Positions 1-64,000 of a DNA stretch of 64,000 nt are shown piece after piece. The notes under the pieces were generated by a model that was not told the DNA's origin, made no database searches, and saw only the letters and a program-made list of their open reading frames with translations. Source of the stretch: Rhodosporidiobolus odoratus (taxonomy: Eukaryota > Basidiomycota > Microbotryomycetes > Sporidiobolales > Sporidiobolaceae); NCBI GenBank assembly GCA_034387635.1, contig JAOANU010000021.1, forward strand, positions 62,001 through 126,000, given 5' to 3'. Each line of letters opens with the position of its first letter. The stretch's first letter is position 1. The translations under genes and the position numbers were made by a program.

Positions 1-1
1 T

Positions 2-2101
2 AATGCCGACTACGACTTCTCTCCCGTTGCGACGATGCCTCTCACGATCCCTGGCGCGCAACCATCTCCCACCCCCGGCGCAGCCAATGTTCCCTCCTCC
101 GGGTCTCTCCTGTCGCAACACTTCGCGCCGTCCACCCTCCGAGCTTCTTCCGTTTTCCCGCCTGACGATGGCGATCTTCCCACCGTTCCCGAGATGCCGT
201 CGCGTACCCCGAGCGACCGGCCCGCCTTTATCACCTCACCTACCGCCCTATCGGAGGACGGCGACTCGCTCCCTTCGCCTACCTTCCCCTCTCCACCTCC
301 TCCGCCATCGCTCGGCGTCAATGGTCAAGCAACCTCGCCTCAGAGCATCTACTCTCCTCTGCCCTCCGCTCACGCCTCGCCGGAGCAGAAGGTCTATCAG
401 AGAATGCCGTGGTCCTCGCCTCTCCCTTCGCCGAAACCTTCCCCCGCCGTTTCCCCTGCAAGCAAACCAGCGGATCTCCCCTCCCCGCCGCTTGCCCCGC
501 CGTTCGGACTCGCCCCGCCCTCATCGATCCCTACTTCACCGGCTCAGTCGCCTCGTTCTCCTCCTCCGGCTCAAAGTGGACTCTCGCTCCTTGCCGCCCG
601 CCGTCCGTCCCTCTTAGACCCACAGGCCGACTCGACTGTCACCGTCATCCCTCCCTCTGCGTCTCCGCCTCCACCTCCTCCGGTTCCGGCTCCACAAGAG
701 GAAGAAAAGGTCGAAAGTGAGGAAGGTTCGCCCGATCCAGGCACGTCAAAGGACGCTCAGGCTGATGCAGAAGCTAAGAAAGCGCACAAGAGTAAGAGGA
801 GGAAGCGAGGAGCGAGGAAGGAGAAGAAGGCGGCTAAGCTTGCCAATGGAGGTGCAAGCTCCCCACCGCCACCTCCGGGTGGAATCACCGAGTCCAATCC
901 GCGTGATGTAGTGCTCGATGACCTCGCAGCGGCAAGTCAAGAGCTCGCGAGGGAGTTGAGCACGGCCAAATCGAACGGTTCGTCGTCGTCTTCTCGTCCG
1001 ACTCGACCTCGACCTGTCCCTTCGAGTCGATCGCACGGCACCCAGTCGACCTCCGCCCTACCCTTTACCCTCTCCTCTCCCGACGCCTTCCCTCCCCTCT
1101 CTGCTCTCCCACCTTCTCCGAAGAAATCCTCCTCGGCTGCGAATGGGAAAATCAGCGGCGGCGGGGGCATGTTTGGACGACTCAGGACGCTCGTGAATGA
1201 AGGCAATTCGGACCTCGAGGCCTTCAAGCGTAAGGTTGAGGAGAAGAATCAGAGTATAGGGGCTATTTCGGCGCCGGCTAAGATGCAGGGTGCGAAGGTA
1301 CCGAAAGGCAAGTTTGATTCGCCGTTCTCGTCGCGAGGCAGTGGTGGGGGTGGAGGGGGTGGAACGGCGAGCTGGGGCAGCGCGGCGGATGGAGGTGACG
1401 AGGCGGTTGCAGCGGCGGCCAAGAGTAAAGAAGGCAGGGATCACTGGTCTTCCGCTTCGACTCGGCGGGATAGGCTCGCAGGTCGGAGGGAGGACAAGAA
1501 GCACTCGTCTCACGGCGCGGCCGCGTCCGAGTTTGCCCCTTCCTCGTCCTCGACTCGCGCGGGAGGTGGCGCTGGACTGAGCGCGTTCGACTCGAGCCGG
1601 GGAGGCACACCCTTGAGCAGTTTCGGCAGCGTCAATTCGTCCGACTGGAGGAGCAACAGTCACTCTCGAGGTCGCCCGGAGCTGTCTCCTCCTCTGCCTC
1701 TTCCCGCCTCGCCGCCCCAGCAGCAACGACCGAAACTCAAGGATGCCTCGACCGACACCAGCGACCTTCAGGTTCCTTCGGTGGCTTCCCTCGCTTCCAC
1801 GACTACGTCTCCTGCTTCCCCCTCTGGCGTCTTTGCCGCTCTCTCCCTCTCCTCTTCCCGGCAAGCTCCCACTTCTGCAGTTGCATCCGCACCCGCCGCC
1901 AGCCCCTCCCTCGCCAAGGCCTCGCCACGACCTCTCGCCGCCGCTGTCGTACCCTCTGCGTCATCGCCCGTCCTCTCACCCGCCAGTGCAGCCGCTACGC
2001 TCCCCGGCGCGTCGGGCACGCCGGGCAAGAATCGGTTGAGTAAGATGTTGGGCAGCATTTCGGTGTTTTCTAATCGGGCGGAAGCTGGTGGGGCCAAGTG
2101 A
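2..2101 (+). CDS. Ser/Pro-rich low-complexity protein, 5' partial
   Basis: The reading frame is open from base 2 to the TAG-free end at 2101 and gives about 700 residues; an internal ATG lies at 35, but the frame continues upstream of it, so the true start is probably outside the window. The protein is dominated by Pro, Ser and Ala runs with no recognisable fold. A strongly basic patch (KKAHKSKRRKRGARKEKKAA, about residues 245-265 from the ATG at 35) could be a nuclear localisation or nucleic-acid-binding segment. A more ordered stretch, GMFGRLRTLVNEGNSDLEAF followed by KRKVEEKN, lies near residue 378 and may be a short amphipathic helix. No introns are needed. I do not recognise the family; a disordered scaffold or regulator is the most that can be said. 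Coding is supported by length and by the absence of comparable open frames without stops in an intergenic context. Confidence 0.7.
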   Translation, partial: NADYDFSPVATMPLTIPGAQPSPTPGAANVPSSGSLLSQHFAPSTLRASSVFPPDDGDLPTVPEMPSRTPSDRPAFITSPTALSEDGDSLPSPTFPSPPPPPSLGVNGQATSPQSIYSPLPSAHASPEQKVYQRMPWSSPLPSPKPSPAVSPASKPADLPSPPLAPPFGLAPPSSIPTSPAQSPRSPPPAQSGLSLLAARRPSLLDPQADSTVTVIPPSASPPPPPPVPAPQEEEKVESEEGSPDPGTSKDAQADAEAKKAHKSKRRKRGARKEKKAAKLANGGASSPPPPPGGITESNPRDVVLDDLAAASQELARELSTAKSNGSSSSSRPTRPRPVPSSRSHGTQSTSALPFTLSSPDAFPPLSALPPSPKKSSSAANGKISGGGGMFGRLRTLVNEGNSDLEAFKRKVEEKNQSIGAISAPAKMQGAKVPKGKFDSPFSSRGSGGGGGGGTASWGSAADGGDEAVAAAAKSKEGRDHWSSASTRRDRLAGRREDKKHSSHGAAASEFAPSSSSTRAGGGAGLSAFDSSRGGTPLSSFGSVNSSDWRSNSHSRGRPELSPPLPLPASPPQQQRPKLKDASTDTSDLQVPSVASLASTTTSPASPSGVFAALSLSSSRQAPTSAVASAPAASPSLAKASPRPLAAAVVPSASSPVLSPASAAATLPGASGTPGKNRLSKMLGSISVFSNRAEAGGAK

Positions 2102-2450
2102 GCTATCGCTCGCCTGTGTCTGCAGGTAGCTTTGGCAGATCGAGCGACAGGGTGTGGATGTACTTCTCCGCCGTCGATCGGGTCCCGCGTCCCCTTTGCT
2201 CCCCATCTTCTCCCTCTCTCGTCACTCGTTTCCAAGTCGTGTTTCATTCGTGTGGCATGGCGTGTAACCTCTACATTGTATCCCTCCAAGCTCCAATTCA
2301 CTTGACAATTTAATCAAGATGAGAAAAAGTTTAGTGAGCGTCTGTCCTCGGGCTGCGTCATAGGAGTCGAACGTCGTCCGCTTTCTCTCGATTTCTCCTT
2401 CTCATATTCACTTGACAAGCTACTCAGACTCTACTACATACATACACACC
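2102..2450. other. Intergenic 3'UTR/promoter interval
   Basis: These 349 bases separate two plus-strand genes. A pyrimidine-rich stretch and 'ctactacatacatacacacc' lie directly before the ATG at 2451, typical of a fungal 5' leader. Nothing else is seen. Confidence 0.5.
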
Positions 2451-3365
2451 ATGGCTGCTCGTTTCACCGCTACTTCCCTCCGCACCGTCTCTCGTGCTCC
2501 CCGTCTCACCGTCAGTCAAACCTTCTCCTTCTCATCTCAGCGATTCCCATTCGCTCGATTCAACTGGTAACTGACACTGTCTTTCACCTATACATACACA
2601 CTCTATGCACCCACTGCTACCGCGCCACTTGAATTACCTCGCCTGGTTGCAACTGGTTCGCTGGATCGACACTATCATCGACCTCTCAACTTTGCTTGCC
2701 TTCTCGACCCCGGCACCACCGAATCGCGAACTAATGCACCGGTGTTCACGACTGGGACACTGTGGGGAACTCTGCATCTGAATGCCTCAATCGCACACCT
2801 GCCCGCCGGACCTCGACCCGCCAATGCCGCATCCTCGAAACCCGATTCGCGATGTACTACAACCTGCACACGGTAAATACCCTACCGCACACTTCTCCGA
2901 CTCGTTCGGATTCAACTCGGTAGCGCGGTTACGCCCAGGAAGGCGTCGCCGGTTCCGAGCCCGTCAACCTCGAGCGTGGTAACTCCAAGACCCCGTTCTA
3001 CATTGTGGGTGCTCTTGCGGTGCTTGCAGGAGGATACTTTGTCGGCTGGGGTGTAGGTCTCCTTTTTCTCCGTCGCAATGGCAGCCAGATTGCAAGACTG
3101 ACTTCCTCGCTGCGTGCAGAACACCCCCCCTACCCCGGCAGTAAAGAACATGCAGAAGAGCATGCACGCAAAGACCCCTGAAGCAAAGATGGCTGAGGTA
3201 CGCACACCATTCTATCGTATCGTTGACTTCGATGTCCGACCGCCTCACTTCGAGGTTCAATGCCCTGACAATTATCGTGTACACGTATAGGGCACCCGCG
3301 AAGACATCACCAACGAGCCTCTCAAGGCTGGCGGCGACCTCAAGGGCAGGTCCCCTACCAAGTGA
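2451..3365 (+). CDS. Small mitochondrial single-pass membrane protein
   Basis: Four exons fit in phase: 2451-2510, 2924-3052, 3120-3197 and 3291-3365, giving 113 residues. The N-terminus MAARFTATSLRTVSRAPRLT is Arg/Ser/Thr-rich without acidic residues, as in a mitochondrial presequence. A single hydrophobic segment (FYIVGALAVLAGGYFVGWG, residues about 45-63) follows, then a charged C-terminal tail. This looks like a small inner-membrane or respiratory-chain-associated protein, but I do not recognise the family. Exons 2 to 4 have ordinary short introns. The first intron is exceptional: 413 nt, with no AG dinucleotide from 2541 to 2921 (see findings). An alternative model with an extra exon ending at about 2872 is possible in frame, but it has no AG acceptor upstream, so the single long intron is preferred. 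Confidence 0.65.
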
Positions 3366-4752
3366 ACCTCTGTAATTCCTTTCTATGTCCGCCTCGCCGT
3401 GCCTTCCACCTTTTGTCGATACCCTTTCAACCTCACTTTCTCTCCCATCGCAAACCTCAGAGTCGTTGGTAGTAGCAGTTAAACCATCATACGCTAGTTA
3501 AGCCAGCTAGCGGAACACGCAACGTGTACAGTCAATCCAGTTCGTCGCGATCCTTCTTTTTGGCCTCGGTCCGCTTCCCTCACACATCGGCGAGGCGCCT
3601 GTCAGGGGGCTTACCTTGCTTGACTGTTGCAATGGACCGGTACGTTAGTGAACACAGGACTCGTCCAGAGTGTGGGAGCAAGCAATGGGGTCACGTGTAG
3701 CAGTGCACTGAGAACGTACCCGACCAGGCAGATTCCCGTCCTCGCTGTCCCCGATGTTGCTGAACGAAGCCGGCATGGCGGCAGGGTCGACAGGCGAGCT
3801 GCAGCACTTGTAATCAAAGGCAAGGGAAGCAAGAGGAGGAAGGAAAAGAGCGAGGCTGTCAGGAGGGGCATGCTAGTTCAGCGGATGTTCTGGCATTATT
3901 GCGGCGTCAAACTGGCGACAATCGGAGGCTGTGTAAAGGGGTTTTTCCTCAGTCCCAGCTGTCTCACTCGCTACTTGCCGCCTGACCCCTTATGGTTTGC
4001 TCAAAGGAGCTTGAAAGAGCGGGACCAACACGAAAGAGCCGCCTCCGTCTATTCGTCCAAACCTCGACGAAACCGCCCCATTGGGAGCGAGGTCCCGGCC
4101 TTGCAATATTTGACGCATGTATCTGCATTCGAGTTGGTCCGTCTTTAGCGTAGCACGCACGCACGCAGCCTGGACACCCCTGTGGGCCGGGTATTGCAGT
4201 CGGAAAGTCAATTGAGAAGGTCGTCGAGCTGTTTCCGCTCTCTAGACAGCTGCTCGCACTGCCACAGTTGCAGCCTTGATAATGCCGGTCGAATGACGCC
4301 TCGAGAGCAGAACTCCTCTTCGTCGGTCGAGTGAGCAGAACCATGTCATATTCTCCGACCCTTCCGACAACGAGGAAAGGTCAACAACACCAGAACAAAG
4401 CTAGATGGGCAGAGGAAGGATAATGCGGATACACACGAAGGACGAACGGAGAAGGGCGGAATGAGACGGACTCGGTGAGGGTCCGCACGGCCGTGAACGA
4501 CATGGAAGAGAGAAAAAGGATGGAAAAGGAGGAATAGAAAAACGAAAGGAGGAAAGACTAAGTAAGGGATGAAAGTGAGACATCAGACAACAACGTAAGC
4601 TTGCGAGAATGAGAAAGAGATGAGAACCGAGGAGAATTGGGTACGGTGTAAATATGGACAGGGTGAAGGGAAGAAAAAGGAGAAAGCGATATGGCACTTT
4701 TGCCGCCTCGGGATGGCGGATCGTACGCGCCCTCAAAGGCGCTCCCAGTCCG
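3366..4752. other. Intergenic, no supported gene
   Basis: About 1.4 kb. Open frames of 70-170 codons occur on both strands but lack plausible splice context, and I could not link them to a family. The run 'acgcacgcacgcagcc' near 4150 is a short CA/CG repeat. The segment 4400-4750 is purine-rich on the plus strand and is probably the 3'UTR of the minus-strand gene that ends at 4753. Confidence 0.4.
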
Positions 4753-5334
4753 CTAAGCCCTCCGCAGGTCGTCGTTCGACAAACCGAGCTCGATCTCAAA
4801 GGTACCGACGTTGGCGTACTTGGCCCACTTGAACGAGTCGGCCCTCTTCCTCGCGAGCTTCTTGCCCAACCCTTCCCTCTTCTGCCCATTGCCGCCGAGA
4901 CCTGCTGCGCGTTCCTTCTCCCGGTCGAGCTTAGTTTTTGGACGGGGTAGCCGGCCAGGTAGCGGTGTGATAGGCGTCTCGTCGTTTTCCTCCTCTTCAT
5001 CTTCGTCGGCCAGGGACAGCGCGCTGTCGGTGACAGGTTTGGCGTCGACTGAGACGTCGCTTGCAGGCTGAGACGCGCGTTGAGGCGACGAAGGAAGGAA
5101 CGAGGCGGGAGTGAGGGTGCCAAAATCGGCTGGTGGAGAGGGAAGTGAGTCCTCGTCGGACGACTGGGATGAGCTTGAACCGCTGCTGTCGCGGCGCTGA
5201 CCGAAGTTATGAGCGGATGAAGGGGAGAGAGGAGAGATTGAGCGGGAAATGGAGGCGGGGGAGAACTTGGGAGACGAGAAGGGAGAGATGCGAGCGGAGG
5301 CAGGCGAGTCGGCGAGAGAAAGGTGCGAGAGCAT
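4753..5334 (-). CDS. Ser-rich hypothetical protein, 193 aa
   Basis: An intronless frame of 193 codons starts at the ATG at 5334. The first half is Ser/Pro-rich (MLSHLSLADSPASARIS), with an acidic Ser cluster (SSSSQSSDEDSLPSPP) and then a Glu/Asp run (DEDEEEENDE, about residues 115-125). The C-terminal 70 residues are basic and better ordered (KLDREKERAAGLGG, KKLARKRADSFKWAKYANVG, FEIELGLSNDDLRRA). The composition, disordered acidic followed by a short conserved-looking basic C-terminus, fits a small nuclear or signalling protein with SP phosphorylation sites. The family is not recognised. A longer antisense-frame overlap (4401-5390) exists in another minus frame, but its translation is Arg/Pro/Ser noise. 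Confidence 0.65.
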   Translation of the reverse strand: MLSHLSLADSPASARISPFSSPKFSPASISRSISPLSPSSAHNFGQRRDSSGSSSSQSSDEDSLPSPPADFGTLTPASFLPSSPQRASQPASDVSVDAKPVTDSALSLADEDEEEENDETPITPLPGRLPRPKTKLDREKERAAGLGGNGQKREGLGKKLARKRADSFKWAKYANVGTFEIELGLSNDDLRRA

Positions 5335-6749
5335 GGTGGGTGTCTCTGCGCGGGTGATTCAAGTTCAGCACGAGCTATGCAAGGGATCAAAGTTCGGTGG
5401 ACGCACCGAAAGAGAAGTTTGCAGAAGTTGGGGTGTTGGGGAAGATTCCTGGGGATGATGGTGGAGGCGGGTTAAAGATGGAGAGAGGTGGTGCAAGTTG
5501 GTATGGCTCGGTAGAGTAGCGTAGATTGAATTGCTTGCAGAGTCTTGTAGTCAGAGTGATCGCAGGGAGTGAAAGACAAGAGCGAGAGAAAGTTGAGAAG
5601 TGGGGCCAAGAGAAGTCGTTGAACAATCTCCAACTTGGCTTACAACAGACAGGTGACGCACTGCACATACGTACCATCGACTCTGTGCACCCTCAAGCAT
5701 CACGGGGCCCGCCAGTCAACTCAGCCAACCCACCTCAGCCAAATCCCGATTCCTTCAACTCGACCTCATGCAACTCGCCGCGCCCGCTCTCGCGCAGCAC
5801 AGCCGTGTAGACCCAGTCTTGTAGACATAAGAAGCCGTCAGCTGGGCAAGCGCTCCTCGGCTGCGCTGCTTGGCTCCTCAGCTTCCCGAGGAGCTCGAGA
5901 TGCCGCAGGAGGAGGCAGGCGGTGACGAGATGGGTCAAGGAGGACGAACGGTTCGAGGGTGCCATCGGCTGGCGATCTTCCATTACTGTAGTAACTAGCA
6001 CGGCGGCGCGTTAGCTGAATATGCTAGCTGTACGTCAAGTTGCTTCACCTTTTCACGAGATCGTTTGGCGCAACGATGCCGCTGTTCCGGTTTGAGCCCG
6101 CTGATTCGCATTGACGCAGCTCTTGCTCCTCTGAGTCACCACCCCCGTGTAGGCGAGAAGGCATCTTGCTTGCCTGCGTGCGACCCTCGACCCTTTCCTC
6201 TTTCCCGATGTTTCTCGTCTTCCAGCTCGCTTCTGACCGCTTACAACGCTCGACGAGTCTCCACTACCCAAATTTGTTCGTGCATTAAGTAGCATACGCC
6301 GCCGACGCCCTCTCGCAGCTTGCCGTCGTCCCGTCCAAACCCTTCTCCGTCTCAGCGCCTTCTTCCGCCCAACCTCGTCCCTATTCATTCGGTGTTGCGC
6401 TGCCGCATTGGCTTCGTCGATTCAACCGAGCCCGCTACACCGGCGGCGAGCAGTTCTGCGACTGCATGTCGGCCCGGATGAAGCACACTCGGCACTACCG
6501 GCTCTTTGGGCTGTTTCCTGTTTCTTCGACCGCAACATCGTCGACAGAAGCCTCATCGCCTCCCGCATTCTGCGACGGACAAGCGACGCCCTGATTATGA
6601 TCGCATGCTGGCTCCGCGGATGCCCCGGAACTGCAAGCCGTGGGCTGGGCGGGGCACTTTTTCCTCCGCGCGCGGGTTGGATCTGCTCGCTTTGCCTTGT
6701 CCCGGTCGCTGCTATAGCTTGCGCTCGACACGCTCACCACCACTACGCT
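5335..6749. other. Intergenic / unresolved
   Basis: About 1.4 kb between divergent genes. A minus-strand frame at 5735-6001 (start of sense-looking text: MEDRQPMAPSNRSSS) is preceded by a TACAG acceptor-like site and could be one exon of an unmodelled gene, but I could not join it to others. The first part (5335-5700) is probably the leader of the minus-strand gene and the last part the leader of the gene at 6750. Confidence 0.35.
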
Positions 6750-8199
6750 ATGTCGGCAATCGACCGCAGATCCCTGACTCAATTGCTACATGAATGTACG
6801 TTTTCCTCTGTTCGACTTCTCGGTCTGTGCTGTGCTATACTTCAAAGCTGACCTTGCTCCACTTCCGCTTGCCTGAGCAGATCCAAAACGTGAGTAACCC
6901 TTCGACGCCACGTCCTACCTTTGTGGCTTCTCGGTCGCGTCTCGCAAGCTGACGATTTGCGGGACATTGCACGCCGAACTCGTTATCCTTTTGCTTTCCT
7001 GCCCCAGTTCAAAAGCGGATGCAGCAATCTCGGCTCTTCCCGGAACTGCACAAGACGGGCAAGTATACCTTAAGACTGCGAAAAGAGAAAAGTGCGCATT
7101 CCCTTTCCTTCACCTTCTTGCAACGTTCTCACATCCTTCGCGGCCTCTAACATCACCCTCTTCGTCCTCAGCGGCGCTGAGAGCACAGCATCAATCGACA
7201 GTACAGGTCGACGCTATCCTACAAGGTATTGCTGACGAACGGAATCAAATCTTTGCGACCGCGCCAGGCCAGCAGTTTCGTGAATGGATGAAGGAGGAAA
7301 AAAAGATGGTACGGCTCTGGTGTCGTTTGCTTCCATCTTGCCATCCCCTGCGACTGTTTCAGCTGGGGACACCCACGGACAACAGCGGACTGATCAGTTT
7401 CTCTTCACACCTTCTCGTCCTTCCCGACTTCCTTCTGGCGATACCGCTACAGCGCGCCGAGCTAGAGTCTTACTGTGCGTATTCTCTCTTTCGGGCAATG
7501 TCAGCATCTGGGCTGACCTTTCTCGCCGAATCTGCCTCCTTAACCTGAAGTAAACGAAGGTACGCTTATACCTATTGGACACTTCTGACCTCTTGCTAGC
7601 ACTTAGTTGCCTTGCACGCTCATTCGCTTGTGCTGTTGCAGCTGAGCACGCCGTAGAGCTGGATCGCCGCCAAATTGCTAAAGCAGACCAAGCGGTCAAG
7701 GCCGCCAATCGGGAACTCCTGAATGTATTCACCAACGACATTGGTGACCACCACGACAAGATGCTCGTAGAAGCCGAGAAGGCACGGGCTACCACGGCAT
7801 TGACAGCAGCTGCGGAAAGACTCCAGGCAAGTGAAGATACCAGACATGTCATTGTGCGTGCTCTTGCTTTTGACATTGCATGCTCTTGGTGATACAGCTC
7901 GAAAGTTCAGCGCTGATCAGCTGCTGTGACAACTACCGATTGTACAGGAGCGAATGGTGCTGCTCCTAGGTTCCCTGTACCACCCTCCCTCGAAGCACAA
8001 AGCCGGACCGCCTATCATCGCCGTCAAGACTCTGACCGGGACTCACCTACGCCTTGCACCGGGAGCAGGTAGCGCTCTTGCCGACATTGAGGAGGAAGAT
8101 GCAGAAGGGAAAGCGGAGAGGGCGCTTGGGAAGGGCTTGCTGGGAAGGGCGACTATGGGGAGGCGGCAGAGGTTGCAGTATTTTGGGGAGGGGTACTAG
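6750..8199 (+). CDS. Coiled-coil protein with two 9-nt microexons
   Basis: Eight exons close in phase: 6750-6795, 6881-6889, 7008-7091, 7172-7308, 7453-7474, 7551-7559, 7642-7853 and 7948-8199, giving 256 residues. The two 9-nt exons carry the codons around Tyr-Pro-Lys (residues 16-18) and Leu-Asn-Glu. The protein is largely helical and charged: MSAIDRRSLTQLLHE at the start, FREWMKEEKKMRAELESYLN in the middle and KARATTALTAAAERLQASED later, all typical of coiled coil. The C-terminal 80 residues are more compact (ERMVLLLGSLYHPPSK, TLTGTHLRLAPGAG) and end in a basic segment. I do not recognise the family; kinetochore, cytoskeletal or nuclear-pore-type coiled-coil proteins have such layouts. Confidence comes from consistent donors (GTACGT, GTGAGT, GTGCGC, GTACGG, GTGCGT) and from heptad-like sequence running through every junction. 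Confidence 0.65.
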
Positions 8200-9403
8200 C
8201 CGGATGTGAAGGTGTACCAGTACATGATCTCGGCTCGCTGGAGGGGCTTGACGTCGCGCCCAGCGCGAGGATCTCACTGCGGGAACCTTCTCAGCTTGGC
8301 ACTCTGCTCAATTTGTCGCTGTTCCCGCGCCACTGCCTGCGCTCATGACCAGACTCACAGCATCACCTCTGGCCTTGACTGATTGACGTATTGCCTTTCA
8401 ACGCATCTCTCCTAATGTCATTGTATCCCCAATCCCCTCCTGGTCACTAACGCTTCTTACTCCTGTTTGCAGTGTCCTCCGTCAACCGGCAGTTCCTGCA
8501 GGATCTCATCTTCTTTTCTCGTTACTCCTGCCTCCTCTCACCGGAAGGACTACTTGCAGGCGGGAAATGGGTGTAGATGCTAGGGTCAAACGAGGTGCGT
8601 CGAGTCTACCATGCCTTCCTCTCCGCTCCCGGCCAGGCCTTGAGGTCCCGAGCTCCTAGCTACGTGTCAGCTAAGCTACAGGTCAAGGTTGACGAAACCT
8701 CCTCTTCTCCAGCAACAGTATAACTCTGTGGGTTATTATGCCCGCATGTCTTGACAATGCTGACCAGCCACTTTCCTCTCCCTTCAAGTCTATCGTCAAT
8801 TTGAACAATTCGACCGCGCTAGTTAGTGGCGTGCCATGTCTTGCGCCGGTGGGACGGCCTATCTTCCTGCGGTGCATTCTCATGGCCAGCAATGCTTTCG
8901 AATTGTCCAGCACTAAGATGCCCTTATTGCACAGCCAGACAGTCGTAGCAAGGTCACGAGGTGTCGAGGAAGTGCGAAAGGCAAGAACGGAGAGCTTCAG
9001 GACCTCGGGCGGATTCTCTTTCTGCAGACGCTACGCCTGGAGAGCACACTTCATCTATGTATGTACCTGCTCAGGCTACGACAAGCTGTGGTGCGCGCTG
9101 CATTCAGCAGAAAGGGCGGAAAAAAGAGGACCTTCTCAACTGGGGTTTGCGGACGCTGCGCTGCAACATCGAGGTCGGCATATGCCTCAAGCTCTTCACA
9201 GGCAGAGCACACAGGCTCGACAAAAACGAGTACCGCGCGTGATCAGTACGGATCCTGGCCACGCGATGTCAACATGCAAGGGACATCGCAACCTTGGCCC
9301 CTTTCTCATCGCTCTTCTTCCTTCTCTCCCACTCTCAACCCTCATATCAGCTCGCATCTCGCACAGCTGACTGAAATATCACTACGAGAAGTTGATCGGC
9401 ACC
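8200..9403. other. Intergenic, no supported gene
   Basis: About 1.2 kb. A 210-codon plus-strand frame at 8738-9370 is open, but its translation shows no domain, and other frames on both strands are equally open over the same span. The last 100 bases are CT-rich and form the leader of the gene at 9404. Confidence 0.4.
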
Positions 9404-10775
9404 ATGTCCAGCTCTTCCACCCAGTCCTCGTCTCCCTCGAAACGTCGTCCCCTCAGCGAAGAGTTCAAAACGACCACAGTTCAAGTCGCTCGCGCCACAG
9501 AAGACAAGCCCGAGTGGTACGACATGGGCAAGCGTAGCAAGGGTACCAGGTTCCTCGGGCTGCCTGCGAGGGTGTACGTTGATCCAGCTATTTCTTCGTC
9601 CTCCCTCGGAGCTTACAGCGATGCTCGACAACAGCCTCGATATCATCCTCTCTGACTCGGCTCTCAACCTGAGGGACCACCTCTCCCTCGCCTGCGTCTG
9701 TCGCACCCTCCGCGCCTGCTACTACACCGCGCTCTCTCCCTCTTCCAGCTCGCAGCCTACCTCGTCCCTTTGGGCTGGTCTGATCGCTCTCCGTCCTACC
9801 CCAATTGATGGAAAAGACGGTAAACAAGGTGAAGCTACGGCGGGGGAGAAGAGGGCCGTGAGGAAGATTTGGAGTGGAGGGGTTAGGAATGATCCGCTTA
9901 CCATGGAGGTGGTGGGGAGACAGCCTGAGGCTGTAAGCAAGAAGGGGGGGAAGAGGGAGATACAAGAGATGACGGGATGGGAGGGAAGGGCTATCATCAG
10001 CTATGAGTGGGAGAGGGCGACCTTGCTCGTCCATTCGGCGGTTCGTCCTGCCCTATTTGTCGTAATTTTTTCGGTCCTCTTCTTCTCCTCTTGTTTCCCG
10101 TGTGAGCTCGAGCTGACACCTTCAAATACATCGAGTAGAAGATGACCAAGACCGACGTCAAGAAGCACTACAAGCTGACCGACAAAGAGGTGCGCAGCTT
10201 GTCACCTCGCTTCCTGCTTGTCATCACCTTCGTCTGCTCGCCCACTCCTCCTCGGACACCTTGCTTCATTCGCGGTCGAACAATACCTCCACTCAGTGAC
10301 TCGACGGGTGTCGACTAATGGTCGTCTCGCTACACAACGCAGCTCTCCATGCTCAAATGCGTCGTTAAGCCCAACCCTTACGCCCGTCGTTCCGGCGCCC
10401 CGATGAGGCTCTACACCGAAGCCGCCGTCGAGTCTCTCGCTCTGAGGCTGCACGGGGGAGTATACGGGCATAGGTACTTGTGCGTCCTACCTCCCAGTCT
10501 TGTTCTCTTCCCCCTCCGACTCAGGTGAGCTTCTACTCGTTCTGACGATCCGCACTGAGCCTCACAGCCTTGCGAAACGCGCCGCTTCTGCTTCGAGAGC
10601 TGCCGAGACTCGCGCTCGTAACGGTACCAAACCTGGCGGAAGTCAGCAGAGGACGAAGAAACAGAATGGCATGACGTATGAACAGCTCTTGTTGGCGGCC
10701 GAGCTTGACGAGCTTTATGGCGGTGAATTAGGATACTACGATGGTGGGTACGAGTACGAGGAGTGTGGCTGGTGA
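9404..10775 (+). CDS. F-box-like protein with XPA C-terminal domain
   Basis: Five exons: 9404-9542, 9619-10040, 10139-10189, 10343-10473 and 10568-10775 (about 316 residues). After a Ser/Lys-rich N-terminus comes an F-box-like helix set (NSLDIILSDSALNLRDHLSL then ACVCRTLRACYY, about residues 50-82). A variable linker follows, then a segment matching the C-terminal DNA-binding fold of XPA/Rad14: MTKTDVKKHYKLTDKEL, then VVKPNP and APMRLYTEAAVESLALRLHG (about residues 188-245). Human XPA has the same order (TKTEAK..Y.L, then KFIVKKNP, then MKLY). The CxxC zinc finger that precedes this fold in XPA is not present. The C-terminus has a basic helix and a Tyr/Glu/Gly-rich acidic tail. A role as a substrate adaptor that contacts DNA or repair factors is inference. 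The first donor (9543) is the least certain junction; it was chosen because it restores the F-box frame. Confidence 0.65.
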
Positions 10776-11162
10776 AGGTGCCGAGGAGGAAGGCGGCTTG
10801 AAAGGGAGAGAAAAACTGCTTGATTCGCTTGATGTCTTGTGTAGGTGGTCTTGTTTAGCTACAGTCCTCGTTGTGCTTGTTGCCGTTCTTTCTTTGTATT
10901 CGATCTCACCTTGTTCAAGCTTAGCGAGAGAATTGGTAAGAGAGGAAGATAAGGCGACAGAAAGAAAGGACGAGTAAGGGAAGGCACCCTTCATATTCTG
11001 TTGAGCGAAGGACTTGTACCATGGGCTGAGTCGAAGGAGGAGAGGTGAGCTTTATGACCACGATCAGTTCTGATGAAAGAGATCGCTCGAGCACTGCATC
11101 TGAAAATCTCCTCTTTACCCCTTGTCCCGAGCGTACCTCAGCCTCGCCCCCCCTTCTCCGTC
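10776..11162. other. Convergent 3' intergenic
   Basis: 387 bases between two convergent genes, holding both 3'UTRs. Nothing else recognised. Confidence 0.5.
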
Positions 11163-12430
11163 CTACAGAGGCAGTAACCTCTCCAAAGCGGGTTTGAGCT
11201 GCTTTGCCCATTTACCCTCGAGTCGGTCGATCCATGCTGCGATGTTTCCAGTCTCTTTGGCTCGCCAGATCTCATGAGAGAGGGCGGGACAAGCGGCGCG
11301 CATCATGTGATACCTACAGTGTGGCGGACGAGTTAGACGAGAGAATGACAAGGGGGGAAAGAGCTGGACCAAGAAGGCGAGGCGGGTGAGTAGTGGGCGG
11401 GACACGCACCGGCCATACACGACATAGTCCACAAAGCCGGGGTGCTGACCCGCCATGTAGGGAGAGGTGGCGAGGACTTCGTTGACGGGGAAGAGGGCGG
11501 CTTTGGCGTGTGCGGTGAGAGCGGCTGAGGTAGTGAGGTGGAGAGAAATCGGTCAGAACAGCTTCGGAAGTATGAAAAAAAGGGGCTGATTGCTACGCAC
11601 CCTTGTTTAGCGAGGTGATGGTCTTCCAGGCATCTTTGGCGCCGAGCTTGTAGTCCGAGGTGAAGTACTCTCGCTCCTGTGAGGTGAGAAGGGGAAGTGG
11701 GAGTCGGAGTCGGAAACGGATCGAGGTGCCAGCAGCATGCAAAGCCGGTAGCGAGACAAGCGTACAGCAGGATCGTGCATCAAGTCGGCGATACCTTGAG
11801 CCGAGAGCTCGAAGAAAGGTGCCCATTGCGAGTCTGAGTCGCCCAAGCCTGTACTTTGCGCCAAGAGGAGAAAAAGGGGAGATGAGAAGAGCAAGGTCTG
11901 AGCCGCAAGCACGCTGGAGACGAAACGGGGAGTACAAGCGCACCCTTGTTGATGAGAACGGCGTAGTTTTTGGCTAGCTGTAGACCGGGAGCCGAAGGCG
12001 AGACGGGAGTGAGAGCGTCGGGGAGGAAAAGCGACGGTCGGTCGGGGTAGGTCTTTTCAAGCCATCTAAGTGAGCGACAAGCGGAAGTCAGAGAGCGGCT
12101 GGTACAGAGACGTGAGTGATGACGGATTTACTCGGCGATGTGCCAGCTGTCGGTAATGAGTTGGCCGTCTGGCAACTCGATAAAGGGGACTGCGAAGCGA
12201 GGAGACCAAGTCAGCTCGCGGGAAGTGGGGAATGCTGACTGGAGCGTACTGATGGCCCTGTCCCTGCCCTGTCTGTTGGCGTACTGCTTGAGTTGGGAAT
12301 AAGTAAGATCTCGTACGTCAAAGTCGAGGTTGTAGTGAAGGAGAGCAAGTCGAGCCTTCCACGTGTTTGGACTGAAGTAGGGACCTTGGTGGTCAGGTAC
12401 TAGGTCGTACAAGATGATCCTGTCAGTCAT
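11163..12430 (-). CDS. Glutathione S-transferase, etherase-like class
   Basis: Seven or more exons on the minus strand from the ATG at 12430 to the stop at 11163 give about 261 residues, a normal GST length. The N-terminal thioredoxin-like domain is clear: RIILYDLVPDHQGPYFSPNT with WKARLALLHYNLDF, the cis-Pro strand (IPFIELPDGQLITDSWHIAE) and WLEKTYPDRPSLF. The helical C-terminal domain includes YMAGQHPGFVDYVVYGR and ends in an amphipathic helix (LKPALERLLPL). The pattern FSPNTWKARLAL is like the fungal etherase-related (GTE/Ure2-neighbour) classes, where the catalytic residue is a Ser just before the Pro-Asn; this class assignment is from family knowledge. Such enzymes conjugate glutathione to electrophiles in the cytosol. 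One junction (near 12245) gives Ile-Pro where most GSTs have Val-Pro, which is acceptable. It is convergent with the F-box gene and divergent from SPT16. Confidence 0.85.
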
Positions 12431-12952
12431 CGTGAGCGTATCAGAGTGTCGTAAAGGGGAGAACGAGACGACGCACTTCGACGCGACTACTTTGTCAATT
12501 CTCTCTCCTCTTCACTTGCCTCTGACTGCTGCTAGTCAGCTAGTCAGCTAGTCAGCCAACCGTACACTCTACAGTAAGCTAGACTTACCCCTCCATCAGT
12601 TCCGACGCGTCCCATACCCTCAAGGTATCCCCCCCCGAGACTACACCTCCACCCGAACCACACCACGAGATGAACTGCACCAACAGCCACACCAGCTCAC
12701 GCTAGACCAAGCGAGGTCACACACGAGGGGGAGACGACTGGCGCATAGCTATCGTACAGCTTGCAAACCGTCGAGAGGTCTTGATCGACCGCACCGTCTC
12801 ACCCAGGTTGCTGGCAGGACATGATGGCGAGACCAGCGCACAGAAAAGGAGCATCGGTGACTTGGACCGACACAGTGGGATTGACTCGCCTTCCTCCCAT
12901 TCTGCAGCTTTCTCCTGGTTGACTTCCCTTTTCTCGGTGACTGAGGATAACC
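12431..12952. other. Divergent promoter of GST and SPT16
   Basis: 522 bases between the GST start and the SPT16 initiation codon. It contains a short tandem octamer (12532-12555). The last 100 bases would be the SPT16 5' leader, ending at the A of the split ATG. Confidence 0.45.
12532..12555. repeat. Tandem octamer (ctagtcag) x3
   Basis: Three perfect copies of ctagtcag lie end to end in the divergent GST/SPT16 promoter. They could be a simple-repeat slip product or a reiterated factor site. Confidence 0.8.
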
Positions 12953-15900
12953 AGTACGTCCTTGCCTTTCCTGCCTGTCAACCTGACATCAAGCTGATGC
13001 AGTACTCTCTACAGTGGGCGACGTCGTCATCTCTTCCGCCGTCTTCCACCGCCGCGCATCCAAGGTGTTCGACCAGTGGGATGTGCGTTTTCCTCCTTGG
13101 TCGCCGAGCGTTGTCGTCAGCTGCTTATCCGGGACTGAGTGCTTCACAGGCCAAAGAAGCCGACGCTTCGCCCCTCACCGATGTCGACTATCTTCTCGTC
13201 GTTGCGGGAAACTCGGATGAGGAAAACCCGTACAGGAAGGGGAGCGCTTTGCAGGTGCGTTCATGCTCTTTGACTCTTTTCCGTTGTTCCCCTACCAAGA
13301 CCAAAGATAACTGATAGATGAGTTGGACCGCTCCAGACCTACCTTCTTGGGTACGAGTTTCCGTCTACCTTGATGCTGCTCGGCAAGCGCAAAGTCTATT
13401 TTGTCGTTTCCGCCTCGAAAGGTTTGTCGTTTCTCTCAGCATCCCTTGGTTTCCTAGTAGTTTGATGAGTCTCTCCCGTGAGCGCAGCCAAGCTCCTTCA
13501 GCCGATCTCCAAGCCAGAAGGTTCCGCTACGGTAGAGGTTGAGATCCTCACGAGGGGGAAGGACGAGGCGGAGAACAAGAAGCTGTTCGAAAAGATCATT
13601 GACGTGATCGGTGATAGTGTACGTCCTTAGGGTCTCTCCTTCTCTTCTGCTTTCCTGCATTCTTCGTACTGGTGGAGAAGCAGATTACTTACATCCCTAC
13701 CTGCGCAGGGCAAAGTTGGCGCCCTTCCGAAGGACAAGATGGGTGGCAAGTTTGTGACAGAATGGCAGAACGTTCTCGCTGGGTCGGGCAAGGACATCAA
13801 GGAGGTGGATGTTGCGGTCGGGGTTAGCACGCTTTTGGCCGCGAAGGACTCGGAGGAGCTGGTGCGTCGTCCCTTCCTTATAGCGCCCGAGATAGCCTGA
13901 GGCGTGTCGCTCACCTCGTCCCCGTCTGCAGCGCAACATCCGCAACGCGTCAACTATGACCTCGAAGCTCATGTCGCACTTCAGCGACGCCATGAGTCGC
14001 TACATCGACGAAGGCAAGAAGATCACACACGAGCAGCTTGGAGAGGAGATCGAATCGAAACTGGAGGACAGCAAGTTCTGGAAAAAGCTCAAGTTGGGAG
14101 ACGGGGTGCGTTCTGGACCGCTTTTCTGCTCTTGTAACGATGCCGCCACCCACTCTGCGTCCTTTCCTGACGGCGGTAGCTGACCTTTTTTGGATCTAGT
14201 TCGAGACCGGCTACGGCGACTGGTGCTACTCCCCGATCATTCAGTCCGGCGGAAACTACGACCTAAAGACGTCGGCGCAGACGGACGATCAGCGTCTCAA
14301 GGCTGGCGTGATCCTGTGTTCGCTCGGTATCAGGTACAAGAGCTACTGCAGCAACGTTGGCCGTACTTTCCTCATCGACCCGACATCGGTGCGTTCTTGT
14401 CCCGCTTCTTCCGTGCCTGGCGCGACATAAACAATCAACTCGATCTCCTTCTCACAGGCGCAAGAGAAGAACTACCACTTCTTGGTCGAGCTCCAGAAGC
14501 TCGCCCTGTCGACCCTTCGCGACGGCGCAACTGGCAAGGAGGTCTACGACGCCGTCCTTTCCCACATTCAGTCGAACCGAGAGGACCTCCTCCCCTACTT
14601 CGTCAAGACCGCCGGTTTCGGCATGGGTCTCGAGTTCAGGGATGCGGCGTACCCGCTCACCGCGAAGGGGACTAGGAAGATCATGAGTGACATGACCTTT
14701 TCGTTGACGTTGGGCTTCAATGGCATTCCTGGGGAGAAGGGCAAGCCTGCTTATGCGATTAGTTTGATCGATACGGTTCAGGTTGGGAATGAGGGGAGTA
14801 AGGTGCTTAGCGAGGGGATGAAGGGCAAGGATGAGATGATGTTCTACCTCGAGGTGCGTTTCCCCTATCTTCTCTGCACCATTTGATGTACCAAGCTGAA
14901 GAAGCGACGCCGTTCTTCCGGCCTTCCAGGACGAGCAAAAGAAGCCCTCCAAGGCTGCGACCAACGGCAAATCCTCCGAGCCCACCTCCCGCCGCGGTGC
15001 CGCCCCTACCGCCGTCGTGAAATCCAAAACTCGCAACGAAAACCGCGACCTCGACGCCGATGCCCTGAACCGTCGCAAGCAGCACCAGCGTGAGTTGGCG
15101 GAGAGGAGGCAGCAGGATGGGATGGAGAAGTACTCGGAGGAGGGTGGGGCGCAGGGGGGGAGTCGGGAGAAGCAGTGGAGGAGGTTCGAGAGTTATGTCA
15201 AGGAGTCGCAGTTGCCCGAGGCGGTTAGTACGCAGAAGGTGCGTGGTTATCTCTCCTCTTTTCTGCGCCCCTTCGTGCTCGCCTACTGATGCGCTGCATT
15301 CCCGACGACTGCACAGATCGTCGTCGACGCTCGTCGCCTCACCCTCATTCTCCCCATCAACGGCTTCGCGGTGCCTTTCCATGTCAATGCCCTCAAGAGC
15401 TTGATCAAGCAGGAGGAAGGGGATTACACTGTCTTGAGGTTCATGTTCACCACGCCTGGAGCCATCACGGGCAAGAAGGAAGACACGGTTCGTTTCTTGT
15501 ACCGTCTTCTCCTGTTCTGCCTTCCCTCGCTCATGCCCTGCGATCCTCCCTGCCCGACAGCCTTTCGAAGACCCCTCGGCGACCTTTATCCGCGGTATCA
15601 CCTACCGTAGCACCGACTCGTTCCGCTTCACTGAGCTCCACAAAGAGATCAACGATCTCAAGAAGGCGGCAGTCAAGAGGGAGAATGAGAGGAAGGAGTT
15701 GGCGGATGTGGTCGAGCAGGACAAGTTGGTCGAGCTCAGGGGTGCGTCCCATTTCTAACCTCCCGCGAGCGAAATCGTGCAGCCTTGGGCGAGATGTTGA
15801 GCAGTCGCTGATTTGAGCCCTCCGGCGCACAGGCAAGCGCCCTATCAAGCTTACCGAGGTTCAGCTTCGTCCTTCGTTCGACGGCAAGAGGCAATCGGGC

Positions 15901-17283
15901 GACGTCGAGATCCATTCGAACGGTATCCGTTACCAGTCTTCCGTCAAGTCGGACCAGAAACTCGGTACGCTTCTCGACTCCGCCTCTCCTCGTATTGCCG
16001 TTCGCTCATCCGCTGGGTTCTCCCTGGCTTCGCGCAGACATCCTCTTCAGCAACATCAAGCACCTCCTTTTCCAGCCTTGCGACAATGAGCTCATCGTCG
16101 TTCTCCACATCCACCTCAAGAGTCCGATCATGATTGGCAAGAAGAAGGCCAAGGACGTTCAGTTCTTCCGCGAAGTGTCGGATGCTTCCTTCGACGAGAC
16201 TGGCAACAAGAAGCGCAAGCGCAACTACCACGACGAGGACGAGCTTGAGGCTGAACAGGAGGAGAGGAAGAGGCGCGCCGACTTGAACAAGTACTTCAAG
16301 GCCTTCTCGGACAAGATTGCTGAAGCGGTTTGTCTTTTCCTACGTCTCCCAATCTCCCGAATGCAGTCTGACACTGGTTCGTCCTCGCACAGTCTAACGG
16401 GCGGGTCGAAGTCGACATTCCTTTCCGTGAACTCGGATTCCAGGGTGTCCCCTTCCGTTCCAACGTCCTTCTCCAACCGACCACCGAAACCCTCGTCTTC
16501 CTCACCGAACCGCCTTTCCTCGTCCTTACCCTCAGCGAAATCGAAGTCGCCCACCTCGAGCGCGTGCAGTATGGGCTCAAGAACTTCGACTTGGTGTTCG
16601 TCTTCCAAGACTTTACGCGTCCGCCGGTGCATATCAACACGATTCCGTCACCTCAGCTGGACAGCGTCAAGGAATGGTTGGAGTGCGTGGTTCCAGGCTA
16701 AACTTTCGATGTCTGCTCGTGCTGACCTCTCCGATTTCTCCAGCTCGGTCGACATTCCCTTCTCTGAGGGTCCCGTCAACCTTAACTGGCAGGCCATCAT
16801 GAAGACGGTCAACGATGACCCATACGATTTCTTCAAGGAGGGCGGATGGAGCTTCTTGCAGGACAAGGAAGATGTACGTTCCTTCCGACGTTCCCTTCTC
16901 CCTGCCGGTACGCTGACATTCACGCTGCTCTGCTCTTCCTCTCCCTCCTCCACTGGACACAGGAGCGCAACTCGAGCGACGACGACGAAGACGAGTCCGA
17001 GTTTGAAGCCGCATCGAGCGACTTTGACGACTCGGACGGTGGATCTGACAGCGGCTTCTCCGATGCCTCTGCAGACGACTCTGGCTCGGACGCTGGCGAC
17101 TTCTCCGGTTCTTCGGGTGAGGATTGGTCCGACGCTGAGGACAGGTTGGAGAGCAAGGAGAAGGATAAAAAAAAGAGTGGGAAGGGTGGGTACAGTTCGG
17201 ATGCAAGTAGCGGGAGGGGGAAGAAGAGGGGGAAGAGTGGAGGAGGGAAGGTGCCCGTCAAGGTCAAGGGGAAGAAGAAGTGA
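12953..17283 (+). CDS. SPT16: FACT complex subunit SPT16
   Basis: Seventeen coding exons close perfectly and give 1041 residues, the usual SPT16 size. SPT16 with Pob3/SSRP1 forms FACT, which reorganises nucleosomes during transcription and replication in the nucleus. Domains in order: N-terminal peptidase-like lobe ([33 protein letters not shown], then the pita-bread fold with [31 protein letters not shown] and [11 protein letters not shown]), the dimerisation region ([45 protein letters not shown]), the tandem-PH middle domain ([20 protein letters not shown] and [20 protein letters not shown]) and a strongly acidic Ser/Asp C-terminal tail ending in a Lys-rich stretch ([10 protein letters not shown]), which binds histones. 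Exons: A at 12953, 13015-13082, 13150-13254, 13337-13421, 13488-13618, 13709-13861, 13932-14105, 14200-14388, 14458-14853, 14930-15238, 15317-15487, 15561-15741, 15833-15964, 16038-16327, 16393-16682, 16744-16873, 16963-17283. The start is unusual: the only in-frame ATG is made by splicing A to TG. Confidence 0.95.
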
Positions 17284-19059
17284 TGTACATTGTGCTTGTG
17301 TCCCTTCCACTTCATGTAGCATTGTGAAAAGTGCGACGCTTTTACCCTTACTCGACCTTTCTTCCTTATGTGATGCGGCGTCTTCTTCTGGCTGTCGGCT
17401 CTGCACTTCTGCTCGCCGTTGACGACGACTTTGGTTCGTTCTGCTTCCCGTGCACGCACGGCCCTTTGCGCTTTGATGCGCTCATCGTCTCCTCTTTTCC
17501 TCCTCGTCATTTGCTGAATAGCTTTGCTCGTGCCGTGTGCTTCGCGCTCAAATGCTCGTATCTCGATGATGACGATTCCAGTCGGCCGCCACAACTTTGC
17601 CTAGGCTCGCAATCCCGTGCGAGCGGGCACGGCTGAGACCAAGTTTGAGCGAGATTACCACGAGGAGAACGACGCAAGCGAGGGCGGAAACGGTACAAGC
17701 GGGACTCACGAGGAGGAAGCTAACAAGGTTTACCAACGGTCGGCTTACTTTATCTAGAGTCTCGGCGAACATTTGAGGGGAAGAATCCAAGGAGGTGGTC
17801 GAGGTCGCGATTCGCGACGCGGCCTACCAAGGGTGTTTACGTCAAACGGAGCCGTATCTTCGTGTGTCGTACACGATTCAGCCAGATTAGGTTGGCCGCC
17901 CAAGGTTCCGCCGCCTTTGTTCGGCGGCTGTTGTCACGCCTGGCTCTTTTTCCTTTAAGGAAGAAAGATACAAGCTTCGGGATGGATTGTTGTCGCGGCC
18001 GGACGGAGATCTGAGTGACCGGTGCCGTCGCATCGGATGCGGAACGTCGGGGACGAACCTTGCGGCGGTCTTCTCCTGCTGTTCCGCCGCCGGAACGATT
18101 CTTCAAACATGGGGCGAAGAACAACGGGGTTTGGCAGGGCGGGCTCGCCTGGGCTGCTGCCTAGTGACGGTAGAGAACGCTGCCGGACAGAGTGTCTGAA
18201 GCTGATCTGATGAAACAGTACGCGAGGTGATGAAGAAGACGCGTCGAGTCGACGGCGGAGGCAAAAGAGCGGAGGCGTCGTTTATTCTGAGTGCGACGTC
18301 GAGTTGGTACGGTGCGAAGGGAGATCAACGCGATAACAACGCACACTCACCACCTCTTGGCTTCGTATCGCCTGCCTCGCCACCACAGATGTGTCAACGC
18401 GGCATCTTTTCTTCGGCACCGGCAACTTGAAGCACGCGGAACCTGTTTTTGTCTCAGAGAAGGGGAGAGACGTCTCCTGTGAAACAGTTGTCGATGCATC
18501 AGACTCCGACACGCTCCCCCTTGTTGGCGAGATTTCTGCTGCTTTGGCTGGCCGTGAAGCGGCTGGCCAGAAGCAGAGCAAGGAGAGAGAGAAGAAGAAA
18601 AAGAAGTAGAAGATATATCCCAGCTAAAGCAAGCTACAAAAGGTTACGTTAACCTCGAGAGGAAAAACCCGCTGGACCTCTACCGCCTTGCGCGGTGTAC
18701 GAGAGAGGGGGAGGGAGGGACTGACCAAAGACTGACGAATCAGAAGTTCAAGGTCCGGCCGGCCTAAAAGGAGTTTTGGACGGAGATGACTCAACGTTCC
18801 GGACCGTGTTCGGAGACTTGGGGGTCAGCCGTTGAGGTGTCCTCGCGCCTCCGCCCAAAGTTTGCTTGACCTCATCAAGACAAACCCAGATCTGCGGTCA
18901 GCGTGGCATTCAAGAACCTCTCCTGCTCGTATCTTGCTCTCTCCTTGTCATCTCTCCACACGACACCCGCTCCTTCCCCCGAGGCGTTTGTTTCCCGCCC
19001 CCTTTACGACTCTTCACGACTTCACGACCACTCGTTTCCTATCACTGCACTCAACAAAG
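17284..19059. other. Long intergenic stretch with unresolved exon-like segments
   Basis: About 1.8 kb. On the plus strand, fragments between 17780 and 18609 read like exons (EERYKLRDGLLSRPDGDLSD near 17960-18020, then an Asp/Glu/Arg-rich fragment near 18218-18307, and a final frame ending in QKQSKEREKKKKK at 18609). I could not join them in phase, so no gene is called. A minus-strand membrane ORF is listed separately. 18700-19059 is the probable promoter and CT-rich leader of the peptide precursor gene. Confidence 0.35.
17548..17772 (-). CDS. Possible small single-pass membrane protein
   Basis: A 74-codon frame starts at the ATG at 17772 (MFAETLDKVSRPLVNL) and has one strong hydrophobic segment (SALACVVLLVVISLKLGL, about residues 30-47) followed by a basic tail. 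A TAG acceptor-like site lies just upstream in the same frame, so it may instead be the last exon of a longer minus-strand gene. It runs tail-to-tail with SPT16. No family recognised; it could be chance. Confidence 0.25.
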   Translation of the reverse strand: MFAETLDKVSRPLVNLVSFLLVSPACTVSALACVVLLVVISLKLGLSRARSHGIASLGKVVAADWNRHHRDTSI

Positions 19060-20230
19060 ATGAAGTTCACCTCCATCGCCCTTCTCGCCGCCGCCGTCGC
19101 TTCTGTCGCCGCTGCCCCTGCTCCGGTACGTGACGTTACATAGTCAATCAACATGATCTGCACCAACTGACTTACGATAATTTCTTCAGGCATGGGGCCG
19201 TCAAGCTGCCGTCGACGAAACCGACCCGTCCGCTAAGCGTTCCGTGCGTTCCTTCCCTCTCCCTATTGTCACACATGGACTAAACCGCTTCTTCATCACC
19301 AGCTCGACGAGCGTGCCTGGGGCCGTCAAGCCGCTATTTCGGAGGAGGACCCCGCTTTGAAGAAGCGCGCCTGGGGCCGTCAGGCTGCTGTCGGCGAGAC
19401 TGACCCGTCCGCTAAGCGCTCTGTATGTTCCCTCTTCCTCTCTTTCGCCCCGCTCCGCGCTGACTCGTCTCTCGATCAATAGCTCGATGAGCGCGCATGG
19501 GGCCGTCAGCCTGCTGTTGGCGAGACTGACCCGTCTGCCAAGCGCTCTGTACGTTCCTTCCTTTCTCCTTCGTGCTGCCCCGCCTGCAGGCTGACACACA
19601 TCTCTGTTTACAGCTCGATGAGCGCGCTTGGGGTCGCCAGGCTGCCGTCTCAGAGGAGGATCCCGCCTTGAAGAAGCGCGCTTGGGGCCGTCAGGCTGCT
19701 GTCGGCGAGACTGACCCGTCTGCCAAGCGCTCTGTACGTTCCTTCCTTTCTCCTTTTTTTGTTTCTTTGCCCCCACTCTCAGCTGACTCGACCCTTTACA
19801 ACAGCTCGATGAGCGTGCTTGGGGCCGCCAAGCTGCCGTTTCGGAAGAAGACCCGGCCTTGAAGAAGCGCGCTTGGGGCCGTCAGGCTGCCGTTGGAGAG
19901 ACTGATCCGTCCGCTAAGCGCTCTGTACGCTTTTTCCTTTGTCCTCTTTTCTCTTCTAGACTCCGAGCTGATTCGACTTTCGATCAATAGCTCGATGAGC
20001 GTGCTTGGGGCCGCCAAGCTGCCGTTTCGGAGGAGGACCCCGCCTTGAAGAAGCGCGCTTGGGGCCGTCAGGCTGCTGTCGGCGAGACTGACCCGTCCGC
20101 TAAGCGCTCTGTATGTTCCCTCTTCCTCTCTTTCGCCCCGCTCCGCGCTGACTCGTCTCTCGATCAATAGCTCGATGAGCGCGCATGGGGCCGTCAGCCT
20201 GCCGTTGGCGAAACCGACCCGTCCGCCTAA
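19060..20230 (+). CDS. Secreted multi-copy peptide precursor (AWGRQ repeats, Kex2-type sites)
   Basis: Eight exons close in phase (19060-19125, 19190-19243, 19303-19422, 19483-19548, 19614-19733, 19805-19924, 19991-20110, 20171-20230), giving 241 residues. Residues 1-19 (MKFTSIALLAAAVASVAAA) are a textbook signal peptide. The rest is eleven tandem units that all start AWGRQ. Type A (seven copies) is AWGRQ[A/P]AV[G/D]ETDPSA, mostly followed by KR-SLDER; type B (four copies) is AWGRQAA[V/I]SEEDPAL followed by KKR. Internal exons hold one A unit or one B+A pair. KR and KKR are Kex2-type cleavage sites, so the product is probably cut in the Golgi to release two families of about 15-residue peptides; the SLDER spacer could be trimmed like the EA spacers of yeast alpha-factor. 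There is no Cys and no C-terminal CaaX box (the protein ends DPSA), so it is not a farnesylated basidiomycete pheromone. The design matches Kex2-processed repeat proteins (KEPs), yeast alpha-factor and Ustilago repellent precursors, but the core sequence is not one I know. Structural cell-wall peptide or signal peptide are both possible. Confidence 0.9.
19423..19482 (+). repeat. 60-nt intron, copy 1 of an identical pair
   Basis: This intron between exons 3 and 4 of the peptide precursor is base-for-base identical to the intron at 20111-20170 between exons 7 and 8. The exons that follow are also near-identical. It marks a recent duplication or gene conversion of an exon-intron-exon block. Confidence 0.95.
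20111..20170 (+). repeat. 60-nt intron, copy 2 of an identical pair
   Basis: Identical to 19423-19482. The two copies lie 688 nt apart inside the same gene. Confidence 0.95.
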
Positions 20231-21090
20231 TTCAGTCCTCTACTTTTGCCTTCCTTGACGCTTGCTTCGTACCCCGACCTCGTTATTCTCGCATGCACCA
20301 GTTGTCTCCTTCACGCCTATCCGTATGCCTCATGTGACTCGTCTCGCTCTCCACTATCTCCACTTGCACGGTTTACACCTCACGATTTTCTTTGCACTTC
20401 GTATCCTTTTTACGCCTCCTCACGTTGTTGGAATGAATCAGTACTACATCTCTATTCCTGCATCACCTACTATTTGGTTATGCATGACCGGCTGCCTGGG
20501 ACGCGGTCTCCGGTTGACGAGAATGGGGCGAACCAGCCACCTTTAGATGGGATGAAAGAGCCCGGCCCCCTTCTGCCGCTTTGGCGCAAAAACTTGCCGA
20601 TGCAGACCACAAACCGCACGGGCAGGACTGTGCAAAAAGGTGGTCGCTTCGACTGCAACGTCGGGCGCGAGTTCACTAGCGAGGAAGTTGATTGAATCCA
20701 ACAATTGCTGTTCATTTGATCCTTGCACACCACGACTTCTCGCTATCCTGTCGACTGACAAGGCTATCTCAACCCAGCCTTGCAGCCGCTGCTCGCCCGT
20801 CTCCACCTTGAACACCTCCCGTTGCTCCCCCATCTTCGCCCCTTGCCGGCCACCTCCGACAGCCACCTCCGACAGATCTTCACTACACGGTAGCAAGGGA
20901 GTAAGGCAATAGCTGCACATTTACTGTGCGTGCCATGCCTTCGCTTATCTCACTCTGTGACCGTCCCCTTCCTGTCCGACGGGGTCACTCACGAGCGCCG
21001 TCTATGGTTGTTCACGCGGACTCGTCTCCACTGTTGCCGTCCCGTGTCAGCTTACGCAAACTGACCTGATTACTTGACGAGCAGACACCC
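20231..21090. other. Intergenic between peptide precursor and OPT
   Basis: 860 bases; both genes read to the right. A short direct repeat (two copies of cacctccgacag-like text near 20850-20875) is seen. Several open frames of 85-150 codons occur on both strands without domain content. A CTGACC...GAGCAG intron-like end just before 21091 suggests an untranslated first exon for the transporter. Confidence 0.4.
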
Positions 21091-24000
21091 ATGTCGGACG
21101 GACAAAGGCCCGGGACGGCTTCTCGTCCTCGAACCGCTCGACCTCAAACTGCCTCTCTTGGCCAACCAGCAGTGTGGGAGGAAGACGAGTATGATGACGA
21201 CGATGACGATGTGGGCATGTTCTCCTTCGCCCGTCCCTCCACCGGCACCGACGCAGCAGCAAATCCTTCGACTCCTCCAGCAGGACCCGCATCGCCTCGC
21301 TCTCCCTACCACCATCCCTATTCTCCGTTCATGTTCGGCTTCTCAGCACACGGTCAGACCGGTCATGACATTTCCCCTACCGCCGCCGAGTTTGCGGAAC
21401 CCGTCCGACCGCAGACCGCCACCGCACCTCGAATCCCCCCTTCTTTATTCTCCCCCGCCGCAGCCTTCGCCTCCCAAGTTCAGGCTGGCTCTCACCATGC
21501 ACATCCCACCTCGTTCCAGCCGGATAGTCCAGAGCCTCAACCGGGGCCGCGGAAACGAGGCAGCTGGCAGTCGCCCGACAGCCCCAACCATATCGTAGGC
21601 AATCCTTACGAGCATCAGTTAGGCCGCGAGCCGTCGAGACGGACGAGCGATGGGAGCAGTCGAGATAAGGCCGATGCGCTGGCTTTGGAATGGGCGGATC
21701 GGCAGCGAGGCCTGCCCATAGGTATCGATGCAGACGGGCAGGCGTTCATGCTCAACGAACTCGGTCAGCCGCTTCGTCCTGTCGATACTCGGGAGGAGAA
21801 GATGCTGGCGGCGGCGCAACTGGGACAGTATGTCGACTATACGGAGGGCGGAGGCGCCTCTGTGAGGCAGAGCTACCAGGAGGAGGAAGAAGAAGACTCG
21901 CCTTTTCCGGAAGTTAGGGCGAGCGTCTCCAACATCGACGACCCGGAGATGCCCGTCCTGACCGTGCGAAGCTGGACCATCGGTTTGTTCTTCTCGGTCG
22001 TCATTTCCGCCGTCAACTGCTTCTTCTACCTGCGCTACCCCGCCCCCCTCATCACCCCCATCATCACTCAAGTTCTCTCGTACCCCCTCGGCAAGCTACT
22101 GGCACGCATCCTTCCGTACACTTCATGGAAGACGCCGCGGTGGCTGCAGCAATTAGGCGCCGACGAGACGTTCAGCTTCAACCCCGGCCCGTTCAACATT
22201 AAGGAGCACACCATCCTTGTCATCATGGCGAACGTTTCCACTGCTCCCGCCTTCGGATTGAACTTCTCCCTTGCTTCCGACAAGTACTATGGCGTTGCGC
22301 ATGGAGCAGGTTTCGACATCCTCCTCATCTTGACGACGCAGATGATCGGCTTTGGCGCCGCCGGTCTTCTGCGGCGTTTCCTGGTCTGGCCAGCAACTAT
22401 GGTCTGGCCGACAAACCTCGTTTTCTGTACGCTGCTCAACACGCTGCACGCAGAAGACGAGGACGACGAAAGTGGACCTTCAAGGTTCCGCTTTTTCCTG
22501 TACATCATAGCCGGCGCATTTTGTTGGTATTGGCTACCCGGTACGCTCTCCTCACTTCACTTGTTGTGCGGAAAAGGCTGAGCATCTTTGTTCACCATAG
22601 GCTTCCTCTTCGTCGCGCTCTCCGCCTTTTCCTGGGTTTGCTGGATCGCGCCAAGTAAGGTTTCATTTCATTGCTCAGATTCCGTTCGACAGATACTCAT
22701 ACGGGTTGTCTTACAGATAACGTCGTCGTCAACCAACTCTTTGGTGTCTCGTCGGGCCTCGGCATGGGTCTCTTCACCTTCGACTGGAGCCAAATCGCTT
22801 ACGTCGTCTCGCCGCTCGTCGTGCCGTGGTGGGCCGAAGTGAATGTCTTTGTTGCTTTCATCCTTGCATTCTGGTTGATTGCGCCGCTCATGTACTACAC
22901 TAACGTTCGTCCCCTCCCTTTCCTCCGATCTGTACAGAGATGAGCCACTGAACAATTTCTACCTTCGCAGGTCTGGAACAGCGCTTACCTTCCAATGTCC
23001 ACGTCATCCGTATTCGACCGGTACGGCGCGCCCTACAACACCTCCGCCGTTGTCGATTTGGCGCACATGAAGCTCAACGAAACAGCTTATCAGGAATACT
23101 CGCCTCTGTTCCTCCCCATCACGTACGCCACGGTCTACGGAGTGGCTCTCATGCTCAGCACCTCCGTCATCGTGCACACTGTGCTATATCACGGCAGAGA
23201 TGTCTGGAACCGCATCAAGCGCTTCAACGACAAGGAGGATGTGCACATGAAGCTCATGAAGAACTACCCAGAAGTGCCGGACTGGTGGTATTTTGCGTTC
23301 CTTGTCATCGCGTTCGGCATGAGCATCGTCACCATCGCCGTACGCCGTCTTTTTCTCCTCCTCGAGAGAAGGAAAGCTGACGTGTGATTCTCCTTCTCAG
23401 TGCTGGGACACACAGATGCCAGTATGGTCCGTCATCGTGGCCGTTGTCGTCGGATTGGTCTACATGCTTCCGGGCGGATTTGTCTTCGCAACTGCTAGCT
23501 ATCAAGTGTGTGATATTCTCTCGTTCGCTGCGTTGCGACAGGTCAATCTACTGATGATTTGCGTTATCCTGAAGATCTCCATCAACCTTATCGTCGAATT
23601 GTTCGCGGGCTACATCATTCCCGGTCTTCCTCTCGCCAACATGGTAAGACTGCTGTTTCGGTCTTCTTGCGCGCCCATTCGCCCGCAACTTACGAATGAC
23701 TCTCTCGCAGCTCTTCAAGGTGTATTCGTTACAAACCCTCGGCGTCGGCCTTACCTTTGTCCAGGATCTCAAGCTTGGTCACTACATGAAGATTCCGCCT
23801 CGTGCGACGTTCGCAGGTTCGACCGCATCCGCATGCTTTCTGTGGTCCTGCAACACTGACCTCCATTTGCGGCTACCAGTGCAAGTTATCGCAACGATTA
23901 TCACTTCCGTCGTGCAGGTGGGCGTCAAGCGTTGGCTCGAATCTGCCGTTCCCGATCTCTGTGCGCGCGACCAAAAATCGTTGCTCACCTGCCCATATGC

Positions 24001-24692
24001 CGAGGTGTACTATTCTTCCTCGATCGTCTGGTACGGATAACCTCGCCCCGCTCGCTCCGAACTTTTTCTACTTGCTCATACTTCCTCTTCCCGCAGGGGC
24101 TTGATCGGCCCCGCTCGTCAATTCAGTGTCGGTCAAGTATACAATCCCATCCTCTACTGGCTACTCGCCGGGGCCGTCCTCCCCGTCGTGACGTGGTCTC
24201 TGGCCAATCGGTACCCGAACAGCTGGGTTCGCTACATGAACGTGCCCGTCGCGCTCTCGGGAATCATGTTCATGCCGCCGGCCAGCGGAATCAACTACTC
24301 CTCGTGGTTCTTCGTCGGCTTCGTCTTCCGTGCGTCGCATTCTGAGCTATCCTGTACATGAGCAGCGTCTGATGCGTTCTTCCTGCAGAGTTCCTCATGC
24401 GGCGGCGCAACTTCCGCTGGTGGTCCAAGTACAACTTCGTCCTTTCCGCCGGCCTTGACGCCGGGACCATCTTAAGCGGCATCATCATCTTCCTCTGCGT
24501 CCAGCTGCCAAAACACGGGACTATCAGTGCGCTCTGCCTCGACTGCTTCTATTTTCTCTCGCAAGCTAATCGCTCTCTCTTTACCCAGGCGTCGATTGGT
24601 GGGGCAACAAGGTTTTCACGAAGACGTTGGATTGGGCTGGTGCATCGTACAAGACGCCCCCGGAGGAGGGGTTTGGGCCTGCGACATGGTGA
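21091..24692 (+). CDS. Oligopeptide transporter, OPT family
   Basis: Eleven exons in phase (21091-22540, 22601-22654, 22717-22904, 22971-23339, 23401-23505, 23542-23643, 23711-23816, 23880-24030, 24097-24329, 24389-24526, 24589-24692) give 999 residues. The first 290 residues are disordered with an acidic run (EEDEYDDDDDDVG). The membrane part begins at VLTVRSWTIGLFFSVVISAV and shows the OPT signatures NPGPFNIKEH and KIPPR (in GHYMKIPPRATF), with many hydrophobic helices (FLVIAFGMSIVTIA, LYWLLAGAVLPVVTWSLA). It ends with the typical WWGNKVFTKTLDW...GPATW. OPT proteins of this type import tetra- and pentapeptides or glutathione with protons at the plasma membrane. The long N-terminal extension is larger than in yeast OPT1/OPT2. 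It lies 860 bp downstream of the repeat peptide precursor in the same orientation. Confidence 0.95.
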
Positions 24693-25484
24693 GAGGGTCC
24701 AGCGCGCGAAGTTGTTGTTTTCCTTAGATAATCTGCTTTATCTGTGCCTTCTCGAAAAATTGTAAGTCGTCTTGGTTTGCTATATACCGCTCCCTCTTCG
24801 CAGTGCGCATACGAGTCTTGATCAGGGCTGCTCATGCTCGCTCCTCACCGATGCGTTCAGACCGCTTCAGAGAGATATAGCTCATTCTCTGCAAGTTCTT
24901 CGCAGCCTTGAGCTCGTACGCAAGCTTCCAAGCCTCATTCTGTGTACTATCCCTCCACCTGAGAAAACGGGGTCTTCGAATCTGCCGGCAACACCTAAGC
25001 TTGTTGGCAGTAACAGCGGGACAGAGCGATTCTATCCCCTCTTGAGCCGACTTGGCTACATGGCGGGCTGCCATTTACAATAGACCACAGTAAGTACTCC
25101 GTCTCGGTCAAAGAGGAAAGGCAAACAGGCGCACCGTGACCGTCATCTCACCATCATAGGCGCCCGTTGCACCTGGGGGCGGCGGTTCTTGCGAACGGCA
25201 CTGCATACCAGAAACCCAGTTAGATCAATCGCAGGGTAAAGGATGGAGGGAAGGCGACGTGCTGCTGATGCTAAGTAAACAACTGCAATCGTTGCTCATG
25301 TTGTGGTAGAGTCCGCTGCCGTCTTCGCCTCGTCGATAACGCTGGCGAGCCTTGACGCCTCAGGTATCTAGTAGCTGGCGAAGCGGAGGACCTCTAGCAT
25401 GCTGAATAAAGGGCAGTGTTGAAAGAGAAAGGACTGGGACTAACGCCAGAAATAGCTGGTGAACCACGGCCAAAGTGGAGAACC
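24693..25484. other. Convergent intergenic region
   Basis: About 0.8 kb between the OPT gene and the minus-strand regulator. It should hold the two 3'UTRs. No gene seen. Confidence 0.4.
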
Positions 25485-27518
25485 TCACGCAGCGAGCTCT
25501 GGAGGTCGACCTATTGCCCAGAGCGGCAGGTGATAGGGCTCGTAGGGGCCCAGTGCCATCGTGAAGCGGTGCACGAGGAAATAGGCTTGAATAGGACGAC
25601 TGTCCAACAATGCCTGCAGACAAGGTGAATCGGTGGAAGCTCTGAGAAGCGAGAGCCGCGAAATTCCTTACCAGCACTTGCGAAGTCACACATGCGAGTT
25701 CCGCTAGTTCTGCGAAAATGCGGCTGCAGCCCTCCTCGAAATGAGTCGCAGCTCGTGCACGATCGAGCGCCATCTGCGCGCCGAACATGGTGGCCAGCGC
25801 GAACAGGCGCACTTCCGAGAGGTTGTATACGTGGTACACCGGGTGCTTGTTGCGCAGCTCCAGTGGGAGGCGCAGATACCGAGGGTCTTCGAGAATTCCC
25901 GCGGGTTCTCGCGCGGCGCAGGCGATGAAGACGTTCACCCCCCCCTCCCCCGGAACTTGACGGCTTCGAGGAGGCGATCTCGTGGTGCGTAGACAAGGGT
26001 GTAGTTGAGCTGGTGAATCAAACTTGCGCAGCTTTCCCAGGCGAGCACGAGGTCGGGATGGCCGGAAGAGCGAAGAACGGGCTGGGGATCTAGGATAAAA
26101 CTCAGCGCGGCCGTAGGAAGGCGATGCAGCGTGACCGAGCGCAAGGCTTGTCTGAACACCCGAGAGTGGTCGGCAGGCGATAAAGCAGTTGCTCAGTCCA
26201 GAGTAAGCGAGGTTCGCAGTTCGTCGCGCTGGGGGTGCGAGTTCTGCTGATTACGAGGAAGAACGGTTCAAGGGGACAGCTACACGCACCAGAAGTCCTG
26301 GCACTGCGGATTCAAGTAGTTCCCTCGCTTCCTTCCCAATGTTTGGCTCGGCTAGCAGTTTGATCCCCGTTAGCGCGAGATCCCGCAAAATTCTGTGCTT
26401 CTCCTCCATCGCAACACCTAACAGCGGTTCGATGGCCATCCACATCAGCAGAAGGTGCTCAGTCGCCCTGTTTACGTTATCGACCTCGTTTGATCTGAAG
26501 TTTGTCCACGCGTTCGAGCAGATGCTGTGCTGTACAGGCGACTGGCACTTGTCGAAGGCGTACCACGAAGATGGAGGAGTGGAGAGGAACGTCTTGGGCG
26601 GTTTGAACGGCGTCCAGGCTGGGGAAATCGAGGGTTAAACCGAAGATGGACTGCGAGAGTTTTGTCAGTGTGATATGCTGAGAGAAAAGGCAATAGCTCA
26701 CAGAATGCGTAGAGAACTGTGCGCCGCAATGGAGATACACAGGTGCGAGAAGCTTTGTTGCAAAAGGGAGTCAGACTCGAATAGCCGTAGCCTACGAGAC
26801 TGCCGACAGCTGAAGTTGAGCATCTCGAAAAAAGCGCACTTCGTTTTCGATGGCCATTTCGGAGGTCTTCCCCTGACCGTCTGACAAGCGTTTATCAAAA
26901 TCGCTGACCGAGCCGAGTGTTCCGAAGGGCATGGCAGCGGAAAAATAGAGAGAGGCTGATTAGAGCAAAGTAGGTTAGTCGAGAAGCCCTCCGGTAGTCC
27001 GGACAAGACACGCACTCTGGACGAGGTGCAAGGTCAGGGCATAGGAAAGATGTGTCCGCATCTGCTGAGCGCCAGGAGAACTAGGTCCAATTGAATCGAG
27101 CTGCTCTTCCTGCTTGGGAAGAAAAGGCATCGAGCCATCTTCTCGATACTTCCTAACAACGCTCTTCGCGCGTCTGCGGCGCGAACTAAGGAGGATCAGA
27201 GCGACCTCGCGATTGGTCAGGTAGGCGGACACGCACCGTTGATGTCCCGAGCAAGGTGCCACCCTACAAACACCTCTCGCAGTCCCTTCCGCCCCCTAGC
27301 CACCGTTACACTCGCCTGATCCGCCTACAACCCGCACAGGGTACCGCCCGAGTGAGTTGTCCGTCCTTCCGTCCAACCTCGCGCTTTTTCGTGTTGCTGT
27401 TCTGAAGCTGGTTCGGAGCGTTGGCGGAGGAAAGCTCCAGACTTGACGACCCGACGCTCGTAGCCATAGTCGATGGGGTGCTAGCTAGCGTAGTTTGAGT
27501 CTGGTGTGAGGGATCCAT
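25485..27518 (-). pseudogene. Zn2Cys6-type regulator paralog A, zinc cluster disrupted
   Basis: Multi-exon minus-strand gene from the ATG at 27518 (MDPSHQTQTTLASTPSTMAT) to a stop at 25485-25487. It is a paralog of the gene at 28218-30367: both share FLPKQEEQL[D/E]SIGPSSPG, THLSYALTLHLVQS, a helix with EPL.G...EKHR.L, and a C-terminal LFA/FEEG...AELAELA segment typical of helical fungal regulators. The N-terminus runs into PCAGCRRIRRV at 27300-27340, the first half of a Zn2Cys6 cluster. After that the frame breaks: TAA and TAG stops follow, and the second half (DCERC) is in another frame, with the continuation (PCSGHQR) in a third. Compared with copy B the spacing differs by 1-2 nt at three places. 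The downstream intron and exons look intact. It may be a recent pseudogene, or the sequence may hold errors here; a non-zinc isoform started further downstream is also possible. Confidence 0.6.
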
Positions 27519-28217
27519 CGCTCATTTGGTCTCACTCCAGCATCAAGAGAAGCGCAGTTCAGCGGACGAGAAAGACAAGGTACCGGCGCGCGCGCCGGCG
27601 CGCCGGCGCGCCGGCGGGCGGGATGAACGTTCACTCCGCCACCTCTTCGCCTCTTTCTGGCTTCTCGGTAAAGATCGCGAACAGCCCTCACCATATACAG
27701 AAGCGAACTACTCGTCTAAGTCCGTACGCGAGGTTGCAGAGTGGTAGAAAACGACAACAAAACTAGGACCAGTAAGAAGAGTATAATACAGCCGACATTG
27801 ACCTGCCGAGCTGCCGAGAATGAGTGGCTGTGACATTGAAGGTGCGGCGATGCTACAAGGAGGAAGGCCAACTCGTACTGAAGCCTTACCGGGGGATCGC
27901 TCAATCTTCTTCTTCCACCTTTATCCGGCCTGCGACACTCAGGCCTGTTGGTTGCTGAACGTTAGCGCCACTCTTGGAGGAAACAGCGGCAGCGTACGTT
28001 CGGCGACACGCAGGGGAAGCTAAACGGATGTGGGGATCGAGACGGGGTTGTCGATTTCTTCGCTCGCTCGAGAACGTCGACAAGCTTTATCGCATCGGGG
28101 TTGCAATAACTTGCGAAGCGTACGGAATCGAGCAATCTGCGCAGGTCAGATTCAGGTCAGCGCGTAAAGGTGGCTACAAGGCCAGGAGAAGGTACTAACT
28201 TCTCCCGTTTGTTCGGG
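27519..28217. other. Intergenic between the two regulator paralogs
   Basis: About 0.7 kb: the promoter side of paralog A and the 3' side of paralog B. It contains a GGCGCGCC-rich palindromic repeat at 27584-27622. No gene recognised. Confidence 0.4.
27584..27622. repeat. GC-only palindromic repeat (GGCGCGCC units)
   Basis: About 39 bases of pure G/C made of overlapping CCGGCGCG/GGCGCGCC units, self-complementary, about 65 bp upstream of the paralog A start. It could form a stable hairpin or Z-DNA-prone tract. Confidence 0.8.
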
Positions 28218-30367
28218 TTAGCGAACGCCCATTCCGATAGCGACTCTGTCGACAGTGGCAACAGCGCCCATGTAACTCGTTGGGAGACGAAGTGCGCATC
28301 CATCGGTAGGCGATTCAGAAGATTCTGGCGAGAAACCCGGGATAAGTGACGCTAGCCAGGAACATGCCTGTGAAGCCGAGTAGAAAGAACTCGCCAACGT
28401 CAGGGCCGCCAAATCTGCAAGCTCGCTCAGCTCTGCCGCTAATCGCCATCTCCCTTCTTCAAGCATGCTTGTCGGTGCAGCCCGTCTCTGCAAAGCCATG
28501 AACGCGGCGTTCAAGGTGTCGAACGCGAAGAGGCGGAGAACGCAGAGGCTTTGAACGGTTTGAGCAGGACGCCTAAAACGCGATTTCGGCAATCGACTGT
28601 AGAGCGGGTTGTCGAGGATCCGCGACACCTCGTGAGTAATGTATGCGTGAAAGGTATCGAGGCTGTGCCATATGTACTCGACGGCGGGGAGGACCCGGTT
28701 GCATGGGGCATAGGCGAGAACGGAATTGAGTTGGTGAAGGTATAGGTCACAAGTATCGTAGGCACGCTCGAGATCGGGATGGGGTGTGGGACGAGGAATC
28801 GGATCCGGGTCGAGGAGGAAATCCACGATAACGGAGTCTGACCATGCGTAGAGGCGCTGCTGCTGTCGCAAGGGCGTAAAAATGCTTCGGTGCTGTGCCG
28901 GTGAGCTGCAAAGCATAATGCAAGCCGCCAATGCCGGAAGCGGACGACGAGGCAAGCATAGGGAAGGAATGGTAGTCCAGCAAGGCCGAAGTAGTAGTCA
29001 GTCAGGGAAAGGGCGCATCTGCCGTTAAGCTGAATGAGGACGGGAGCGCACATGCTAGACGTCACACCTAGCAGAACAGAGTACCGGATCTCGTCACGCT
29101 GCGAGACAGAAATGTCAGTTCCGGACAGAAAGGCAGCCCGTGAGACACGAACCGCTAGTCCCTGCAAGGCAAAAGCGAGTCCATCCGCTGGGGTTTCCGT
29201 CAGGCCCGAGCGGTCCAGCAGCCGCATTCCGCTCGCAACAAGCCGCCCTAGCAAGCGATGCTTCTCCCACGACAGGCTGCCAGCCAGCGGTTCCAAGGCT
29301 AACCAGCACAGAGCGAGCTTATCGATTGCGGCCTCGTCGGAGGGACCTCCAACGTCGAGCTTGTCGATGAGGGCGAGCAGCTCATCAATGATGCATCGCA
29401 GCGGCGATTGTCGGAACTCGGCGACGCAGATTGAGGTATGCGGTAGCAAGTCGGATGACGTGGAGATATCGAGAAAGCTTGGGACGGAGAGGCCGGAGCC
29501 AATGATTGCCTAGGGAGAAAGGCCCAAGGGTCTCAGCATATGGTCACACGGTAGAGGGGGACGATACAGCGGGAGGGCGTACGGAGTGATTCGTGAATTG
29601 CGTACCAAAATACTTGTAGACGGAGATAAGCAACTACATCACGAAGAGTCAGCTCAGGTATAGAAGAGAGAAAGCGATTCGCAAGTAACCTCGTGTTCAG
29701 CGGACAGCCCGTGAGTTCGGCCTTCCTGTGCCTCAATCCTACCCACAAAGTCGCCGAATTTCAGACCGCTGAAATACATCGAGGAGGATAGTCGTTCGCA
29801 AGCTGAAGAGAAGGAAAGGAAGAAAACCCAAACATGAGCAGATGACGGAAGTGGACTACAAGCGAAAACACACACTTTGGACGAGATGTAAAGTCAGGGC
29901 GTACGAAAGATGTGTGTTCATCCACTGTGCACCAGGAGAGGACGGGCCGATAGACTCGAGCTGCTCTTCCTGCTTGGGAAGAAAAGGCGCTGACCCGTTG
30001 GCCGGACGTCGTTCTAGTGCACGTTCTGCCTGCCTTCTGCTCGGTACTCGACTGTCAGTACATGACTGTGCGGCGGTACACAAGCTAGAGCTGACCGTTG
30101 CGGTCCCGAGCAACACTTTCCACTTTTTGTGCACCTCTCGCAGTCGCTCTTCCCGTCGACCCATCGACATACCTTTCGCACTCGCCGACAACCAGCGCAA
30201 GGGATCGTTCTCGGTGGTTGCTTGACCAGGTCGTTGGGGGTTCCGGTGCCTCCGGCTGCTCTGGGCGGGGCGGAAAAAGGGGTCTTGCTGAAGGAGGCGT
30301 GGACATGAGTAGGTCAAAGGCGGCTTTGCAGTCGAGCAGCGGTACAAGCGTGGTCATATGGGAGCAT
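28218..30367 (-). CDS. Zn2Cys6 fungal-type transcription factor, paralog B
   Basis: The zinc cluster is intact at 30110-30199: PCAGCRRVRKVCRWVDGKS then DCERCTKSGKCC, which fits CX2CX6CX8CX2CX6C. It continues across an intron (donor GTCAGC) into RRQAERALERRPANG, FLPKQEEQLESIGPSSPG and THLSYALTLHLVQ, then a long helical region (LALEPLAGSLSWEKHRLLGR, FHAYITHEVSRILDNPLY) down to the stop at 28218. Zn2Cys6 proteins bind CGG-type DNA half-sites and regulate metabolism in the nucleus; the target is unknown. The first exon is uncertain: no ATG lies in the zinc-cluster frame before a stop, so I propose a start at 30367 (MLPYDHA) spliced to an acceptor near 30261, which closes in phase. Extent and exon count are approximate. 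Tandem with the damaged paralog A. Confidence 0.7.
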
Positions 30368-31174
30368 TCGAACGGCGTAGAAAGCGAGCAACGGCGGAAC
30401 GAAAGTCGGAAGATCCGGGCGAAGCTCTGCGGAAGCGGTGTCTCGTCGTCCCAGCATGGTGAGGTCGGTATCCTCGCTGACAAGCAAATCGGAGCTGCAG
30501 CAAAACCCAAACTCGGGTAGGAAATTACTGCAGCCTCGTGCGGAGAGATATATAGAGCGACAAGCGGACGTTGGTGTCTATCTCTTCAAGCGTGGATCGA
30601 GCAGGAATCGGCTTTGGCAAGCCCAGTAAATACGGGAAAGCCTTCTGAGAACGATGTGTGTCGTTTCTTGCTGTAGACACGAAGTGACACCAGCTGCAAA
30701 GCAAACGTATTGCATTAGAGTTGAGTTTGTATTCTCTCCTTGACCTCCTTACCTTCGCTTCAACTCGACCCGTCTCGCTCATCGCTAGCTTCTGGGTACA
30801 CGAACACTACTACCCGACACTACCAATCTCTCACAGTGTATGTGGACGTCCTTCCGACTCTCGCCGTGTTGGTTCACAAAGCGAAGTGGGGGAGAATGTT
30901 ATGGGGATACGCACACGCTTTTGAAGAACAGCTCGCGCGGTGGTACAGCGACGCGGTATGCGCACTAGACGGCTATCGGAGGGCAGACCGTCAGCAGCGA
31001 CCTCTTGCGGGGATCATGAAGGGCGGATCGAATGAGGGTTGAGCGATGAGCGGGCTGGCCGTGGGCAGCAATGGTGGCGACAATTGGGTCACAAACAGCC
31101 TGCGTGAATCTACGGTGTGCTCTTACTAACAAGCGATATTAACTTGGCCTTGCGAATGATTTGAAGAACCCACC
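30368..31174. other. Divergent intergenic region upstream of ATG8
   Basis: About 0.8 kb between the start regions of paralog B and ATG8. It may contain upstream exons or leader of the regulator. A CT-rich stretch lies near 30735. No gene supported. Confidence 0.4.
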
Positions 31175-32013
<839 letters not shown>

Positions 32014-33503
32014 GCGCTGTCCCGCAAGTCCTGTCGATCAGCCACTCCTCCTTCCGCGTCTCCTTTCGAACTTTCGTCTTTCTCCCATCTCCTTCTCCTT
32101 TGTTCGTCTTTGCCCAACTTAGTCTTTGTCGCCTCGCTTTTGCCTCGACTCTCATCGCCTCGTTACTCTTCCGCTTTGGGTGTAGTTGTACTCTCTCTTG
32201 CTCGAGTGCCTGTTCTGCCGTATGCCCGTGGCCCGCCTGCAGAGAACGTCTTCCTGCCGTAATCTTGATCGCGATTCCTGTACTCACAGACTCTTACGCT
32301 CACCGAGCTGAACTCCAACCGACCCTGGCAGGGGCTTTCGCATCAGTTTTTGCAGCATGCCACCTTGGTTGCCTCCAGTCCCCTCGAACAGATGGGGCAG
32401 CTGGACTGTCGACCACACCAGAGGGGTAGTTTGTCTTCGCCCGTTATCTTCACGAGGGGCCATAGATTGACCTTATTCTTTGCGCAGAGCAGGAAAAAGA
32501 AAAAAAGAAAAAGAAAAAACACGAAGGCAGTTTGACCATCGTGTCGACTTGCCCAATGAGGGTCACCCGCCAGCAGTACGGTGAGCACTGAAGTCGACAG
32601 CGGAGCATACTAGCCAGGGCGCTGCTCCGCGCTTGTAGGCTTCGGTAGTCCGACGACTACGGGAGGTGGGAGGTGCCCGCTCGCTGGTCGTGTATACGTT
32701 CCCGTTTGGGCGCGGAGGGGTAGAATGGGGACGGCGGCATCGCCTCGGGCCGCACATACCTTGCCACCTTGCACTGTCGCTGCAGAGCTTGGCGTTTCGA
32801 AGTTCTAACCCAGGCAAGTCAGCTTGACCTTCCTAACTCCGCTTTCATTCACTCGAATGCCAGCCGCTCCTGCTCCGCAAATCGTCAAGACGGACAGCCT
32901 GCCCCTCGACAAGAAGAAGTCCCTCCTCCCCGCCGTCTTGATCGTCGGACAGGTCAAGCCCTTTTCTCCTTGCTCTTTCTCGCGCAACGTCGACGGTTGA
33001 ACCCTCACCCTTGCGCCGTACGGTTCCCACCTTTACGCTACCTCTGCGGTTCTGACGAGATGAGTCGATCCGGCGACCCGCCGAGGTGGCTTCGGGTGGA
33101 GGAAATGAAGAGGACTGGGGGACGAAGCGGAGAAGGGACGAAAAGAAAAGCCTCGGGCTAACTCTGATTCGCTCAGCTCGTTGGCTGCCAGTCCCAAGAG
33201 TCCGAACGGAAGCTGCTGCGAGAGCTGAAAAAGCACGTGTTCAGCCAGCAGCAGCTGAGTCAAGGTTACCGACTTGTTCGCTGAAGGTATCGAAGTCACA
33301 AGTAACGCAAACATCATGGCACAGAAGGACAATATACACAACAACACAATTGGCGGGGACGTACACAGCCTCAGATAGTATACTTGAACTCGGGTGCCCT
33401 GTTCCGTCAAGAAAGGAAACAGGAGAGTTATCAGCGCTCTCTCCCGTTCTTGTTCCCCACAGCGTAGCGCCCCACCACGACATACCAAAAGAAAAGCAAG
33501 GGC
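32014..33503. other. Intergenic with an ATG8 exon relic
   Basis: About 1.5 kb between ATG8 and the 3' end of the transporter. It contains an A-rich tract (32495-32520) and the ATG8 exon-3-like fragment at 32866-32996. Other frames lack support. The last 300 bases are probably the transporter 3'UTR. Confidence 0.4.
32866..32996 (+). pseudogene. ATG8 exon 3 fragment (relic)
   Basis: The translation VKTDSLPLDKKKSLLPAVLI followed by VGQ parallels ATG8 exon 3 ([20 protein letters not shown] then VGQ). The similarity continues into the intron: both read gt.a.gcc.ttttctccttg.tctttctc after the donor position, followed by a gtcga(t/c) match. The donor in the relic is GTCAAG. No matches to exons 1, 2 or 4-7 were found nearby, so it is a partial duplicate, not a second gene. 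Confidence 0.75.
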
Positions 33504-36500
33504 TCAGACGTACCGATCTCCCAAATCCCTCAACTCCTCAACCGTGTACACCCTTCTCTCCCCCTCCGGAAGGTTCATCTCCCACTCCTTCTTGGCATTC
33601 TCCCTCTTGAGCAGGAAAGCATACAACGGGGCGGACACGAGACCAATGCAGACGAAACCGAGGACGACACCGTCTGCGAGCGCGCGCGAAAGAGCGGTGG
33701 ACTGTGAGTACAGGGGTTTCGGAAGGTGGAGGAACCAAGAAAGGGGAAAAGGGACGGACGACCGAGGTAGTAGTGCGGTTGATCCTGCGTGCGGTAGACG
33801 TTCGTCGAGGCGAGAGCAGCGAGGTTACCGATCCCTGCACACCAAACAACAAAAAACGAAACAAGTCCAGTCAGCCCCATGCTCCAATTCAGCGAGACTC
33901 GGCAGGACAAGAAACTGACGCACCAATCTGAAACGCAGATCCAACAGCACGTTTGGTTGACCCGCTTAGGTTGTTGCCGAGCCAGGTTACGCTTGTCGGG
34001 AGGCCGGCGTAGGCGCCCATGGCGATGAGGAAGAGGCCGAAGTACTTGACACCGCTAGGGGCGGGAGCGACTGTGAGGAGAAGGGACCAGAGTCAGCTCG
34101 GGGACTCTGCCTAGGCGTCGACCCGAGGGATGAGGGCGAACGAGGAGAGAAGACGAGAGAGGAGAGGGAGTGTTGGACTGAAGTGCTTGCTTACTGTTGA
34201 TGATGAACCCAACCAAACACAACAACAATTCAATCATCATAAACGGAAACCTACTCTGGCGCTTGTCCGCATAGATCGAAATAGCGAGAACAAAGATACA
34301 CGCGACGGCATAAATGGGTACAGTGAGGAGTTGAACTTGAGGTCGGGTGTATTCGCCGAAGGAGTTGATTAGGGTTGGGGCGAAGAGGGAGATGGCGTAG
34401 AGGGGGACGACGACGCCGAAGTAGTATCCGAGAGACTGCGCAGCAAAGTTAGCATTAGTTCTGCTCGTGCGCTCAGAAGCTGCCTGGCCAGATGAGGGGT
34501 AGGGAAACGTTCGAGCGAATGCGGTCAAGGAAGGGGAACAAAAGCGCACCAACCAGCACTGCCAATCCCTCAGAGCCTGCCAAATGTACTTGTTGTGAGT
34601 CCCTTCGGCTTCCCCTACGCTGGATCCGTCAGACGCCTTGCGGTAGAGCAGCCACTCGCGTTCAGCGGGAGTGAGCCATTTCACCTGCAGAGGAGAGAGG
34701 GAGGAGCAAGGGCCGGTTTAGCTCTACGGCTCTCGCTGATGTACAATCACGAGAAAACAGTCTGTTGGATCGTATCGGGGACGAGGCGGAAGGCGGCATC
34801 TGGCGGAGGAGGGTCGAAATTGAAGGAAAAGACCAACCTGGTGAGGGTAAGGCGGCAAGATCCACAAAGTCACCACGCCAAACACGACGGTAGCAAGTCC
34901 TTCGAGAATGAAGATCTGTGGCCCAGCAGCGCGATTTGGGCCAACGAATGGTGTCACGAGAGAAAGAAAGGAAAGGTGAGCAAACGCACCCATCGCCAGC
35001 CCCGGTAATTTGCGATACCGTCCATGTAGCCGATTCCGTACGCTAATAGGCTGTAGCGCGTATACGAGAGCAGCCAGTCAGTCCGTCTCAATCTCTGGCC
35101 GTATGAAGGGGAGCAGTCAGGACTTTAGTCGGAAAGCTGAGCGACGCACCCAGAGAAAGCGCCGGCCAAGGTCGCTGCACCGAAGAAGACGGCGACTCGT
35201 GATTGCGAACGATGGCGCGGGTAGTAGAGCGAAAGGAGGAACACGATACCCTGTTTTCGTTGGGCAAACAAAGTTCTTGTTAGCCTCGCCCTTGCCCTTG
35301 CCTCGCCCAACAGCGCGCGTCGATGGCGTTGTTCGGCCAGAGGCTTAGTGTATAGAACGCGGACGTACGGGGAAGAGGCCTGCTTCTGCGGCCCCGAGGC
35401 ATAGGCGTGTAGCGAGGAGACCACCAAAGTTCCGGACAAGACCCATGCAAGTCTGCGCAGCATCGTAAGCAAACGAGAGGTCAGTCAGTTTCCAATGGTT
35501 GCCTCGCACTGGAGCAGTGTCGCTTCGTGAGCTTGACAGCTTGTTGACCAACTTGCGAGCGGGCAAGAGGGCAGAAAGGAACTGACCATGACAATGCCCC
35601 AGACAATGGTGATCCCGCCGATGTAGTAAGCAGGGCGACATTTCTTGAGCAGCAAATTGGAGGGTACTCTGCAAGGCGCGTATGGTCAGAGGCGAATCTC
35701 GGAGGAAGCAATGCTTCCCTGCAAGCGGGGGGGAAAGGGAGCAAAAGGCGTACTCGAATAAGCTGCACAACGAGAAATCCCAATCAGCCTAGCGCTTAGG
35801 TTACGTCGGCCGACCATAGAAGAGGAAGAGGGAGGGAACGAACCAGTAGGTGATGAAGAAACAACTCAGCGCGAGGTTGTACTGCTGCGAGCTCATGCCG
35901 AGTTCGTCCTCGAGACCGTTCAAGCGAGCGTTACCGATGTTGCCCCTGCGAGCAGCAGCGTAGTCAGTATGAGCGTCAGCGGGAGTTTGGAGCGAGAGAG
36001 CGAGAGAAGACAAGACGAACCGGTCCATGAAGGAGAGGAGATGTGCACGCGGAAAAGGGAAAGGTCAGCATGCAGCAGGCCAGGGGAGGATCATGGGACA
36101 GCGGGAAGAGAACTTATAGAGAAAGGCCACGACGGGCAGCATGTGCATGTCGACCTGCGTACAAACAGCAAGATGCGTCAAGTTTTCAATTGCAGGAGCA
36201 GCATGCGTACGGTCGTTGTGGACGGCAGGACGGTCTCCTCAGCCTGCTACCCATAGAGAGGCGCTGACTCGCCGTCCAGTTGAGGGCGACTGAGAGAACT
36301 TGGGTAGAGAATGAGAAGGCAACGCACCTTGCGATACATGCGATCCTCCTCTTCCGGTGTCAGTCTCACCTCCGGTACTTTAAGCCGGCCCCCTTCAAGC
36401 TGGACATGCTGACCATCCACCTTCTCGGACGACATGGCATTCTCGACCTGCAAGGACGAGGCGGTTTCAAGGTGTTCTGCTTCGGGTTTTTCCATAGTCT

Positions 36501-36570
36501 TTTCGTTCGGCCGAGCATGCTGGTAAGGGTCGCGGTGGGTTGTCATGGTACGACTGAGCGTGTGTGACAT
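33504..36570 (-). CDS. MFS transporter, allantoate permease (DAL5) type
   Basis: A minus-strand gene with about a dozen exons, from the ATG at 36570 (MSHTLSRTMTTHRD) to the stop at 33504. The N-terminus is cytosolic (VRLTPEEEDRMYRKVD motif just before helix 1). Next come MFS helices with the anion:cation symporter features: GNARLNGLEDELGMSSQQYN with LALSCFFITY, VPSNLLLKKCRPAYYIGGIT, LVRNFGGLLATRLCLGAAEA, GLFPGIVFLLSLYYPRHRSQ-type segment, NYRGWRWIFILEGLATVVFG and VTLWILPPYP. The second half has SLGYYFGVVVPLYAISLFAP, VKYFGLFLIAMGAYAGLPTS and GSAFQIGIGNLAALASTNVY. The C-terminal tail ends VEELRDLGDRYV. Relatives import allantoate, ureidosuccinate, nicotinate, pantothenate or similar acids at the plasma membrane; the substrate cannot be read here. 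A 12-G run lies in its leader. Confidence 0.9.
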
Positions 36571-37205
36571 GTTGTGATTGCGCTCTTGCGCTGTAGGCAG
36601 GCTAGGATGGAAGCAGAAGCGAGCGAGACGAGACAGGAGAAGAGCGAAAAAGTGGGGCGGGGGGGGGGGGGCAGCCTGGCGAGAAGAGAAGCGAGGGATC
36701 AGGACTGGAGCGTCGGCAGGTAAAGCCGACCCCGCTCGCCGGACAATTGGATGCACAGACGTGCGGCGCTATCGGCTAGGTTGAAGCGCCGGAAGCCGGT
36801 AGTAATAAGCTCGGCAGGAACGGAGAGATTGGGAAGGTGGGGGGCTCGAGAGGACGATACCGATGCCGGCGGAACGGGTGTTGCTGGTCCTGTCGTGTCA
36901 GGTGAGGTGTTGACGTGGCCCAAGTCAACCCATACCTGCCGTGGTGGGATGTTTCAACTTGAACTGATGAGATTTGGGAGAGGCAGGTAAAGAGGGCGAA
37001 GACGCAGCGAGCGCAAGTGCGAGTACGGTGAGTGAGTAGCTGTAGTGCTGCACATGTCGTCTCAGGTGTGTTTAGCTAGTCATAAGCCTGTTTGTCACTG
37101 TGTAAGCACTTGTATTAACTCCATCGAGTTGCTCTCAGCTTGACTTCCTCCAACTCTCTTCGATCACCTTCAAGTACCCCCTGAACACTCAAATCACACT
37201 CTATC
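36571..37205. other. Divergent promoter of transporter and DM9 gene
   Basis: 635 bases. It contains a 12-G run at 36660-36671 and, close to 37140-37200, a CT-rich leader before the DM9 start codon. No gene seen. Confidence 0.45.
36660..36671. repeat. Poly-G run (12)
   Basis: Twelve consecutive G on the plus strand, upstream of the minus-strand transporter start. Homopolymer lengths are error-prone in assemblies. Confidence 0.7.
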
Positions 37206-38110
37206 ATGTCTGCACCACCCGCCTACCAGCCCACCGCACCCCCCGCCGGTCTTCGAGTTCCCTGCTCTGCCAACTCCGCCTTCCCGACCTACGACCTCGT
37301 CGGAGAAGGCTCCTTCATGGACAAGGACGCATCACCGGTCTGGGTCGCAAGTGCTCTCATCGGCAACTCGGTCAGTCCTGCTTTCTACTCTCTGAGCTGA
37401 GCGAGAGGTGGGGCGAGAGGCGGTGCACCTCGTACATCCTGCTCGTACCAACCCGCTCATCGAGACTGTTGCGCAGGTGCACCCATGCAAGGTAGCACGA
37501 GGCGTGTGCATGTACTCGTACGGCGGAAGTGAGAAGCACCACAAGGTCCGTCTCTGTCCCTTTCCACGTGTGGACCTCCGTTCCTTCCCCTGTCCCCAGG
37601 TAACCTCGACTGACTCGTATCACCGTGCCCGGAAAAACTGTACTGTACGAGCAGGGTCGATATGATATCCTGCCGCTGACGGAGCAGATGGAATGGGTTG
37701 CGGCCGAGGGTGGACATGTGCGTCTTTCCTTTTTCCTTCCACCAGTCCTTCCCACTGACGAGAGACGCCTTCGAGCAGCTCCCAAAGGGTCGACGACCTG
37801 TCGAAGGCGTACGTATACTCCTGCCTTTTCAACCCACATCTCGGTTCGAGGTCAATTCACACTCCGATCTGAGCAGGGCTTTGAGGAAGGCGGACAACAT
37901 CTCTTCCACGCCCTGGCTACCATTGACGGCGTGCTAGTACCAGGAAAGACTGCAGAACACCTCGTACGCTTAAGCTTCTCCTGCTGTTTGCCAGCTGTCC
38001 GAGTCATTGGCTCATGACATACTGTTGACCTGCAGCGCGGCGCCAACTTTGGGTACGGCGGAGTTGAGCACGTCAAGCAGAGCGGCTACCAGGTTCTGTG
38101 CTGGCGCTGA
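37206..38110 (+). CDS. DM9 (DUF3421) repeat protein
   Basis: Six exons in phase (37206-37370, 37477-37545, 37655-37717, 37779-37808, 37877-37963, 38036-38110) give 162 residues. The sequence holds two DM9-like repeats: first PVWVASALIGNSVHPCKVAR with CMYSYGGSEKHH, then MEWVAAEGGHLPKGRRPVEG with LFHALATIDGVLVPGKTAEH and ANFGYGGVEHVKQSGYQVLC. The hallmarks W(V)xAxxGxxP, GGxxxxxxLF(Y)xAxA, PGK and YGGxEH are in place, and the repeat order is as in DUF3421. Animal DM9 proteins bind mannose or respond to pathogens; the fungal role is unknown. There is no signal peptide (MSAPPAYQPTAPPAGL), so it is probably cytosolic. The intron before 37655 was placed at the GAGCAG acceptor because an earlier one runs into a stop. 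Confidence 0.75.
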
Positions 38111-38934
38111 GCGTCTTCACCTGTCATTCCGCTATGCCGCCACTGCGCCTCTATCTCTCTTTCTCTCCTCGTGGACCCCCATCCTTTCCAACTTGTTTTT
38201 GCTTTTCCCCGTCTGTTCTCGTCCTTCCCGTTGTGCCACTCCTGTCGTTCCACCACTCGCTCACTCTCATACCCTCGTTGAAGGGTTGCAATACTCGAAC
38301 TCAGTCTCGCTGGACCATCCGAATTTGCACGGCGACGGGCGAGAAAATCGAGGGAATTCAGCCTGGAGGCACGACATGGCTGCCCGTTTGTCGCACGTTC
38401 TGACGCCGTCTGCGATGTGAGTCGCTGACTTGTGTCGCATACTGACGGAGGGGAGGGCTTTGCTGTCTGCGGGGCTCGGTTTCGGCGGGTCGTCCTCTTT
38501 TCTTGCGGAAGTCATGGTGTGGGAGAGCCGGCTTTATGCGTTCTTTCTTTTGCTTGTACGCGACGTGCATGTCGGCCTGTACGGAACCTGTCGATCGCTG
38601 ATTAGAAGCCCTTCGAGAGTAGGGTGATTGCCTTGTGCTTGTGTCGGCTCTGGAGAGAGTTTGTGGGTTGTCCTCTGGCCGTCTCAAGGACTCTTGCCAA
38701 TTCTCAAATCCAGTCGTACAATCCAGACGAGTAGCAGACTCACGGTCACTCAGTTCTACTCTCTCTCTCTCTTTCCACGCAATCAGCAGTCTCAGTCTCT
38801 GTGCAGTCTTCCTTCCTCCCCCCCACCGCTTCACCTCGTTCTCACTCTCTCCTCAACCGGCTAGCAAGCCCATACATACACATCAGCACTCTTACTAGTC
38901 ACATCAAGCTCATCAAGACAGAAGAGCCACAGCG
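38111..38934. other. Intergenic / XPO1 leader
   Basis: About 0.8 kb between plus-strand genes. The segment 38740-38934 is CT- and CA-rich ('ctctctctctctttcc'), typical of a strong fungal leader. No gene supported in the remainder. Confidence 0.45.
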
Positions 38935-41900
38935 ATGGAGGTTAGTGCTGCCAATTACCCACTCTCAACTCGCTTCAACTGGCGAACCACAGGACTCGCC
39001 ACACCCTCAACGAGCTACCTTGCTGGCTGGCGAAGGTAGACAGCAGCAGTACTGTACCCCGGGTACGGGTGCGGGAGGCTATAGGGAGCTCAGAGAGGCA
39101 CAATGGAACGGGCGGCGGGGGGAGCGGGTTGGAGGATCCAGTGCTCGTCGACGACGGCGCGCGACGGTATACGCTGCTACAGGGAGGCACAGAATCAGTG
39201 TAGCATGCGAGCAGTACCACCTCGCCCACGCTACCTGGCACTCGCGTCCACGAACGATTCCGACGCACCCTCCCCTCCCCTCCCTGTCTCTCTCTCTCGC
39301 ATGAACCAACCTTGCGTGTCCAGTGCTGACCTTGCGGTTATTCTTTCTTCCTGTTGTTGTCTCGACTCGGAACGGCGCAGGCTATTCTCGACTTTACTCA
39401 GCCGCTAGACGTGCCTTTGCTTGATCAGGTGGCTCAGGTGTTTTTGACCGGAAATGGAGCGCAGGTTCGTCTCCCTCTCCCTCTCCTTCTTCATCTGCCA
39501 GTCTACCCTCGCGGGTCTTCTCGCGACCCGCGTAGACGGTGCTCTGGCGCTCCGTTCATGCGGACACGCGGCTCTCCCTTGCAGTGCTGACCTGCTCCCA
39601 CTTCTGCAGCAACAACAAGCCTCGACCGTCCTCGCACAGTTCCAAGAACACCCCGAGGCCTGGCAACGCGTCCCCGCCATCCTCGAAACCTCCTCCAATA
39701 CCCAAACGAAATACATCGCTCTGCAAATCATGGACCGCCTCATCAAGACTCGATGGAAAGTCTTGCCAGAAGATCAGCGGTCTGGGATCCGAAACTTTGT
39801 TGTGCAGGTCATTGTCAAACAGAGTTCGGATGAGGGGACGTTGAGGAGGGAGAAGGCGTTTGTCAACAAGTTGAATTTGATTTTGGTGCAGATTTTGAAG
39901 CAGGAGTGGTGCGTTCTTTCTGGTCCCTCTCCACGTTCGACGCTTCCTTTGCTCACTTTGGCTCCTCCTTCCTCGCCCTGTACCATCCCCTCTTCGATGT
40001 CCAATGTCGCCCTTCTGTCCTCTCTTCTGCCTTTCTCCTTTTCTGACTCCCCTCGACTCCGCGCCCGCTTCACCTTCTTCTGCACCTCGAATCTCTCGAC
40101 ACTTCCTCCCTGTACACACCCAGGCCGCACAATTGGCCTACCTTCATCCCCGAAATCGTCACCTCGTCGCAAGCTAACCTGTCGATTTGCGAGAACAACA
40201 TGGTCATCCTGAAATTGCTCAGCGAGGAGATTTTCGAGTTTTCGGCAGAGCAGATGACGACGGCCAAGACCAAGGCGTTGAAGGCGCAGATTGTGCGTTC
40301 TCTCGCTGTCGATTCCAGACGTCCTAGGCGAACCGTTGACCCTCTCTTTTGCGCAGTGCCAAGAATTTGCCGAAGTCTTCTCCCTCTGCGTCGAGGTCCT
40401 CGAGAAAGCCGACAAGCCCTCTCTGATCAAGGTCACCCTCGAGGCGATGCTTCGTTTCCTCAACTGGATTCCGTTAGGCTACATCTTCGAGACACCAGTC
40501 ATCGACCACCTCATCACTCGAGTGCGTCTCCTCGTCTGCCTCCCCTGATCGCTCTGGCTGACCTTCCAATGCACCTGCAGTTCCTCGAAGTCCCCGAATT
40601 CCGCAACGTTACCCTGAAATGCTTGTCGGAAATCGGTGGTCTTCAGATTGGACCGGAGTACAACTCCAAATTCATCATTCTGTTCAACATGGTCATGACC
40701 AGTGTCAACAAGATGGTACCGCCTTCCACCGGTGCGTGTCTCCCCGTCCCCTCCTCCTCCTCAGCTCATGCCTCTTCCTACAGACATCGCCGGCGCCTAC
40801 GAAGCCTCTTCCGACGCCGACCAAGAACTCGTTCTCAACCTCGCCCTCTTCCTCACCAACTTCCTCTCCTCGCACGTCACGATTCTCGAAACCCCTCAAC
40901 ACCGCGACGTACTCCTCAACGCCCACCTGTACCTGATCAAGATTTCCCAAGTCGAGGAACGAGAAATCTTTAAAATCTGTCTAGAGTACTGGGCCAAACT
41001 CGTTGCGGACCTTTACGATGAGATGCAAAAAGGGGTGGGAGGCGGACTGGGGTTGGCGGGCGAGATGGGGAATCCTTTGTTGAGTTTGGGAGGGTTTGGA
41101 GGTGCCGCCGGGGCGGGGGGTCAAGGGGCGGGGAGGAGGGGGATTTATACCGAGGTGTTGAGCAATTTGAGGTTGGTCATGGTGGAGAGGATGGCCAAGC
41201 CGGAGGAGGTGCGTTTTTCGCGGTTCTTCAGGGTGCCCCCTCTGTGCCGTTCCCTATCTCTGCTCCGACGGAAAGGCGGTGCGGTTTGCAGCTAGGGTAC
41301 CTCGAATCGCTTGCTTACATGTGCGCCTGCGCAGGTCCTCATTGTCGAGAACGACGAAGGCGAGATCGTTCGCGAGTTCCTCAAGGATACCGATACCGTC
41401 GTCCTGTACAAGAGTATGAGGGAGGTCCTCGTTTACCTCACTCATCTCGACGTGGTCGATACCGAAATGATCAGTGCGTCCCCCCCCTACCTCTTCACCT
41501 CTGGTCCCCCTTTTGTACTGACGCTCCTGGGGTATCGCCGCAGTGACGGAAAAACTGTCGAAACAGGTCGATGGGTCCGAGTGGTCTTGGGCAAACCTCA
41601 ACACGTTGTGTTGGGCTATTGGAAGTATCTCCGGGGCGATGAATGAGGAGACGGAGAAGAGGTTCTTGGTTACCGTTATCAAGGGTACGTTCGCACACGT
41701 CTACTTTGCGGAGACTCTCGTGCCCCCTTCCGTACAGCAAGGGTGCGGCGCACGAGTGTCCACTCGCGCCGAAGGGACGAGCTGAGCTGACATGTGCGTT
41801 GTGCAGACCTTCTCGGATTGACGGAGATGAAGCGGGGAAAGGACAATAAAGCCGTCGTGTGAGTCCTCTTCCTTGTCTACTGAACTGTCCTATTCTACTC

Positions 41901-44125
41901 GCTGACCCACCCTTGCGAGCAGCGCCTCCAACATCATGTACATCGTCGGCCAGTACCCTCGGTTCCTCAAAGCCCACTGGAAGTTCCTCAAGACGGTAGT
42001 CAACAAGTTGTTCGAGTTTGCGCATGAGACGCACGAGGGCGTGCAGGATATGGCTTGCGACACTTTTATCAAGATCGCGCAGAAGTGAGTTTTCGAGTCT
42101 ATTCGCCGCGATCCGCTCTGCCTAAAAACCTGGGCGGGCGCGTGGCTCTCGAAGTGTTGGCGATCGACTCACACAATCCGATCTTCATAGGTGCCGCCGT
42201 CACTTCGTTATGCAACAGTCGGGCGAGCAAGAACCCTTCATCGACGAGATCCTCCGCAACCTCCAACGCATCACCGCCGACCTCTCCCCTCTTCAGATCC
42301 ACACCTTTTACGAAGCTGTCGGTTACATGATCTCTGCGCAGCCCAACAAGCCTCAGCAGGAGCTCCTCATCGGCAACCTGATGGCCGCACCAAACGCCGC
42401 CTGGGACGCATTGATGGCACAAGCAGCGCAAAGCGGGACCGAAATTCTCTCGGATCCGGAGAACATCAAGATCCTGTCCAACATTCTCAAGACCAACACG
42501 GCGGCATGCTCGTCGGTTGGGACGTTCTTCCTGCCTCAACTCGCCAGGATCTACATGGACCTCCTCGGGCTCTACACCGCCGTCAGCGGGATCATCTCTG
42601 CTACGACCGCCGAACAAGGTCTCATCGCGACCAAGACGCCCAAGGTTCGAGGGTTGAGGACCATCAAGAAGGAGATTCTCAAGCTGGTCGGAGAGACGTA
42701 CATTCGGAAAGCGGAAGATTTGGACCAGGTCAATCGGGATTTGATCCCGCCTCTGCTGGAGGCTATCCTTGGGGATTATAAGCAGAACATTCCTGCGGCG
42801 AGGGATGCAGAGGTTTTGTCCGTTATGGTGACTATCGTGACGAGGCTGGGGGTGCGTTTCTTTTCTCCTCGTTCCGCTGGGCTCGCAAAGCAGAGGCTTA
42901 CCCTTGTTTCGCTGTGCCAGCCCCTCATGACCGAAAAGATCCCCGCCGTGTTCGACGCTGTCTTCGAATGCACGCTCGCCATGATCAACCAGGATCTCAC
43001 CGAGTACCCCGAGTGCGTCCCTCTCGTCCCCCTTCCCGTCTCCCGATCCGTAATCGCTGAGATGCCTTTTTGTCTGCAGACACCGAGTCGCCTTCTTCAA
43101 GCTCCTTCGCATGACCAACCTGAACTGCTTCGACGCTCTGCTCAAAATCCCGGCACCGCAGTTCAAGCTGGTGATGGATGCGGTGGTATGGGCAACGAAG
43201 CACACGATGAGGGACATTGGCGATTTGGGATTGACGTGAGCTTGTGAATCTCCCCATCATACACGTCCACGCTGACCAAGGCTGAATTTCCAGGATCTGC
43301 GTCGAGCTCATCGACAACGTCGTCGCTGCTGGTCCGGCTACCTCGAATGGCTTCTTCCAAGCTTACTACCTCGCCCTTCTGCAAGACATGTTCTTCGTTC
43401 TCACCGACGCAGACCACAAAAGCGGTAAGCCCCTACTGCATCCATCCGTTCCACCTTTCTACCGGAAGCTCACCTCCGCCCCTCTCCTCAGGCTTCAAAT
43501 CCACCTCCCTCGTCCTCGCCCGCCTCTTCAAGCTCGTCGAAAACGGCGACATCCAAGTTCCCCTCGACCCTTCAGCAACCTCCAACCCCGTCTTTGTCGC
43601 AGAGTACACGGCCAACCTTCTCAAGTCGGCGTTCCCGCATCTTCAACCGGCGCAGATTACGGCGTTTGTCACGGCACTGAGGGAGCAGTACAACGATTTC
43701 AACAAGTTTAGGATTACGTTGAGGGATTTCCTTAGTACGTTCTCCTGACCACTTTGTCTCGGCTCTCTTGCCCTGCGACCAGCTAGAATACCATTGCTGA
43801 CGAGTCTTGGGTCACCTCTCGCACAGTCTCTCTGCGCGAGTTTCAGGGTGAGGAAGCGACTGACTTGTTGGCGGAAGAGCGGGAGGAAGAGGCTAAGCGT
43901 AAGAAGGAGGAGGATCAGGCGAGGGCAGCGGCTGTGCCGGGAATGCGTGCGTCTATTTTCCCTCTCCTCGATACGAACTGGATTCGGTACAGTAGACTGA
44001 TTTGCTTCGATCGTTGCTTCTTGGCTCTTTCCTTCTCTTCCTTTTTGCGCCCTTACCGCCGACTCCCTTCCGAAATCGTAGTCAAGCCCTCCGAAGCCAT
44101 GGCCGGCGACGACGAGGAGCTGTGA
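38935..44125 (+). CDS. CRM1: Exportin-1 (CRM1)
   Basis: Eighteen exons close in phase and give 1079 residues, the normal size. CRM1 binds leucine-rich export signals with RanGTP and carries cargo out of the nucleus. The first coding exon is only Met-Glu (38935-38940), followed by a 440-nt intron. Recognisable parts: [19 protein letters not shown], the importin-beta N-terminal domain ([40 protein letters not shown]), [20 protein letters not shown], the HEAT array, the NES-groove region ([60 protein letters not shown]), [20 protein letters not shown], and an acidic C-terminus ending AGDDEEL. At the position of the leptomycin-reactive Cys (human C528, in DLLGLCEQKRG) this protein has Thr532 ([11 protein letters not shown]; codon ACG at 41821-41823), as in budding yeast. 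Exons: 38935-38940, 39381-39464, 39610-39908, 40124-40292, 40357-40521, 40581-40731, 40784-41208, 41335-41473, 41544-41684, 41807-41858, 41923-42084, 42191-42851, 42921-43012, 43080-43235, 43294-43424, 43492-43734, 43827-43946, 44082-44125. A Gly-rich insert ([18 protein letters not shown]) lies in exon 7. Confidence 0.97.
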
Positions 44126-44606
44126 GCGATCTTGACGATGTCGTCAGCGGCCACGGCGGAAAGCTAGCGATTGGCAAGGCGAGACTGAAGGCAGGCGACG
44201 TTTTAACGACAACCAATCCCATTCCCAGAACTACTTTCGGTTTTTCTTCCCTTCTCATTCTCTCAATACCACAAAGGTACCGGAGGAGAGATCACTCTCC
44301 TTTCTTCCTTTTTTTTTTCCTCTCCCCCTCTACTTTTTTTTTGTAACTACCAGCGCAACTACAGGTCTTTTTTCCTTCTCCGCGTCGTGCAGAAGAGAGG
44401 CGCCAGAGGAAGGTTCAGGGGGACAGGGAGCTGCGGCCTTCTGTGCGGATCGGCCTATGAGGGGTGGCTATTCTTGGTTGTGTAAGGCATTGGAGCGAAC
44501 CTTGCTTCGCGCTTTGCGTCTTCCATCTTTTCTTCGCTCTCTCTTCTCCGTTCCTCCTTGCAAGCATCTTACGACGTCGTACTCGTTCAGAGGCCCGAGG
44601 CATCCA
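44126..44606. other. Intergenic with T-rich tracts
   Basis: 481 bases. Two poly-T runs (near 44307-44318 and 44332-44341) lie in the probable XPO1 3'UTR. No gene seen. Confidence 0.45.
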
Positions 44607-45002
44607 ATGATGAAGCAGGACGACCTGTGCGTTCCCGCTTCCGTTTGACCTATCAATACCTCGCTGACCTGTCTTTCTCCTCGCAAAAGTATTCGCAAGG
44701 AGATTCCGCTCGTCATCCTACGCTCTCAAGGATGTAGTGACTTCGCCAAACTTCCTCGTGACGATCTAGCCCCTCTTCGCGCTGCGGCCGCCATCTGGCC
44801 CGAAATCGACGGGTCCACTCTCCGCCTGGAAGCCTTTCTCGAAGGCAGGGGCAAGGACGTCATCGGCAAGGACGTCTTCTTCGACGTCCTGAAGCTCGTG
44901 GGGGGGAATGTGAAACTTCCGCCTGTCGTCTACGTCAAGGACAAAAATACCTGCCGAGTCGACTTCAGTGTCCCCCTCACTACCGGCACACGGGCAGATT
45001 GA
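44607..45002 (+). CDS. Hypothetical 110-aa protein, perhaps a gene fragment
   Basis: Two exons (44607-44626 and 44690-45002) join in phase at a GTGCGT donor and give MMKQDDLIRKEIPLVILRSQ, then FAKLPRDDLAPLRAAAAIWP, FLEGRGKDVIGKDVFFDVLK and VVYVKDKNTCRVDFSVPLTT, ending GTRAD. The text reads like a folded domain with alternating strands, but I do not recognise it. The stop lies 63 bp before the ubiquitin-like pseudogene in the same direction, so it could be the former N-terminal part of that gene or an independent small gene. An upstream frame (ending PCKHLTTSYSFRGPRHP) is open into this exon, so the start may be further left. Confidence 0.45.
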
Positions 45003-45065
45003 TTCTCAGAGACCTCAAGCTCGACGACCGCCGTCTCGCGTTGCTGTGGCGGTCAGAGCGAGACC

Positions 45066-46067
45066 ATGCAGATCTTCGTTAAGACGCTTACCGGAAAGAA
45101 TGTTCGTGGCTTGTTCGTTGCTGACGCTGACATCCTTCCGCTGACGGCGACGGTTGTCTTGTCACTGCAGATTGTCCTCGAAGCCGCGCCCTCCAGCACA
45201 GTTGCGGACGTCAAGGCTCAAATTCGGGAAAAGGAGGGGATTCCGCCGGATCAGCATCGTCTGATTTTCCGGAGCGAGGCGCTGGATGAGGAGGCCCGCA
45301 AGAGTTCTGACTACGGCATCACGCATAGGGCGACCCTGTTGCTCATGCTTGCCTTACGTAGCGGTAAACCTGTCATCTACCTTTTCCCGTCCGACTCCCT
45401 TCCCTCGGTTGACGTCATCCTCACCCTTGTCCCGGAGTGGGAGTTCTCCGCTCTCTGACCTCTCACCGACGTCCACAACGCCGACAAGGGCGGGTCGCCC
45501 GTCACCTGGACTGTCTCCTCCGACTCGAAGGGCAAGCTCGTAGACCTCGCCAGCAAGGCTTCCCTCTCGTACCTCTTCTGGGAAGCTCACTCGACGCCAA
45601 GCCCTTGACTCTTTAAATTCCCCCGTCACGCGCAACAGTAGTCTCGGGTTTAACCCTTCTCACACCATCCTCAGCGCCTCGAACGGTGGCGTGCTTCCCT
45701 TTTCTTCCTTCATTCCGTACCTCGACAAAACCCTCACCGCCCTTTCTCTCTATACACCTCCGCTCGTAACCACTTCATCACCCACTGGCTGCCTTCTTTC
45801 AGCCGCATCCAGCAAAGCGGAAAACACATCGCATTGCGCTTCCTTCCTCGGGAGGAATACGAGCAGGCAGCCAAGCTCGCCATCTCTCCCGCCCCCGACG
45901 TCGTCACCAGAGTATCCATGCTCTTGAAGGGGGCCAAGGATGGAGAAGGGTGGAGGAATGCGGATGAGGTGGAGTGGATGAAGGAGGTTAGAGTTGAGGT
46001 TGAGAAGGTTGAGGACGAGAAGTTGTTCAGGGTGCTCGAATGGGGTGGGATGGAGGTGCTTGCTTGA
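45066..46067 (+). pseudogene. Ubiquitin-like fusion gene, disrupted
   Basis: It starts [12 protein letters not shown] (45066-45101), splices to [20 protein letters not shown] and [13 protein letters not shown], and ends the ubiquitin fold with LMLALRSG in place of LRLRGG. The frame goes on into [20 protein letters not shown] and [10 protein letters not shown], then hits TGA at 45456-45458. Beyond it the same frame continues sensibly: PLTDVHNADKGGSPVTWTVS and SLSYLFWEAHSTPSP, then TGA at 45606-45608. Further on come GGVLPFSSFIPYLDKTLTAL and, after a frameshift near 45750, HFITHWLPSFSRIQQSGKHI, APDVVTRVSMLLKG and FRVLEWGGMEVLA to the final stop at 46067. From memory, an intact family of this layout (ubiquitin-like domain followed by a KPVIYLFPP... 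region) occurs in mushrooms and other basidiomycetes; I cannot name a function. The lesions (two stops or more and at least one frameshift) mark it as a decaying gene. Confidence 0.75.
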
Positions 46068-46214
46068 GCTTCTGGAGAAGGTCGAGTGGTGTAGCTTGAA
46101 GGGCTCGGGGAAGGGGAGACGCCAGGAATTGGAACGCTTGTTCTGTGCTTGACCGAGTCTCGTTGCGCCGTTTTACGCTCGCCTCGCTCGATCAGAGTAA
46201 GCCATTCTGTAGCT

Positions 46215-46249
<35 letters not shown>
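46215..46249. repeat. Poly-G homopolymer, 35 nt
   Basis: Thirty-five uninterrupted G on the plus strand, 148 bp after the ubiquitin-like pseudogene. A tract like this can form G-quadruplexes; its exact length is likely to be unreliable. Confidence 0.85.
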
Positions 46250-46251
<2 letters not shown>

Positions 46252-46932
46252 CAGTACGAAGACGATAGACCTCCGGTATCGGGCAGCCCAAGGAGAGGTT
46301 CGACGTTCAATCGCCTGAGCAGTTGCCCTTGTTCGAGCTTGACTTTTCCTTCTTTCCCTTCCCCCCTCAAGGCCTCAAGGCCTCACTTACATGTCCGCTC
46401 ATGTCCGCTCACGTGACTCTCTGGCCTTCCTCGCTTGTTCAGCGGCCTAGCTTGCTCTGTGCGAGGCCTGGTCACAGCTACCTCAGCTCCTCCGGTCCTG
46501 GTCAGCTCCGCACCACTTTTCGTCGGACCGGCGAATGACCGTCGGGTAGCGTTCGTCCGCCGCATCCGACTCGAGTAAGGTGCTACCGCATCAATTGCGG
46601 TCTGTCTGTGGGCAGCGGGCTGCCCGTAGTGGGGCGGAGACAAGGAGGAGCAATCAAAGGAGACGCGGTCGCTGCTGTTCCCGCTGCTCTGGTACACATG
46701 CTCTTTCCGGAAAGCTCACGTACAGATGCATGAGACTGATCATAGACCAGGACGGGCGGGCGCTTCGTCAAGCCAGCATTCCGTGTTCACGTGTCGGGAT
46801 AGTTCGTCGAGGCACCGCCTAGACGCTACCTACTGCTTGTCGTTGCTCAGGACCTCCCTAGCAAGCGACCCGTTCTGCTGCCTGTTCTCCGTGGTGACCG
46901 GTCCACCAGCCTGCGACCAACCAGCTTCAGCC

Positions 46933-46943
46933 TATAATATAAA
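46933..46943 (+). promoter_or_regulatory. TATA-like box of the ADH gene
   Basis: The AT-only run tataatataaa stands out in a GC-rich region, 207-217 bp upstream of the ADH start codon. The distance is long for a TATA box relative to the ATG but fits a leader of about 150 nt. Confidence 0.4.
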
Positions 46944-47070
46944 CAGCCTCTTTGGGAAAAAAATCCGCCTCCACCCTCCACCTGCCGATCAAAACCACAT
47001 GCATCATCGACCAGCGGATCGAAGTTATCCTCCACCCACGGCCTCCACTGGTGGTTATCCCCCTTCTTTT

Positions 47071-47105
47071 CCTGCTTCCTGCTTCCTGCTTCCTGCTTCC
47101 TGCTT
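47071..47105. repeat. Tandem heptamer (cctgctt) x5
   Basis: Five perfect copies of cctgctt in the leader of the ADH gene, a pyrimidine-rich tract just before the start codon region. Confidence 0.9.
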
Positions 47106-47149
47106 CATCACTTGCACGCACTTCTCTACACATACAACACACACACAAC

Positions 47150-49276
47150 ATGGCTTCGCAAGACTACAAGTTCGAGGGATGGAAGGCGCTCGGCAAGGAC
47201 TCGATCCAGGGAAAGATGGAGTGGGGCAGCTACGAGCCCAAGGCGTTCGCCGACGACGATGTTGACAGTGCGTAGACGCCCCCGTACGGTCTACATGAGC
47301 ATGCGCTGACGTCTTCCCTTGCAGTCAAGTAAGCCGTCCTCATGGCGGACGAGCGGAGGAGGCGAGACACGTACTGATGTACCGATGAACCCGGGTTAAC
47401 AGGATCCAGTACGCCGGTATTTGCGCTTCTGACCTCCACACCATGTCGGGAGGATGGGGTGACGTTCCCTACCCTCAGGTGCGCCGTTTCTTTCTCTCTT
47501 GCAATGCCCGAAAATGGACTGACCCCCTTCTCATGCAGGTCGTCGGTCACGAGATTGTCGGTATTGCCGTTCGTGTCGGCTCCAAGGTGACCCACATCAA
47601 GGAGGGCGACCTTGTTGGTGTTGGTGCGCAGAACGACTCTTGCCTCGAGTGCGACTACTGCAAGGTGCGTTCCGTTCTTTCTGCTCGCACCGGCGCAGCA
47701 CGATTGACTCTGTACACTACAGTCCGACCGTGAGCCCTACTGTGACGCCGGTCAGGTTGGTACTTACGCCGGAACCGTACGCTCTTCTTCCGTCCCTTTT
47801 TCGCTCCCTTGCCTCCCCTTCCTCCTCCTTCCTTCCTCTTCCGCCACGCACTTTCCTCATATTGCTTGTGACGACTCCGGTACACAAAGACTAAGTTGCC
47901 CTCTCGCAGTACTTCCGCGAGGGACCTGGTAAGGGTCACCGCTCGTTCGGCGGCTACGCCGACTACCACCGCGCCCCGGCCCACTTCTGCGTCAAGATCC
48001 CCGATGCCCTCGACCCCGCCGTCGCCGCTCCCATGCTCTGCGGGTAAGCCGCGCCTTTCCTTACTGTTTCCGTCTGCTTCGCTAACGCAGCTGTTCCTTG
48101 CCATCCCATTCGCAGTGGTGTTACCGTGTACTCGCCGCTTAAGCAGTACGGTGCCGGTAAGACGGCCAAGGATGTCGGTATTGTGGGCATTGGCGGGTAC
48201 GTTTTCTCTCTTCCCCGTCCATCAGGTTGTATTCTTTGCTTGTTCTGGTCTGCTGACATCTTGGCTCCTTGCAGTCTCGGCCACTTTGGTCTTCTCTTCG
48301 CCAAAGCTCTCGGCGCCAACGTCACTGCCATCTCCCACAGCGAGAGCAAGAAGGCCGACGCTGAGAAGGTACGTTGCGACCTGCTTGCCGCTCTTTTCCT
48401 GCCTCACGGTGTTGACGAATTCTGTTTCGTAGATGGGTGCCACCCGCTTCATTGCGACTCACTCCGGCACTGAGGAGGACTTCAAGCCCTACGCGCGCTC
48501 GCTTGACCTCATCATCGCTACTTCCAGTGCGTTCTCAATCTCCCCCGCCCTCTTCCGCTATTCTACCTACAAACAGACGAAAAGGGTACGTGCTGATGTC
48601 TCGACTCGACAGACGACGAAAAGATGCCGCTCGAGGGTTACCTCAGCCTCATCAGGCCTGGAGGTCACTTCATCTTGGTCGGTGCTCCTGGTGCGTCCTC
48701 CTTCTCAAGTCGTCCCTCCTGCCCTTCCCTCCGTCCCTTTCCTCCCTACTGCGCCGCTCCCTTGCCGAGACTATCACTTGGTCAAGCGTGTGGATCCTAC
48801 AGCCGAACTATGACTGATCCGACATTCCGCCACGCTACAGAAAAGCCCCTTCCTACCCTCACGCCCTTCCAGCTCATTATGCACAAGTGCGCCGTTTACC
48901 CCCTACTCGGTCGCCGAAGCTGCATTGATGTTGACGCGTTTTCCTTTCGATCCTCACAGCGTCGCCATCGGCGGTTCCGCCATCGGCTCTCCCGCCACTA
49001 TCCGCGAGATGCTCGACCTCGCCGCGACTCAGAATGTCGAGAGCTGGATCATCAAGCGCCCGATTGAGGACGCTAACCAGGCTGTGGTCGACATGCACAA
49101 CTCGAAGGCTCGCTACCGGTGCGTCTGTTCCTCCACCCTCGTTCCCACTTCTCTTTCCTCCCTGTCGTTCCCCTCTCGCTGGTTTCCGTTTCCTTCAGAG
49201 TGCTGACAACTTTACGACCTGGCGGCATCGCAGTTACGTCCTCGTCAACAAGAAGAACGGCGGCAAGCTCGAGTAA
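47150..49276 (+). CDS. NADP-dependent zinc alcohol dehydrogenase (ADH6/cinnamyl type)
   Basis: Thirteen exons close in phase (47150-47267, 47325-47328, 47403-47478, 47539-47664, 47723-47776, 47910-48043, 48116-48196, 48275-48368, 48433-48526, 48613-48690, 48841-48886, 48960-49118, 49234-49276) and give 368 residues. Motifs: catalytic zinc Cys in AGICASDLHTMSGGWG, GHEIVGIAVRVGSKV, structural zinc cluster CLECDYCKSDREPYC, PMLCGGVTVYSPLKQYG, the Rossmann loop GIGGLGHFGLLFAKALG, then AISHSESKK, where a Ser instead of Asp at the end of strand 2 favours NADP(H). This is the ADH6/ADH7/CAD group, which reduces aromatic and branched aldehydes to alcohols in the cytosol. Exon 2 is only 4 nt (TCAA); skipping it breaks the frame, and including it gives DVDIKIQYAGI, as expected for the family. 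A poly-pyrimidine leader and TATA-like box precede the gene. Confidence 0.95.
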
Positions 49277-50320
49277 AGACCGTAGAAAGAGACCTTAGTC
49301 CGCTTGTGCATAGTAACCCGGAGTGTTTGGTATTCAGAGTGCCCGCCACATGAGAGACTTGTCAGGAGAGCGGGCTCGTCTCGACACCGATCACATAGAG
49401 TCTCCAGCGCATTAGGCAGAGGTGAAAGGAGGGAGAGCAGAAAACGCTTGACCAGAGGTGGTCGCGTAGTGTCAAGTGCTTGCGCTCCCGTTCTCCAGGA
49501 CAGCTCCTGCCTGAGAAACATGGGAACGATCAAGTGCATACGAGTACAGGTATGCGTCGCTCCAGGCCAGCTCCTGCCTGAAATTTATGGGAACGACATG
49601 GAATTGCATGCAGGACACCGTGATCAGAGATCCGAACGTGAGAGGCAGTTGCACCGCTCGATTTCCTCGTCCGGCTGTGTCGCTATGACGAGCTTTCTCA
49701 CAGTTGCGAGTCCGCAGAGGAACAGCTCGTATGGGGAAGACGCAGGCAAGTGGACAGGCCATAGGTACCAGTACAGCAGAGCAAAGTGAACGGGTGTGAA
49801 GAGGAGGAGGGACGTCTGTTAAACACCCCGCAGTCTGTATGTCTCATCGACACTCCGCAAAACTGGTGTGTATATTAACGCTTAGCGCAGGCACAACGCG
49901 GTGATCTCGGTCAGCGTCGCCCGCGGACAGAGACAGTTTCGTGAGCTTTTCGCCATCGCTTCCTTCAGCCATCATCAGGTCTCCTCGCCCTTGGCCACGG
50001 CAGGGCAAAAACGGGGTTTGAGGCGTCGGGAAGCCAGCCTCTCCGGCGGATCCGTACGCGCCGGCAGGAGGAAAAGCTTTTCCTGCTCCACCTCTTTCGC
50101 TTTCCGAGTCGCCTTTCCCCATCGTCGATCCCCTTCTTCACCGCTTGGACAGGTCCTTGAGCTCCCCTAGCTTCTCTCGCACCTCTTCCTTAGTTTCCGC
50201 GCTGTCCCCGGGCTTGCAACCGCCCTCGTCTGCCGCCGTCGTCGACCACAGCCACCTTAAGTACTGGCAATCCGGAGCATCTCCCCACTTCCAGAACCAC
50301 TTTTCTTCTCTCCTTCAAGC
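49277..50320. other. Intergenic between ADH and MFS gene
   Basis: About 1 kb between plus-strand genes, with an imperfect direct repeat (49493-49608). Open frames on both strands share no domain. The end is a CT-rich leader. Confidence 0.4.
49493..49608. repeat. Imperfect direct repeat, 2 copies of about 48 nt
   Basis: Copies at 49493-49539 and 49560-49608 share ctccagg.cagctcctgcctga, then atgggaacga and a final tgcat. They lie 220-330 bp after the ADH stop. Confidence 0.75.
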
Positions 50321-53252
50321 ATGTCGACTGCTTCCCCCGACCTATCCGACAAGGACCGTGAGGTCATCGAGAACGCCTCCATTGAAGCCGATGTCAAGCG
50401 GGATGAGAACCGGTCAGCGGAGGATCAAGCCCAGCTGGAAAACCTCAAAGTGTCGGATGAGGAGCTCGTTGGGTCCATGACCTTCAACTCGGTACGTGAA
50501 TACCTCGACACCGCCCAGAGCACTCCCAGTTGACCGCAAGCCTGCCCCTTTCTTGACGTGAACAGCTCTCATTGTACGAGAAGAAGTCGGTGTTGATTAA
50601 TAGGGAGATGGATATCATGGTACGTGTTATGGTTCTTCCCGTCCAGCTTTCTTCATGTACAATGTCACGGGCGGCTGTGCAGCAGCGTGATTGGAGCTTC
50701 GCAACGCAGCATAGGACTGATCCTGTTTCATTGCTTCTCGCCGTGCAGAACCAGAGCTCTTTCTGGGGCCTAGGACGGTACCAGGTGCGCTACCTCCGCT
50801 TGACACCCGTACTCGCTTTCATCGACTGACGTACCCTCGCATTGTACAGTGGTGCATCTTCTTCGCAAGTCGCCTTTGCCCTTTTCGACCCCCACATTCG
50901 GCTCACTCTTCTCCTTCTTGCAGCTCTGCGGCTTCGGTTACTTCCTCGACCTGTGCTGGGCTCAGATATTCGGTCTCGTGTCGGGTCAGATCCAGCAGGT
51001 AAGCTCGTCATCCGTTCCTACTTTTTGGCAAGGTCCCGCCAATTCCCGTTTCCATGCTCGATTTACAGGAACTGGGCGTTCCCAACAGCCGCATCGGTGA
51101 CACGTCAACCTGCTTCTCTGCGGGTATGACTGTTGGAGCCTTCTTCTGGGGTCTTGCGGTCGACATCATCGGAAGGCGATGGGCGTTCAACTGCTCTTGC
51201 CTCATCGCGTCTGTCTTCGGTCTCCTCTACGCGGCGCCAAGCAACTTTGCTGCGCTGTGCTTCTTCGCGTTTATGATCGGTGCGTACTTTCTCGATCGAC
51301 CCGCACTTGCATCCCGACCTTTCCCCCTTTTCGGGGCTCCATAGACCTTTCTAGATGGGATGTGCAAAGAAGCTGACTCTGGTATTATGCAGGTATCGGT
51401 GTCGGCGGTAACATTCCCATCGACGCTTTGATCACCCTCGAGTTCCTTCCTACCAACCGTCGTTTCCTTCTCTGCGCTCTCTCAACCTTCCAGCCTCTTG
51501 GTGTCGTGGCGGCTTCTCTCATCTCATGGGGTCTCGTGTAAGTGTACTTCTGCGCCCGTGCACGGACTCGACTGACGTGTCCGACATCGATAGACCTCGT
51601 TATGCCTGCGACACTCGTTTTCCGTCCTGCGGCGGTGGCGTCGAGCCGTGCTGCACTCGCGCGTCGAACATGGGATGGCGCTACGCGTTGCTTGTCATTG
51701 GCTTCATGACTCTCGGTGCGTGCGGTTTCGTTACCCCTGTGATCCATCCTTAGAGCAGTTGCATCGAATCTCGTCGATCTGACTCTGTTCCGACACCAGC
51801 TATTTTCCTCCTTCGGTTCGCGGTTTTCACCTTCCACGAGTCTCCCAAGTTCCTCCTCGCCAAGGGTCACGACGAGGCCGCCCTCGACGTTCTTTACAAG
51901 ATCGCTAAGTTCAACAAGGCGCCACCTCCCTCCCTCACCCTCGAAGACTTCCGTCTCCTCGACGCCGCTTACGCTGAGGAGCAGTCCCGTACCTCCGACG
52001 ACCCGATCAACAGCGCTCCGCGCAAGCTCGACAAGCGCGAGCTTGCCAAGGGCCGTGTTCAGCAAATCCTCGGCACTTTCAAGCACCTCAAGTACCTCTT
52101 CGCTACCAAGCGCATGATCTGGCTTACGGCTACTCTCTGGATCACCTACATGTGAGTTCTCGTGGCATATCTTCCCGCTCCACCTCCCCATCTTCCCCCG
52201 CTCGGGATCCTCGCCCTTCGTGATCCCTTAACCAGAAGCTTACTCCTCTGCCGTTATGCAGGTCCCTCTTCTTCTCCTTCTCGATTGCCGGTGGGTACTT
52301 GCCCCTCATCCTTCGTCAGAAGGGTATCGAGACGGACACTCCGCTGAATGAAACCTACCGCAACTACGTGAGTTTCTGTGCAGATCTTCTTCCTGCCTTT
52401 CCGCTGTACTGACGCTTTCTTCCGTGCACAGGTCATTGTGTACCTCCCTGGGTGCGTATCCCCTCGCGCACTCGCTCGATGCAGTCCTGACTCACGCCAT
52501 TTTCCCGCAGTGTCACTGCCACCATCCTCGGTTGCTTCCTCATGGAGATTCCCATGCTCGGTCGCAAGTTCTCGATGGTTCTCTCTGCTGGCCTCAGTAC
52601 GTTGCTCTGACTTGCTGGCTCGTCACGACCCCGTCCTTATTGACGTCTGCCGACTTTGCAGTGGGCACCTCCCTCTTCCTCTACGCTACCGTCACGTCGG
52701 AGGCCGGCTTTGTAGGCCTTAACGTTCTCGAGTACTGGGCTCAATCCCGTGCGTTACCTCTGTGACCGCTCCTTCCATGCCTTCTCAGCTGACTTCCGAC
52801 TTTTCTTTCCTACAGTCTACGCCGCGCTGCTCTACGGCACTACTCCTGAGTTCTTCGACTCAGTGAGCCTATTCTTTTCCCTATACGTTGCGCTCCGCCG
52901 TTCTGACTGCTTCTTCCTCTCGCAGCGCGTTCGTGGTTCGGGTTCCGGCTTCGCCTCATGCCTTGGCCGTATCGCCGGTACCGTCGCGCCCATTGCTGCT
53001 GGTACCATTTTCAACCCGAGGTACGCCGCTGTCCTGCGTAAGCCTCTGTCTTTCTGCTCCTCGCTGACGTCCTTCCTCGGCATTTGCAGTAACAACGGTG
53101 TCCTGTACATGGCAGGCGGAGCAGCATTTGGTACGTCTCCTTATTCATGCCCCCTTCTTACAACGGCCGCTAACCTGCGTCTTCCCTCTTCAGTCTCGAT
53201 GATCGCTATTGGCACCCTCCCCTACGACACCAAGGGCAAGCACACGTTCTAA
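50321..53252 (+). CDS. MFS transporter, SV2/sugar-transporter-like
   Basis: A plus-strand gene with about 15 exons from the ATG at 50321 to the stop at 53252. The N-terminal 75 residues are soluble (MSTASPDLSDKDREVIENAS, then LINREMDIM). Helix 1 begins LCGFGYFLDLCWAQIFGLVS; then come TCFSAGMTVGAFFWGLAVDI with the IGRRWAF loop (MFS signature between helices 2 and 3) and GIGVGGNIPIDALITLEFLP. The large middle loop starts with FHESPKFLLAKGHDEAALDV and includes APRKLDKRELAKGRVQQILG. The second half has MSLFFSFSIAGGYLPLILRQ, FLMEIPMLGRKFSMVLSAGL and RVRGSGSGFASCLGRIAGTV. The ESPKFL motif and the VRGSGSG motif at helix 11 are like the SV2/organic-ion and sugar-porter-like fungal group. The substrate is unknown. 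Position: plasma membrane by inference. Confidence 0.9.
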
Positions 53253-54147
53253 GCGCCTCGGTCGCGGCCGGCCCTCTATTCCGGTCTTTATCTCTCTCTG
53301 TCTGCGCAAAAAATGGTCTTGTCTGAGTCCGGACTATCGGTTCCGGTATGTATTGTCTGAATGATTATACACACGTACACGAGCTTTGCTCCTTCACGCA
53401 ATGGAAATGCGTCTATACCCTTCGAGTGCTTTTGTTTTTGACCCTTACCTTTGTTTACGCGAAACCTGTTTACCCGTCCCTTGGGGCTGCCTTGTGACCC
53501 AGCAACCGTCGCCGTGATCACCTTGCGTCGACTCTCCGAGCCGCAAAGAACGACAGCTCCTCCCGACAAACGAGCCTTTCTCCCGAGTTGGGAAGGTCAA
53601 GGTCAATGACGAATCTCTGGTCTACTCTTTTCAGCAGCAAAGATAGGTAACTGTGACATCGCAAAGCGCGAGTGTATAGCTCGACGCAACCGGAGCCGTC
53701 GTGCGTGGGCGTGGTAGTTTCGTCGCCGAATAGCGGTGTAACCTTCATCGTTTCCTTTTCTCCCTCGCCATTTTGCACCATTATCGCTAACCTTGCTGCT
53801 GATGCACTAGATTTGACGTTGTCCGCAGTATGTCACTCTGTACTTGCGGTGGTCGCTCGAAGCCCAATCGTCTGGCATCTCTTCCGCCCAACCCCGCCGG
53901 GCTCTCCCATTCTGCCACCACGCCGACACCAAGCCTCTATTCCCCCTGCTCCGTCATCCTCAAAGTCTTTGTCTCTACTTCTCCAGCTCAAGTCTTCCCA
54001 CTCCTTCTTCCCGCTCACCCTGTCCCGTTTCTTTCAGCCGTCGAACTCCGCGCAGGACGTCGATCTCCTCCACCTTGTGTTACTCTCAAAGCGCATCAGG
54101 CAGTCCACTTTGCACTGATCGAAAGAGGAGCGAGGTGGCGAGATGAC
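53253..54147. other. Intergenic, no supported gene
   Basis: About 0.9 kb. Frames of up to 148 codons on the plus strand (53672-54118) end in DVDLLHLVLLSKRIRQ, which reads sensibly but could not be joined to an exon. Confidence 0.35.
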
Positions 54148-54503
54148 CAGCCCCGAGACGCTTGAGCTGTGTGAGGAGACTTGGCAGCTGTATGGGAGTA
54201 CAAAAGCGGTGGAGAGAAGCAAGGTCTTTGAGCCCGTTACGCTGGAAGTCGTGGTTGGGATCAAGGGTAAGCATGCACCCCCGCCGCTGAAATGTGTGCT
54301 GCGAGGTCATTGACCTCGCAAAGCAGGGTGAGGATCTCGTCATGGCGAGTAGCGTCATGATGGACACGCACACTCAAAGAACGCCGCTGATGAGGCGCAT
54401 GTGCAAGAGTGACGACTGCGCGTCGACTCGCAAAATTGGATGCAGGTCTGTGCGCATCGCAGGGGTACAATTGAGCTCGCAGTCATCTGCCTACTTACTT
54501 TGA
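54148..54503 (+). CDS. Possible small plus-strand gene, structure unresolved
   Basis: A well-composed frame starts at the ATG at 54148: MTSPETLELCEETWQLYGST, then KAVERSKVFEPVTLEVVVGI, followed by a GGTAAGC donor-like site. A second plausible segment lies at 54300-54450 (VIDLAKQGEDLVMASSVMMD, then RRMCKSDDCASTRKIGCR). The two do not join in phase with the splice sites I can see, so either a junction is misplaced or the gene is broken. No family recognised. Confidence 0.3.
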
Positions 54504-55861
54504 CTCGGGAGGGCAGCAATATGGAATGAGAAAACGGCATTAAGCTCCGACTCGTTGCGTACCGGACAATCCTGATCCCCGCGTCTGCGACGTAGAACGC
54601 TCTTACTGACGTTCCTTTCATCCCATCTACGAAGGCGTGGCTGAGTCAACAGAGGGAATTGGCCCCAACTGCTAAGACCAGGTGCAGTGGTCGGAATCTG
54701 TCGCGGTGTTTGGCCGCCTGATGCGAGCCTCGGAATCCAAGGTGATGCCTCTGTCGGCGTTGTAGATTCGGACGAGTGTCCCAATGACCACGGCGAGAAA
54801 GGGTATGGCGTCGGGCTTTGTATGGCTCGGCAGGACGGAGCATACTCCCTAGCTGCCCCCCGGTGAGCGTCTTTATCAAGGGTATCACGCTGTAAGCATG
54901 TTTTCAGCAGTGTCATGCAGGTGGTAACAACGGCGCGGATACTTCTGGGTACGGAGGAGGAAAGGCAAAGGCAAAATAGAAGACGAACGCACCAGACGGC
55001 AAGCTTGTTCCCATGCGCGATCAAACCAATCGGGACAGCCTAGCGCCTTCCGCTCGTCCTCTACGAATACAGCGACCGAGTGTCCGATATGGGTAATTAG
55101 TCGTCTCGTGGCCACGACTTCCCACGGACAATGACCAGCTGCACCTGCGCGTGCCAAGATGGTTAGGCATGCTGGCGGGGACAAGGCCTTGTAAGAAGCG
55201 CTTAAACGTCCTCTGTAGAGTCTTGTTTGCCTCTCTTTTGCTGAGGTGCATGGGTTGGAGACGCTCCCGAAGGTTGCGCACTGGCGAAAAGAAAAAAAAA
55301 ACTTTAGAGGATCAGGTCGCCATTCCGCCTTTAGCTGTGTACAGTACATTGACATTCGTCGCCTGCACTCGTGTACGAAGGCGGGAGGGGATGTGAGAAG
55401 AGTAAGCAGTGTTTGTAACGAGGAGGAATGGGAGACAAGGCGGGAACAATTTTGAGCGTACATCTTTCCTTCACTTCTGCGGTACTCAAGCCATCGATGC
55501 CCTCTCGCACCGTGTCCCGGGGTATGTAGACATTGAGAGCGAGAAGTGCAATTCGGCAATGTATATGTACGGTACCGCCGTCGACCGGGATGGAAACAGG
55601 ACAGGGAAAAAAGGTTGTTGGCCATGCAGGCGTGCCAGGGCTTGCGGGCTTCTTTGGCTTACGTCAAGCCATGCAGATAACGTGAGTGCCGGCCAAGAAA
55701 GCTGTAATCGCCGGCCGTAACTTGTGCGGCACTGCCATGTCGAAGAGGCTTATGATGAGGATGGACACACAGAAACGGGAGGTGAGGTAAGGAAGCAGAG
55801 CCCATACCGGCTCTTTCCATGTCGTGTGGAGTGGCTTGTCCGCTTTGGGCGAGTTACCCAC
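54480..55861 (-). CDS. Possible multi-exon gene of unknown function
   Basis: Several minus-strand segments look coding: SRFCVSILIISLFDMAVPHK near 55750; GTVHIHCRIALLALNVYIPR and EGIDGLSTAEVKER near 55460-55580, ending at a GTACGC donor; NLRERLQPMHLSKREANKTL near 55230-55280; VVATRRLITHIGHSVAVFVE and KALGCPDWFDRAWEQACRL near 54995-55110, ending at a GTGCGT donor; and AVVTTCMTLLKTCLQRDTLD near 54890-54930. The first two are in one frame separated by a TGA, so the start or a junction is unresolved, or the gene is damaged. No domain recognised. The extent is a guess. Confidence 0.35.
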
Positions 55862-56690
55862 GGCCTCGTTGTGCCCTTCCCCATTTCCATTGTCAGCACG
55901 ACGACGCGCCGACGACCGCGTCGAGAGAGTTGTAGGTGCTGCTTCGGATTGTTACAGCGCTCAAGAGCCTGTATCGCTTGACTTCAAGGTAGCAAGCGAG
56001 CGTCGACGGGAGTGGGAAGCGGTTAGACAAGAGAGCGCGGTAAACGAGGTTGGCTTGTTACCGCTCGCTTGTACTGCTAGAATAGTTTATGCACCACCAC
56101 AGACTCGACAGCAGCTTCTCTGCAACGACTACACTCAGCCTTATCGTGCCTCCTTTTTGTCGTGGGCCGACAAACCTCTCGCTCAACTTGCTCACTCGTC
56201 TAATGTCGCATTAGATGCACGAAAAAATCCTTCGCGGCTGATTCGGACAGCAAAGAACCTTCCGAAGCGATAGGCTCGCGGAGAGAGGCGCTTCAGAGCC
56301 GATTTGTGCGCTTTCCCCCCCTCACTTCTGCCGCTTTTGTTTCACTCGAGCTGATCCTCATCTTGCAGTCCTTCATGTCCTTCGCCTTTCTTCAACCCTG
56401 CTTCACTGCTTGGCCCACCACGCAAGGCGTATGATCACTTTGAGGACGCCAAGCGTAGCGCGCTGTCCGCGACTCTGCTGATGTGCCCTCACTGCAGGGC
56501 GCGGCGAGCGCGGACGCTGCGGGTGTTTTCTCAGCTACTCAAAGAAGTGCTTCGTGATTCCTCTCATCGCTGACAGGCGCCTGCACCTCCATGACAGCGT
56601 GGTAGCAAGAAGGACCTTGATTTATCGCCTTCGTAACATCTTCACGAGCTTGTTCAAAGTTACAGCTACCGCCTCTCTCACGTGCACAGC
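55862..56690. other. Intergenic, nothing recognised
   Basis: About 0.8 kb. One plus-strand frame of 149 codons (55824-56273) has no domain and overlaps equally open frames. Confidence 0.35.
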
Positions 56691-57148
56691 CTAATCCGGC
56701 AACTCCGCCCTCCCCACCACCCTATACTCCTCGCCTACCACCTCCCCCTCCTCGTCGAGCACCTTTTTCGCCCCCATCTCGCACAGCGCCAAGCAGTCGA
56801 GCTTGACGTCGCGAGCCCAGACTTGGAAGGAGAAGCGAGATAGCAGCAAAGTCGCGTTGAAGCAACCGCGGGAAGAACAGGGAGATACAGGCGGAGTGTC
56901 AAGATGATGGGGCAGGGCTGAAGAGGTAGATGGGTAAGAAGCAGAGGCGCTCAAGATGAAGATGGAGTGGCCTTGGCGTGCAGAAACTGCACGAGTGGCC
57001 TGAGCGTCGCGCTCTTCTTCTGTCGTGCCCGTTGCAGGCTGTTCTTCCTCCTCTTGCCTGTCGCTTTCCTTTCCTCGATCCTCCGTTCCCTCCTCCTGCC
57101 ACCGTGCTTTTCTTACCCTTTCCCTTCTTCCCCTTCATTTTCCCACAT
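56691..57148 (-). CDS. Possible short gene, C-terminus well composed
   Basis: The end of this minus-strand frame reads VWARDVKLDCLALCEMGAKK, VLDEEGEVVGEEYRVVGRAE, LPD and stop at 56691, which looks like a real C-terminal domain. Upstream in the same frame are a Glu/Gln-rich segment (EEEEQPATGTTEEERDAQAT) and a Ser/Pro-rich one. A first ATG with a GTAAGA donor lies at 57148 (MWENEGEEGK). Exon borders are unclear. No family recognised. Confidence 0.35.
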
Positions 57149-57243
57149 ATACCCCATTAACTACCGTACAATGCAACAACAAGGGTCGTTCCCTCTCCTC
57201 CCATTCAACCCTCACAGTTTTCCTCCCATCCTCCTCGATCCTC

Positions 57244-57571
57244 TCAAACCTCGACCTTGACGTCCTCCCTCTCAGGCCTGACCACCCCGACCCTCAAAGC
57301 CTCTTCTCGCACGAACTCTGCGAACCTCTGCACCCCGCCCGGTTGGGTCGGCTGCATCAACTCACCTTTTGCAAAAAGAACGCTCGTATAGTCTCCGGTT
57401 GATGCAATGCTTCAAGTCCCACCACGTCGAATCCTCAAACCCTTCCCTCGCTTCGTTTCTATAGTTCTCTCCGCACTCTTGTCCCGCCTGACATACCAAC
57501 CTCGTCACAGCCATCTCTCCCAACCTTCTCACCGCCTTCTCAACTTGCCCTTTTCCTCGAAGGGCGTACAC
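57244..57571 (-). CDS. Possible 3' exons of a small basic protein
   Basis: A segment VYALRGKGQVEKAVRRLGEM AVTRL-like in composition (starting near 57570) ends at a GTATGT donor; joining to an acceptor near 57347 (TTGATGCAG) gives GGVQRFAEFVREEALRVGVV and RPEREDVKVEV before the stop at 57244. The KGQVEKAVRRLGEMA helix recalls Alba-type RNA-binding proteins (RNase P/MRP subunits), but this is a weak impression. Upstream exons would lie beyond 57600 and were not found. Confidence 0.3.
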
Positions 57572-57735
57572 TACAAGTTTGAGGTGTCACGTCCCGACCG
57601 GACGGATAACTCTGTCTGCAAAGCCAGGCGCGAGAAGGGGGACAGCAGAATGTTAGACGGAGAGGGAGGAGGCGAATCGGTCTAGAGCGAGGGAGTCGGA
57701 GGAAGAAGGAGTGGAAGAGGTCAGGCTAACCCAAC

Positions 57736-57818
57736 CGTAACAAGCCTCAGTGGCCACGCACTGAAATGGGTTGGGCGGGACATGGATCGAGGCTGCGTGG
57801 CCACTGAGGCTTGTTACG
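57736..57818. repeat. Perfect 25-bp inverted repeat, 33-nt spacer
   Basis: The arms 57736-57760 and 57794-57818 are exact reverse complements (left arm begins cgtaacaagcctcag). A transcript of either strand would fold into a 25-bp hairpin with a 33-nt loop. The similarity does not extend beyond the arms. Confidence 0.95.
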
Positions 57819-58220
57819 CGAAAAGTCGGGGGTGGGAGAACCAGGGTTCTGAAGTCGGCGAGGTGGGGTGGGGGAAAGCGGTACCGAGGGGTTGCGCCCG
57901 GTAGGAAAGAGTACCTGACTGATACTTGGCAATACCAGAAGTTGAAGGTACGCAGTAAAGCTGGTCCGAGCAGGAGCGACGCTGCAAAAGCGCAACAGCA
58001 GGAGGAAGAAGGAGACCCCGACGGGCGAAAGACCCCATTCTCGGCAAGCTTCCGCTTGATCATGCTGTCCAAGCTACTCCTAGAAGCCAGGTCGCTGCAG
58101 GAGGGCAACCGAGCCGATTCCCGCCCCTGCCCGGCCAGGATAGGCTGAAAGAGATAATTACAGATATTCTATTGGCGCTATGCCACGACAAACTATACCA
58201 AGTACCAGACCAAGACTATA

Positions 58221-58250
58221 GAGAGAGAGAGAGAGAGAGAGCGCGCGCGC
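58221..58250. repeat. Microsatellite (GA)10(GC)5
   Basis: Ten GA units run directly into five GC units. A simple repeat in the region beyond the SQR 3' end. Confidence 0.9.
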
Positions 58251-58416
58251 CCCACGGAAAAAGACGGGGTGTAATCAGAGAGGGATGCTCAGCTAGAGGA
58301 CAACTGAAGTGAGGGAGAGAGCGGAAAATAAGTGGAGGCCAAGCTGAGATTGTCTCCCTTTTTTGGTGTATGTGTCTATGAGAGAAGAAGGGGCGCAGGA
58401 TGCAAGCCGCACCCGT

Positions 58417-60558
58417 CTAAGCCTCGGCAAAGTAGTTGACCGGGCGGAAAGGACCCCTAGGGCCGAACCAAGTTCCCTGCCCATCCGAAAACAGATCCGT
58501 CAGCCCGCCTGTTCTTCTTTTTTCACCAAGCACCAAGCACGGCAGAGCAGAAAAGTCAAAAGGGAAGAGGAAGGTGAACAACGCACCTTGACCAAACTCC
58601 TCCAATAAACCTCTGGGAAAACATCCTTCTTCAAATGATAAAACGCTCGTCGGGGAACATCTTGCGATCCAAAGATGCCCGAAAAGGTCTCTTTCGGCAC
58701 GCCTCCGTACTTGAATTCGGCGAGCATGAGTTCGTTGTGACCCGTCAAGAGGGGGCTGCGTGCGTCCGGACAAAGATCGCTGTCAGTGAGCTGAGGCTCT
58801 CTCGACAATCGAGACCAAGGATGAGAGCGAGGCACGGAACGAAGGGGATAGGCAGAGTCTGACGAGGAGAGAAGCGAGAGAGAGAACGTCGACGCACCAG
58901 GAAGCATACCCATCATACCTAGCCGGCAGCTCCTTCCCATCCTGAAGCGCCCTCAAATTGTCCACCAAAACCGGTGCCTGATTCGTCACGGCCGCCGCCG
59001 TTTTCGAATTGGGCAAAGAACTGGCATCTCCCAACGAAAACACGTTTTCAAACTTGGTCGATTGGGTCGTCCCTGGGTCGACGGCTACCCATCCGGCTGC
59101 GTCGGCTAAGGGGGAGGATTTGATGAAATCGGGGGCAACTTGAGGGGGGACGACGTGGAGGAAGTCGAAGGAGCGGGTGGTGGTCTTGCCGTCTGCGCCG
59201 GTGGAGAAGGTGGCGGTTTTGGCAGAGTTGTCGATCGAGATGAGGTTGTGCGAGAAGAGGCCTTCGACGTTGCGCTCTTGGCGAATCTTTTCGAGGGCAG
59301 CCGAGTACTTGGGAACACCGAACATGGCTGTTGCCACATAACCGGGGCAGTGCGGAAGGAAAGATGGAGGTGTCGACCGATGCGAGGAGTGGCGAAGGAC
59401 GAAGACAGTCAGGAACGAGCTCTGAGCAAGAAACGAGGGAAAGGAACGCACTAGGGGTGCCAGTAGCAAACACCGGGGAAACCTGATCCCTGACACCATC
59501 GTTACGCCATTGCGACTCGGCCATCCACAGAATCTTCACAGTTGCAACGAAAGGATAACAAGGACAGGAAGAAGAGCACAAGATCAGTCTTCTGAACTCC
59601 ACCTAGCCAGGACGCTGAAGGCCACAAGCACTGTGGCCCTCGTACGCTCAGCTAAGGGCTAGAGGAAGAAGAAAGCGTACCTTCTGCGGCGCTCCCGCGC
59701 ACTTGATGATCCCCGCCGGCTGAGTAAAGATGGCCGTGCCCTCCTTGAACGCCTGAATGTTTTTCCACACCTTCTCGACCGAATCAACCGAGTAGATAGA
59801 CGACACAGAGCCGCTGGGATCGGCGAGCCCTTCCGAGAGACCCTTGACGCCGTCAAAGTTGATCTTGAGTCCGGGGGCGACGATGAGGAAGTCGTAGCTG
59901 TTGCGGGGGAGGGCGGGGAAGCGTCAGTTGGGCATGAGGGGTAGGAAACGGAAGGGGTAGGAAACGGAAGGGAAAGGTGAACAACGTACGATAGCTTTTG
60001 GCCGTCAGCGGTTTCGACCGTGTTCTTCTCGGGCTGGAAGGTCTCGACGGCCGTTTCGAAGCGCCTGACGCCCGACGGAATGACCTGGTTCATAGGCTTG
60101 TACATCTTGGAGAGAGACGAGAGGCCGGCACCACTGCGTTTGTCGGACGGAAGTAAGTGCAGGGAGGAAGGATAGTCGAGGTGGGGTCAGCGAAATGTTG
60201 CAGGGCGGAAGGGGCGGAGAGCGGATGGGTGAGAGACATACACGAGTGTCCATCCTGGCTGGTCTGCGGGTCATGTAAGGTGGTGTGTGAGTAGGTAGGG
60301 CGAGAGGGAGAGTTTGGTAATCACGCCACCTGCAACTCTGCTCGATCTGCACGGGGGAGGCTAGAGAGAGGGTAGCGCACAGTGATGAGTCTGTGCGGGT
60401 TCAACAATGGCAATGTCGCCCTGTCCGAGTGGACGCTTCTCTGCAGCAAAGGCTCGTTGGAGTTGAGCGGCAACAGAAACTCCAGCGGTTCCCCCTCCAA
60501 CGATCAAGTATTTAGAGTGGGCGGGAGCTGCGTGTGCTACTCGAGTGGCGGCGAACAT
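58417..60558 (-). CDS. SQR: Sulfide:quinone oxidoreductase, mitochondrial
   Basis: A minus-strand multi-exon gene from the ATG at 60558 to the stop at 58417. It has a short mitochondrial-type start (MFAATRVAHAAPAHS), then the FAD-binding GxGxxG strand (KYLIVGGGTAGVSVAAQLQ), the SQR signature HHYQPGWTLVGAGL, PSGVRRFETAVETFQPEKNT, LKINFDGVKGLSEGLADP, the redox-Cys segment GIIKCAGAPQKILWMAE, MFGVPKYSAALEKIRQERNV, DFLHVVPPQVAPDF, the second FAD strand (ENVFSLGDASSLPNSKTAAA) and the C-terminal YDGYASCPLLTGHNELMLAE with the conserved Cys (its codon is split by an intron). The C-terminus FGPRGPFRPVNYFAEA gives the membrane-side helix region. The enzyme oxidises H2S at the mitochondrial inner membrane, passes electrons to ubiquinone and makes a persulfide on an acceptor such as glutathione. 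It is divergent from, and shares a 274-bp promoter with, a persulfide dioxygenase gene. Confidence 0.92.
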
Positions 60559-60832
60559 GGTCGACGATCAAGCTAGTGACGAGAGTAGGGAGAAGAAAGA
60601 GGGAGCAGCTGCAGGAGTTTAAAAGTTGCGACTCCGGCGACTCCGACTCGGAGATCGGGGTTGACATGATATGTACTGTAATTGGGATTCCAACCCTCGC
60701 TTGGCTGATACAGCTTAGAATCCTACTTGGGCTGTCTTGCAGCCTTGACTCAGCTGAGCGTCTCGGCGTGCGTACAGTGCACCCCCTCCCTAGTCTCTAT
60801 GCTCACTCCAACTATTCACAGCCCAACACAGC
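60559..60832. promoter_or_regulatory. Bidirectional promoter of SQR and persulfide dioxygenase
   Basis: 274 bp separate the two start codons of the divergent sulfide-oxidation genes. The region has near-symmetric 'gactccggcgactccgactcggag' text around 60630-60655 and no obvious TATA box. Co-regulation is inferred from the arrangement. Confidence 0.55.
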
Positions 60833-62059
60833 ATGCTTCGACTCCCTCGCCTCTCGCTCAATACTACCTGCCCTATTCAGCACTGTCTCCGTCGTCAACT
60901 CTCCACCGCCCCTCTCGTCCCCTTCCGCACCCATCCCTCTCCGTCTCCCCAAACTCCCCACGTCCACACCTTTTTTCACTCGACCACCTCAACCTGGACT
61001 TACCTCCTCGTCTGTCCCTCGCCCTCTCCCTCTCACACCAAACAGAAAGCCGCAATCATCGACTCGGTCCTCGATTTCAACCCTGCCACGAACCAAATCT
61101 CGACGGAAAGCGCAGACGGCTTGCTGGCTTATATTCAACAGCAGGGGTTGCAAGTCCAGAGGGTGATGGAGACTCACGCTCATGCCGATCACCTCACTGC
61201 GGCCGCGTACCTTCGCTCTCGCCTCTCTCCTACACCTCGACTCGGAGCCAGTGCCGGCATCAAGATCACTCAGGCCCACTTTGCCAAAGTGTTTGACACG
61301 CCCCGCGATGAGCTCCAAGGGGCATTCGACGAGTTGTATGAGGATGGAGAGACGGTACAGGTAGGGGAGATGGAAGGGAGGGTGATGCACCTCCCCGGCC
61401 ACACAGCCTGTAGTGCTGCCTTCGTTTTTGGCGACTACGTTTTTGTGGGCGATACCATCTTCCTCGTAAGGCCCTTTTCCCCCAAATCTTCCTGTTTCCT
61501 CGTGAGATAGCAGACTAGAGCTGATCCACACGCCTCCTTCGTACGCGCAGCCCAAAATCGGCTCAGCCCGGACCGACTTCCCCTCCGGTTCCGCCCATTC
61601 CCTCTACCTCTCCTCCCAAAAACTTCTCTCTCTCCCCAGCTCCACCCGTCTCTTTAGCGGTCACAACTACCCCTCCCCCTCCCCCTCCTCCTCAAACGCC
61701 TGCTCTGCGACTGTAGCCGAACAACTCTCGGAAAACAAACATTTGAGAAAAGGGGTCAAGGAGGAAGAGTTTGTAGGGATGAGGGAGGAGAGGGATAGGG
61801 GGTTGGCGGAACCGGGGTTGTTGTGGCAGAGTCTTCAGGTGCGTCTTTCTCTCCTACCTCCGACTCGCCTCTTAGCCTCGAGCTTCGAAGGCCCAAGTTG
61901 AGAAGGCCGTCTTTTCTTTTTTGTAACGTGGGGAATCTTGATTGAGCACTCTTGTACATTCATTCGCAGGTCAATATCCGCGCCGGTCGTCTGCCACGCG
62001 GTCAAGACGGGAAACCTTTTCTCCGTCTTCCTCTTTATGCGCCGGAAGGGTTTCCTTGA
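60833..62059 (+). CDS. Persulfide dioxygenase (ETHE1-like metallo-beta-lactamase fold)
   Basis: Three exons in phase (60833-61465, 61551-61838, 61970-62059) give 336 residues. The start is Arg/Leu/Ser/Thr-rich and presequence-like (MLRLPRLSLNTTCPIQHCLR). The metallo-beta-lactamase fold follows: STWTYLL and KAAIIDSVLDFNP, the metal motif THAHADHLTAA (HxHxDH), VMHLPGHTACSAAFVFGDYV (third His), FVGDTIFLPKIGSARTDFPS (bridging Asp) and RLFSGHNYPS (last His). C-terminal LWQSLQVNIRAGRLPRGQDG ends the protein. The order and the DxxARTDFPSG segment are those of ETHE1/Blh-type persulfide dioxygenases, which oxidise glutathione persulfide to sulfite in mitochondria with one iron. This is the step after SQR. 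A Ser-rich insert ([20 protein letters not shown]) lies in the second exon. Confidence 0.9.
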
Positions 62060-62647
62060 TCTATGTTCCTTTTCTTTTTTCTTTGCGTTTTCACTCTTAC
62101 TCGGCTCTCTCGGACAATACGCAATCGATACGGGTCACTGGTCGCCCCGCTCTGTCTGATACCCATTTCTCAAAATACCTCACCCTCCAGCTCCTGCTTG
62201 CAAATGATACCACTTACCCTTCACCCCAACTTCAGCGTTTCAGCCTTCGAAAACCATACTCTCTCCTTCTCTCTGTGCACTTCCCCTGACGCTCTTTCCA
62301 GTGCCGAGCAAACACGACTGGAGTCTTCAGAGGCTCGTGCGCGCGAGAAAAGAGGGTCTAGCCCTTCCTGGTTACTTGCTGCTGCCGCTGCGGTTGACAT
62401 ACTGATCCGAACAAAAAAAAAAAAAAAAACTAGGAAACGACGACGAAAAGGGGAGAAAAAGGGCCGGGAGGGAGGCGAAACGAACCTGCGCCCCACGACG
62501 GCGACCTGGCGGAGGGAGGCGGAGAAACGAAGAGACGAAAAGGTGAAAGTAGGAGGTATGAAGGAGGGCGACAGGATGGGGAATAGAGGAGGAGGAGGGA
62601 CGGAGGCCTGGGTATCTAAGGGAATAGCCAAGGGACTTTGAAATCGA
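62060..62647. other. Convergent intergenic with A17 tract
   Basis: 588 bases between convergent genes. A 17-A run (62413-62429) is followed by a purine-rich stretch (62440-62620). Both 3'UTRs should lie here. No gene seen. Confidence 0.45.
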
Positions 62648-64000
62648 TTAGGTGAGCTTGTAAACTCCCATAGCGCCAGCTCCGCCACAATAGTTCTGCG
62701 AGTTGTCCACAAGCTTGGTTAGTGATCGTCTCTCCGATAAGACGGGCTGAGGAAACGAAAGATGAGCGTACGAGAGGGTTATCGCTGCAGACCATGTCAC
62801 ATTTGCCGTCGCTCAACTTGGTCGAAGTCGGCTTGGATTTCGAGACCCAGCATTCACCTGTGCCGACGACAAGCCAAGATCCCAAAGACGAAACCCGTAC
62901 AATTCAGAACAAAAACGCTTCCGTTGTGCACAAGGGCAGAGGAGCAGAGAAGGGGATGATCATGAAGAAGAAGAACGACGCACCTCCATACTCCAACCCA
63001 GCATAACTCCACCCGGCCTTCTTAGCCGCATCAAAGCACGCCGCAATCGTCCTCGCCGAGGTAGTAAGCTGCTTGGCGAACGTTCGGGTACCTTGTCCGT
63101 CTTTGTAACAGCCTTGGTACTTGTAACCTGAGGCTGAGACGGGGGTGGTAGGAACGCTATACGGTCCATCGCAAGGGAGGCGTCAGGGGAGCACGTTCAA
63201 GAGAGGAAGAGGAAGAGAAAGAGAAGAAGAGAGGGAAGGAAAAAAAGAAAGCAAGAACGAACCCCTTGAGCATGACCGTTCCAGGCGGAGGCGCATCCCC
63301 CATGTACACGGTCGGCTTTGAAGCCAACTTAGCCGGACTCTTGGCCGAGCAAGACTTCATTTGAGCCAGGGCGGCGGCCGAGGTGGTGGTGATCTTGTTG
63401 CAACCGGGGAGGGCTTTGAGAGGACCGCCGGTGGAGGTGATCTGCACGCGCTCGCGGGAGGTAAGGGCGACGGTGAATCAGCGTGAGCGGTCACAAGTGG
63501 AGGAGATCGGGGTGGGGGTTGGGGGGGGGAGGGGGGGGGAAGGATATATCGCGGGCGACGAACCTCATTCCAGAGCGGAGTGCGGTGGCACTTGTCCTTC
63601 CTCAGTTTGAGAATGGGGCACTCTTCAATACTACCGCTAGTCGGGGAGAGGCAGGTCTCGAGGGCTTCCTATGCTCGTCAAACACGTATACACGAACGTC
63701 AGCCTTGCAGCCATCAAGAAGAGACCTTCGTCAGGCGCACCTGGAGAAGATCCTCGGGCCACCCGTTCATAAAGTCGCCATGCCATCCTTGTCCAGTAGG
63801 ATCACCGTTCTGTAAAATGCAGTGTCGGCGACTTGCGGATACCTGCAGATCAAGAGATAAAGAACACGCACAGCAAGGACGAAAGGTTGGTGCGTGTTCA
63901 TAGCTTGCGAGCGGTACTTCTCGAACGAATGCGTGTTGTAGTTGATCTCTGCAAAGCACGATAAGGGATTCAGCGCATGTTGTCTCTGCGTAGGCGAGCA
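62648..64000 (-). CDS. DUF1996-WSC secreted protein, 5' part outside window
   Basis: A minus-strand multi-exon gene that runs off the right edge. In transcription order the window shows EINYNTHSFEKYRSQAMNTH-QPFVLA and LQNGDPTGQGWHGDFMNGWP, the middle of a DUF1996 domain (the GDPTGxGxHGDFxNGW motif is diagnostic). After that come ITSTGGPLKALPGCN and YMGDAPPPGTVMLKG. The last part is a WSC domain: GYKYQGCYKDGQGTRTFAKQ, ARTIAACFDAAKKAGWSYAG, LEYGGECWVSKSKPTSTKLS, DGKCDMVCSDNPL and NYCGGAGAMGVYKLT, ending at the stop at 62648. The eight-Cys WSC fold binds carbohydrate. Such fungal proteins are secreted or wall-linked; the DUF1996 role is unknown. Signal peptide and first exons lie outside. Confidence 0.85.

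Follow-up and report, generated by a model that had tools for sequence, protein, structure and literature searches.

Does a basidiomycete red yeast encode a secreted precursor of many short peptides, cut by Kex2, and if so, what might the peptides be for? The question is raised by a locus of Rhodosporidiobolus odoratus that lies within the window, our name for the whole stretch of 64,000 nucleotides that was analysed (C21:62001-126000 of a 24.8-Mb assembly). Elsewhere the window holds a run of 35 G (46215-46249). We consider it highly probable that the gene has the anatomy of a KEX2-processed repeat protein (KEP), and its predicted product makes a secreted Kex2-type multi-copy peptide precursor in a basidiomycete red yeast a well-supported reading. 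The fuller statement, that it is a KEP and that its peptides serve in signalling, is one towards which we lean slightly.

The open frame of the gene appears only once seven GT-AG introns, the splicing of which is inferred from sequence, have been removed. Its ends lie exactly where the original prediction had placed them, and its parts are as follows, in window coordinates.

19060..20230, + strand: candidate KEP gene, whole; 8 exons, 241 aa, with the ATG at 19060 and the stop codon ending at 20230
19060..19125, + strand: exon 1, signal-peptide-like MKFTSIALLAAAVASVAAAPAP, by inspection
19190..19243, + strand: exon 2, AWGRQAAVDETDPSA-KR-S, unit 1
19303..19422, + strand: exon 3, LDER-AWGRQAAISEEDPAL-KKR-AWGRQAAVGETDPSA-KR-S, units 2 and 3
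19483..19548, + strand: exon 4, LDER-AWGRQPAVGETDPSA-KR-S, unit 4
19614..19733, + strand: exon 5, double module, units 5 and 6
19805..19924, + strand: exon 6, double module, units 7 and 8
19991..20110, + strand: exon 7, double module, units 9 and 10
20171..20230, + strand: exon 8, LDER-AWGRQPAVGETDPSA-stop, unit 11

Exons 1 to 8 measure 66, 54, 120, 66, 120, 120, 120 and 60 nt. Since every one of these lengths is divisible by three, the introns are without exception phase 0, and skipping of any internal exon would leave the frame intact. The introns are 59-71 nt long, start with GTACGT, GTGCGT, GTATGT or GTACGC, end in CAG or TAG and, in all seven cases, carry a branch-like CTGAC, CTGAT or CTAAA that starts 22-23 nt before the intron end. 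Introns 3, 6 and 7 (19423-19482, 19925-19990 and 20111-20170) are themselves divisible by three in length and end, at the splice acceptor, in an in-frame TAG; retention of any of them would terminate the protein right there. In a genome search that scored only the best candidates, the precursor was found at one locus of the assembly, with all seven exon matches at E <= 10 falling at 19060-20230.

After its start (MKFTSIALLAAAVASVAAAPAP, signal-peptide-like as judged by eye), the precursor consists of eleven AWGRQ units, seven of the ETDPSA type and four of the EEDPAL type, spaced by ten dibasic sites (6 KR and 4 KKR). The unit counts are those given in the original prediction, which was also right that the protein has no Cys and no CaaX end; it terminates in DPSA, and Tyr is likewise missing. 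The described design of a signal peptide followed by Kex2-cut units holds for the dibasic architecture, with the signal region assigned by inspection, but it had overlooked a KR-SLDER segment, with a single Arg, in front of 6 of the 11 units (2, 4, 5, 7, 9 and 11). Units 3, 6, 8 and 10 directly follow KKR, and unit 1 directly follows the signal region. Variation within the types is small (DETDPSA once, ISEEDPAL once and QPAVGETDPSA twice).

How would the peptides be released? The precursor would enter the secretory pathway, Kex2 would cut after KR or KKR, and a Kex1-type carboxypeptidase would then remove the basic residues. With dibasic cutting alone, each precursor is predicted to release linear acidic peptides, five of 15 residues (AWGRQAAV[G/D]ETDPSA) and six of 20 (SLDERAWGRQ...), namely four copies of AWGRQAAVGETDPSA, one of AWGRQAAVDETDPSA, three of SLDERAWGRQAAVSEEDPAL, one of SLDERAWGRQAAISEEDPAL and two of SLDERAWGRQPAVGETDPSA, for which the computed [M+H]+ values are 1515.72, 1573.72, 2142.02, 2200.06 and 2214.08. 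Were there also a cut behind the single Arg of SLDER, all eleven peptides would begin at AWGRQ, as eleven 15-mers, with further computed values of 1541.73, 1599.78 and 1613.79. The 15-residue SEEDPAL peptide first put forward as a mass target may therefore really be a 20-mer: AWGRQAAVSEEDPAL requires this monobasic cut, and otherwise SLDER is retained and the product is SLDERAWGRQAAVSEEDPAL. The predicted peptides are short and hydrophilic, with a GRAVY of -0.47 to -1.02, and their net charge of -1 to -3 makes them acidic. As for the enzymes, one kexin gene on contig C3 combines a P_proprotein match with DDG, HGTRCAG and GTSAAAP, which we take to be the kexin Asp, His and Ser motifs. The S10 carboxypeptidase family is matched in the genome at the family level, providing a candidate Kex1, and there is also a match of the DPPIV type, to which Ste13 belongs. 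When Coprinopsis KEPs were expressed in Pichia, products cut after a single Arg were reported (PMC9769878).

The AWGRQ array, which is visible on the minus strand too as the complement of the plus-strand array, is not due to chance. In a scan of 1.2-kb stretches, restricted to words of at least 4 different residues, the top count for any 5-aa word was 10 at the locus and 4 in the remaining window, and among 200 dinucleotide shuffles of the locus the highest 5-aa word count was 3, reached once. Codon usage is also distinctive. Codons of a disfavoured set occur at 13 of 241 positions in the precursor, at 236 of 1011 in the first model of a neighbouring OPT transporter gene (this model reads through one 69-nt intron; the corrected protein has 988 aa) and at 10 of 117 in a GAPDH exon, while CGA, CGG or AGR account for 0 of 27, 25 of 43 and 0 of 5 Arg codons, respectively. 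The GAPDH exon is the sole independent yardstick in this comparison, because the disfavoured set was picked after viewing the codon tables of the precursor and the OPT gene, and the codon counts of the precursor come from repeats and hence are not independent. The strong bias would suit a well-expressed KEP gene.

KEPs have already been described in basidiomycetes (PMC6339444; PMC7329392; PMC9769878), where agaricomycete KEP-derived linear peptides have been detected by mass spectrometry (PMC9769878). The R. odoratus precursor shares with known KEPs a signal-peptide-like start, near-identical short units, KR/KKR spacers and the expectation of linear peptides. It differs from them in carrying its modules on separate phase-0 exons with related introns, in the SLDER single-Arg extension on 6 of its 11 units, and in that a sequence relative was not found. 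The release of two peptide species from one precursor, which had been called unusual, is indeed uncommon but has precedent: one KEP survey reports two motif types in 77 of 1193 KEPs and three in 2 (PMC6339444). In the passages of the KEP literature that we consulted, short of a full review, we met no account of repeat modules carried by separate exons. A text search of the literature found no mention of AWGRQ, and a search on red-yeast Kex2 repeat precursors found no matching paper. Papers on repeat precursors divided among exons and introns did not fit, judged by title and the opening of the abstract, and a search that combined Kex2 with oligopeptide transporters led to a single paper, on Trichoderma.

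Searches for homologues were similarly empty. The precursor (241 aa) had no match at E <= 10 in the protein collection (2493 candidates, lengths about 133-421 aa), and neither did an 80-aa piece of it (1 candidate, about 44-140 aa). Yet in the same collection the best 120 of 1037 matches of the OPT search cover seven species of Rhodosporidiobolus, with R. odoratus JCM 11641 among them. The precursor gene may lack annotation there, fall beyond the length limits, have diverged too far, or be missing. Pfam gave two matches, to Pilosulin (32.6 bits against a cut-off of 25, E 9e-08) and to Humanin (under its cut-off, E 1.7e-04). We rejected both; they look like sums of weak repeat matches, since no single stretch passes alone.

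If the gene is a KEP, what might its peptides do? Their most likely role would be that of a diffusible non-mating signal, acting between cells or towards the biotic surroundings. KEPs are widespread and their functions are largely unknown (PMC9769878), and a signalling role is not a given, because six Coprinopsis KEP knockouts had no apparent phenotype (PMC9769878). One alternative, possible though on balance unlikely, is that the products act on the cell surface or wall like those of Ustilago Rep1, or are directed against or towards other organisms. The precursor logic is shared with Ustilago maydis Rep1, which is also a basidiomycete Kex2-cut precursor, but the Rep1 peptides have 37 aa (PMC6339444), whereas the KEP units are hydrophilic and only 15-20 aa long. 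The codon bias would fit an abundant product of this kind, and Vogt et al. favour roles in biotic interactions (PMC9769878).

A further option, which we regard as rather improbable, is that the peptides are self-imported signals: secreted, processed, taken up by an adjacent transporter, and acting inside the cell as Qsp1 does via Opt1. The transporter in question is the following.

21091..24692, + strand: OPT-family oligopeptide transporter; 11 exons, 988 aa; a possible partner by adjacency only

It begins 860 bp past the KEP stop on the same strand. Of its 988 residues, 974 are identical to a protein of R. odoratus JCM 11641, a species in Sporidiobolales; the protein search used residues 1-560 of the first model, before the read-through intron, as its query. 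This identity places the genome with R. odoratus or a close relative. An exon of phenylalanine ammonia-lyase, used as a second taxon marker, had PAL chain 1y2m of Rhodotorula toruloides as its best match, which tells less than the OPT comparison. About 270 residues of the transporter lie ahead of the conserved part. On the other side, upstream of the KEP gene, is SPT16 (a PH_SPT16 match in 15812-17422 and, more weakly and short of the cut-off, one to the N-lobe in 12706-13314).

The genome has at least four OPT loci, on contigs C21, C8, C25 and C31, and the C21 pieces score highest, with the qualification that exon lengths differ. TIGR00727 is a model of small oligopeptide transporters. Among the seven OPT pieces compared with NCBIfam, the three from C21 favour it over the superfamily model, which speaks for import of the peptides, but so do the single pieces from C25 and C31, so that the leaning is not special to the neighbour of the KEP gene; the two C8 pieces favour the superfamily. 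None of the seven reaches the whole-protein cut-off of TIGR00727; for the superfamily model, the first C21 piece scores above the cut-off. In support of import, the genome also holds two WOPR-type (Gti1_Pac2) matches. Against it, OPT genes are of a common kind, with nutrients or glutathione among their possible cargoes (one R. toruloides relative bears the name glutathione transporter 1), and the adjacency was noted after the fact in one genome; we treat it as a lead and not as evidence of partnership.

The Qsp1 precursor is not known to be a repeat protein. What the two systems have in common is a short secreted peptide (predicted here), a basidiomycete yeast and an OPT transporter (merely adjacent here). 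In Cryptococcus, import of Qsp1 through Opt1 is known, and the peptide is inferred to act inside the cell (PMC7537855). However, Qsp1 is a peptide of only 11 residues, and its maturation by Pqp1 takes place outside the cell (PMC7537855); the KEP peptides, at 15-20 residues, are longer.

Could the gene instead encode a mating pheromone of the alpha-factor type? The original prediction described it as alpha-factor-like, and as regards architecture the likeness stands: the signal-like start, the repeats and the KR sites are those of ascomycete alpha-factor precursors. As regards function the label is not supported, and we consider such a pheromone very improbable. After the ten KR sites stand SL (six times) and AW (four times) and never the Ste13 dipeptide XA or XP that would be expected of an alpha-factor, APAP occurring solely after the signal region. 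No PF02116 match to a STE2-type receptor was found in the genome, weak evidence given that no control genome gave a match either. The genome also carries pheromone genes of the CaaX type known from red yeasts. STE3 matches lie at C17:385349-386339, and within about 5 kb of them are two CaaX-type precursor genes (C17:380888-381133 and 381840-382085, both on the minus strand), identical in DNA over 246 bases, each encoding 81 aa with five YPAVG[Y/C]TYNTC repeats and a CaaX-like end. These twin genes are likely the mating-pheromone precursors of the strain. In a scan of 80 kb of C17, only the CaaX pheromone repeats (YPAVG) and the word TVQVL stood out, the latter being antisense of those repeats in 10 of 10 places. 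A GAPDH-like gene lies about 22 kb from STE3 (C17:362567-362917, minus strand).

In this the twin genes resemble the arrangement in Rhodotorula graminis WP1, where two precursor copies, likewise identical, have been reported close to STE3.A2 (PMC3236058). Like the rhodotorucine-type precursors of red yeasts, the KEP precursor holds tandem peptide copies within one protein, but it has Kex2 spacing where they have CaaX-type ends. The KEP gene also lies apart from STE3, on C21 and not on C17, although the two contigs could be parts of one chromosome. As far as seen, then, the KEP is not a mating pheromone.

Is the array under selection at all, or could it be a decaying or non-functional tandem repeat? 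Two observations would suit decay: the failure of both protein searches to find a homologue, and an identical 143-bp block of exon and intron sequence that is present at the locus twice and points to a module duplicated or converted in recent times.

19372..19514, + strand: 143-bp block, copy 1; part of exon 3, intron 3 and the start of exon 4; identical to copy 2
20060..20202, + strand: 143-bp block, copy 2; part of exon 7, intron 7 and the start of exon 8

Because introns 3 and 7 are identical inside this block, exon and intron were copied as one piece in at least part of the growth of the array. Similarity among introns 3-7 is 60-100%; that of introns 1 and 2 to the others is 51-62%, a level difficult to distinguish from background in such short gapped alignments. 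Exon-module copy number may vary between strains. Turnover of this kind is recent, but decay is hardly credible, as frame and splice signals are intact throughout and changes inside each unit type are mostly synonymous. In pairwise counts over related units, which carry no formal significance, the seven ETDPSA units have pS 0.394 and pN 0.024 (pN/pS 0.06) and the four EEDPAL units pS 0.595 and pN 0.015 (pN/pS 0.02); all eleven together give pS 0.548 and pN 0.140. The codons of KKR are the same in 4 of 4 sites. The similarity of the units could come in part from conversion between them, though pS of 0.4-0.6 shows silent-site divergence. The peptides thus look selected: with silent sites diverged from unit to unit, selection would seem to preserve the sequence of the peptide as such.

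Least probable of all is a precursor of an ustiloxin-like cyclic RiPP (dikaritin), which would share the signal-like start and Kex2 repeats, but the precursor is without Tyr and a genome search, run without a positive control genome, found no match to UstYa (DUF3328, PF11807).

The preferred reading, therefore, remains a KEP whose peptides would serve as a diffusible non-mating signal. A bolder version is a peptide-and-importer gene pair, in which the 15- and 20-residue KEP products would return into the cell through the adjacent OPT and serve as a non-mating signal of density or self that evolved independently of Qsp1, at a dose that could be tuned by gain, loss or in-frame skipping of exon modules; we hold it to be more doubtful than self-import as such. 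For the study of KEPs, the R. odoratus gene would offer a single locus, exact expected masses, and a neighbour pointing to signal import.
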